The translations under genes were made by a program, and so were the position numbers. Under the pieces are notes generated by a model. The model saw only the letters and a program-made list of their open reading frames with translations, did not search any database and was not told the DNA's origin. A stretch of DNA of 50,845 bases from contig JADGNU010000003.1 of the NCBI GenBank assembly GCA_017883305.1, positions 1 to 50,845 on the forward strand, written 5' to 3'. This document shows positions 1 through 50,845 of the stretch, in pieces; within the stretch, counting starts at the first letter, position 1; the number at the start of each line of letters is the position of its first letter. This DNA comes from Candidatus Aminicenantota bacterium. GTDB lineage: Bacteria > Acidobacteriota > Aminicenantia > Aminicenantales > Saccharicenantaceae.

Positions 1-615
1 GAAACGGGTACGGTCGCGGTGCTCAACCTCTTCGAGCGCGCCGGGGACCGGACCTACGATTCTTCGCCGGTCATCGATGCCGACGGGACGATCCTCGGCA
101 TCACACGCATGGTCCACATCATGGAAGGCCCCGGATTCCACGAACGCGGCTACTACGCGCCCGGCGACCGGGAGAGATTCGTCTTTTCCACGGCGGCCGG
201 CCGGATCGGTGTGGCCATCTGCTACGATCGTCATTTTCCGGAATATATGAGGGGGCTGCGCCTGGCCGGCGCTGAGCTCGTGGTCGTGCCCCAAGCCGGG
301 ACGGTGGGGGAGTGGACCGAAGGGATCTTCGAAGCCGAGCTCCAGGTGGCGGCTTTCCAGAACGGCTACTATGCCGCCCTCGTCAACCGGGTCGGGCGCG
401 AGGAAGGGCTCGAGTTCGCCGGCGAGTCCTTTGTCGTCGACCCCGACGGCCTGGTCATCGCCCGGGCGCCTGGCGGCCTGGATCGCATTCTCTATGCCGA
501 TTGCGATTTCGCCAGGAACGCGGCCTCGCACGCGGCCCGTCATTTCCTCGGGGACCGCAGGCCATCGGTCTACGGGGCGATGGGCCTCGCGGACTCCGGC
601 AAGGAGGACCGCTAA
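1..615 (+). CDS. Carbon-nitrogen hydrolase (nitrilase superfamily; N-carbamoylputrescine amidase/beta-ureidopropionase-like), 5'-truncated by window edge
   Basis: Open frame from base 1; GVAICYDRHFPE catalytic Cys motif and downstream nitrilase-fold motifs (YYAALVNRVG, GESFVVDPDG). Confidence 0.88.
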   Translation, partial: ETGTVAVLNLFERAGDRTYDSSPVIDADGTILGITRMVHIMEGPGFHERGYYAPGDRERFVFSTAAGRIGVAICYDRHFPEYMRGLRLAGAELVVVPQAGTVGEWTEGIFEAELQVAAFQNGYYAALVNRVGREEGLEFAGESFVVDPDGLVIARAPGGLDRILYADCDFARNAASHAARHFLGDRRPSVYGAMGLADSGKEDR

Positions 616-1091
616 TGCCTCGCTGGTACGTCATCAACACGAGGCCGAAGAAGGAGAGCCAGGTCGAGCGGCTCTTTATCGAGGGCGGATTCACGATCTA
701 TTGCCCGAAATACGTCCGGGAAAAGCGGGTCACGTCATTTTTCCCCGGATATGCGTTTCTCCAGTTCGAATTCCCGGACCAGTTCCAGATGGTCAAGTAT
801 ACCCGCGGCGTCAAACGCGTGGTCGGCAACGACGCCGGCCCCACGCCCATCCCGACCGAGATCGTCGAGGGCATCAAGTCCCGGGAGCGGGACGGGCTCA
901 TCGTCTTCGAGAGATACGGCCAGGAGCCGGCGGTCGGGGACGAGATCGAAGTCGTCGAGGGCCCGCTCAAGGGCCTCAAGGGCATCTTCCGCAAAGAGGT
1001 CGGCGACAGCGAGCGGGTGATGATCCTCCTGAACTACGTCTCCTACCAGGGCATGCTGCTCATCGAAAAGGACAAGCTCAAGAAAATCTAG
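615..1091 (+). CDS. NusG/RfaH-like transcription elongation/antitermination factor (NGN + KOW)
   Basis: MPRWYVINTRPKKESQVERLF... FPGYAFLQF NGN motif, C-terminal VGDEIEVVEGPLKGLKGIF KOW motif; TAATG overlap with upstream gene. Confidence 0.85.
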   Translation: MPRWYVINTRPKKESQVERLFIEGGFTIYCPKYVREKRVTSFFPGYAFLQFEFPDQFQMVKYTRGVKRVVGNDAGPTPIPTEIVEGIKSRERDGLIVFERYGQEPAVGDEIEVVEGPLKGLKGIFRKEVGDSERVMILLNYVSYQGMLLIEKDKLKKI

Positions 1092-1096
1092 GCGGC

Positions 1097-2206
1097 CTAT
1101 TTCCCGGCCTTCAGCGCGTCGAGGAAGGGCTGCTTGAGGCTGTTCGAAGAGAAATAAACCACCCCGTCGGCCCTAAGGGCCTTGCTCGTCCGCATCTGCT
1201 CGATCATCCCCTCGGGCGTGTTCTGGTTGTGCGACGTGCCGATGCCGATCCCCGGACAGACGAGCGTCTTCCCTTTGCCGAAGCCGACCGCTTCGCGCGT
1301 GAGCTTCTCGTAGAGCTTGCCATCGTTCGTGTAGATCATCGGATTGAGCATGTCGACGAGCCCTTCGCGGCCCCACTCGGCCCAATCCTGGCCGATCATG
1401 ACCCTGGCGTTCACGGCATCCGGGAAGACAGCGGCGCTGATCTTGACCTTGCGGCCCGTCGTCTTGAGCGCGTCCCTGAGCTCCCGGATGAAGACGGTCA
1501 CCCGGTCCGTGTTCCAGCGGAGCCACACGTTCCAGGCCGGGTTGCCCGTGTCCCGGGCCTTGACGGCGGCCATGTCGATGCCCGTGTCCGCGTTGAACAG
1601 CTTGAGGGTCTCCGCGTCGAAGCTGAAAAACGGCTCGGTCGGCTCACAGGGGTAGCGGATATAATCGAGGTGGACCCAGCCGACGTCATATTTAAGGACG
1701 ACTTCAAGCATCAGGCTGATCTCATAGGCCCGAGCAGCCGGAAGGGCGGGATTGACGGCGGCGACCATCTCCCGCTTGGGGGACGTGATCAGCCATTCGG
1801 GATGCTCGCGGACCTGGCCGAGGATGGCGGACTCGGGGAAGACGCAGAACCAGGGGTGGACCTCCATCTTTCTTTTTTTCGCCTCGGCGAGGAAGGTCCC
1901 GAAGAAGTCCCAATTGTAGGCCGCGTCGCGAACGCCGATCTCGCTCGCGTAGTAGACGTGTCCCGAGGTGTTTTTCACCAGCATGATCAGCGTATTGATG
2001 CCCGCCTTGGCATATTCATCAAGGGTCGTCCGCATCTTTTCGACGGCCGCGTCCTTATCGGGGCCGAAGAAGCCGGGATGCATCCAGACGCCTCGCACGG
2101 GCATCGCCAGTGACGATTCGGCCGCGCCGCCCGAGAAGGCGGGTGCGACGGCCAGAACGAGGGTCGCGAAAAAGAAGGACAGGACGGCGAGGGCTCGGGA
2201 TCTCAT
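1097..2206 (-). CDS. Secreted glycosyl-hydrolase-like 10 (GHL10/DUF187-type) family protein
   Basis: Signal peptide MRSRALAVLSFFFATLVLAVAPAFSGG; RGVWMHPGFF, VGWVHLDYIRYP, DMLNPMIYTND motifs; AAGGAGG Shine-Dalgarno before ATG at 2206. Confidence 0.75.
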   Translation of the reverse strand: MRSRALAVLSFFFATLVLAVAPAFSGGAAESSLAMPVRGVWMHPGFFGPDKDAAVEKMRTTLDEYAKAGINTLIMLVKNTSGHVYYASEIGVRDAAYNWDFFGTFLAEAKKRKMEVHPWFCVFPESAILGQVREHPEWLITSPKREMVAAVNPALPAARAYEISLMLEVVLKYDVGWVHLDYIRYPCEPTEPFFSFDAETLKLFNADTGIDMAAVKARDTGNPAWNVWLRWNTDRVTVFIRELRDALKTTGRKVKISAAVFPDAVNARVMIGQDWAEWGREGLVDMLNPMIYTNDGKLYEKLTREAVGFGKGKTLVCPGIGIGTSHNQNTPEGMIEQMRTSKALRADGVVYFSSNSLKQPFLDALKAGK

Positions 2207-2312
2207 CGAGGGCCTCCTTGGCGCGATTTTCCGGGTGGACCCGGGGAGACGGTCAGCTCTGATATAGCAAATGAATGCCGGTCGAGTCAAAGCCGTGAGG
2301 GGACCGAGGTCC

Positions 2313-3881
2313 TCAGCGGCGCGCCTTGCCGTGGCCGCCGCCGCCCGGCGTCTCGATCCTGAGACGATCGCCGGGCCCGAGCTTGACGTTGGCCTTCGAG
2401 CCGACGACCTTTGTCCGGCCCTGAGAAATGATCGTGTTCCGGCCCTTCGCTCCCGGGCCGCCGCCTTGCTGGCCATAAGGGGCGAAACGCCGTCTCTCGG
2501 AGATGACCGTCAAGTCGACCGGCACCCGGAACTCGTACTCGCGGACGATGCCCTCGCCGCCCCGCCGGGCCCCGCGGCCGCCCGATCCTTTTCTCAGACG
2601 GTAGGACCGGATCTTGAGCGGCAGGTTGTTCTCGAGGGCTTCGACCGGGGTGTTGAGCGAGTTGGTCATGTGGGTGTGGACGCCGTCGAGTCCCGCGGCG
2701 TCCGCGCCCGCGCCCATGCCGCCGCCGATCGTCTCGTAATAGGCGAAATGCCTTTTCTTTTCGGGGTCGTAGCCGCCGAAGGCGATGTTGTTCATCGTCC
2801 CCTGGCTGGCGGCGGGAATGCGGCCGGGGAGGGCCTTGGCCAGGGCGCCCAGCAGAACGTCGACGATGCGCTGGGAGGTCTCGACGTTGCCTCCGGCGCA
2901 GGCGGCCGGGAATTCGGCGTTGACGATGGACCCCTTGGGCGCGCGGATCTCGAGCGGCCGCATCAGGCCGGTATTGAAGGGGATGTCCTCCTCGACGAGA
3001 GAGTGGAAGACGTAGAGCACGGCCGAGCACGTGACGGCGAAATTGGCGTTAACCCCGCCCGACGTCTGCGGCGCGGAGCCGGCGAAGTCGACGACCGCCC
3101 GATCGCCCCGGACCGTGATCCGGACCGCGATCCGGATCGGGCGGTCCGAGATGCCGTCATCGTCGAGCTGGTCGGCGAACGCATATTCGCCGTCGGGGAC
3201 CTCGCGGAGCGTCTGGCGCAAGAACTTTTCCGAATAGTCCTGGATGAGGCCGGCGTAGAGGCGGACTTTTCCGGCGCCGAAGCGGCCGACCGCCTCCTCG
3301 AGCCTGGCCCGGCCGATCTCGTTGGCCGCGACCTGGGCCAGGAGGTCGCCGCGTCGCTCGTCCGGCGTCCTGACATTGGCCAGAAGGAGGTCAAAGACGT
3401 CCTGGTTCAGCCGGCCGCGCGAATAGAGCTTAAGAGGCGGGATGATCAGGCCTTCCTGGAAGAGCTCGGTCGCCAGAGGCATGGATCCCGGGGTCATGCC
3501 GCCGACATCGGAATGATGGGCCCGGTTGGCCACGAAAAAGGCCAGCCGGCCGCCAAGGAAGATGGGCGAGATGCAGGTGATGTCGGGCAGGTGAGTCCCG
3601 CCCCGATAAGGGTCGTTGAGGATGACCAGGTCGCCCTTTTCGAAGGTGACGGAGTCGAGCGCGGCCCGGACGGAGAGGGGCATGGCCCCCAGGTGGACGG
3701 GGATGTGCGAGCCCTGGGCCAATGTCCCGCCGTCCCGGTTGAAGAGGGCGCAGGAAAAGTCCTTGCGCTCCTTGATGTTGGGCGAAAGGGCGGTCCGGCC
3801 GAGGACGGCGGCCATCTCCTCGGAAATGGCCACGAAGACGTTCTTGAAGAGCTCGAGCTCGATCGGGTCGACCCTCTTCAT
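2313..3881 (-). CDS. hyuB: Hydantoinase B/oxoprolinase family protein
   Basis: KRVDPIELELFKNVFVAISEEM, DPYRGGTHLPDIT, GGxGAxADxxG motifs; ATGA overlap with hyuA. Confidence 0.9.
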   Translation of the reverse strand: MKRVDPIELELFKNVFVAISEEMAAVLGRTALSPNIKERKDFSCALFNRDGGTLAQGSHIPVHLGAMPLSVRAALDSVTFEKGDLVILNDPYRGGTHLPDITCISPIFLGGRLAFFVANRAHHSDVGGMTPGSMPLATELFQEGLIIPPLKLYSRGRLNQDVFDLLLANVRTPDERRGDLLAQVAANEIGRARLEEAVGRFGAGKVRLYAGLIQDYSEKFLRQTLREVPDGEYAFADQLDDDGISDRPIRIAVRITVRGDRAVVDFAGSAPQTSGGVNANFAVTCSAVLYVFHSLVEEDIPFNTGLMRPLEIRAPKGSIVNAEFPAACAGGNVETSQRIVDVLLGALAKALPGRIPAASQGTMNNIAFGGYDPEKKRHFAYYETIGGGMGAGADAAGLDGVHTHMTNSLNTPVEALENNLPLKIRSYRLRKGSGGRGARRGGEGIVREYEFRVPVDLTVISERRRFAPYGQQGGGPGAKGRNTIISQGRTKVVGSKANVKLGPGDRLRIETPGGGGHGKARR

Positions 3882-5896
3882 TGAGAGCCCGCCTTGCGGA
3901 TAACGAGATTGAGATAGGGGTCGACGGCGGCTCTGTAGCCAGGAGGCAGGAAGGCCGTCGATTCCGGGTCGATGATGAGGGCCGGCCCCGGGAGGACATT
4001 GCCTGGCCTAAGCTTTGACCTGTCGTAGACCGACCCTTCGCGGACGGCCCGACCGGAGTGGATCGCCTGTGTCTTGACGAGCGCCTGGGGGTCCAACGAT
4101 GCGGCCCTCGGCTCGCGCCTGAGAGGGATCTTCGGGGTCATAGCCACGGCCTTGATCCGGAGATTGACGATCTCGACCGGCCGGCGGTCGTGCCGGTAAG
4201 AATAGAAGCGCTTGTGGAGCCGGTGGAAGCTTTCGAGGAAGGCCTGCCCGAGAGTCCGTGCTTTCCGGTATGGGACATCGATCTCGTAGGACTGCCCGGC
4301 GTAGCGGCAATCGAGCGAACGTTCGAGAACGATATCTGATGCCAGGCCGTCTTCGGCCATGTCCCGGCGCGCTTTCTCTTCGAGCTTCCGGAATTCGGAT
4401 TCGAGCTGGAATAAGCCGATCTGGGCGTCCGTTCTCATGAGGGACTTGGCGTAATCCTTGACCGGGTCCGACACGAGCAGGCCGAAGGCCGAAAGCACTC
4501 CCGCGTTGCGCGGCACGAGAACCGTGGGCATGCCCAGATGGGCGGCCATCTCGATCGCGTGCATGCCGCCCGCCCCTCCGAAGGAGAAGAGCGCGAAAGC
4601 GCGGGGATCGATGCCGCGCTCGACGGATATGACGCGGATGGCTTTCTCCATGTTGGCGTTGGCGATGGCCACGATGCCGAGGGCCGTCTCGATCGCCGAT
4701 TTCCCGATCGCCCGGCCCAGCCGGGATACGGCATCAAGGCTGCGTTCAGGGAAGATCCTCATTTTGCCGCCCAGGAAGAAACCCGGGTCCAGGCGGCCGA
4801 GGCAGAGGTTGGCGTCGGTCACGGTCGGAAGCTCGCCTTTGCCGTAGCAGGCCGGCCCGGGATCGGCGCCCGCGCTCTGAGGTCCGACCCGAAGCGAGCC
4901 GCCGCGATCGGTATAGGCGATGGAGCCGCCGCCCGCTCCGACCGAGTGGATGTCGATGATGGGCAGCCGAATAGGGAAGTCGCCGACCCGGCTCTCGTGC
5001 GTCCGCCGAATGCCCCCTTCGATGAGGGACACGTCGGTCGAAGTGCCGCCCATGTCGAAGCTGACCACGTTGGGGAAACCGGCCGCCTTGGCTAGGATGC
5101 GAGCCCCGACGACTCCTCCGGCCGGTCCCGAAAGGGCCGTTCGGATGGGCTCAACCCGCGCCCGGAGCGGAGAGATGTAGCCTTCGTTCGATTGCATGAT
5201 GCGCAGGTCGGCCCGGCCGAGGCGGCGGTCAAGCTCGCCGAGATAACGGTCCATAACCGGCATGAGATAAGCGTTGACGGCCGTCGTCGAAGTCCGCTCG
5301 AACTCTCGATGCTCGGGCAGGAGACGGCTCGAGATGGTGAAAAGGAGGCCCGACCGCTCGAGCTCCCGCGCCACGATCTCCTCGTTCTTGGGATTGGCAT
5401 AGGAATGGAGGAGACAAACGGCAACCGCCTCGGCCCCCGTCTTTTTTATCTTCTGGACGATCCGGCGGACCTCGGCCCGGCTGACCGGCTGCTCCACGCG
5501 CCCGGAGGCGAGGGTCCTTTCCTTCAGCCCAAATCTGAGAGCGGCCGGGATAAGTTCGAACCGGCTTTCGGGTTGAAGGGCATAAAGATTCCGACGGGTC
5601 TGCCGGCCGATGGCCAGGACGTCCTCGAATCCCGCTGTCGTGATCAGGGCGATGTGGCCGCCTTTGCGCTGGAGGAGGGCATTGGTGGCCACGGTCGTGC
5701 CGTGGACGATGAATGCGGCGGGGGAGTCCTTCAGGATATCGCGGACGCCTTCGAAGATCGCCAGCGACGGGTCCTGCGGGGTCGAGAGGACTTTCCGATT
5801 GGAGAGCCGGCCGTTCCGCCAGATGACAAAGTCCGTGAACGTTCCGCCGGTATCCACCCCGATGCGGATTGAGCCGGAATCCTTTTGGCGTCCCAT
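3878..5896 (-). CDS. hyuA: Hydantoinase A/oxoprolinase family protein
   Basis: IRIGVDTGGTFTDFV, GPAGGVVGA, SFDMGGTSTDVSLI, FGGAGGMHA motifs. Confidence 0.92.
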   Translation of the reverse strand: MGRQKDSGSIRIGVDTGGTFTDFVIWRNGRLSNRKVLSTPQDPSLAIFEGVRDILKDSPAAFIVHGTTVATNALLQRKGGHIALITTAGFEDVLAIGRQTRRNLYALQPESRFELIPAALRFGLKERTLASGRVEQPVSRAEVRRIVQKIKKTGAEAVAVCLLHSYANPKNEEIVARELERSGLLFTISSRLLPEHREFERTSTTAVNAYLMPVMDRYLGELDRRLGRADLRIMQSNEGYISPLRARVEPIRTALSGPAGGVVGARILAKAAGFPNVVSFDMGGTSTDVSLIEGGIRRTHESRVGDFPIRLPIIDIHSVGAGGGSIAYTDRGGSLRVGPQSAGADPGPACYGKGELPTVTDANLCLGRLDPGFFLGGKMRIFPERSLDAVSRLGRAIGKSAIETALGIVAIANANMEKAIRVISVERGIDPRAFALFSFGGAGGMHAIEMAAHLGMPTVLVPRNAGVLSAFGLLVSDPVKDYAKSLMRTDAQIGLFQLESEFRKLEEKARRDMAEDGLASDIVLERSLDCRYAGQSYEIDVPYRKARTLGQAFLESFHRLHKRFYSYRHDRRPVEIVNLRIKAVAMTPKIPLRREPRAASLDPQALVKTQAIHSGRAVREGSVYDRSKLRPGNVLPGPALIIDPESTAFLPPGYRAAVDPYLNLVIRKAGSQ

Positions 5897-5967
5897 GGTC
5901 GAGGAGGTATTAGACCGTTAACACGGGAGCCAAGTCAAGCTGGCGAAGTCCGGGAAGCAAGGGCCTC

Positions 5968-6186
5968 TTAGTGACAGGTGCTGCAGGACTTGCTCGAGCA
6001 GCTGCGGCAGCTCGAAGAGGAGGCTTTGATGCGGCTGGAGCCGCCGCCGATGCCGAAACACGAGATCATCTTCTGGACGTCGCCCGACCCGCACTCGGCG
6101 CAGACAACGTCCCTTTCTTTGCCTGAGGTCACGAGGCTTTCGAACCTCTTGCCGCACTTCTTGCACGCGTATTCATAGAGGGGCAT
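5968..6186 (-). CDS. FmdB-family zinc-ribbon regulatory protein
   Basis: MPLYEYACKKCGKRFESL...CAECGSGDVQKMI paired CxxC motifs. Confidence 0.88.
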   Translation of the reverse strand: MPLYEYACKKCGKRFESLVTSGKERDVVCAECGSGDVQKMISCFGIGGGSSRIKASSSSCRSCSSKSCSTCH

Positions 6187-6221
6187 AACAGACCCATTTT
6201 ACAGGAACCGGACCTAAGCGT

Positions 6222-6689
6222 CTATTTGACGAGCGCGATCGCCTCGATCTCCACCTTGACGTCTCGCGGCAGCCGGGCCACCTGGACCGCGGCGCGGGCA
6301 GGGTTCGGGACCTTGAAGAACTCGGCGTAGACCGCGTTCATCTTGGCGAAATCGTTCATGTCGTTCAGGAAGACGGTCGTCTTGACGACGTCGTCGTAAG
6401 ACGAGCCGGCCGCCTCGAGGACGGCCCCGACGTTCTTGAGGACCTGGCGGGTCTGGTCCTCGATCGTGCCCGTGTTCAGATTGCCTGTGGCCGGGTCGAT
6501 GGGGATCTGACCCGAGCAGAAAACGAAGCCGTTGGCGATGATGCCTTGGGAATAGGGGCCGATAGCCTTCGGCGCCTTGTCGGTCTGGACCTGTTTCTTC
6601 ATAATCTTGCTCCTTCCGATGCCGGCGAAGGCCCCCGACGCGAACGCGCCGGCGAGCCCCAGTGCGGCAAGAAATCTTCGTCTGTTCAC
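6222..6689 (-). CDS. ridA: RidA-family (YjgF/YER057c/UK114) protein; GTG start gives a Tat-like leader, internal ATG at 6602 gives the canonical cytosolic form
   Basis: [32 protein letters not shown] core; N-terminal [22 protein letters not shown]; two candidate starts, each with a Shine-Dalgarno. Confidence 0.85.
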
Positions 6690-6724
6690 GTTCGCTGCTC
6701 CAACAATAAGATGAGGATGCTCCT

Positions 6725-6786
6725 GTTTCCGGGGGACACGCACAAAGAATACATGTCCCCGAAAAGCAGAAACGTCCCCATTTCCT
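6725..6786. repeat. Related GGGGACA/TGTCCCC imperfect inverted repeat with extra CGTCCCCATTTCC copy
   Basis: GTTTCCGGGGGACA ... TGTCCCCGAAAAGC ... CGTCCCCATTTCC. Confidence 0.6.
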
Positions 6787-8240
6787 CAGGCTGATAGGCC
6801 GTCGATGACCGCCGTCAGGAACTTCCAGAACTTGTCGACCGACCCGATGTGGACGTGCTCTTCGGGCGAGTGCGGATTCTTCATGGTTGGCCCGAACGAG
6901 ATCATATCCATGCCGGGGAACTTCTCGCCGATGATGCCGCACTCGAGGCCGGCGTGGATGGCCACGACCTCGGCTTCCTTGCCGAAGGTCTTGACGTAGA
7001 GCTCTTTCAGCTTCTTGAGGAGAGGGGAGTCGAGGTTGGGCATCCAGCCGGGGTAGCCGTTGTCGAACTCGGCCTTCGCGCCGGCCAGGGCGCAAACGGA
7101 CTTGATGACATCGCGGGTGGCCTCGAGGGCCGAGGCGACCGAGCTCCGCGTGCTGCAAAGGACGGTGAACTCCTTCTTGCCGGTCTTAACGATGGCCAGG
7201 TTGGTCGAAGTCTCGACCAGGCCGGCGATCTCGGGGTGCATGGCGATGACGCCGTGCGGGATGGTCATGAGGAAATCGATCAGCGTGTGCTGGCAGTCCT
7301 GGGTCAGGGCGAAATCCTTGCCGGCCGCCGCTCCCATGGTGAAGGCCACGCCGGGCTCAACAGCTTTGTACTCGATCTTGATCTTATCGAACGCCTTCGT
7401 GATCGCCGTGGTCAGCGACCGGACCTGGACGGGCGGGCAAGCCAGCACAGCGACGGCCTCTCGGGGAATGGCGTTATGTTTGCTGCCGCCCTCGATGCTG
7501 ACGACCTCGAACTTGGCTGTCGCCTGCGCCTGATCGAGTGCGCGGGCCAGGAGCTTGATGGCGTTGCCGCGGCCCTGGTTGATGTCGATACCGGAATGGC
7601 CACCGCGGAGACCGTGGACGTGGAGCTTGGTGAGGTTCTTCGAGGCCGCCTTTTTCCGTGCGAGCGGCAGGACCAGGGTCGAATCGGCCCCGCCGGCGCA
7701 GCCGATGGTGAAGATGCCCTCGTCCTCGCTGTCAAGGTTGAGCAGCATCTTGCCCTTAAGGAAGCCCTTCTGGATCTTGTTGGCCCCGGTCAGACCGGTC
7801 TCTTCGTCGACCGTGAAAAGGAACTCGAGAGGGCCGTGGACAAGGGTCTTGTCCTCCATGACGGCCAAGGCCGAAGCCAGGCCGATGCCGTTGTCGGCCC
7901 CGAGCGTCGTGCCCTGGGCATAGACCCAGTCGCCCTTGATCTCGGGCTGGATCGGGTCCTTGCAGAAATCATGGACCTTATCGGAGTTCTTCTCGCAGAC
8001 CATGTCCAGATGGCCCTGAAGAATGGCGCCGACGGCCTCTTGGCGTCCGGCGGTAGCCGGCTTGCTGACGAGGACGTTGCCGACCTTGTCGCGCTTGCCG
8101 GGGAGGCCGAGCGAAGCGGCCACCGAAAGGACATAGTCCCCAAGGGCCTTTTCGCTGCCCGAGCAGTGGGGAATGGTCAGGATCTTGGCGAAATGCTTCC
8201 AGAGAAGCCGGGGATTGAGCTCGTTGAGAGACGAAGCCAT
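6786..8240 (-). CDS. pepD: Aminoacyl-histidine dipeptidase (PepD-like M20 peptidase)
   Basis: QGHLDMVCEKN, GTTLGADNGIG, TVDEETGLTGA, NLDSEDEG motifs; AAAGGAG before ATG. Confidence 0.92.
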   Translation of the reverse strand: MASSLNELNPRLLWKHFAKILTIPHCSGSEKALGDYVLSVAASLGLPGKRDKVGNVLVSKPATAGRQEAVGAILQGHLDMVCEKNSDKVHDFCKDPIQPEIKGDWVYAQGTTLGADNGIGLASALAVMEDKTLVHGPLEFLFTVDEETGLTGANKIQKGFLKGKMLLNLDSEDEGIFTIGCAGGADSTLVLPLARKKAASKNLTKLHVHGLRGGHSGIDINQGRGNAIKLLARALDQAQATAKFEVVSIEGGSKHNAIPREAVAVLACPPVQVRSLTTAITKAFDKIKIEYKAVEPGVAFTMGAAAGKDFALTQDCQHTLIDFLMTIPHGVIAMHPEIAGLVETSTNLAIVKTGKKEFTVLCSTRSSVASALEATRDVIKSVCALAGAKAEFDNGYPGWMPNLDSPLLKKLKELYVKTFGKEAEVVAIHAGLECGIIGEKFPGMDMISFGPTMKNPHSPEEHVHIGSVDKFWKFLTAVIDGLSA

Positions 8241-8332
8241 GTTGTTCTCCTTTGGGATGGGTTGCCGAGACCCGCATGATGCCACAAATTACCGATGGAT
8301 TCAAGCCGTCCTCCAGGGGTATAATCGAGGCG

Positions 8333-9250
8333 ATGAGAGTCCTGGCACGATCCCTTATCACGCTCTGCCTGGCCGCCGGGGCCCTTGGTGCAGCCTCGGG
8401 GCCGGGGAAGATCCGCATCATGGCCACGGTCTTTCCGCTCCGGGAATTCGCCGCAGCAGTGGCCGGAGAGCGGGGAGAGACGACGCTGCTGCTCCCGCCA
8501 GGTGCCGGGGTCCACACCTGGCAGCCCCGGCCCGAAGACATCGTCCGGCTTTCTGCATGCGATCTCCTCGTTTACATCGGCTCCGGCCTCGAGCCGTGGC
8601 TCCCCGACATGCTCAAGGCTTTTCCCCCGGGACGCATCCGGACGCTCGAGGCGGCGGCGGGCCTGGCCATCGCTGGCGCCGATGAAGACGAGGAACCCGG
8701 CCGGGAACACGCTCATGGCACACTCGATCCCCACGTCTGGCTCGATTTCGCCCTCGACCAGCACATCGTCGACCGGATCGCGGCCGAGCTCACCCGGCTC
8801 GATCCCGCCGGCGGTCCCGAGTTCACTGCGAACGCCGGACGGTTGAATGACCGCCTGAAGAAGCTGGACGACGAGTTCCGGGCCGGCCTCGCCGGCTGTC
8901 GCGGCAGGGATATCGTCCTGGCCGGCCATGACGCTTTCGGGTATCTGGCCCACCGATACGGCCTCGTCCAGACCGCCCTTTATGGGCTCAGCCCGGACGC
9001 CCAGCCGAAGCCGAGAGACCTCATGAAGGCCGTCGACTTCTGCCGGCGCAAAGGCATCAAGACGATCTTTTTCGAGAATTCCGTCCCGCCCGACCTCTCA
9101 AGAACCCTGGCCCGGGAGATCGGGGGCCGCATCCTGGTCCTTCAGGCCGGCCATAATCTCACTCGCGATCAGCAGGCCAAAGGAATCGGCTTCTTCGAGC
9201 TCATGGAAGGGAACTTGGCCGCCCTCAAAGACGGGCTGGGGTGCCGGTGA
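8333..9250 (+). CDS. znuA: Metal (Zn/Mn) ABC transporter substrate-binding protein
   Basis: Signal peptide; ATVFPLREFAAAVAGERG, GAGVHTWQPRPED, DPHVWLDF; followed by ATPase and permease. Confidence 0.87.
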   Translation: MRVLARSLITLCLAAGALGAASGPGKIRIMATVFPLREFAAAVAGERGETTLLLPPGAGVHTWQPRPEDIVRLSACDLLVYIGSGLEPWLPDMLKAFPPGRIRTLEAAAGLAIAGADEDEEPGREHAHGTLDPHVWLDFALDQHIVDRIAAELTRLDPAGGPEFTANAGRLNDRLKKLDDEFRAGLAGCRGRDIVLAGHDAFGYLAHRYGLVQTALYGLSPDAQPKPRDLMKAVDFCRRKGIKTIFFENSVPPDLSRTLAREIGGRILVLQAGHNLTRDQQAKGIGFFELMEGNLAALKDGLGCR

Positions 9251-9254
9251 GACC

Positions 9255-9998
9255 ATGAGCCTTGTCGTTCTCCGGGATGTCTCCTTTGCTTATGACGGAA
9301 CGCCCGTCCTGGTCGACATCGATCTCGTCATCGAAGAAGGCGATTTCCTGGCCATCATCGGGCCCAACGGGTCGGGCAAGACAACTCTGGTCAAGATCAT
9401 CCTTGGCCTCCTCCGCCCCACGGCGGGCCAGGTCGAGATCTTCGGCAAGCCCCCGGCGCAATTTTCGAATTGGGACAAGATCGGGTATGTCCCCCAGAAA
9501 GCGACCCACATCGACCCGTTCTTCCCGGCCTCGGTCGACGAGGTCGTCGGCATGGCCCTCATATCCAGCCGGCGGCAGGGGAGCGCCAAGGGCCGGGAGG
9601 CCCGGGCCAAAGTGCGCCGGGCTCTCGAGGTCGTCGGCATGGCCGAGTTCGGCCGGGAGCCGATCGGCCGGCTTTCGGGCGGCCAGCAGCAGCGCGTCTT
9701 CATCGCCCGGGCCCTCGTCACGTCCCCCCGGGTCCTTTTCCTCGACGAGCCGACGACCGGGGTCGACGCCGAGACGCAGACCGCTTTCTACGACATGCTC
9801 GACCGCTTGAACCGGAGCGAGGGCTTGACCATCGTCCTCGTCACCCACGACATCGGCATCGTCAATAAGCACGTCAACCGCGTCGCCTGCCTCAACCAGA
9901 AGCTGATCTATCACGGCGACCATGCGGGCTTCTGCCGGTCGGACGCGTTCCGGGACATGATCGGCCACGGCGACCATCTCATCTCCCACGAGCACTAG
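9255..9998 (+). CDS. znuC: Metal ABC transporter ATP-binding protein
   Basis: Walker [11 protein letters not shown], signature LSGGQQQR, Walker [13 protein letters not shown]. Confidence 0.95.
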
Positions 9999-10005
9999 CA
10001 CGCCG

Positions 10006-10827
10006 ATGAACGCGCTCTTCGCCTACGGCTTTCTCCAACGGGCTTTTCTCGCGGGCATCCTCATCGCCGTCGCGTGCGCCGTTTTGGGCGTCTTCCTCAT
10101 CCTGCGCAAGGATGCGATGATCGGTCACGGCCTGTCCCACATCGCCTTTGCCGGCGTCGCGCTGGGGCTCTTCCTGAACGTCCTGCCGCTCGCCGCGGCC
10201 CTCGCCGTGGCCGTCGCGAGCGCTTTGGCGATCGTCAAGCTCAAAGGCCGGGCCGGCCTCCACGGCGATACGGCCATCGGCATCTTCAGCAGCCTGGGCA
10301 TGGCCGTCGGCATCCTCCTGGCCTCCCTGGCCCGGAGCTTCAACGTCGAGCTGATGTCCTATCTTTTCGGGGACATCCTGGCCATCGAGCCGCTCGAGGT
10401 CTGGTTGTCGACCGGATTGGCCGTCGCCGTCCTCGTGACAGTCTGGCTGAACTACGACAAGCTCCTGTTCATGACCTTCGACCGCGAATCGGCGCGGGCG
10501 GCCGGGATCAAGATCGGGCGCTTGGATACCCTGTTGATGGTGCTCACGGCCGTCACCATCGTCCTGGGGATGAAGGTCGCGGGGATCCTGCTTGTGGCCG
10601 CCCTGATCGTCATTCCGGCGGCCGCCGGGCTGCAGGTCGCACGGAACTTCCGGACGGCCGTGCTGGCCTCGGCCGTCATCGCCGTCGCCGCGGTGGCGGG
10701 CGGTCTGGCCCTTTCGATCGCCGTCAACATCCCCGCTTCGGCGGCGATCGTCATCCTGTGTTTCGTCGCCTTCGGGGCGCTCTTCGTGCTGAAGAGAGGA
10801 CGGGGCCTTCCCCCGGCCTCGGACTGA
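10006..10827 (+). CDS. znuB: Metal ABC transporter permease
   Basis: Polytopic membrane protein; GHGLSHIAFAGVALG, FDRESARAAGI motifs. Confidence 0.93.
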   Translation: MNALFAYGFLQRAFLAGILIAVACAVLGVFLILRKDAMIGHGLSHIAFAGVALGLFLNVLPLAAALAVAVASALAIVKLKGRAGLHGDTAIGIFSSLGMAVGILLASLARSFNVELMSYLFGDILAIEPLEVWLSTGLAVAVLVTVWLNYDKLLFMTFDRESARAAGIKIGRLDTLLMVLTAVTIVLGMKVAGILLVAALIVIPAAAGLQVARNFRTAVLASAVIAVAAVAGGLALSIAVNIPASAAIVILCFVAFGALFVLKRGRGLPPASD

Positions 10828-10841
10828 TCTCAGTCCGTTTT
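10820..10841 (+). terminator. Hairpin + T4 between convergent znuB and ftcD
   Basis: CGGACTGA-TC-TCAGTCCG followed by TTTT; both stop codons lie inside the stem. Confidence 0.55.
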
Positions 10842-12515
10842 CGGCCCGGCCAAGACGTTAGCGACGATTTCGCGGACGGACTTCCCTTCCTTGTCGAGGG
10901 TCTTCCTGGCCGCCGACGCGCGGCGCTTCACCTGGTCCACGAATTTCGCGTCTTTGATCCCGCCGATGTTGATGAGGACGTTATCATAAGCCCCTTCGCC
11001 CGCCGCCTGGGCCGCAAGGCCGGCGACTCCGGCGTCGCTCAGGGAATTCTTGTTCCCCTTGGCCGCCGCGATCCGGGCCAGGCCGACCGCGTCGACGGCC
11101 TTTTCGAGGACTTCGAGAGGCACGAGGGTCGCCTCCTTGTTCGCCTCCTCGATGGCCCGGTCCTTTTCCTGGGCCTGTTCGGGAGTCGTCTTGGGCAGGC
11201 GGAAGGCCTCCATGACCTTGTTGAAGGCATTGGTGTCGCGGTCGACCGCGTCAAGGAGAAAGTCCTTGAGCGCCTGCGCCTCGACGGCCGTGGCGACCAT
11301 CTCGCCGCAGACGGCCTCGTAGCCCTTCTTGCCGACGGTCAGGTTGGCAACCATGGCCGACAGGCCCGCCGATAGGGCGCCGCAGAGTGCCGCGACGCTC
11401 CCGCCGCCCGGAGCCGGGGAATCCATCGACAGCTCATCGGTGAAGCCGCGGAGGGTCATGCCGACCAGAGCGGGCCCGGGCTCGCGGACCTGGTTCTCGA
11501 TGATCTTCTTTTCCGGCTCGAACGGCACGACGTCGGAGAGCCCGAGGGACCGGACGGCCATCCGGATGAGCTCCGCCTCGGGGACGCCGGGGCTCTTGCC
11601 CTGCTTTTCGAGGTAGTAGCGGCCGGCCATGAGGAGCGCCTCTTTGGGGATAAGGCCGACGAGCTCGCTCCCGGTGACGCGCAGGCCGAGCTTTCCGGCG
11701 AGCCGGACGGCCTCGTCGAAAACGACATGGACCGGCGTCTTCTTATAGTCGGTGAAATTGACCGAGATCTGCGCCACTCCGTAATCCTCGACGTACCAGC
11801 CGACAGACTTGACCTCTTTGAATTTCCCAGGGACCTTGACCGTGCTGCCCCGGACGTCCTTGACCACGTCGCCGTTCTTATCGCGCTTGGCCCGGCCGCT
11901 CTCCCGGAGGCTCAGGGCGATCTCGTGGGCGAGCTTGCGGTCGCGGGTGTTGAGGTTGATGTTGTAGGCGATGAGGAATTCGCGGGCCCCGATGATCGTC
12001 GCTCCGGACTTGGGGTTGAAAACGGCCTCGCCGAAATCGGGCGCCCAGCGCGGGTTCTTGAGCTTCTCAGGAAGGCCTTCGTATTCGCCGGCCCTCACGG
12101 TGGCCAGGTTCCGCCGCTCGGGGCGGCGGGCCGCGGCCTCGTAGAGATAGACGGGGATCGCGAGCTCGCCGGCCACCCTCCGGCCGAGGTCGGCGGCCAG
12201 CCGGACGCAGTCCTCCATGGTCACCCCCGAGACGGGGACGAAGGGGCAGACGTCCGTCGCGCCCATGCGGGGATGGGCGCCTTTGTGCGCGCGCATGTCG
12301 ATGACCTCGGCGGCCTTGGCGATGGCCCGGAAGGCCGCCTCCACCGCCGCCTCGGGCGGGCCCACAAAGGTCACGACGGTCCGGTTCGTCGAGGCCCCGG
12401 GGTCGACGTCCAGGAGCTTGACGCCCGGCACGGCTTCGATCTCACGGGTGATGGACCGGATCTTGTCCAGATCCCGGCCTTCGCTGAAATTCGGCACGCA
12501 TTCGACGAGCTTCAT
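10830..12515 (-). CDS. ftcD: Bifunctional glutamate formimidoyltransferase / formimidoyltetrahydrofolate cyclodeaminase
   Basis: MKLVECVPNFSEGRD, HKGAHPRMGATDVCPF, then cyclodeaminase segment SPAPGGGSVAALCGAL. Confidence 0.95.
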   Translation of the reverse strand: MKLVECVPNFSEGRDLDKIRSITREIEAVPGVKLLDVDPGASTNRTVVTFVGPPEAAVEAAFRAIAKAAEVIDMRAHKGAHPRMGATDVCPFVPVSGVTMEDCVRLAADLGRRVAGELAIPVYLYEAAARRPERRNLATVRAGEYEGLPEKLKNPRWAPDFGEAVFNPKSGATIIGAREFLIAYNINLNTRDRKLAHEIALSLRESGRAKRDKNGDVVKDVRGSTVKVPGKFKEVKSVGWYVEDYGVAQISVNFTDYKKTPVHVVFDEAVRLAGKLGLRVTGSELVGLIPKEALLMAGRYYLEKQGKSPGVPEAELIRMAVRSLGLSDVVPFEPEKKIIENQVREPGPALVGMTLRGFTDELSMDSPAPGGGSVAALCGALSAGLSAMVANLTVGKKGYEAVCGEMVATAVEAQALKDFLLDAVDRDTNAFNKVMEAFRLPKTTPEQAQEKDRAIEEANKEATLVPLEVLEKAVDAVGLARIAAAKGNKNSLSDAGVAGLAAQAAGEGAYDNVLINIGGIKDAKFVDQVKRRASAARKTLDKEGKSVREIVANVLAGPKTD

Positions 12516-14005
12516 CTGCCTTCTCCTTTGATGTGCTTGAGCTGCCCGCCGCTGTCATAGACCTCGACCGCGCCGAGATCGTTGAGGTACTGGCTGAGCC
12601 ACTCCGGCCGCCCGACGACGACCACGACCGGCCTTGCCAAAAGGTATCTTCGGGCGGCTTCCCGGACCCGTTCGGCGTTGACAAGCTTGATCTCTTCCGG
12701 CCCCTTGTCCCATTGGCCCGGGTCGAGGCGGAGCGCGACGTAGCGCGCCATCCACTCGGCGAATCCCGCAGACGACTCGAACCGGAGAGGCAGGCTCCCG
12801 ACGAGGTACGATTTGGCCTCCTCGATCTCGGAGGGGACCGCCGGACCGGAGGCCAGGGCGCCGATCTCGCCGACGATCTCGTGGATGGCCGGGACGATGG
12901 ACGCGGGCTCGACCAGGGCCCGGGCCCAATAGATCCCGCAGGATCCGAAGACCTCCATCTCGGTGAAGGCGTACGTGGCATAGCCCTTGGTCTCGCGCAG
13001 GTTCATGAACAGGCGGCTGCGGGTCGTCCCGCCCAGGATCTGCTTGAGCACCAGGAAGGGGTAGAAGTCCTGGCCGGAAGAGCCCATGATCACATTCCCG
13101 GCGAAGACCGTGGCGGCCGCGGATTCGGGAGCTTCGACGAAGCAAACCCGTTCCTTGCCGTTCGGCGGGGGGGGCGGAAGGGGCGCCCGCTCCGGGGCCG
13201 GACCGGTCCAGGCGCCGAAGAGGCTGCCGACCTTCTGAGCGATGGCCGCCCCGTCGATGTTTCCCGAGACAAGGACGGCCGCGTTCCCCGGCCGGTAGTA
13301 ACGGCCGTAGAATTCGGAGACGTCCCGGGTGGTGATGAACTTGACGACGTCCTCGCTGTAGGTCGCGACCCGATAGGGATGGTCCGCAAACAGGACGCTG
13401 AGGAGCTGCCGCCACCCGAGGACTTCGGGATCCTTCTTGCTCTCATAGAGCTGCCAGTAGGCCGTGCGCCGGACCGCGGCGAGCTCGCGCTCGCTGAACG
13501 TGGCTTCGATGGCCATGAGCCTGAGGATGTAGATGGCCCGATCGACGAGGTCCTTGTCGCCGAGCACGTTCATGGTCATGACCGTGTAATCCATAAAAAC
13601 GGTCACCGAGAACTGGGCCCCGAGAGATTCGATCATGTTCTCGAAGTAGTCCGCCGAGAGCATCTTTGTGCCTTTGCCGATCATCTGGGCCGTCACCGAG
13701 GCCAGCCCCGGCCGGTTCGGCGGCGAGTCCGCCTCCCCGGCACGGATGACGAGCTGGAGCGTGACCACTGAGGATTCGGGCCGCCGGGCCGTCGCGACCG
13801 TGAGACCGTTCGGCAAGGCGAAGGTCAGGACGGGGGGCAGCTTGAGCTCCAGGCGCTGCGCGTCGGGAAGGGGAGGCGTCCTCCGGAACCTTTCCTGCGC
13901 CCCGGCGGGAAGAGACAGGGATAAAAGGACGGCCAGACCCATGGCCGGCACGGTCTGAGAGGCCGGGGGGCCGGCGCGGCGGCGCGAGGAAACCTGGTGC
14001 CTCAT
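12512..14005 (-). CDS. M16-family insulinase-like protein, HxxEH absent
   Basis: M16 fold (FALPNGLTVATARR..., FYGRYYRPGNAAVLVSGN, LFMNLRETKGYATYAF); ATGA overlaps on both sides. Confidence 0.88.
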   Translation of the reverse strand: MRHQVSSRRRAGPPASQTVPAMGLAVLLSLSLPAGAQERFRRTPPLPDAQRLELKLPPVLTFALPNGLTVATARRPESSVVTLQLVIRAGEADSPPNRPGLASVTAQMIGKGTKMLSADYFENMIESLGAQFSVTVFMDYTVMTMNVLGDKDLVDRAIYILRLMAIEATFSERELAAVRRTAYWQLYESKKDPEVLGWRQLLSVLFADHPYRVATYSEDVVKFITTRDVSEFYGRYYRPGNAAVLVSGNIDGAAIAQKVGSLFGAWTGPAPERAPLPPPPPNGKERVCFVEAPESAAATVFAGNVIMGSSGQDFYPFLVLKQILGGTTRSRLFMNLRETKGYATYAFTEMEVFGSCGIYWARALVEPASIVPAIHEIVGEIGALASGPAVPSEIEEAKSYLVGSLPLRFESSAGFAEWMARYVALRLDPGQWDKGPEEIKLVNAERVREAARRYLLARPVVVVVGRPEWLSQYLNDLGAVEVYDSGGQLKHIKGEGR

Positions 14006-15336
14006 TGCGGTCCGAACTCCAGGACGACACGGTTTTGGGGCGTGAAATACTTGCCGGCGAAGGCTTCCAGGGTCTGAGGGCTGACGCTCACGACGGCGTC
14101 GAGCTCCCCGCCGAGCGTATCGAGCCGCTTTCCAGCGAAAACGGCGTCGACAAGGAACCGCGCTTTTCCGAGGTTCGTCGACAGGCGGTCGAAGTAATCC
14201 TTTTTGAACCGGCGCCTGGCTTTGATGAGCTCGTCCTGGGAGATAGCGTTGGATCGGAGCCTGTCGATCTCCGCCAGAATGCCTTTCTCGGAGCGAGCCA
14301 CCATAACGGCGTTCGTCGCGAGGCAGAACAGCTTCAGGGTGGCAATGCTCGGCTTTTCGTCCAGCGCCCCCGTGAGATAGCGGGCCGTCAGGTCGTGCCG
14401 GAGCAGACGAGACCTCATCCGGGACGTCTCGCCCTCGAGGAGGACGTATTGGAGGATACGCAAGCAATCCGTGTCGCCCGCCTGGAGAGGGAAGAACCGG
14501 AACCCCATGTGAAAGCCGGCGCTCCCCACAGGGATCTTGACGGAGCGCACGACGGCGTCGTTTTCCCGCCTGATCTCGGGACGGGGAGGGGAGGGGCTAT
14601 CGAGGCCCGGCGGGATCGAGTCGAAATACCTCGCAACGAGCTCGCGCGTCCGGCCGGCGTCGATATTGCCGACGATGCAAAGAACGGCGTTGTTCGGGAC
14701 GTAGTAGGTCTTATGGAACTCGAGGATCTCGGCCTCGGCCAGGTCGCTCATGCGGGGCCCGATCAGCGGATGCCCGTAGAGGTGATCGGGGAAAAGGAGC
14801 GAGTCGAATTCCGAGAACGTCCCGAGGTAGGGGTCGGCGGCCACCCTCTCCGCGTGTTCCTTGAGCAGGTCCTCGCGCGTCCGGTCGATGGCGGCCGGGG
14901 TGATGACCAGGGACTTCATCCGGTCGGACTCGAGCCACAGGGCCAAGGCGAGCTGGTTCGAGGGGAGCGTTTCGTAGAATAGGGCCTTATCCAAGGTCGT
15001 GGTCGCGTTGAGCTCCCCGCCGACCTTCTGGACGAAGGCGATGTGCTGAAGGGGGCTGACATTGTCCGACCCCTGGAACATCAGGTTCTCCAGCAAATAA
15101 GCCAGCCCCTCCTGGCCGGGCTTTTCCCGGAGGGTTCCGGCGCCGTAACCGATGGCCACCGTCACCAGAGGAAGGCGGGCATCTTCGGACAGGATGACAT
15201 GGAGTCCGTTCCTCAGCCTGTATTCCTGAAAGGCGAAAGGCAGGCTGCCGGGAGCGGCGGCTTCCTGGGATCCGGATGCCTGGAGGGAGGGAAGGACGAC
15301 GGCCAAGATGATGAGCGCCCGGGCCGTTCTGTTCAT
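14002..15336 (-). CDS. M16-family insulinase-like protein, degenerate metal motif (YLLEN)
   Basis: Signal peptide MNRTARALIILAVVLPSLQASG; YRLRNGLHVILSEDARLPLV, GQEGLAYLLENLMFQGS, YYVPNNAVLCIVGNID. The track start at 15366 is a TTG; ATG at 15336 preferred. Confidence 0.88.
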   Translation of the reverse strand: MNRTARALIILAVVLPSLQASGSQEAAAPGSLPFAFQEYRLRNGLHVILSEDARLPLVTVAIGYGAGTLREKPGQEGLAYLLENLMFQGSDNVSPLQHIAFVQKVGGELNATTTLDKALFYETLPSNQLALALWLESDRMKSLVITPAAIDRTREDLLKEHAERVAADPYLGTFSEFDSLLFPDHLYGHPLIGPRMSDLAEAEILEFHKTYYVPNNAVLCIVGNIDAGRTRELVARYFDSIPPGLDSPSPPRPEIRRENDAVVRSVKIPVGSAGFHMGFRFFPLQAGDTDCLRILQYVLLEGETSRMRSRLLRHDLTARYLTGALDEKPSIATLKLFCLATNAVMVARSEKGILAEIDRLRSNAISQDELIKARRRFKKDYFDRLSTNLGKARFLVDAVFAGKRLDTLGGELDAVVSVSPQTLEAFAGKYFTPQNRVVLEFGPQ

Positions 15337-15379
15337 TTCTCTTGAGAAAGCCTTGGAACTAAACAATATTCAACAATAG

Positions 15380-16726
<1,347 letters not shown>

Positions 16727-16751
16727 GCGGCGGCCGGGCTCTCCGGAAGCG

Positions 16752-17519
16752 CTATCTTTGTTCGCCGATCAACCGCAAGTAACGGGCGATCGTGTCCCGA
16801 GTCGCCGCATCCGTGACTTTTCCCTGGATCTTGAGGAAGACCTGCTTGGATTGGGCGTAATCCCCGTTCTTGAAATAGGCCACGGCCAGATTGTAGTTGA
16901 AGAGGACCTCTTCGGGCACGATCTTGACGGCTGCTTCGTAGGAGGAAACGGCCTCGCCGAGGTTATTCTGTTTTTCGAAGATCTGGGCTCGGAGGTTGTA
17001 GGCCATGGCCAGACGGGGCTTGATCTGGATGGCCTTCTGGACGTTATCCAGGGCGTCATCGAGCCTGTTCTGGAGGACGTAGAGCCGGGCGAGGTTGAAA
17101 TAGGGCAGCTCCCGGTTCTGGTAGGTAAGGTCGGCCAGGGCCTTGAGGAATTCTCCCTCGGCCTTGTCGAGCTGGTTCATCTCCTGGTAGACCGTGCCCA
17201 GGTTGTTGCGGGCCTCGGTGAACTGGGGATTGGCTTCCAGGCATTTCTGGTAAGCCTTGACCGATTCGTCCAGGCGGCCCCTCATCGAATGGGCCAGCCC
17301 CAGGCCGTTCCAGGCGAGATAATATTTCGTGTCGAGGGATAGGGCCTTGACGAAGTATTTTGTCGCGTTCTCGACGTCGCTCTGGTTGAGATAGAACAAG
17401 CCGAGGTTGTACTGATACTTGGGGTCGTTCTCCCGCGCCCTCTGGACCTTGGCCTGCGAGGACGCGCAGAAGGCGAGGCTGGCACAGATCGTTACGACAG
17501 CAAGGGCTTTGGCTCTCAT
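16752..17519 (-). CDS. TPR-repeat protein with signal sequence (PilF/PilW-like)
   Basis: Multiple TPR repeats (YLAWNGLGLAHSMRGRLDESVKAYQKCLEANPQ...); AAGGAGG before ATG 17519. Confidence 0.8.
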   Translation of the reverse strand: MRAKALAVVTICASLAFCASSQAKVQRARENDPKYQYNLGLFYLNQSDVENATKYFVKALSLDTKYYLAWNGLGLAHSMRGRLDESVKAYQKCLEANPQFTEARNNLGTVYQEMNQLDKAEGEFLKALADLTYQNRELPYFNLARLYVLQNRLDDALDNVQKAIQIKPRLAMAYNLRAQIFEKQNNLGEAVSSYEAAVKIVPEEVLFNYNLAVAYFKNGDYAQSKQVFLKIQGKVTDAATRDTIARYLRLIGEQR

Positions 17520-17551
17520 CCGTCTCCTCCTTGACTCGGGATCCCCGGCCA

Positions 17552-18547
17552 TCACTCCGCCTTGAGCGCCCGGGACATCAGCTGTTCCACGGCTTTCTTG
17601 GCAGACTTGCCGCGGTAAAGGACCTGGTAGATCTCTTCGGATATGGGCATCTCCACGCCGAGGGCCCGGGAGATGCGGCGGGCGGCGACCGTCGTGTGGA
17701 CGCCCTCGGCCACCATCCTCATCCCGGCCAGGATCTCGCGGAGCGTCCGGCCTTTGCCCAGCTCGTGGCCGACACGGTGGTTGCGGCTCAGCTCGCCGGT
17801 GCACGTCAGCACGAGATCGCCGAACCCGGCCAGTCCGGAGAAGGTTTCCTTCCGCGCGCCGAGCGCCAACCCCAGGTTGGTGATCTCGACGTTGCCGCGG
17901 GTGATGAGCGCGGCCCGCGTGTTCAGGCCGAACTTCAAGGCGTCGGCGATGCCGGCCGCGATGGCCACGACGTTCTTCAGCGCGCCGGCCACCTCGACGC
18001 CGGTCACGTCGGTCGAGGTGTAGGCGCGGAGGGACAGGCTTGAAATGAGGTGCTGGACGTCCCGGGCTGCGGAGGTTTCGCGCGACGCGACGACCAGGGC
18101 CGTGGGGTGGCCGGCGGCGACCTCCTTGGCAAAGCTCGGCCCGGACAGGACGGCCAGCCGGGGCCGGGCGTGAGGCCGGAAGACCTCCTCCATGACCTGG
18201 CTCATGCGCATGAGCGTCTTCTTGTCGAAGCCCTTGGTCAGGCTGACGACGACCTGATCCCGCCGCAGAACGGGGGCGATCCGGGTATAGACGGACCGGC
18301 AGAACTGGGACGGAACGGCGATGAAGACGGCGTCGCCGAAGGTCGCCGATTCCCTCAGGTCGTCCGTGAACCCCACGGTATCCGGAAAGCGGAAGCCGGG
18401 GAGGAAGGCCGCGTTTTCCCGGGTCTCGAGGGCCTCGCGCAGGATGTCTTTTTCGCGGATCCAGAGCAGGGTGGGCAGGCCGATCGATCCGAGATGCCTG
18501 GCGAAAGCAGAACCCCAGCTTCCGCCGCCTATGACGCACGTGTTCAT
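17552..18547 (-). CDS. gpsA: NAD(P)H-dependent glycerol-3-phosphate dehydrogenase
   Basis: CVIGGGSWGSAFARHL, LSGPSFAKEVAAGHPTA, LKNVVAIAAGIADAL motifs. Confidence 0.96.
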   Translation of the reverse strand: MNTCVIGGGSWGSAFARHLGSIGLPTLLWIREKDILREALETRENAAFLPGFRFPDTVGFTDDLRESATFGDAVFIAVPSQFCRSVYTRIAPVLRRDQVVVSLTKGFDKKTLMRMSQVMEEVFRPHARPRLAVLSGPSFAKEVAAGHPTALVVASRETSAARDVQHLISSLSLRAYTSTDVTGVEVAGALKNVVAIAAGIADALKFGLNTRAALITRGNVEITNLGLALGARKETFSGLAGFGDLVLTCTGELSRNHRVGHELGKGRTLREILAGMRMVAEGVHTTVAARRISRALGVEMPISEEIYQVLYRGKSAKKAVEQLMSRALKAE

Positions 18548-19134
18548 GTCGCTCTCTCCCCGAGCTTTCTTTCAGCGCCCTGGAGCAACCTTCTGATATT
18601 GCCGCCGTGGCGGAAGACGACCAAAGCGGCGATGACCAGGGCGACCGCCGCCACGGCCGCGGATCCGCCCCCGGCGAGAACGATCACCGGAAAGGCGAGG
18701 GCGCCCACGATCGATCCAAGAGACACGAAGCGCGTTAGTCCGACGACGATCAAGAATAGGCCCATGCTCGCGAGGCAGGGGACCCAGGCGATGGCCGCGA
18801 AAGCACCGAGGGAGGTGGCCACCCCTTTCCCGCCGCGGAAGCCGATCGAGAACGGGAAGCAGTGCCCGACGACGGCCAGAAGCCCGCAGAAGGCCGCGAA
18901 CACCGGGTCCTCGAACCATTTCGAGGCCAGAAAGACGGGCAAGAAGCCCTTCAGGAGGTCGAAAACGACCACCGGGAGGGCGACTTTCCAGCCTTTGACC
19001 CGCAGGACGTTGGTCGCCCCCGTGCTGCCGCTCCCGAATTGACGGACGTCCCTTGTCCCGGACCAGCGGGCCATCAGGTAACCGGTCGGGATGGAGCCGG
19101 CGAGATAAGACGCGACGGCGACGAGGATCTTCAT
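18544..19134 (-). CDS. plsY: Acyl-phosphate glycerol-3-phosphate acyltransferase
   Basis: YLAGSIPTGYLMAR, GSGSTGATNVLR, GHCFPFSIGFRGGKGVAT motifs. Confidence 0.96.
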   Translation of the reverse strand: MKILVAVASYLAGSIPTGYLMARWSGTRDVRQFGSGSTGATNVLRVKGWKVALPVVVFDLLKGFLPVFLASKWFEDPVFAAFCGLLAVVGHCFPFSIGFRGGKGVATSLGAFAAIAWVPCLASMGLFLIVVGLTRFVSLGSIVGALAFPVIVLAGGGSAAVAAVALVIAALVVFRHGGNIRRLLQGAERKLGERAT

Positions 19135-19685
19135 GGGAGAACAGCCTCGAAGACGATCCGGTACTCCGCGCCCTCCGGATGGAGAAGGCTCTCGAAGAGG
19201 GCGACCTTGCGGACGGTCATGGCCCCGAAGGACTTCTCGCGGTGCTTGACCAGCTCGCTCATCGCCTTGGCGACCCGTTCCGGGCCCTTGACCCGGCCGA
19301 GAGTCAGGTGAGGCGTGAAGGCCCGCTTCTCTTTCTCGAAGCCCTTGGCCTCGAGCGCGGTGTCGATATCTTCCTGAATGGCCAGCAGTTCTGGCTCGGC
19401 GGCGAACCCGACCCAAAGGACGCGCGGGCTCATCTCGCTTGGAAAGGCGCCCGTGCCCTTGACGAGGAGAGGGAAGGCGTGGTGAAGGGCGGCGATGTCT
19501 TTAAGGATCTCCTTCAACCAGAGCGTCTGAGTCTCGTCGATCGGACCGAGGAACTTGAGCGTCAAATGCATCCCCTCGTCGCTCACCCAGCGAATGTCGG
19601 CCCGCGTGGCCCGGAGGTCCCGGACGAGGGAGCGCAGGGACTCCTTGATCTCGGGTTCGAGGTCGATGGCGATGAAGGCTCTCAC
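19131..19685 (-). CDS. thpR: RNA 2',3'-cyclic phosphodiesterase (2H family)
   Basis: GTG start; RAFIAIDL, HLTLKFLG and HLTLGRVK double HxTx motifs. Confidence 0.93.
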   Translation of the reverse strand: MRAFIAIDLEPEIKESLRSLVRDLRATRADIRWVSDEGMHLTLKFLGPIDETQTLWLKEILKDIAALHHAFPLLVKGTGAFPSEMSPRVLWVGFAAEPELLAIQEDIDTALEAKGFEKEKRAFTPHLTLGRVKGPERVAKAMSELVKHREKSFGAMTVRKVALFESLLHPEGAEYRIVFEAVLP

Positions 19686-19702
19686 GGAATGTCTCGCCCC
19701 TA

Positions 19703-20959
19703 TTATAGGACCTTTCCCGGCGTCGGGGCGAGCGTTTTTCTCACCAGGTCGAGCGCCTTTTGCGAGGACTGGAACTTGACTTGGGCCCGGCCGCCGAAAA
19801 AGAGGTTGCGCAGAACCTTCGTTCCGCGGCCGCGGGCAATGGCGGCATAGACGAGCCCGACCGGCTTGCGGGGAGTCCCGCCCCCGGGGCCGGCGATGCC
19901 GGTGACGGCGATGCCGATGTCGGCTCCAGAAGTCTTGCGGATGCCGAGGGCCATGGCCCTCGCGACTTGGGCGCTGACGGCGCCATGCTTTTCGATGAGC
20001 GCCGCCGGGACGCCCAGCCGCCGGGTCTTGGCCCGGTTGCTGTAGACGACCGCGGATTCCAGAAAATAGTCCGAGCTCCCCGGCACGTCGGTCAGACGGT
20101 GCCCGAGGAGGCCGCCGCTGCAGGATTCGGCGCAGGCGATGGTCATCGATCGGTCCCTGAGCAGCGCCCCGACGATCTCTTCGAGACTCTCGCCGTTGCG
20201 GGAGTAGATCCACGGTCCAAGCGCCTTGCCGATCATCCCCTCGAGCCCGTCGAGGAGCGCCACGGCCGCCAAGCGGGAGATCTTGCCGGACATGGTCAGT
20301 CGGATCGAGAGGTCTCCGGGGCTGGCCAGGGTCGTTATCGTCACGCCGGCGGGCGCGGCGGCGTAGACGTCCTTGAGCCGCGTCTCCATCGCCGATTCTC
20401 CGAGCCCGGTCAACCGGATGATCCGCCGGACCGTCAGCCCCCGCCCGGACCCGGTCAGCCGGGGCAGGACCTGGCTCTCGAACATGGGCAGGATCTCCTG
20501 GGGAGGGCCCGGGAGAAGCACGATCGTGTATCGCTTGGTCTCCAACCACAGGCCGGGCGCGGTGCCGTTTGGGTTGTCCAGGATCTCGGCCCCTTCGGGG
20601 ACATAACACTGCTTGAGGTTCGAGGCGGACATGGGCAGGCCGCGGCGCTTGAACCTTTCCCGGACGCGGGCCCGGATCTCTTTATGGAAGACGAGCTTCC
20701 GCCGCAGGATTTTAGCCAGCGTCTCGCGCGTCCGATCGTCCTCGGTGGGACCGAGTCCGCCCATGCAGAGGACAAGGCGGGAGCGGCCGAGGGCGGTCCG
20801 GAGGACGCGGGTCAGGTCTCGCTCGTCATCACCGACGATCGTTTTAAAGGAGACTTTGAGACCTATCGAATTCAGGCCGGCGGTCAGGCGCAGCGAATTG
20901 GTGTCCTGGAAATCCGGCGTCAGGAGCTCCGTGCCGACGGCGATGATCTCGACCTTCAT
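19703..20959 (-). CDS. cinA: CinA-family protein (competence/damage-inducible, NMN amidohydrolase C-terminal domain)
   Basis: IIAVGTELL...GGLGPTEDDRTRE; ACAESCSGGLLGHRLTDVPGSS; AVTGIAGPGGGTP. Confidence 0.96.
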   Translation of the reverse strand: MKVEIIAVGTELLTPDFQDTNSLRLTAGLNSIGLKVSFKTIVGDDERDLTRVLRTALGRSRLVLCMGGLGPTEDDRTRETLAKILRRKLVFHKEIRARVRERFKRRGLPMSASNLKQCYVPEGAEILDNPNGTAPGLWLETKRYTIVLLPGPPQEILPMFESQVLPRLTGSGRGLTVRRIIRLTGLGESAMETRLKDVYAAAPAGVTITTLASPGDLSIRLTMSGKISRLAAVALLDGLEGMIGKALGPWIYSRNGESLEEIVGALLRDRSMTIACAESCSGGLLGHRLTDVPGSSDYFLESAVVYSNRAKTRRLGVPAALIEKHGAVSAQVARAMALGIRKTSGADIGIAVTGIAGPGGGTPRKPVGLVYAAIARGRGTKVLRNLFFGGRAQVKFQSSQKALDLVRKTLAPTPGKVL

Positions 20960-20972
20960 GGTCCTCCGGGCC

Positions 20973-21422
20973 TCAGAAGAAAAGTAGGGCCAGGCGTGTT
21001 AGGGCGGCCGCGACGAGCCCGGCGGCGACGTCGTCGGCCATGATGCCCCACCCGCCCGGCAGGCTTTCGAGCCTGCGGATCGGCCAGGGCTTGATGATAT
21101 CAAAAAAACGGAAGAGGGCGAAAGAGATGCCGACGGGGACCCAGCCGCCCGGCAGGAAAGCGAGGGCGATGAGTTGCCCGCAGATCTCGTCGACGACGAT
21201 GCGGCCGGGGTCGGGACGCCCGAGATCCGAAGCGTAGCGGCCGGCGGCCGCCGTCCCGGCGAAGAAGAGAAGGCCAACCAGCACCACATAGAGCGGCCAG
21301 GCCAATCGGTGAAGGCCGAGCAGGTATCCGATCGCCGCCGCGGCGCTGGCCGCGGTCCCGGGCGCAAGCGGAACGAGGCCGAGGCCGAAGAACGTGGCCA
21401 GGACGCGAGAAAGGGACTTCAT
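20973..21422 (-). CDS. pgpA: Phosphatidylglycerophosphatase A
   Basis: FFGLGLVPLAPGTAAS, DPGRIVVDEICGQLIA, FRFFDIIKPWPI motifs. Confidence 0.94.
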   Translation of the reverse strand: MKSLSRVLATFFGLGLVPLAPGTAASAAAAIGYLLGLHRLAWPLYVVLVGLLFFAGTAAAGRYASDLGRPDPGRIVVDEICGQLIALAFLPGGWVPVGISFALFRFFDIIKPWPIRRLESLPGGWGIMADDVAAGLVAAALTRLALLFF

Positions 21423-22780
21423 GGGACAAGTCTCCCCGCGAGATCGTAGGCGTCGGCCGATTCGATGCGGACCGTGACGAGGGGCGACGGCGGTTCCATC
21501 AGGCCGGGGGGGAGCGTGAAATGAACGACCCCGTCGACCTCGGGGGCCTGAAAACGGCCCCGGCCGGTCCAGAACCCAAGCGTGCCGGGTTCGGGCCCCT
21601 CGATAATGACGTCGATCGCCTGTCCTACGCGGCTCCGGTTATGGGCGAGGGAGATCTCCGCCTGGAGGATCATGATCTCGCGTCTCCGGTCTTCCTTCTC
21701 TTCGCCGGAAACCGTCTCCGGGAGGGCGCACGCGGCTGTGTCTTTCTCCGGCGAATAGGCGAAGACGCCCAGGTGGTCGAACCGCGCCTCTTGGATGAAG
21801 CGCTTCAAGGCGGCGAATTCCTTCTTCCCCTCGCCCGGGAAGCCGACGATAAGCGAGGTCCGGATGGCCGCGCCCGGCAGTCGGCTCCGGATGCGATCGA
21901 CGAGACGGATGGCCCGGGGGGCGTCGAGGCCCCGTTTCATGGCCCTGAGGAGGACCGGGTCGGCGTGCTGAAAGGGGATATCGAAGTAGCGGCAGATCTT
22001 CGGACCGGCCATGACGTCGAGGAGGGGCCCCGTGATCTCCTCAGGGTAGCCGTAGAGGAATCGTATCCATTCGAGGCCCGGGACCTGGGCCAGCCGCTCG
22101 AGCAAACCGGCCAGCCCTTCGCGCAGGCCGCGATCGCGGCCGAACCAGGTCGTGTCGTGCGAGATAAGGTCGATCTCCTTGACGCCCAGCCCGGCGAGCG
22201 TGCGGGCCTCGCGGAAGATAGAGGCGGCGCTCCGGGAGATATAAGGCCCTTTGATCGAGGGAATGGCGCAGAAACCGCAGCGGTGGGAGCAGCCCTCCGA
22301 GATCTTGACGTAAGCCCAGGTCCCCGGCGTGGAGACGAGGCGCGGCGACGCATCTGAATACAGGAACGTCCTGTCGGCGCCGCTCTTGGGGCGGCCCTCA
22401 ACGATCGCGGCGATCTCGTCAAAGCTCCGGACCCCGGTCCAGGCGTCGACCTCGGGGAACTTGGCCCGAAGCCCGGCGCTGTCTCTCTCGACGTAGCAGC
22501 CGGCGGCGACGACCGTCTTGCCCGGGTCCGCCCGCTTGAGCCCAAGGACGGACACGATCGCTTCCTCGGCCTCGTCCCGGGCCGGCCCGATGAAACCGCA
22601 GGTGTTGATGATGATGATATCCGCCTCTTCGGGCCTCGGGACGAACCCGTAGCCGGCCTTCTTGAGCACGCCGAGCATGACTTCGCTGTCGACGAGGTTC
22701 TTGGCGCAGCCGAGGCTGACGAGAGCGACTTTCTTTTTGGCCCGCCGGACGCCCGGGGCGCCGCGCGTCGGCCGGGTCAA
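21419..22780 (-). CDS. rimO: Ribosomal protein S12 methylthiotransferase
   Basis: [45 protein letters not shown] radical-SAM motif; probable TTG start overlapping asnS stop. Confidence 0.93.
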
Positions 22781-24069
22781 GGATAGATCCTGTAGAGGAG
22801 CCGGGGGAAGGGGATCGTCTCGCGGATGTGCTTGATGCCGCAGATCCAGGAAACCATGCGCTCGAGGCCCATGCCGAAGCCCGAGTGGGGCACGCTCCCG
22901 TACTTGCGGAGATCGAGATACCACTCGTAGGCCTCGCGCGGCAGCTTCTGCTCTTCGAGCCGCTTTTCGAGCAGGGCCAGGTCGTGGATGCGCTGGCCCC
23001 CGCCGATGACCTCGCCGTAGCCTTCCGAGGCCAGGAAATCGACGCCGAGGACGACGTCGGGATTCTCCGGGGCCGGCTGCATGTAAAAGGCCTTGATGAC
23101 CGTCGGGAAGTGCGTAACGCAGACCGGGGAGGTGTAGAGCTCGGAGATGATCGTCTCTTCGGGCGCGCCGAAATCGCCGCCCCACTCGATCGTCGATCCC
23201 TTCCCGCGGAGGATCGGCACGGCTTCGTCGTAGGTCAGGCGGGGGAAGGGCTTCTTAATGGCCTCGAGGGGCTTGGGGTCGCGCTCGAGGGTCTCGAGCT
23301 CGATCCGCCGCTTGGTCAGGACCCGCTCCATGATGAACAGGATGAGGTCCTCGCCGAGCCCGATGATGTCCTGGAGGGTGGCGAAGGCGACCTCGGGTTC
23401 GACCATCCAGAACTCGATGAGATGGCGGCGCGTCTTCGATTTCTCGGCCCGGAACGTCGGCCCGAAACAGTAGACCTTGCCGAAAGCCATGGCCGTCGCC
23501 TCGTTGTAGAGCTGGCCGCTCTGGCTGAGGTAGGCCTTCTGGTCGAAGTACTGGGTTTCGAAGAGCGTCGTCGTGCCCTCGCAGGCGCTCGGCGTCAGGA
23601 TCGGCGTGTCCATCAGCCGGAAGCCCCGGCCGTCGAAGAAGTCTCGGATGGCCTTGACGACCTCGGCCCGGACGCGCAGGATGGCGTGCTGCTTCGAGGA
23701 TCGCAGCCAGAGGTGGCGATGCTCCATCAGGAACGGGGTGCTGTGCTCCTTGAGGGTGATGGGATATTCCTCGGCCACTTGGATGACCTCGAGCTCGGCC
23801 ATGGACAGCTCGTAGCCGCCCGGGGCGCGCGTGTCGGCGCGGACCCGGCCCCGAACGATAAGGGAAGATTCCTGGGTCAGGCGGTCGAACTGCTGGAAGA
23901 GAAGAGAGTCCTTCTCGGCGCTAAAGGCCGTCGCTTGGATGATGCCCGTACCGTCGCGGACGAGGAGGAAGCGGACCTTGCCCGAAGAGCGCTTGTTGTA
24001 GACCCAGCCGCGGATCTCGACGTCCTGCCCATCGTGGGCGGCGATGTCTTCGATATAAACCCAATCCAT
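22777..24069 (-). CDS. asnS: Asparaginyl-tRNA synthetase
   Basis: OB-fold [24 protein letters not shown]; class II motifs [22 protein letters not shown] and [15 protein letters not shown]. Confidence 0.94.
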
Positions 24070-24078
24070 AATGCGCTC

Positions 24079-24107
24079 ATTATAAGCAAATTCGAATTCA
24101 GGCGCAA
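24079..24107 (-). promoter_or_regulatory. Candidate asnS promoter TTGCGC-N17-TATAAT, -10 nine nt from ATG
   Basis: TATAAT read on minus at 24079-24084; TTGCGC 17 nt upstream. Confidence 0.6.
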
Positions 24108-24127
24108 TCGCCTTGCATGGTTTCCGC

Positions 24128-24155
24128 TTGTACATCGCATACAGTGCGATATACT
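24128..24155 (+). promoter_or_regulatory. Candidate DUF4416 promoter TTGTAC-N16-TATACT with palindrome in the spacer
   Basis: ATCGCA-tacag-TGCGAT between the hexamers; -10 eleven nt from ATG 24167. Confidence 0.5.
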
Positions 24156-24166
24156 TATTGGACGAA

Positions 24167-24709
24167 ATGGCTCAGCCGAAAGAGTTCGCACCGGTCAAGC
24201 TGATTTGCGGCCTGATCTATAAAGAGGATGCGCTTTACGGCGAGGTCCGGCGGCGGCTCGAGGCGGAGTGGGGGAGGGTCGACAGCGAGAGCGCGCCCTT
24301 CCCGTTCGACCTGACCGACTATTATGAAGCCGAGATGGGTCCGGGGCTCGTTCGGCGATTCATGAGCTTCGAGACCCTCATCGCGCCGGAGTCGCTGCCG
24401 GAGAGAAAGATCCGGGCGATCGAGATCGAGGAAGCGCTCCGGCGGGAGCACGGGGCCCGGGGCCGTCCGGTCAACATCGACCCCGGCTACCTCTCCGCTT
24501 CGGCGCTCGTCATGGCCACGGCCAAGGATTTCGCCCACCGCATCCCCCTGGGGAGGGGCATCTTCGCCCATCTCGAATTCCTGTTCACTAAGACAAGCGT
24601 CAAGGCGCTCGAGTGGACTTATCCCGATCTGAGGCGAGAGCCTCCGCAGGCGTATTTCCGGTCGGTCAGGGAGATCTTTCTTCGGGGGATCCGCGAACGG
24701 CCGGATTAA
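24167..24709 (+). CDS. DUF4416 family protein
   Basis: [53 protein letters not shown]. Confidence 0.88.
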
Positions 24710-24718
24710 CCCCCGGGC

Positions 24719-25873
<1,155 letters not shown>

Positions 25874-25900
25874 GCCGGTATTCTAACAGAACCCGGGCAT

Positions 25901-25936
25901 AAAAAAAGAGGGCAGCCCCGGTCGGGGACGGCCCTC
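25901..25936 (-). terminator. Rho-independent terminator downstream of serA
   Basis: Minus strand GAGGGC-cgtCCCCgaccGGGGct-GCCCTC followed by T7. Confidence 0.9.
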
Positions 25937-25950
25937 ATGAATTTCAAAAA

Positions 25951-26850
25951 TCAGGCGAGCTTCTCTTTGAGGATGCGAACGACCTCCAGACCGGCCCGTT
26001 GCTGGCCCTCGGCGGCCGCGGCGCCGAGATGCGGGATGGGGATGACGTTCGGATGGTCGACGAGCGAGAAGTCCTCAGGGGGCTCCTTGTCGAAGACGTC
26101 GAGCGCCGCCGCCCGGACCTTGCCGGAGTTGAGGGCGCCGAGCAGGGCCTTCTCGTCGACGACGCCGCCGCGGGCGACATTGATGATGATGACGCCGGTC
26201 TTCATCTTGGCGAACTCGGCCTCGCCCAGGATGGGCTTGGCCTGTTTGGGAACGTGGAGGGTGATGAGGTCGGCTGCCGCCAGGAGCTCGTCGAGTGGAA
26301 CTTGCTTGATCGCCAGGTCGGTCTTGACCACGATGGGGTCGTAGCAGACGACGGTCATGCCGAAAGCCAGGGCCCGTTTCGCGACTTCGAGCCCGATCCG
26401 GCCGCAGCCGATGATGCCCAGGGTCTTGCCGAAGAGCTCCGTGCCCTCGAGCGATTTCTTGTCCCATTTGTGGGCCTTCATCGAAAGGACCGCCTTGGCG
26501 TGATTGCGGACCGCGCCGAGCATGAGCCCGAAGGTGTGCTCGGCGACGGTGATCGACGTGGCCGCGGGGGTGTTGGCGACGAAGATGCCCTTTTCCTTGG
26601 CCGCGTCGCGATCGATGTTATCGAGGCCGATGCCGGCCCGGACGAGGACCTTGAGGTCCTTGCCCGCCTCGATCACCGGGCGGGTGATCCGCGAGGCGCT
26701 GCGCACGACGACGGCGCTGGTGCCGGGGACGGCCTGGATGAGCTCGGCCTCGCTCATGCCTTTATTGACGGTGACTTCGAATCCGGGGATGGACTTGAGC
26801 AGCTCGAGGGCGGCCTTGTCCATCCCGTCGGCGATGAGGATCTTGGTCAT
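25951..26850 (-). CDS. serA: D-3-phosphoglycerate dehydrogenase-like NAD-dependent 2-hydroxyacid dehydrogenase
   Basis: VRAGIGLDNID, GKTLGIIGCGRIGLEVAKRA, INVARGGVVDEKALL motifs; no ACT domain. Confidence 0.9.
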   Translation of the reverse strand: MTKILIADGMDKAALELLKSIPGFEVTVNKGMSEAELIQAVPGTSAVVVRSASRITRPVIEAGKDLKVLVRAGIGLDNIDRDAAKEKGIFVANTPAATSITVAEHTFGLMLGAVRNHAKAVLSMKAHKWDKKSLEGTELFGKTLGIIGCGRIGLEVAKRALAFGMTVVCYDPIVVKTDLAIKQVPLDELLAAADLITLHVPKQAKPILGEAEFAKMKTGVIIINVARGGVVDEKALLGALNSGKVRAAALDVFDKEPPEDFSLVDHPNVIPIPHLGAAAAEGQQRAGLEVVRILKEKLA

Positions 26851-27995
26851 TGCCAGTTCTCCTTGAGGATGGCCTGGGCCGCCGTGATCCCGGCGCCGGC
26901 CTGGAACTTGTAGCCGAGGTCCATGAGGGTCATTTCGAGGGCCGACAAGGCGGTGATGATGTCGAAGCCGCCCATGTAGCCGAGGTGAGCGATGCGGAAG
27001 ATCTTCCCCTTGTAGGGGTCCTGCCCGCCGGCGATGTAGGCCATGTACTTGCCTTGCATCGTCTTGACCAGCTTGCCGCCCTCGATGCCTTCGGGGACCT
27101 TGCAACAGGTCAGGACGTTGCCGGGCCGCTTCGCCAGCAGCTCGAGACCGAGGGCCTTGACCCCGGCCCGGGTGGCTTCGGCCAGGACGCGATGGTGGGT
27201 GAAGAAGGCCTCCATGCCCATCTTCTTGATGATGTCCAGGGCATGCTTCTGCTGGATGATGAGCGAGACGCCGGGGGTCCAGGGGGTCGTCTTGTCGGCC
27301 AGGTTCTTCTTGGCCTTCTTGAGATCGAAATAGAACTTCGGCAGCTTGGCGTTGGCCGCGGCCGCCCAGGCCTTTTGGCTCAGGGCGATGTAGGCCAGAC
27401 CCGGCGGGATCATGAACGACTTTTGCGAGCCGGACAGAAAGACGTCGAGCTTCCAGTCGTCCATGGGGCAAGGCGTGACGCCGGCCCCGGAGATGCCGTC
27501 GACGATGAGCAGGGCCGGGGTCTTGGCCACGACCTCGCCGAAGCCCTGGATGTCGAACATGGCCCCGGAAGAGGTTTCCGATAATGTGGCGAATACGGCC
27601 TTGCAGTCGGGCATGGCCTTGAGCTCGGCCTCGAGCTCCTCCTTGGAGAAGTCCTTGCCCCACGGGTCGAGGATGATCTCCTTGTAGGTGATGCCGTAGG
27701 CCTTGCAGATGTTGCCCCAGCGTTCGCCGAACTTGCCACCGTTGATCGTCAGGACTTTGTCGCCGGGGCTGAGGAGGTTGACCACGGCGGTTTCCATGGC
27801 CCCCGTCCCGGAGGACGTCAGGACATAGGCGTCTTCCTTGGTGCCGAAGACCTGCTTGATGCCTTCGGTGACCTCCATGAAGATGGCCGAGAACTCGGCG
27901 GTCCGGTGATGGATGATGGGTTCGGCCGCCGACGACAGGGCCCGCTCGGGGACCGGCGTCGGGCCGGGGGAAAGAAGGTAGTACTTTTTGATCAT
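26847..27995 (-). CDS. Class V aminotransferase (alanine-glyoxylate/serine-pyruvate aminotransferase family)
   Basis: LLSPGPTPVPERAL, HHRTAEFSAIF, SSGTGAMETAV, SGSQKSFMIPPGLA PLP-lysine. Confidence 0.92.
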   Translation of the reverse strand: MIKKYYLLSPGPTPVPERALSSAAEPIIHHRTAEFSAIFMEVTEGIKQVFGTKEDAYVLTSSGTGAMETAVVNLLSPGDKVLTINGGKFGERWGNICKAYGITYKEIILDPWGKDFSKEELEAELKAMPDCKAVFATLSETSSGAMFDIQGFGEVVAKTPALLIVDGISGAGVTPCPMDDWKLDVFLSGSQKSFMIPPGLAYIALSQKAWAAAANAKLPKFYFDLKKAKKNLADKTTPWTPGVSLIIQQKHALDIIKKMGMEAFFTHHRVLAEATRAGVKALGLELLAKRPGNVLTCCKVPEGIEGGKLVKTMQGKYMAYIAGGQDPYKGKIFRIAHLGYMGGFDIITALSALEMTLMDLGYKFQAGAGITAAQAILKENWQ

Positions 27996-28035
27996 GAAGC
28001 GCTCCTTTGGGTTTTTTTTATAATGGAGAGTCGAG

Positions 28036-29166
28036 TCATAGCGTTTTGAGGAGTTCGGTCAGAAGGGCCGTCCGTTCGATGAGCGACGGGACGAGCAGAT
28101 GCTCGTTTTCGGCATGCAGGCCGTCCCCGTCCGGACCGAGGCCGTCGAGGGTCGGGATGCCCATGCCGGCCGCGATCGAGGCGTCCGAGCCGCCGCCGGT
28201 CTTGCCGGCCTTGAGGGTCAGGCCCATCCCGGCCGCGATCTCCTGGGCTTGGGCAAAGACCTTTCCGGAGGCCTTGGTCTTTTCCATCGGCGGCGTCGTG
28301 CTTTCGACCGTGATCCTGATCCGGGCGCCGCGCAGCGCCGGGGCGGACTCCCGCAGGATCTTGAGGACCCGGTCGCGATCGGCGGCCTTCCAGAACCGGA
28401 TGTCCAGAACGGCCCAGGCGCTCTCGGCCACGACGTTCGCTTTCTCGCCGCCCCCCATGAGGCCGACGTTGACGGTGGTCTCTCCCGTCCGCAGACGCCT
28501 GAACCGGGCGATCTGGGCCACCAGCTCCTCGACCGCGCTGACGCCCTTTTCGGGCGTGCCGCCGTGGGCCGACCGCCCGTGGACGTCCATGCGGACGACG
28601 AGCCGGCCCTTGCGCTCGAGCTTCAGGGCCCCGCCGGGAAGCGCCGGTTCAAGACAGAGGACGAGGGAAGCCCTGCGGGCCAGCTTGCGGATGAGATCGG
28701 TCGAGGCCGCACTCCCGGTCTCTTCGGCCGAGTTGACGAAGACCGTGATCTTCTTTTGCGGCTTGACATTGAGACCGTCGAGGGCCCGGAGCGACGCCAG
28801 AAGCATGATCAAGCCGGCCTTCATATCCAGGACGCCGGGTCCATAGAGCCGGTTGCCCTGGACATAGAAGGGCATCTTGGCGATCTTGCCGACGGGCCAG
28901 ACGGTGTCGAGGTGGGTCAGGACGAGGATCTCGTCATCGGCCTCCTTGACATGGCCCGGCGCGAACTCCGCCACGACGAGGTCGCCGGTGTCTTTCTGGG
29001 GATAGGTCGTGACCTTGCAGCCGACCTTCTTGAGCTCTTTCACGGTGAAGGACACGCAGGCATCGACCGCTTTCTTATCATCGGTCGGGGATTCGAGGGC
29101 CACGATCTGCTTTAGCAGATGGACCAGTTCGCCTTGGCGGGAGCGAAAATAGAGACGAAAATCCAT
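28036..29166 (-). CDS. M20 family metallopeptidase (carboxypeptidase G2-like)
   Basis: VLTHLDTVWPVG, GPGVLDMKAGL, NSAEETGS motifs; GGAGGGACCA Shine-Dalgarno before ATG 29166. Confidence 0.9.
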   Translation of the reverse strand: MDFRLYFRSRQGELVHLLKQIVALESPTDDKKAVDACVSFTVKELKKVGCKVTTYPQKDTGDLVVAEFAPGHVKEADDEILVLTHLDTVWPVGKIAKMPFYVQGNRLYGPGVLDMKAGLIMLLASLRALDGLNVKPQKKITVFVNSAEETGSAASTDLIRKLARRASLVLCLEPALPGGALKLERKGRLVVRMDVHGRSAHGGTPEKGVSAVEELVAQIARFRRLRTGETTVNVGLMGGGEKANVVAESAWAVLDIRFWKAADRDRVLKILRESAPALRGARIRITVESTTPPMEKTKASGKVFAQAQEIAAGMGLTLKAGKTGGGSDASIAAGMGIPTLDGLGPDGDGLHAENEHLLVPSLIERTALLTELLKTL

Positions 29167-29234
29167 TGGTCCCTCCACCCGGATTGGGAACCGTTACTCT
29201 ATCACAATAGGGGGGGAAAAGCACTCCCTTTATC

Positions 29235-29263
29235 TTGATTTGGGGGGTTTTTTACCCTAGAGT
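29235..29263 (+). promoter_or_regulatory. Candidate promoter TTGATT-N17-TAGAGT with G6T6 homopolymeric spacer
   Basis: Spacer TGGGGGGTTTTTTACCC is exactly 17 nt. Confidence 0.45.
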
Positions 29264-29297
29264 AGACGCGAGGAGGCCGCTTGCGGGATTCCCCGGC

Positions 29298-31682
29298 ATG
29301 ACGAAGAGAACGGTTCTTGTCTGCGGCCTTCTCGTCGCCCTCGCGCTTCCGATGTCCCCGGAGATTTTCTATCCCTGGAAGGAAACCTACGTCGGGGCCC
29401 TGGACGCGTCCGGATGGCCCGGCCTGGTCATCGCGCCGACGGCGGATTCCGCCTTCGCGTTCGTCCTGAGGGTCGAGCGGGAAGGGGAGGCGGCCGAAGG
29501 CGGGGATTTCTATTACCTCGTTTCGGAGGTCGGCGCCCATTCTCCCGACGGGCTCTACGCTCGTATGCGCTTCGACCTCGGGCTGCCGTTCAAGATGGGC
29601 CGGGCGACGCCCATCCTGATGAAACCCTCGCCGCGGCGGCAAGCCCTGACCGTCGAATGGTCCCGCCGGGACGAAAGGACGGTCATCGGCCGCATCGTCA
29701 GCCCCGAGGGAGTCCGCGTCACCTTCGTCCATTATTTTCCCTGGGGCGGCAAGGGCGAGTTCAAGCTCCTGCCGGGCGGCGAGGTCCGCGGCCGTTCCGC
29801 GGCCCGGGCCGGCCAGGCCTACCTCATCTGGACCAGCCGCCCCGCCGAAGCCGCGGCCGCGCCGGCGGAAAGCCTCGCCCGGGCCTACGTTCCGGGCGAT
29901 GACCACACCCTCGCCTTCGCGGCCGGGGTCGGCGACAACGACGAACTCGTGGCCGCCCACCTTTATCGTTATCGGAATGCCGATACGATCGGCGCGCTCA
30001 TCGACGAAGAAGCCCAAGTCTACGAAGAGAAGAGGGTCAAGGTCCGGGGCCTCTTCTCCGGCGTTCCCGAAGCGATCACGAACAGCCTTCACTGGACCGT
30101 CCTCTACCAGCCAGGAAGCCACCGCCTCTACCTCCCCGCGGGACGGAGCTGGATTTTCCCCCGGTCCGACGGCCGGAAGGAGGATTGGACGGTCTTCTCC
30201 GGCAGCGAGTTTCTGACGCCGCTCGAGCTCGCGCTCGAAAGCCAGAAGTTCGCCGTCGACGCCCTCCGGGCCGTCCTGGAAACCCAGTATCCCAACGGCA
30301 ACATCCCCAACTGGCGCGGCGCTTCCAGCGGATCCGCCGACCGGTCCCAACCCCCGATCGGGGCGTTCGTCGTCCTGAAGCTCTTCGAGCGGCTGGGAGA
30401 CAGGGAGATGCTGCGGCACGCCTACCCCTATCTCCAGCGCTGGCACGATTTCTGGACGGCCCGCCGCCCGAACGGCCCTCCCCGGCGCGACGGCAACGCC
30501 GATGGACTCCTCGAGTGGGGGTCGGACACGGCCCTCGTCGGCAAGGACGTTCCGTCGTGGGAGAAAAACGCCTCCGGGAGGATGAGGGCCGGCTGGGAGT
30601 CCGGCCAGGACGACCTGCCGGACTGGGACGACGTCCCCTTCAACGAGGAAACCGGGACGCTGGCCATGAACTGCGTCGATCTGAACTCGCTCTACGCCCT
30701 GGACGCGTGGTGCCTGGGGGAGATCGCCTCCGTGCTCGGCCGGCCCGTCGACGTCGAGCGCTACCGGGGCGAATACGAGACCATGAAGTCGCTCGTCAAC
30801 GCGAAGCTCTGGAACGAGACGGAGGGCTTCTATTGCGACCGCTATTGGGATGGCCGGTTCTCGGCCCACAAGCCCGCATCGGGGTTCTTTCCGCTCCTCG
30901 CCCGGATCCCCGACGACGCCCGGGCCCAGAGGATGCTCAAGCACCTGCTCGATCCCAAGCAGTTCTGGGGCGACTTCATCGTGCCCTCGATCTCCCGGGA
31001 CGACCCGGCCTTCCGGCCCGAAAGCCAGCAGTCCTGGCGGGGCGCGGTCCGGCCAGCGACGAACTACCTCCTCTACCAAGGGCTCAAGGCCTACGGCTTC
31101 GACGCCGTCGCCTCCGAGTTCGCGCGGAAGAGCACCGAGATGTTCATGAATAGCTGGCGGAGCTTCGGCCTCTCTCCGGAGAATTTCGATTCCCTCACCG
31201 GCGAGGCCGGGGGGGAACGGTACCAGAGCGGGGGACCGCTGGCCGCCCTCATCGCCGTCGAGGAGTACCTGGACTTCACGCCGCACGAAGGTTTCCGCTT
31301 CGGCATGCTCAAGCCGGACGCCAAAGGCAGGCTGTCGCGGGTCCTCGTCCAGGGCCGTCATTACGAGGTCGAGGTCTCGAACTCGTCGACCGTCCTGCGC
31401 GAAGAGGGCGAGACGATCCTCTCCGTCGATGGCGGCGCGGTCGTCCGCCGCTTCTTGTACAACGAATCGGAAGTGTCGTTCATCATCAAGACCTTGAAGC
31501 GGCGCGAGGTCCGGCTGCGCCTCCTGAAAAAGGGCAAATACCAACTGCTAATCGACGGCCGCGAGGTGGACGTGTTCTCCGCCAACTCGCGCAAGTTCGA
31601 GGTGCCGGAGGGCGATCACACGGTCCTCGTCCAGCTCCTCGAGGATCTCGAGAAGCAGAACGAGAACGCGACGTCCGATTGA
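29298..31682 (+). CDS. Secreted (alpha/alpha)6 glycoside hydrolase, GH63/MGH1-like
   Basis: Signal peptide; SQPPIGAFVVLKLFERLGD, GLLEWGSD, GWESGQDDLPDWD, CVDLNSLYALDAWCL motifs. Confidence 0.78.
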   Translation: MTKRTVLVCGLLVALALPMSPEIFYPWKETYVGALDASGWPGLVIAPTADSAFAFVLRVEREGEAAEGGDFYYLVSEVGAHSPDGLYARMRFDLGLPFKMGRATPILMKPSPRRQALTVEWSRRDERTVIGRIVSPEGVRVTFVHYFPWGGKGEFKLLPGGEVRGRSAARAGQAYLIWTSRPAEAAAAPAESLARAYVPGDDHTLAFAAGVGDNDELVAAHLYRYRNADTIGALIDEEAQVYEEKRVKVRGLFSGVPEAITNSLHWTVLYQPGSHRLYLPAGRSWIFPRSDGRKEDWTVFSGSEFLTPLELALESQKFAVDALRAVLETQYPNGNIPNWRGASSGSADRSQPPIGAFVVLKLFERLGDREMLRHAYPYLQRWHDFWTARRPNGPPRRDGNADGLLEWGSDTALVGKDVPSWEKNASGRMRAGWESGQDDLPDWDDVPFNEETGTLAMNCVDLNSLYALDAWCLGEIASVLGRPVDVERYRGEYETMKSLVNAKLWNETEGFYCDRYWDGRFSAHKPASGFFPLLARIPDDARAQRMLKHLLDPKQFWGDFIVPSISRDDPAFRPESQQSWRGAVRPATNYLLYQGLKAYGFDAVASEFARKSTEMFMNSWRSFGLSPENFDSLTGEAGGERYQSGGPLAALIAVEEYLDFTPHEGFRFGMLKPDAKGRLSRVLVQGRHYEVEVSNSSTVLREEGETILSVDGGAVVRRFLYNESEVSFIIKTLKRREVRLRLLKKGKYQLLIDGREVDVFSANSRKFEVPEGDHTVLVQLLEDLEKQNENATSD

Positions 31683-31698
31683 CCAAGGAGGGTTCACC

Positions 31699-32778
31699 AT
31701 GACGCGCTATTCGAGAAGGAATTTCCTGAAAACGGGCGCCGGGGCCGGCGCGGCGGCGCTCTTCGCCGGCGGGCTGACGCCGCGGTCCGCCGCATCTGCT
31801 GGGTCGCCGGCCGCGGCTCCGGGGACGCCCCGGGTCGTATCGAGCGGCAACGGGATCCGGGCCACGGCCAAAGCCATGGACGTGCTCCGGGCGGGAGGCG
31901 ACCCGCTCGACGCCGTCATTGCCGGGGTCAATATCGTCGAAGACGATCCAGAGGATATGTCCGTCGGCTACGGCGGCCTGCCCAATGAGGACGGCGTCGT
32001 CGAGCTCGATTCGTCGGTCATGTACGGTCCGACCCATTCCGCCGGAGCCGTGGCCGCGCTGCGCAACATCAAGAACCCGTCCCAGGTGGCCCGGTTGGTC
32101 ATGGAGAGGACGGACCACGTCCTCATCGTCGGCGAAGGGGCGCTCAAATTCGCCAAAGCCCACGGCTTCAAGGAGGAGGATCTTCTGACCGAGAAATCGC
32201 GGGCGGCCTGGCTGCGATGGAAAGAGACGATGTCGGACCGGGACAATTGGTTCCCGCCGAAGACCGAGAGCCTGCCCGAAGACCTCCGATCGGTGATGAG
32301 CACCCACGGCACGATCAACTGCATCGCCATCGACGCCGCCGGGCGTCTGGCCGGCGTGACGACGACGAGCGGCCTGTCCTGGAAGATCGCCGGCCGCGTC
32401 GGCGACTCGCCCATCATCGGAGCGGGGCTCTACGTCGACAACGAGATCGGCGCGGCCGGCTCGACGGGGCGGGGAGAGGCCAACCTCCTGACCTGCGCCA
32501 GTTATCGCATCGTCGACGCCATGGGACGGGGGAAGAGCCCGGAGCAGGCCTGCCTCGAGGCTTGCGAGGCGGTCGTCGCCAAGACCAAGCTCGTGCCCCG
32601 GCTCTGCGACGACCAGGGCCGTCCGAACTTCGGGCTTGATTTTTATGCCCTCAATAAAAAAGGCGAATTCGGCTCGGCCGGCTTCTACCAGGGCGGGAAG
32701 TATGCCGTCCACGACGGCGTCGAGAACAAGCTCCGCGATGTCGCCTACCTTTTCAAGCGGCGGGAGGGAGACCGCTAA
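31699..32778 (+). CDS. N4-(beta-N-acetylglucosaminyl)-L-asparaginase (Ntn hydrolase), Tat signal
   Basis: SRRNFLKTGAGAGAAALFAGG; LPNEDGVVELDSSVM; STHGTINCIAID with catalytic Thr; GLYVDNEIGAAGSTGRGE. Confidence 0.9.
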   Translation: MTRYSRRNFLKTGAGAGAAALFAGGLTPRSAASAGSPAAAPGTPRVVSSGNGIRATAKAMDVLRAGGDPLDAVIAGVNIVEDDPEDMSVGYGGLPNEDGVVELDSSVMYGPTHSAGAVAALRNIKNPSQVARLVMERTDHVLIVGEGALKFAKAHGFKEEDLLTEKSRAAWLRWKETMSDRDNWFPPKTESLPEDLRSVMSTHGTINCIAIDAAGRLAGVTTTSGLSWKIAGRVGDSPIIGAGLYVDNEIGAAGSTGRGEANLLTCASYRIVDAMGRGKSPEQACLEACEAVVAKTKLVPRLCDDQGRPNFGLDFYALNKKGEFGSAGFYQGGKYAVHDGVENKLRDVAYLFKRREGDR

Positions 32779-32796
32779 GGCTTCCCGGAACGGGCG

Positions 32797-33468
32797 TCAC
32801 TCGCGGACGATGATAACGGAAAAGCCCTCGCCCGCCAGGCGGTGGGCCAGACTCTCCACCTCGCCTTGGTCCGCCCTGACCCGGACCCGGAAGTACGTGC
32901 CGCGGTCCGTCTTCAGGCGCGACACCACGACGTTCCTGTAGCTGCCGTCGAGGCGGCGCTTGATCGCATAGGCGTTCTCCTGGACGGAGAAGGCGCCGAC
33001 CTGAATCCAGACCGTCAATTGGCCGGGGTCGGCGGGAGCCTTGAAGCCACTCAGGGTTTCCAGCCGGACGCGGGCCGTGCCCGGACCGACCATCCCCAGC
33101 ACCCGCGCCGCCGCATAGGATAGGTCGATCGTCCGGCCCCGGACAAAAGGGCCCCGGTCGTTGATCCGGACGACCGCCGAACGATCGTTCTCGAGGTTCG
33201 TGACCATGAGGTAGGTCCCAAACGGCAGGGTCTTGTGGGCGGCGGTCAGGTCGTTCATGTCGAAGACTTCCCGGCTCGAGGTCGGGCGGCCGTGGAATTC
33301 CTGTCCGTACCACGAGGCCAGCCCGATCTCGACGCCGGGACCAGGCCCCCGCGGCAAACGGGAACAGCCGGTGACACCCAGGGCGAGGGCGGCCGAGATC
33401 AAAGCCGCGGAGAGCCTCAGCGCGGGCCTCTTCGGCCCCGCCGGTCCCGGACCGAGACGGTCAGGCAA
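32797..33468 (-). CDS. rlpA: RlpA-like septal ring lipoprotein with C-terminal SPOR domain
   Basis: Lipobox LGVTGC; GLASWYGQEFHGRPTSSREVFD, VRINDRGPFVRGRTIDLS. Confidence 0.93.
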   Translation of the reverse strand: MPDRLGPGPAGPKRPALRLSAALISAALALGVTGCSRLPRGPGPGVEIGLASWYGQEFHGRPTSSREVFDMNDLTAAHKTLPFGTYLMVTNLENDRSAVVRINDRGPFVRGRTIDLSYAAARVLGMVGPGTARVRLETLSGFKAPADPGQLTVWIQVGAFSVQENAYAIKRRLDGSYRNVVVSRLKTDRGTYFRVRVRADQGEVESLAHRLAGEGFSVIIVRE

Positions 33469-34198
33469 GAGACTCCGAAAGCCTTTTCTTGAGATAGGTG
33501 AAGGCCTCGCGCGGCGTCGAAATGATGCGGAAGAGGCTCAGGTCATCGGCGCAGATGGCGCCTTTCTTGACCATGGAATCGAACTTGATCAGATCCCGCC
33601 AATAATCGCCGCCGTAGAGGACGAGGGCCAGCTCCTTCTTCGAGATCTTGCTCGTCTGAAGCAGGGTGAGGATCTCGAAGAACTCATCGAGAGTGCCATA
33701 GCCCCCGGGAAAAGCGATGACCGCCTTGGCCTTGTAGGCCAGCCAGAACTTCCGCATGAAGAAATAATGGAAGGAGAAGGACAGCTCGGGCGTGATGTAA
33801 GAGTTCGAGTCCTGCGGTTGGTTGAGCGAGATGTTCATGCCGATCGTCTGGCCGCCGGCGCGCATCGCGCCCCTGTTGGCCGCTTCCATGATGCCCGGGC
33901 CGGCCCCGGTGCAGACGACAAAATCCTTGCCCTTCGGCGTCTTGATGCCGATGGCCCATTTGGCCAGAAGGTAGGCCAGCTCTTCGGCCTCCCAATAATA
34001 GCGGTGGAAGGCGGAGTCGGCATTGGTCGGATCGGCCTTGGCCGATCCCAGGAAGAGGATGGTGCTGTTGATCTTGGCCTTGTCCAGCCGGGTCATGGGG
34101 CTGAGATACTCGCTGAGGATGCGGAGGGTCCGGCCCTCCAAGGACTCCAGGAACTCGGGATCGCGGAAGGATTGCTCGGGGCGCTCGATTTTCTTCAT
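33461..34198 (-). CDS. LOG family (TIGR00730-type) Rossmann-fold protein
   Basis: GPGIMEAANRGA and FPGGYGTLDEFFE motifs. Confidence 0.92.
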   Translation of the reverse strand: MKKIERPEQSFRDPEFLESLEGRTLRILSEYLSPMTRLDKAKINSTILFLGSAKADPTNADSAFHRYYWEAEELAYLLAKWAIGIKTPKGKDFVVCTGAGPGIMEAANRGAMRAGGQTIGMNISLNQPQDSNSYITPELSFSFHYFFMRKFWLAYKAKAVIAFPGGYGTLDEFFEILTLLQTSKISKKELALVLYGGDYWRDLIKFDSMVKKGAICADDLSLFRIISTPREAFTYLKKRLSESLA

Positions 34199-34290
34199 GG
34201 TCGGATCGGCCTCCTTGGCATGGGCTCAGGGGGATTCTAACAGATTCCCGCGCCAACCCTCAATAGTGCAGCCGACCCCGCGGCCACGTT

Positions 34291-34319
34291 TTGACTTGGA
34301 GAAAGGCGTATGTTATCAA
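34291..34319 (+). promoter_or_regulatory. Candidate promoter TTGACT-N17-TATCAA for the purine module
   Basis: Hexamers and spacing read directly. Confidence 0.6.
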
Positions 34320-34340
34320 TAAGCCCGAAAGGACGGCCTG

Positions 34341-35075
34341 ATGGACAGCATGCGGACAAAGCTCGCGTCACTCGAATACCCCGGACGGCTCATCGTCATC
34401 GGCGCGGCGCCCGACGGCGGCCGGGCCGTGATCATCTACGCCATCACCGGACGCTCTCCCTCGAGCCAGGCCCGGCGCCTTGTCCTGCGCGACGGCGGGA
34501 TCTGGGTCGAGCCGACCGACGAAGCCACCCTGAAGCAAGGTCACGTCGACCTCCTCGTTTATCCGGCCGTCCTGTTCACCCGGGCGGGCCTTGCCGTCTC
34601 TAACGGCAAGCAGACGACCGACGTTCGCGACCGGCTCACGCCCGGCGCCGGCCCCGTCCCGGCGCTCGCTGCGGCCCTGGCCTCCTGGGACTTCGAGCCC
34701 GATGCGCCGATCTTCACGCCCCGGATCAGCGGTTGTCTCGCCGGCGGCGCCGCCGGCCTGAGCGTCGTCAGGCGCGGGCCCTCGGGCGAAACCCTGCGCA
34801 ACTATTTCGAGGCCGTGTTGCGCCCGGGAGAGGGGCGGCTCGTGTCCACCTATGAGGGACCGAACGCCGATCCTTTGCCCGTCTTCCGCGGCGAGCCTCG
34901 ATTCGTCGACCTGGCCGGTTCCACGGCCGCCGAGACAGCGGAGGACGCCTATCGGAGCCTCGGCCCCGAGCCGTCGGCCAAAGACTTCCGGGTTGCCGTG
35001 GCCTGCGTCTTCGTCTCACCCGGGGAGCCGGACAAGGTCGACGTCCGCATCATCAACAGGCACGAAAGGACATGA
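34341..35075 (+). CDS. IMP cyclohydrolase, PurO-like
   Basis: YPGRLIVIGAAPDGGRAVIIYAITGRSPSSQAR; directly followed by AICAR transformylase. Confidence 0.8.
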   Translation: MDSMRTKLASLEYPGRLIVIGAAPDGGRAVIIYAITGRSPSSQARRLVLRDGGIWVEPTDEATLKQGHVDLLVYPAVLFTRAGLAVSNGKQTTDVRDRLTPGAGPVPALAAALASWDFEPDAPIFTPRISGCLAGGAAGLSVVRRGPSGETLRNYFEAVLRPGEGRLVSTYEGPNADPLPVFRGEPRFVDLAGSTAAETAEDAYRSLGPEPSAKDFRVAVACVFVSPGEPDKVDVRIINRHERT

Positions 35076-35079
35076 CGCC

Positions 35080-36159
35080 ATGAGCAAACCCGAGCGCACC
35101 GCGCGCAGTCAGTATCTGACCAAGGTCGGGGAGGATTTCCCGGACACCCTCCAAGTCGGCGAGGACACCTTCGTCAAGAAGTTCCCCATGCGCTACGGCG
35201 AGAACCCCGGCTACCCGGCGGCCTTTTATCAGGAGGACGGCGCGTCGGGACCGAACATGGGCCACCTCGAGATCCTTCAAGAAGGGACCAAGGGCCTGAG
35301 CTACATCAACGTCGGGGACATGGACCTCGGCCAGCGCCTGGCCCGCAAGCTCACCCAGGTCTTCCCGGGCCGCCACGTCTGCGTCATCATCAAGCACGAG
35401 ATGCCGAGCGGCGTCGCCCTCGGCGACGACCCGGTCGGGACGTTCGAAAAAGCCTGGAAGTGCGACTCGCTCTCCAACTTCGGCGGCGTCGACGTCTTCA
35501 GCTACCGCGTCACGGCGCCCCTGGCCCGCCTGCTCGTCGAAAGCCCGCGCAACGTGGAGGTCGTCTACGCTCCCGATTTCGAGCCCGAGGCCCTCCAGGT
35601 GCTGGCCGCGCGCAAGGTCCTTCGGGTGGTCAAGATGGGCGCCCCGCTCGACACGCCGTCCGTCGACAACGGGCTCGAGGTCAAGCGGGTGGCCGGGGGG
35701 CTGCTCCTGCAGAAGCGCTTCGACTCCAAGATCGTCTCGCCGGATTCGGTGGATGTCGTTTCGGTGCGCAAGCCAGCGCCGGAGGAGGTCCGGGCGGCCC
35801 TGTTCACCTGGACGGTGGCCTGTTTCACCCGGTCCAACGCCGTCATCATCGGCACCGCCGACAAGACCCACGGCATCGGCTCCGGCCAGCGGAGCCGGAT
35901 CGATTCCGCCGAGGATGCCATCCGGCTCTCGCGCCGCGGCTATGGCCCGGAAGGCTGCGTCATGGCCTCCGACGCGTTCATGCCGTTCCCCGACGTCGTC
36001 GAGCTCGCCGGGAAGCACGGCATCACGGCCATCATCTATCCCCTTGGCTCGGTCAAGGACCAGGAGGTCATCGACAAGGCCAACGAGCTCGGGCTGGCCA
36101 TGATCATCACCCGGAAGCCGGGCGAGCTCGATTCGGAGCGCTGCTTCCTCCACCGCTGA
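35080..36159 (+). CDS. Stand-alone AICAR (phosphoribosylaminoimidazolecarboxamide) formyltransferase
   Basis: MRYGENPGYPAAFY, VIIKHEMPSGVALGD (catalytic Lys-His), GIGSGQRSRIDSAEDAI, MASDAFMPFPD; no N-terminal MGS-like cyclohydrolase domain. Confidence 0.88.
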   Translation: MSKPERTARSQYLTKVGEDFPDTLQVGEDTFVKKFPMRYGENPGYPAAFYQEDGASGPNMGHLEILQEGTKGLSYINVGDMDLGQRLARKLTQVFPGRHVCVIIKHEMPSGVALGDDPVGTFEKAWKCDSLSNFGGVDVFSYRVTAPLARLLVESPRNVEVVYAPDFEPEALQVLAARKVLRVVKMGAPLDTPSVDNGLEVKRVAGGLLLQKRFDSKIVSPDSVDVVSVRKPAPEEVRAALFTWTVACFTRSNAVIIGTADKTHGIGSGQRSRIDSAEDAIRLSRRGYGPEGCVMASDAFMPFPDVVELAGKHGITAIIYPLGSVKDQEVIDKANELGLAMIITRKPGELDSERCFLHR

Positions 36160-36218
36160 GGAGAAGCGGCCCCGGATGCCGCCGCGGGTCCGGTTCAAGG
36201 GCCCCGATACGTGATGCC

Positions 36219-37616
36219 ATGAGAAAACCAATCGTTCGGAACCTATGCGTCCTGGCCCTCATTGTCCTCGCCGTCCGGACCGTCTTGTCCGGCAGCGGAA
36301 AGCCCGAAGACTATCGGGCGCTCGTCGACAAGGTCCGCGAGACCGGCCTGTCCGGTGAGCGGGCTTTCGCCCTTCTCGAAAGGATCACCTCGGTCGGTCC
36401 GCGGCTGACCGGCTCCCCCCAAGCCGCCGCCGCGGTCGATCTCACGCGGGACCTCATGGCGGAGCTTGGCCTGGCTCGCGTCCATACCGAACCTGTCGAG
36501 GTCGGACATTGGACGCGGGGGCAGGTCGCCGAGGCGTCCGTGGCGGCATCGCCTTCCCGCGCCGCCATCCCCCTCGCCGTCTGCGCCCTCGGCGGGAGTG
36601 TCGGCACGCCCGAGCGGGGAATAACGGCCCGGGTCGTCGAGGTCCGCTCCCTTGAAGAAGCGGCCTCGCTCGGAAAGTCGGCCGAGGGCAAGATCGTTTT
36701 CTTCAACAGGGCCATGGACAGGGGCCTGACGGATTCGTTCGCCGCCTACGGCGCGGCCGCTGACCAGCGCGTCAGCGGGGCTTCCGCCGCGGCTCGCGTC
36801 GGCGCGGCCGCCGTCCTCGTCCGGTCGCTCACGTTCCGCGACGACCGCAACCCTCATACAGGCATGCTGCGCTACGACCCTGACGCCCCCGCCATTCCCG
36901 CCGCGGCGATCGGCACCGCGGACGCCGATCGGCTGAACGCGCTGCTCAAGAAGGGCAAGGACGTCTCCGTATCGCTGCGGATGGACTGCCGCGACCGGGG
37001 AAAGGTCGTCTCGGCCAACGTCGTCGGCGAGATCACGGGCTCCGAGCTTCCCTCCGAGATCATCCTCCTCGGCGGCCACCTCGACAGCTGGGATCTCGGC
37101 GTCGGCGCCCACGACGACGCCGCGGGCTGCGCCGCGGCGCTGGAGGCAGTCGCGCTCCTCCACGATCTCGGCCTGCGGCCGCGCCGGACCATCCGGGCCG
37201 TGATGTTCATGGACGAGGAGTTCGGCGGCACGGGCGGCCGGGCCTACGCTGTGGCGCCGCAGAGGAAGGGCGAGCGACATCTGGTCGCCGCCGAATCCGA
37301 CCGGGGCGGCTTCGTCCCTGTCGGCTTGGCGATCGGAAGCGGCGACCGCAAGGCCATCGAGCGCGTCTTGCCGTACGCCGACCTCATCAGACCGTTCGGG
37401 ATCTGGTTCATCGTCCCGGGAGGGGGAGGCGTCGACGTCGCTCCCCTCATCGCCAACGGAGCGGTCCCGGCGGCCGTCCTGGTCAATGCGCAAACCTATT
37501 TCGACGTCCACCATTCCGCTCTCGACGTCGTGGCGAGGGTCGCGCCGCGGGAGCTCGAGCTCCAGGCCGTCGTCCTCGCCATCCTCGCCTATATCCTGGC
37601 CGAGGAAGGCGTTTGA
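36219..37616 (+). CDS. Exported M28 family peptidase (carboxypeptidase Q-like)
   Basis: LLGGHLDSWDLGVGAHDDAAGC, VMFMDEEFGGTGGRAY; N-terminal signal/anchor. Confidence 0.9.
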   Translation: MRKPIVRNLCVLALIVLAVRTVLSGSGKPEDYRALVDKVRETGLSGERAFALLERITSVGPRLTGSPQAAAAVDLTRDLMAELGLARVHTEPVEVGHWTRGQVAEASVAASPSRAAIPLAVCALGGSVGTPERGITARVVEVRSLEEAASLGKSAEGKIVFFNRAMDRGLTDSFAAYGAAADQRVSGASAAARVGAAAVLVRSLTFRDDRNPHTGMLRYDPDAPAIPAAAIGTADADRLNALLKKGKDVSVSLRMDCRDRGKVVSANVVGEITGSELPSEIILLGGHLDSWDLGVGAHDDAAGCAAALEAVALLHDLGLRPRRTIRAVMFMDEEFGGTGGRAYAVAPQRKGERHLVAAESDRGGFVPVGLAIGSGDRKAIERVLPYADLIRPFGIWFIVPGGGGVDVAPLIANGAVPAAVLVNAQTYFDVHHSALDVVARVAPRELELQAVVLAILAYILAEEGV

Positions 37617-37632
37617 GCGCGCAGGAGACCGC

Positions 37633-39603
37633 ATGAACGATCTCGCGTTTCTCTTTGCCGTCCACAACCACCAGCCCGTCGGGAACTTCCCCGAAATCTT
37701 CAAGGCGGCGTTCAACGACTGCTACCGGCCTCTCCTCGAAGCGCTGGCCGGCCATCCGGGTTTCCGCTTCGCCCTTCACTTCTCCGGACCCCTCTGGGAG
37801 TACATGGAGAAGAAAGAGCGGGGCTGCTGGGACCTCGTCCGGGAGCTTTCCATCCGGGGCCAGGTCGAGCTCCTGGGCGGCGGATTCTACGAGCCCGTCC
37901 TGTCCATCATCCCGGAAGAGGACCGCCTGGGCCAGATCCGCATGATGAACGATTTTCTGGCTGAAAATTTCGGTCAGCGGCCGCGCGGGCTGTGGCTGAC
38001 GGAGCGGGTCTGGGAACCCGACCTGCCTCGAACCCTGGCGACGGCGGGGATCGAGTTCACGCTCCTCGACGAAGAGCATTTTCACTACGCCGGCGTCCGC
38101 GACCTTCACACGACCTACATCACCGAAAGCGAAGGCCGGAGCCTGCGCGTTTTCCCAATTGACAAGACCCTGCGCTACGACATTCCGTTCCATTGCCTCG
38201 AGGACGTCGAGTCCTATCTCGGGACGATCCGCGAGGCGGGCGGGACGGCCATTCTCGGCGACGACGGGGAGAAGTTCGGGGTCTGGCCCGGAACGCACAA
38301 GCTGGTTTACGAGGACGGCTGGCTCGAGAGGTTCCTGGCCTTCGTCGAAGATAGGAAGATCCGGATGATGTCCTTCGCGGAATATCTGGACGGTCATCCT
38401 CCGTCGGGCCGGGTGTATCTTCCTCCCGCTTCCTACGAAGAAATGATGGAGTGGGTCCTCGAACCGGACGAGCAGGCGGCCTTTCAAAGGCTCAAGGCGG
38501 GCGCCGGCCCGGAAGCCCGCCGCTTCCTCCGCGGCGGCTTCTTCCGCGACTTCTGCCGCAAGTACCCGGAGGCGAATCACCTCCATAAGCGGATGATCAT
38601 GGTCTCCCGCGAGGTGCGCGCCGCCGGCAATCCGGGCGACGGTCTCCGCCAGGTCTACAAAGGTCAGTGCAACGACCCCTATTGGCATGGCGTCTTCGGG
38701 GGCCTTTACCTGCCGCATCTCCGCGAGGCCGCCTACGGCCACCTCCTCGAGGCCGAGAAGACGACTCCGGATCCACCGGGCTGGAAGGTCCTCGATTACG
38801 ATTGCGACGGCCGGGACGAGCTCGCGTACCGGGACCCGACCTTCGGCCTCATAGCCAAGCCGGCGGCCGGCGGGACGCTCGTCGAGATCGACTACCGCCC
38901 CTGGTCGAGGAACCTCACCGACGTCCTCAGCCGGAGGCGGGAGGCCTATCACCGCGCCGCCGAATCCGCGGGGCAGGGATCGGAGAGCGGCAAGAGCATT
39001 CACGAGCTCGACAAGAAGCTGCCGCCGGACGCGGCCGAGCTCATGCGCTACGACCGTCATCCGCGTTTCTCGATGATCGACCATTTTTTCCGCGCCGGGA
39101 CGACGCCCGATGATTTCCGCCGGGTCGATTTCGGCGAGCAGGGCGACTTCGTCGACGGCGCGTTCTCGTTCGAGGCCTCCGGGGGAGAGCTCCGGTTGGA
39201 GCGGCGAGGGATGGTGCGGGCAGGGGAGGAGAGGGTCCCGCTGGTCATCCGCAAGACCGTCGCCACCTCCGACGGCTCTCTCCGCATCGATATCGAGGTC
39301 GAGAATCTCTCCGGCAGGCCGCTCGACGTGACCTACGGGTCCGAGTGGAACTTCCTCGCCTTTCCTCACGAGATCGAGCTCCTCGGCGCGGACGGCGCCG
39401 CGCTCTACGGCCGGGCCCTTCGTTTCGAACCGTCGGCGGCCGACGCGGTCTGGACGTTCGCCCTGCGCACGCTCTCCCAATCCGAAGAGGGATTTGATAT
39501 AATCCACCAAGGGTATTGTCTATGCCCGGTTTGGTCGTTAGGATGGGCGGGGAACGGGACGAAGCGCCTCTCCGTAGTCTTGAAGGAGCATAATGGCCGA
39601 TAA
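37633..39603 (+). CDS. GH57 family 4-alpha-glucanotransferase/amylase-like protein
   Basis: FLFAVHNHQPVGNF, LLGGGFYEPVLSIIP, GLWLTERVWEPDL, ILGDDGEKFGVWP; C-terminal WNF...SEEGFDIIHQG. Confidence 0.9.
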   Translation: MNDLAFLFAVHNHQPVGNFPEIFKAAFNDCYRPLLEALAGHPGFRFALHFSGPLWEYMEKKERGCWDLVRELSIRGQVELLGGGFYEPVLSIIPEEDRLGQIRMMNDFLAENFGQRPRGLWLTERVWEPDLPRTLATAGIEFTLLDEEHFHYAGVRDLHTTYITESEGRSLRVFPIDKTLRYDIPFHCLEDVESYLGTIREAGGTAILGDDGEKFGVWPGTHKLVYEDGWLERFLAFVEDRKIRMMSFAEYLDGHPPSGRVYLPPASYEEMMEWVLEPDEQAAFQRLKAGAGPEARRFLRGGFFRDFCRKYPEANHLHKRMIMVSREVRAAGNPGDGLRQVYKGQCNDPYWHGVFGGLYLPHLREAAYGHLLEAEKTTPDPPGWKVLDYDCDGRDELAYRDPTFGLIAKPAAGGTLVEIDYRPWSRNLTDVLSRRREAYHRAAESAGQGSESGKSIHELDKKLPPDAAELMRYDRHPRFSMIDHFFRAGTTPDDFRRVDFGEQGDFVDGAFSFEASGGELRLERRGMVRAGEERVPLVIRKTVATSDGSLRIDIEVENLSGRPLDVTYGSEWNFLAFPHEIELLGADGAALYGRALRFEPSAADAVWTFALRTLSQSEEGFDIIHQGYCLCPVWSLGWAGNGTKRLSVVLKEHNGR

Positions 39604-41245
39604 GTACTTCTCCCTCGTGCTCCATAGCCACATCCCTTATGTCCTCGCCCACGGCAGCTGGCCGCACGGCATGGACTGGCTGTACGAGGCGGCGGCCGAA
39701 ACCTACCTGCCGATCCTGGACGTCTTCGAGCGCCTGGCCGGCGAGGGCATTCCGGCCCGGACCAATGTCAGCTTCACTCCCGTGCTGATGGAACAGCTCA
39801 AGGACGGAAGCTTCGTCCGCGGCTTCGACGAATATCTCAGGATGAAGATCGAGATCGCCGCTCGCGACCGGTCCTACTTCCGCAAGACCGGGAACGCGGC
39901 CCTCCTCCCCCTGACCGACTTCTGGGAGGCCTGGTACCGCAGGCTCCTCGAGGGCTTCTACGTCCGCTACAATGGCGACATCATCGACGGCTTCCGCTCC
40001 CTCCAGGACCGCGGCCTGATCGAGGTCCTGACGTCGGGCGCCACCCACGGCTACTTCCCGCTTCTCTCGCGCGACGAGAGCATCCGCCAACAGGTCGGCC
40101 AGGGGCGCCATACGTATTGCAAGCATTTCGGTCGCGAGCCGCGGGGCTTCTGGATCCCCGAGTGCGCCTACCGGCCGGGCTACAGCTGGAAGAACCCTTT
40201 CGGAGACGGCGAGCCGTACGCCCGGCTCGGGGTGGACGAGATCCTGGGGCAGGAGGGGCTCGGATGTTTCTTCGTCGACGCCCACCTCCTCAAGGGCGGC
40301 GAGGCCAAGGGCGTCTACATCGACCGTTTCCCGGGCCTGAACCTCCTTTGGGAGAAGTCCCGGGAGGTCTACAAGCCGGCCGACGACAGGCCGAACGACC
40401 CTTATTCGGCCTACTTCGCCCATCCCTCGGGTCTCCCGTTCTTCGCCCGCGACGACGTCTCCGGCTCTCAGGTCTGGAGCCGCTCCATGGGCTACCCCGG
40501 CGACGGCCAATACCTCGAATTCCATAAAAAGCACTTCCCAGGCGGCCTGCGCTACTGGCGGATCACGTCGAGCGACGCGGACCTGGGCCTCAAGGAGCCT
40601 TACGATCCGGCCCCGATCCGGGCCCGGCTCGAGGAGCATGCCGGGCACTTCGCTTCGGTCCTCGAATCGACACTCGCCGACCGCCCCTCGGGCGCGGTCG
40701 TGGCCCTCTATGACACGGAGCTCTTCGGCCATTGGTGGTTCGAAGGGCCGGAGTGGCTCTATCACGTCATCAAGAAGCTTTCGTCCGGACAGGTCCGTCC
40801 CGCGACGGCCGGCGACGTGCTCGACCGCCTGCCGCCCCTGAAGGCCATCTCCCTGCCCGAAGGCTCGTGGGGCAAAGGCGGCTTCCACTGGATCTGGCTC
40901 AACGACGACACGGCCTGGATCTGGAGGAAGATCTATCGTATCGAGGAGGCCGCCGCGGCGCTCACGCCTCGCCTGACCCGCCTCGATCGGCGCCTGCTCA
41001 AGCAGTTCTTCCGCGAGAAGTTCCTGCTCGAGAGCTCCGATTGGCCCTTCCTCATTTCGACCTGGTCGGCCCGGGACTATGCGGAGCACCGGGCCGCCGA
41101 GCACTTCGAGCGGGCCCTGACCCTGGCCGGCTGGCTCGACGAGGGCCGGGTCCTCAGCGCCGCGGAAGAGGCGCTCCTCCGCACCTTCGAATCCGAAGAT
41201 CATCTCTTTGAAGAGGTCGTGCTGCCCGATGGAACTGTCATCTGA
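39593..41245 (+). CDS. GH57 1,4-alpha-glucan branching enzyme-like protein
   Basis: LVLHSHIPYVLAHG, GATHGYFPLLS, GFWIPECAYRPG, VALYDTELFGHWWFEGPEWL. Confidence 0.9.
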   Translation: MADKYFSLVLHSHIPYVLAHGSWPHGMDWLYEAAAETYLPILDVFERLAGEGIPARTNVSFTPVLMEQLKDGSFVRGFDEYLRMKIEIAARDRSYFRKTGNAALLPLTDFWEAWYRRLLEGFYVRYNGDIIDGFRSLQDRGLIEVLTSGATHGYFPLLSRDESIRQQVGQGRHTYCKHFGREPRGFWIPECAYRPGYSWKNPFGDGEPYARLGVDEILGQEGLGCFFVDAHLLKGGEAKGVYIDRFPGLNLLWEKSREVYKPADDRPNDPYSAYFAHPSGLPFFARDDVSGSQVWSRSMGYPGDGQYLEFHKKHFPGGLRYWRITSSDADLGLKEPYDPAPIRARLEEHAGHFASVLESTLADRPSGAVVALYDTELFGHWWFEGPEWLYHVIKKLSSGQVRPATAGDVLDRLPPLKAISLPEGSWGKGGFHWIWLNDDTAWIWRKIYRIEEAAAALTPRLTRLDRRLLKQFFREKFLLESSDWPFLISTWSARDYAEHRAAEHFERALTLAGWLDEGRVLSAAEEALLRTFESEDHLFEEVVLPDGTVI

Positions 41246-42407
41246 GAAGACCCTGACCATGGTCCTCTGCGGGGGCAAAGGGGAGAGGCTCTACCCCCTG
41301 ACCCGTGACCGGGCCAAGCCGTCCGTGCCCTTTCTCGGCGCCTACCGGATCATCGACTTCAGCCTGTCCAACGCCCTCAACTCCGGCCTGCGCCGGATCG
41401 CCCTGCTGACCCAGTATAAATCCCTGTCCCTCGAGCGCCACATCCTCAACGGCTGGAACATCTTCCACGCCGAGAGCGGCGACTTCATCATCTCCCTGCC
41501 CGCGCAGGGCCGGGTCGGCGACCACTGGTACGAGGGCACGGCCGACGCGGTGTTCCAGAACATCTACACCATCCAGCAGGAGAACCCGGAAGCCGTTCTC
41601 ATTCTTTCGGGCGACCACATCTACAACGCGGATTATCGCAAGCTCCTGCTCTTCTTCAATCAGACCGGGGCCGACGCCCTGATCATGACCCGTACGATCC
41701 CCATCGAGGAGGCCTCGCGCTTCGGCGTTATCGGCGTCGACGGCGAGAGCCGCATCATCGAGTTCATGGAGAAGCCGAAGAAGCCGTTCGCGACACCCTG
41801 GGATCCGACGAAGAGCCTGATCTCCATGGGGGTCTATCTGTTCAAGACGCCCGTCCTGATCAAGGCCCTGATGCGCGACGCCCGCAAGACGCACAGCACC
41901 CACGATTTCGGCCGGGACATCATCCCCTCGCTCATCGACAGCCAGCGGGTCTTCGCTTACACCTTCGACGATTACTGGGAGGACATCGGGACGATCGACG
42001 CCTACTGGGAGGCGAATATGGCCTTCGTGTCGCCGTCCCCGCCGCCCATCCTCAAGGACCCGGCCTGGCCGGTCCGCTCCTACAGGCCCCAATATCCGCC
42101 GACGTTCGTCTCCGGGTGCGACCTGCGCGCCTCGATCATCGGCCCCGGCTGCTCGTTCATCGACTGCCGCATCGTCAACTCGATCATCGCTCCGCGGGTC
42201 CGCGTCGAGCCTGGCGCCGAGGTCATCGACTCGATCCTGTTCGAGAACATCACGATCTGCCGCGGGGCCCGCCTGCGCAAGGTCATCATCGACAAATCCT
42301 CGGCGATCCCCGAAGGTTTCGAGATCGGCTTCGACGCCGACAAGGACGGCCGGGAATTCAAGATCAGCCGGACCGGGATCCGGGTCGTGCCCAAGGGTTG
42401 GACCTGA
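41229..42407 (+). CDS. glgC: Glucose-1-phosphate adenylyltransferase
   Basis: MVLCGGKGERLYPLTRDRAKPSVPFLGAYRIIDFSLSN, GTADAVFQNI, SGDHIYNADY, DYWEDIGTIDAYWEANM. Confidence 0.95.
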   Translation: MELSSEKTLTMVLCGGKGERLYPLTRDRAKPSVPFLGAYRIIDFSLSNALNSGLRRIALLTQYKSLSLERHILNGWNIFHAESGDFIISLPAQGRVGDHWYEGTADAVFQNIYTIQQENPEAVLILSGDHIYNADYRKLLLFFNQTGADALIMTRTIPIEEASRFGVIGVDGESRIIEFMEKPKKPFATPWDPTKSLISMGVYLFKTPVLIKALMRDARKTHSTHDFGRDIIPSLIDSQRVFAYTFDDYWEDIGTIDAYWEANMAFVSPSPPPILKDPAWPVRSYRPQYPPTFVSGCDLRASIIGPGCSFIDCRIVNSIIAPRVRVEPGAEVIDSILFENITICRGARLRKVIIDKSSAIPEGFEIGFDADKDGREFKISRTGIRVVPKGWT

Positions 42408-42408
42408 G

Positions 42409-43758
42409 ATGATCGAGAAGTACAGCATCCTGTCCCCGGATTTCGAGCGCGACGCGCCCCGCGAGCTGATGCTGCTGTCGATCATCTCGCAGAGCTTTTT
42501 CCAGCCGTTCTCCCTCGAAGATAACCTCCTCGTCATCCTGACGGCCCTGACCTCCGGGTCGGGCGTCGGCTTCAACCGGGCCATGCTCTTCCTCAAGCAG
42601 GGAGACCGGCTGCGGGGGGAAATGTGGCTCGGCCCCCGGTCGGCCGAGGAGGCCGGGCTGATCTGGGAGGTCCTTTCGACGCCCGGCATCGGCTATGTCG
42701 AGATCGTCGAGCACAACCGGGCCCTGGTCAGCAAGAACGAGGACACCTTGAGCGCGCGCCTCAAGGGGCTCGTGTACGCCGCCGACGACGAGAACGCCCT
42801 CATCCCGGCCTACGCCGCCTGCCGCAAGGAGATCCTCCTCGTCTCCCAGGCTTCGACCGAGCCGCTCGTCGACCGGCGCTTCCTCAACGTCATCGGGGTC
42901 GAGCAGTTTCTCTGCATCCCCCTGCTCGCCCGCGACGACGTCGTCGGCGAGATCATCCTCGACAACGCCATCACCCGGACCCCGATCACCCCGTCCGACA
43001 TCAAGCTGGCCGGGATCTGCGGCCTGATGGCCGGCAACTACATCTATTCGGCGACGCTCCACCGCAAGCTCCTCGACGTCGAGAAGATGGCCGCCATGGG
43101 CGAGATGGCCATGTTCGTCACCCATCAGCTGCGCAACCCCATCGTCGCCATCGGCGGCTTCACCGAGCAGCTCCTCAAGCCCGATGTCCCCGAGGAGAAG
43201 AAGCTCCGCAATCTGACCATCATTCGCGACGAGATCCGCCGCCTCGAGGGCATCATCTACCAGATGGGCCACTTCCTCAAGGTCAGCCTCAAGGAACCGA
43301 TCTACTTCGATCCCGGCCCGGGCATCGCCGCCGTGATCGACAGCCCGGAAGTCCAGACCAAAGCCCGGGGATACGACTTGAACGTCAAGCTGGAGCCCTG
43401 CCTGCCCGAGATCCTCTGCGACCCGACCTCCTTCGGCGAGGTCGTCCGCAACCTTCTCGACAACGCCTTCGACGCGACGCCCGCCGGCGGAACGATCTCC
43501 GTCCGCGGCTACCGCAAGAATCCGACGTCCTTCGTCCTCTCCATCCGCGACACCGGACGGGGCCTGACGAATCCGGACAAGGAGAACCTCTTCAGGCCAT
43601 TCTTCACGACCAAGGAGAAGGGGATGGGTCTGGGCCTGCCCTTCATCAAACGGGTCATGGACACCTGCGGCGGCAAGGTCGAGGTCCAGAGCCGGTTCGG
43701 GAAGGGGGCCCTCTTCAAACTTATTTTTATCTGCCGCGAAAGGGAGCTGACGCCATGA
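42409..43758 (+). CDS. GAF-domain sensor histidine kinase
   Basis: H-box VTHQLRNPIVAIGGF, N-box NLLDNAFDATP, G-boxes DTGRGL and GMGLGLPFIKRVM; N-terminal GAF-like region, no transmembrane segment seen. Confidence 0.92.
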   Translation: MIEKYSILSPDFERDAPRELMLLSIISQSFFQPFSLEDNLLVILTALTSGSGVGFNRAMLFLKQGDRLRGEMWLGPRSAEEAGLIWEVLSTPGIGYVEIVEHNRALVSKNEDTLSARLKGLVYAADDENALIPAYAACRKEILLVSQASTEPLVDRRFLNVIGVEQFLCIPLLARDDVVGEIILDNAITRTPITPSDIKLAGICGLMAGNYIYSATLHRKLLDVEKMAAMGEMAMFVTHQLRNPIVAIGGFTEQLLKPDVPEEKKLRNLTIIRDEIRRLEGIIYQMGHFLKVSLKEPIYFDPGPGIAAVIDSPEVQTKARGYDLNVKLEPCLPEILCDPTSFGEVVRNLLDNAFDATPAGGTISVRGYRKNPTSFVLSIRDTGRGLTNPDKENLFRPFFTTKEKGMGLGLPFIKRVMDTCGGKVEVQSRFGKGALFKLIFICRERELTP

Positions 43759-44111
43759 AAAAGAAGATCCTGATCGTCGAGGACGAGAAGACCCTCTGCC
43801 TCCTCTACGAAGAGGAGCTGAGCAACGAGGGCTACGACATCACCGCGGTGATGGATGCCGAGGCCGCGCTGGCCAAGCTGGGCGAGCAGAGCTTCGACCT
43901 CATCATCACCGACATCCGCATGCCGGGCAAGAACGGGATCGAGCTCATCACCCAGATCATGGGCCTGCGCAAGGATATCCCGATCATCATCAACTCGGCC
44001 TACCAGAGCTACAAGGAGGACTTCATGACCTGGGCGGCCGACGCCTATGTCGTCAAGTCCTCCTCGCTCGACGACCTCAAGTCCAAGATCAAGCAGCTGT
44101 TGGGGGACTGA
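43755..44111 (+). CDS. Single-domain (receiver-only) response regulator
   Basis: ILIVEDEKTLCLLYEEEL, LIITDIRMPGKNGIEL, VVKSS; ends after the receiver fold. Confidence 0.94.
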   Translation: MKKKILIVEDEKTLCLLYEEELSNEGYDITAVMDAEAALAKLGEQSFDLIITDIRMPGKNGIELITQIMGLRKDIPIIINSAYQSYKEDFMTWAADAYVVKSSSLDDLKSKIKQLLGD

Positions 44112-45136
44112 TGTCAGAACTGAGAAAGGACCTCATCAGCGGGCGCTGGGTCATCATCGCCACGGAACGGAGCAAGCGGCCTGACGACTTCCGGCCCCAC
44201 GGCGCGGTCGCGCCGGCGCCTGAAGCCGCGGGGTTCTGCCCGTTCTGCGAAGGCAACGAAGGGAAGACCCCGCCGGAAGTCTTTGCCCTGCGGGCCGCCG
44301 GCACGGCCCCGGACTCGCCGGGCTGGACGGTCCGGGTCGTCCCGAACAAGTTCCCGGCCCTCAACCCGGGGCCCCCGCCGCCGCGGGCCACGCGCGGGGT
44401 CTTCCAGTCCATGGAAGGGCGGGGTATCCACGAGGTCGTCATCGAGAACCCCGACCATGCCTTCGAGCTGGCCGACCTGCCCGTCACCCATGTCCGCGAC
44501 GTGCTCGGAGTTTTCCAGAAAAGGATCCTGGCCATCGAGAGGGACTTCCATTACCAGTACGTCCAGGTCTTCAAGAACAAGGGCAAGGAGGCCGGTGCCT
44601 CGTTGAGCCATCCGCACTCCCAGATCGTGGCGACGCCCATCATCCCCAAGCGGGTCAAGGAAGAGATGTACGGCGCGGACCGGTTGTTCCGGACCTTCAA
44701 GGAATGCGCCTTCTGTCGCATCCTGCGGGAGGAGGAGGCGGCGGGGTCGCGCCTGATCGCCCGAAACGCGCAATTCACCGCTTTCGCGCCCTACGCGTCG
44801 CGGTTCCCCTTCGAAATGACGATCTACCCGAAGCGCCACTCGGCCTTCTTCACCGAAGTCCGGGAGGACGAGCTGCTGACGCTGGCCGAGATCCTGAAGC
44901 ACGTCCTGACCCGGCTGAAGGAAACGGTCGGCGACCCGCCGTTCAACCTGGTCCTCCACCAGGCCCCGAACCCGTCATCGTCGCTCAAGAAATGGCCGGA
45001 CATCGAGCTCCGGTCGCACTGGCACTTGGAGATCATTCCCATCCTGACCAAGGTCGCGGGTTTCGAGTGGGGGACGGGGTTCTACATCAACCCGGTCCCT
45101 CCGGAGACCGGGGCCCAATTTCTGCGTCAGTCTTGA
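44111..45136 (+). CDS. galT: Galactose-1-phosphate uridylyltransferase-like (GalT, HIT superfamily)
   Basis: DLISGRWVIIATERSKRPDDF, CPFCEGNE, SLSHPHSQIVATP, paired HWHLEIIP. Confidence 0.9.
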   Translation: MSELRKDLISGRWVIIATERSKRPDDFRPHGAVAPAPEAAGFCPFCEGNEGKTPPEVFALRAAGTAPDSPGWTVRVVPNKFPALNPGPPPPRATRGVFQSMEGRGIHEVVIENPDHAFELADLPVTHVRDVLGVFQKRILAIERDFHYQYVQVFKNKGKEAGASLSHPHSQIVATPIIPKRVKEEMYGADRLFRTFKECAFCRILREEEAAGSRLIARNAQFTAFAPYASRFPFEMTIYPKRHSAFFTEVREDELLTLAEILKHVLTRLKETVGDPPFNLVLHQAPNPSSSLKKWPDIELRSHWHLEIIPILTKVAGFEWGTGFYINPVPPETGAQFLRQS

Positions 45137-45137
45137 T

Positions 45138-46583
45138 TCAGGACGCGGCCAGCTTCTTGTAGAGATCGAGGTAGGCGGACGCGGATCGCTCCCAGGAGAA
45201 GTCCGCGGCCATCGCGTTGCGGACAAGCTTCCGCCAATCGATGGGTTTCTTGAAGAGGGCCCCCGCGCGCCCCGCCGCTTCGACAAGCGGCTCGGGTTCG
45301 GCTTCGACGAACTTGAACCCGTTGCCGTTCCCGACCTGCGGATCGAACTCCTGGACGCTGTCGTCGAGACCGCCCGTGGCTCTGACGACAGGGATCGTGC
45401 CATACTTCATGGCGTACATCTGGGTCAGCCCGCAAGGCTCATAGCGCGAGGGGATGAGGAAGATATCGCTCCCGGCGTAGATCGTGTGGGCGATCCGCTC
45501 GTCGAAGGCGATCTTGAGGCCGATCCGGGTCGGGTTCTTCTCTTGGGCCTCCAGCAGGAAATCCTGGATCTTCTGGTCGCCTGTGCCGAGAATGACCAGC
45601 GTCAATCCGAGGCCGAGAAGATCTTGGAGGGCTTCGCAAACGATGTCGAGGCCCTTCTGCCCGGCCAGGCGGGTGACCATGCCCGCGACGGGAAGAGTCG
45701 TCGGCGCGGCCAGGCCGAAGAGGGCCGCGAGCTCCTTGCGGCAGGTTATTTTCCCCGTCAAGTCCTCGGGCACATAGTTGCGAGGAATGAGATGGTCGGT
45801 GGCGGGATTCCAATCGCGGTAATCGACGCCGTTGAGGATGCCGTAAAGGACCGCGGACCGGGAACGAAGGAGGCCGTCGAGGCCGCAGCCGAACGCCGGC
45901 GTCTGGATCTCGCGGCTGTAGCGAGGGCTGACCGTCGTCACGGCGGTCGCATAGAGGATGCCGGCCTTGAGGGCATTGACCTTGCCGTAGAACTCGAGCT
46001 CGTTCATGTTGAAGAGCGAGGCGGGGAGCCCGATGCGGTCGAGAAGTTCGTCGTCGAACAGGCCCTGGTAGGCCAGGTTGTGGATGGTGAAGAGCGTCCG
46101 CGTCCGCGCGAAAAAGGCATCCCCCGCATAGACATAGCGGAGATAGGCAAAGACCAGGGCCGACTGCCAGTCGTGGCCGTGAACGATGTCGGGCGAGTAG
46201 CGCATCGCCCTCATGGTCTCGATGGAGGCCCGGCTAAAGAAGGCGAAACGCTCGCCGTTGTCCGGATAATCCCCGGCCGCGGTCCCGTAAAGGCAGTCCC
46301 GGTCGAAATACTCCGGCCGGTCGATGAAATAGACTGTGACGCCGTCGGCCCGGTGGGAGAAGACGGCGTAGGCGAGCTTCTCGCCGCCCATCTCGAGCTC
46401 GGCCCGCTCGATGACCGGCGTGAGCGGGATCTTCTTTTTCCGCACCTCCCGGTAGAGAGGCATGAACGCCCGGACTTCGGCGCCGAGCCCGGCGAGGACC
46501 TTGGGCAGGGCCCCGGCCACGTCGGCCAGGCCGCCCGTCTTGGCATAGGGGATGACTTCGGAGGCAAGGAATGCGACTTTCAT
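45138..46583 (-). CDS. glgA: Glycogen synthase (GT5)
   Basis: MKVAFLASEVIPYAKTGGLADVAGALP, HGHDWQSALV, PSRYEPCGLTQMYAM, ATGGLDDSV. Confidence 0.96.
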   Translation of the reverse strand: MKVAFLASEVIPYAKTGGLADVAGALPKVLAGLGAEVRAFMPLYREVRKKKIPLTPVIERAELEMGGEKLAYAVFSHRADGVTVYFIDRPEYFDRDCLYGTAAGDYPDNGERFAFFSRASIETMRAMRYSPDIVHGHDWQSALVFAYLRYVYAGDAFFARTRTLFTIHNLAYQGLFDDELLDRIGLPASLFNMNELEFYGKVNALKAGILYATAVTTVSPRYSREIQTPAFGCGLDGLLRSRSAVLYGILNGVDYRDWNPATDHLIPRNYVPEDLTGKITCRKELAALFGLAAPTTLPVAGMVTRLAGQKGLDIVCEALQDLLGLGLTLVILGTGDQKIQDFLLEAQEKNPTRIGLKIAFDERIAHTIYAGSDIFLIPSRYEPCGLTQMYAMKYGTIPVVRATGGLDDSVQEFDPQVGNGNGFKFVEAEPEPLVEAAGRAGALFKKPIDWRKLVRNAMAADFSWERSASAYLDLYKKLAAS

Positions 46584-46592
46584 GGTCCGCCT

Positions 46593-46621
46593 ATTCTAGC
46601 ATAAGTACGCATGGCGGTCAT
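46593..46621 (-). promoter_or_regulatory. Candidate glgA promoter ATGACC-N17-TAGAAT with TGC extended -10, nine nt from ATG
   Basis: Hexamers and spacing read directly on the minus strand. Confidence 0.5.
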
Positions 46622-46652
46622 CCGGACGCCCTTTCTCCTCGCTCATCATGCC

Positions 46653-47105
46653 GCGGCGATTCTTCACGCCCCTCTGAGTCAGGCCCTCTGGCAGATCTCG
46701 CTGCATGGACTTCTCGGCTCGGGGCGTGCCGCTCCGTCGGGTCGCGGGTTTGGCCCGGCGCGCCAAACCCGCTCGGATCCGGGCCTCGCTCTCCTCTGGA
46801 TCCGTGCCCGCTTCGGCCCTCCCACGCCCTCCTCCGGGCATCGCCCCTGCGCCACCTTCCTTAACGCTCGATCTGCCCATCAAGTCCGGAATGTCGAGCG
46901 ACTCCACTAGAGACAAGACGACCGCTGAAACTGGGGTCGAGGGGGTCATCTGAGCGAGCATAAGCGGTGATTTAGCCGGTCCGGAGTCGGATGAGGGCAG
47001 TTTCAGAGGAAACCGCCAAAACGTGTTTGAGCGAGGCGTAGCGCACGCCGAGCGAGTTGTTTTGGCGCCGAGTCCGACGAACGGACCGGCGTGAAGAATC
47101 ACCGC
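46653..47105. repeat. Noncoding element bounded by 18-bp inverted repeats, rich in internal hairpins (possible MITE-like element or structured RNA)
   Basis: GCGGCGATTCTTCACGCC at 46653-46670 versus GGCGTGAAGAATCACCGC at 47088-47105 (17/18 complementary); 11-bp perfect stem 46744-46754/46762-46772; nested arms 46964-47105. Confidence 0.55.
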
Positions 47106-47130
47106 AGCGAACGAAGATGATCCCCGAGGG

Positions 47131-47832
47131 CTAATTGATGATGCGGAGCATGCGGCTCCAGCGGGCCTTGGGGACGAAGCTGACCAGCTTCTTGAGGCGG
47201 TCGCGGATCCCGGTCTTCTGCCAGGCATCCCGCTCGGCCTTGTAGGAGAAATAGATGACCCAGGGCCGGCCCTTGATGGACGCCAGCGGCACGAAACCCC
47301 AGTAGCGGCTATCCATGCTGTTGTCGCGGTTGTCGCCCATGACGAACAGGTTCCCGGGCGGCACGGTCACGGGGCCATAGTTGTCGCGGATGACGTCGTC
47401 GTAGTTGTAGAAATCGTTCTTGGAGTTGACGTGGCTGTCGATGTGGACCTTATAGGGCTCGTCCAGCGGCTTGTCGTCGACGTAGACCTGCTTGTCCTTG
47501 ACCTCGACCTTCTGTCCCTCGAGCGCGATGACGCGCTTGACGAAGTCCTTGGTCAGGTCCTTCGGGTACTTGAAGACGACGATATCGCCCCGCGCGATCG
47601 GCTTATGGGGCAGGATCGTGCCCTCGAGCGGCAGGAGGGGCCTGGTGTAGGCGAGCTTGTTGACGAGCAGAAAGTCGCCGACGAGGAGGGTCGGCTCCAT
47701 GGAGCCGGTCGGGATCTGAAAGGCCTGGACGACGAAGGTCATGACGAAAAAGACGAAAACCGCCGTCTCGGCGATCAGCTCGAAGTATTCCCTGAAGAGG
47801 CTCTTGTCTCTTTTCTTCTTGTCCTTGTCCAT
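47131..47832 (-). CDS. lepB: Signal peptidase I
   Basis: PTGSMEPTLLVGDFLLVNK, KRVIALEGQKVEVK, VMGDNRDNSMDSRYWGFVP. Confidence 0.97.
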   Translation of the reverse strand: MDKDKKKRDKSLFREYFELIAETAVFVFFVMTFVVQAFQIPTGSMEPTLLVGDFLLVNKLAYTRPLLPLEGTILPHKPIARGDIVVFKYPKDLTKDFVKRVIALEGQKVEVKDKQVYVDDKPLDEPYKVHIDSHVNSKNDFYNYDDVIRDNYGPVTVPPGNLFVMGDNRDNSMDSRYWGFVPLASIKGRPWVIYFSYKAERDAWQKTGIRDRLKKLVSFVPKARWSRMLRIIN

Positions 47833-47856
47833 GTCTCTCCCGGCTATAAAAATAAT

Positions 47857-47885
47857 ATTATAAAGGAAAACTCGAGGAAGGGCAA
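47857..47885 (-). promoter_or_regulatory. Candidate lepB promoter TTGCCC-N17-TATAAT
   Basis: Read on minus strand; perfect -10. Confidence 0.65.
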
Positions 47886-47936
47886 GACGGATTCGCCCTG
47901 ATCGCCGGCCTAACCTATCCGCAGGTCCGTCCCGAA

Positions 47937-48038
47937 CCGGAATTCCTGGGACACAATCCTGGAAAATTCCCGGGACACAATCCCATTTCCATAGAAATGG
48001 GTTATGTCCCGAATTTTACGGTCATGTCCCGGAATTCC
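47937..48038. repeat. Three-tier nested palindrome (GGGACA/TGTCCC family)
   Basis: GGAATTCCTGGGACA/TGTCCCGGAATTCC; AAAATTCCCGGGACA/TGTCCCGAATTTT; CCCATTTC/GAAATGGG. Confidence 0.8.
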
Positions 48039-48086
48039 TCCCCTGTCGGGCCGTCGATCCCGGCCGTGCCGCCGCACGTCCGCACC

Positions 48087-48115
48087 TTGACACCCCCGGT
48101 CAATCCGGCTTTACT
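48087..48115 (+). promoter_or_regulatory. Candidate promoter TTGACA-N17-TTTACT upstream of tgt
   Basis: Perfect -35; predicted start about 7 nt after the -10 falls on GTG 48122. Confidence 0.5.
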
Positions 48116-48121
48116 AGTCCC

Positions 48122-49661
<1,540 letters not shown>

Positions 49662-49723
49662 GGCCCCGGAGGGAGGGGCGGCTCCCCTCCCCAGCCCCGA
49701 ATCCCTCACGAGAGTGATATCCC

Positions 49724-50845
49724 ATGAAAAAGAACCTGCAATGGAAGGTCGCCCTGGCCCTGATCGTCATCGCCGGGGCCATCTTCCTCGCCTACCCCTT
49801 CGACGACACGAAGATCAAGCTCGGTCTCGACCTCAAGGGCGGCATCCACCTGACCCTTGGGGTCATCACGGACGATGCCATCAACATGGAAACGGACCAG
49901 GAGATCTCCCGGCTCGAGGAACTTCTCAAGAAGAACAGCATCACCTTCCAAAAGGTCACCAAAGAGGGCCTCGGGCGGATCGCCGTTCAGGGCGCCCTGG
50001 CCGACCAGGAAGCCAAGACCCGCGATCTCTTCGACGAATACTCCCGGGATTGGGCGTACACCTTCACCGCCGACCGGGCCAACCTGACCCTCAAGCCGCT
50101 CGTCATGCAGGCCCTCCGCGACGAATCGGTCAACCAGGCCAAGACGACGATCGAGAACCGCGTCAACGGCTTGGGCGTTTCCGAGCCCCTCATCCAGAGA
50201 CAGGGCACCGACAAGATCATCGTCGAGCTGCCGGGCGTCGACGACCCCGACCGCGTCAAGGAGCTCATCAAGGTCACCGCCGTCCTCGAATGGAAGCTGG
50301 TCAAGGCCGGGCCGGCCGCCGACGAGGCGACCCTCCTTCAAGCCACGAACGGGCAGGTCCCCGACGATGCCGAGGTCCTCAAGGGAGATCCCAAGCGGGG
50401 CCAGGGCGGCTTCTACCTCGTCAACAAGGTCTCCGTGGTCACGGGCAAGGACCTGAGGACCATCCGCCGGACCCAGGACGAGTGGAACAACCCGGCCGTC
50501 TCCTTTTCCCTCAACTCCGACGGCGGCGCCCGCTTCGAGGAGATGACAGGGGCGAACATCGGCAAACAGATCGCCATCATCCTCGACAAGAAGATCCAGT
50601 CGGCCCCGGTCGTCGAGAGCCGCATCTCCCGGGCCCAAGGCGGCGTCATCCGCGGCCGGTTCACTCCCGAAGAGGCGGACGACCTGGTCGTCGTGCTCAA
50701 GGCGGGCGCGCTGCCGGCCGGCATCAAGTACCTCGAGGAGCGGACGATCGGCCCGGCGCTGGGCGCTGACTCGATCCGCCAGGGACTCATGGCCGGACTG
50801 GTGGCCATCGTGGGCGTCATGACCTTCATGATCGTCTTCTACAAG
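49724..50845 (+). CDS. secD: Protein translocase subunit SecD, 3'-truncated by window edge
   Basis: MKKNLQWKVALALIVIAGAIFLAYPFDDTKIKLGLDLKGGIHLTL; open frame to last base, so absent from the ORF track. Confidence 0.95.
   Translation, partial: MKKNLQWKVALALIVIAGAIFLAYPFDDTKIKLGLDLKGGIHLTLGVITDDAINMETDQEISRLEELLKKNSITFQKVTKEGLGRIAVQGALADQEAKTRDLFDEYSRDWAYTFTADRANLTLKPLVMQALRDESVNQAKTTIENRVNGLGVSEPLIQRQGTDKIIVELPGVDDPDRVKELIKVTAVLEWKLVKAGPAADEATLLQATNGQVPDDAEVLKGDPKRGQGGFYLVNKVSVVTGKDLRTIRRTQDEWNNPAVSFSLNSDGGARFEEMTGANIGKQIAIILDKKIQSAPVVESRISRAQGGVIRGRFTPEEADDLVVVLKAGALPAGIKYLEERTIGPALGADSIRQGLMAGLVAIVGVMTFMIVFYK

Follow-up and report, generated by a model that had tools for sequence, protein, structure and literature searches.

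The 50,845-nt stretch of Candidatus Aminicenantota DNA analysed here, hereinafter the window, contains about 450 bp between lepB and glgA (46653-47105) that encode no recognisable protein. In the initial annotation, this block was taken for one element bounded by near-perfect 18-bp inverted repeats, either a non-autonomous mobile element or an undescribed structured RNA. The locus raises the question of what the block consists of, where its units begin and end, and what their conserved folding is for.

Composition of the lepB-glgA gap

The sequence features described initially are all present. The 18-bp inverted arms, GCGGCGATTCTTCACGCC at 46653 and GGCGTGAAGAATCACCGC at 47088, pair with one mismatch, and extend with their flanks to 21 bp at 90%. 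The arms of the 11-bp hairpin are perfect (46744-46754 and 46762-46772), the 7-bp pair comprises CGGATCC at 46774 and GGATCCG at 46798, and the AATC(A/G)CCGC box occurs three times, at 46653(-), 46964(-) and 47097(+). Mechanical ORFs do cross the block, and no supported gene lies in it. The density of complementary arms is also borne out, with a top inverted-repeat score of 20 in 46640-47130, whereas 60 sequences simulated with a first-order Markov model averaged 11.2 and reached at most 18. RNA folding gives z = -2.7 for the + strand and z = -3.4 for the - strand versus dinucleotide shuffles.

The block is nevertheless not a single element of about 450 bp. The lepB-glgA gap is composed of two adjoining members, facing opposite ways, of a dispersed family of modular repeats, together with a stray M1 arm (Table 1). 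Specifically, 26 aligned copies from the genus have their ends near the equivalents of 46930 and 47130, where the covariance model R1 (151 positions, 47 pairs) scores 185 bits. Homology among the copies runs from about 46930 to 47129, 24 bp past the right 18-bp arm, while the left part of the block belongs to a separate family, M4. One 450-bp transposon ending in the 18-bp arms is thus rejected; the proposed termini are two occurrences, on opposite strands, of a single internal M1 arm motif, one inside M1+M2 and the other a remnant.

In M1+M2, the outer arms GAGGGG.TCATC..GAGCATAAGCGGTGATTTAG and GTGAARAATCACCGCAGCGA..GATGATCCCCGAGG enclose M2. GAGCAT is invariant in the left arm, and the right arm extends beyond the presumed right terminus, of which the AATCACCGC box is a part. 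M2 comprises a GTTTC..GAAAC hairpin and a CGCCAAAACG..GTTTTGGCG stem with a conserved internal loop. The outer ends of M4 are our reading of the copy alignment. At the left edge, a match to the M1 right arm (46667-46650, 89% identity) is read from its sequence as a putative remnant of another M1-type element. Comparable tandem remnants lie beside M1 copies in genome G009.

Table 1. Features of the block between lepB and glgA (window coordinates; for complete elements the strand is the folding strand)
Feature	Position	Strand	Description
M1+M2 complete element	46930..47130	+	on the lepB side, its start adjoining the lepB stop codon
M1 left arm	46933..46975	+	ends in GAGCATAAGCGGTGATTTAG; 91% to arm consensus
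M2 inner module	46988..47076	+	97.8% to genus consensus
M1 right arm	47091..47129	+	100% to arm consensus; contains AATCACCGC box
M4-type element	about 46690..46877	-	outer helix GGCAGATC / GATCTGCC
M4 internal hairpin	46744..46772	-	11-bp hairpin of the initial annotation, in M4 core
Stray M1 right-arm motif	46653..46670	-	left 'terminus' of the initial annotation

Conserved fold and strand preference

Each element is a long imperfect hairpin of concentric layers. An outer helix leads through a conserved GAGC/GCGA internal loop to an inner helix, which ends in an exchangeable tip. M1, M2 and M4 all contain the facing motifs GAGC and GCGA, which may form a tandem G.A internal loop.

Across the 26 M1+M2 copies, 97.4% of the cells of a 60-pair structure are paired. 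Compensatory double changes occur at 21 of the 60 pairs (shuffled mean 8.4; reached by 0 of 500 shuffles), and the covariation score is 0.198, versus 0.096 shuffled and at most 0.052 with partners slid; the copies are related, and so the shuffles are not probabilities, whereas the slid controls retain relatedness. In those pairs that are predominantly Watson-Crick, G.T fills 52 cells over 25 pairs, whereas A.C fills 9 cells over 9 pairs. In all 26 copies, the aligned strand is more stable than its complement with RNA parameters (mean -94.7 versus -78.1 kcal/mol), and the same holds in 26 of 26 with DNA parameters, a comparison that favours this strand somewhat because the structure was derived on it. 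Neither a double-stranded cruciform nor template-switch repair of quasipalindromes is expected, by itself, to produce strand bias of the G.T-over-A.C type. What is preserved therefore appears to be the aligned strand in single-stranded form, as RNA or as ssDNA.

In M4, double changes affect 10 of 38 pairs, 7 of them in the 12-pair hairpin (8 copies), and the minus strand of the core is the more stable in 8 of 8. The G009 variant has a similar layout with largely different helix sequences, and a weak strand preference (7 of 11).

Copies and distribution

The window comes from a metagenome-assembled genome (MAG), 90% complete, whose 358 contigs total 2.93 Mb. A BLAST search of this genome with the block returns 34 matches, the block itself included, and the matching places differ from one part of the block to another. 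Contig ends carry many of the copies, which is expected because repeats break assemblies. A pattern scan found carriers among Candidatus Aminicenantes MAGs, one of them labelled Acidobacteria. Among 40 genomes searched, M1/M2 is present in all 13 of the genus, own genome included (more than 150 matches), with one weak match elsewhere in the order. Model R1 likewise finds matches in 13 of 13 genus genomes and, beyond the genus, two weak matches in one of 21 family genomes (genus g2). M4 copies occur in 10 of the 13. Copy numbers from searches are lower bounds throughout, those from R1 because the best candidates per genome were scored; repeat densities from 20-kb stretches, which were picked partly around known matches, are biased upward. 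An exact 20-base core motif, searched as one pattern, gave no match in viral contigs, on which viral spread was rejected.

No description of such Aminicenantes repeats was found in the open-access literature, most subscription papers lying outside the scope of that search. The repeats apparently form an undescribed family, spread across a single genus of uncultured Aminicenantes, that keeps its folds as its sequences change.

Modularity and nesting

The layers of these hairpins combine in several ways. Between M1 arms stands M2, M3 or a short tip proper to M1; the alternative arm M1' is found with M2 or M3; and M3 also occurs at an M4 tip (L007). RAYT-type REPs, GGGGACATGTACC..GGTACATGTCCCC, lie inside an M3-containing element (L010), inside M4 (L204) and inside an M1-type block (L084). 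In one copy (L016), M3 is flanked by two unlike arms, one M1' and one M4, a mixture whose sequence suggests recombination between copies.

A composite of M1+M2 with a short inverted M1 beside it occurs in both G004 and G005 (L054, L057). The G005 composite is upstream of glgA, and synteny between the two places is not established.

Genomic context and turnover

Of 49 scored copies, none falls in a predicted ORF, the ORF calls being approximate and made with a simple codon-score script. Between co-directional neighbours, 15 copies are co-oriented and 16 opposed, which makes it unlikely that their role depends on the neighbouring transcript. A terminator or 3'-UTR element was rejected on this random orientation. 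The neighbouring genes are probably incidental hosts.

The repeats turn over between close relatives. G004 and G005, 94-97% identical in the stretches compared, differ in the palindromes that they carry at intergenic sites. Downstream of lepB, the spacing depends on the genome compared, from about 10 bp at one extreme to nested repeats several hundred bases long at the other, and the gap between glgA and the NUDIX gene (nud) beside it in relatives is also variable. At the inspected sites, no clean pair of occupied and empty insertion sites with a target duplication was found. A small RNA-binding-protein gene with neighbouring repeats is present in G004:C23 (L136:3500-4460) and missing at the matching site of G005:C21 (L166).

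Among the compared genomes, lepB and glgA adjoin only in the contig of the window. Relatives have a recD2-like gene after lepB and nud beside glgA, with these repeats often lying in between. A second nud-glgA start exists in the same MAG, on contig C261; it is 94.5% identical over 146 bp and diverges near 46625-46632, close to the start of the repeat block (46625-47131 of the window versus G000:C261; L021, L242). The recD2 of this MAG begins another contig. With these arrangements in view, the chances seem about even that the juxtaposition is a repeat-mediated rearrangement or a mis-join of two loci that both carry repeats; on the other side, C261 could belong to a strain that was assembled together with this one, and the adjacency could be genuine. 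This question concerns the juxtaposition and is compatible with a mobile-repeat explanation. The reality of the two elements is unaffected by it, because each has many independent copies.

Candidate mobilising enzymes

Y1/RAYT genes are widespread in the order. M modules lie beside none of the ten Y1 genes examined (G000, G002, G004, G010); two of the ten are adjoined by GGGGACATGTACC-type REPs, and others by different inverted repeats. G005 has copies and no detected Y1 gene, while genus g4 has Y1 genes and no copies. In the alignments, GTAG is present only in the M2 apical loop of many copies, and no tagged short unit was recognised at the ends. Membership in a RAYT-REP system was rejected on the gene association. 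Movement by a resident reverse transcriptase was also rejected, since RVT_1 is found in 3 of 13 carriers and reverse transcriptases are missing in 10 of 13. Classical IS-derived MITEs carry a target-site duplication and share their terminal inverted repeats with an autonomous IS. In the Aminicenantes elements the outer arms are inverted, and at the inspected sites neither a duplication nor an autonomous partner was seen.

Two RAYT-like Y1 genes stand amid GGGGACATGTACC..GGTACATGTCCCC REP clusters, at L158 ~5368-5682 (G010) and L159 ~5071-5388 (G004), and these loci are apparently REPtrons of the genus. A further repeat, CTAAATACACTTAATT / AAGTGTATTTAGTTGTGTGTCACC, occurs near a Y1 gene (L155 flanks) and at the start of the recD2 contig (L241:1-120).

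Discussion

Part of the initial proposal stands: the units are multicopy, dispersed, intergenic and covarying, and belong to no Rfam family, whereas one element with inverted termini does not. The region is neither single-copy nor devoid of covariation, and no conserved protein runs through it, so the observation that drew attention to the locus holds. The block probably represents two neighbouring members of a genus-specific, high-copy set of modular quasi-palindromic repeats that are non-autonomous mobile DNA resembling REPINs/BIMEs. Such elements would depend for their movement on an enzyme acting in trans, which would recognise one strand in its single, folded form in the way that TnpA_REP does with REPs, and further elements would gather in or beside existing hairpins, which would give rise to the nested architecture. 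Weighed against mobile DNA are the lack of a precise occupied/empty site and of a linked enzyme, and the weak strand preference in G009. Vertical inheritance also explains part of the distribution, for example M1 directly after the lepB stop codon in several species, and compensatory changes could come partly from template-switch repair of quasipalindromes. A bolder form of the proposal, which we hold only tentatively and consider rather doubtful, is that the mobile hairpins make up a superfamily, layered as 'Russian dolls', which swaps helices and tips and keeps its internal-loop motifs fixed, and that a non-RAYT enzyme would recognise the folded GAGC/GCGA, as ssDNA or RNA, and add hairpins to old tips.

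If the folding strand were transcribed, the covariation could instead reflect the function of a dispersed structured RNA, acting as a regulator or as the RNA part of a mobile system. Strand-specific covariation with tolerance of G.U and the invariant internal loops agree with this, but folded ssDNA would be expected to give the same strand bias, and an RNA of this kind would have to account for each genome having dozens of copies, at unrelated intergenic sites and in random orientation. Moreover, Rfam covariance models, HEARO included, matched the elements credibly at neither gathering nor relaxed thresholds, on which a known Rfam RNA was rejected; a structured-RNA explanation is unlikely overall. 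It is very improbable that the elements act in cis on the mRNAs of their neighbours, as a terminator, 3' stabiliser or attenuator comparable to some BIME functions. The recurrent position of M1 immediately 3' of lepB would fit such a role, but the copies are randomly oriented to flanking genes, the strand of M1+M2 that folds better in the window is antisense to both lepB and glgA, and in G005, G006, G009 and G012 the lepB site either is empty or has repeats of other kinds.

The preferred reading, mobile DNA, places the family near several known systems. REPINs and BIMEs are REP doublets that form hairpins and are linked to RAYT (PMC3116915, PMC8266576). Like them, the Aminicenantes elements are high-copy, dispersed, extragenic inverted doublets forming long hairpins with compensatory changes in the stems, and they imply a single-strand form (PMC3116915, PMC8266576). 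They differ in being much longer (140-200 bp plus inserts), in their layered build, with exchangeable helices and tips and fixed internal loops, and in that no examined RAYT gene is flanked by copies and no GTAG-tagged short REP unit was recognised in the alignments. CGTC-tagged palindromic repeats have been reported without a dedicated transposase (PMC3733652); they are short tagged hairpins, and on inspection the CGTC tag was not recognised in the Aminicenantes elements. Some IS elements insert into REP sequences (PMC1525189; ISPpu9, PMC8450116). The nesting described here resembles these systems in that repeats serve as landing sites for more mobile DNA, but the inserted units are small non-coding hairpins, not ORF-bearing IS elements. 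The new aspect of the Aminicenantes family is its layered, tip-exchanging architecture. The double-hairpin elements of organellar genomes are also mobile, non-coding hairpins, much shorter, and the likeness is by analogy only.

Palindromic repeats are abundant in bacteria, and how they spread is poorly understood. With a strand-resolved covarying structure, conserved loops, and tip swaps and nesting across a whole genus, it becomes possible to ask what recognises folded repeats, and the family allows the question of how hairpins accumulate within hairpins. In the Aminicenantes genomes themselves, the repeats appear to fragment assemblies and may rearrange chromosomes.
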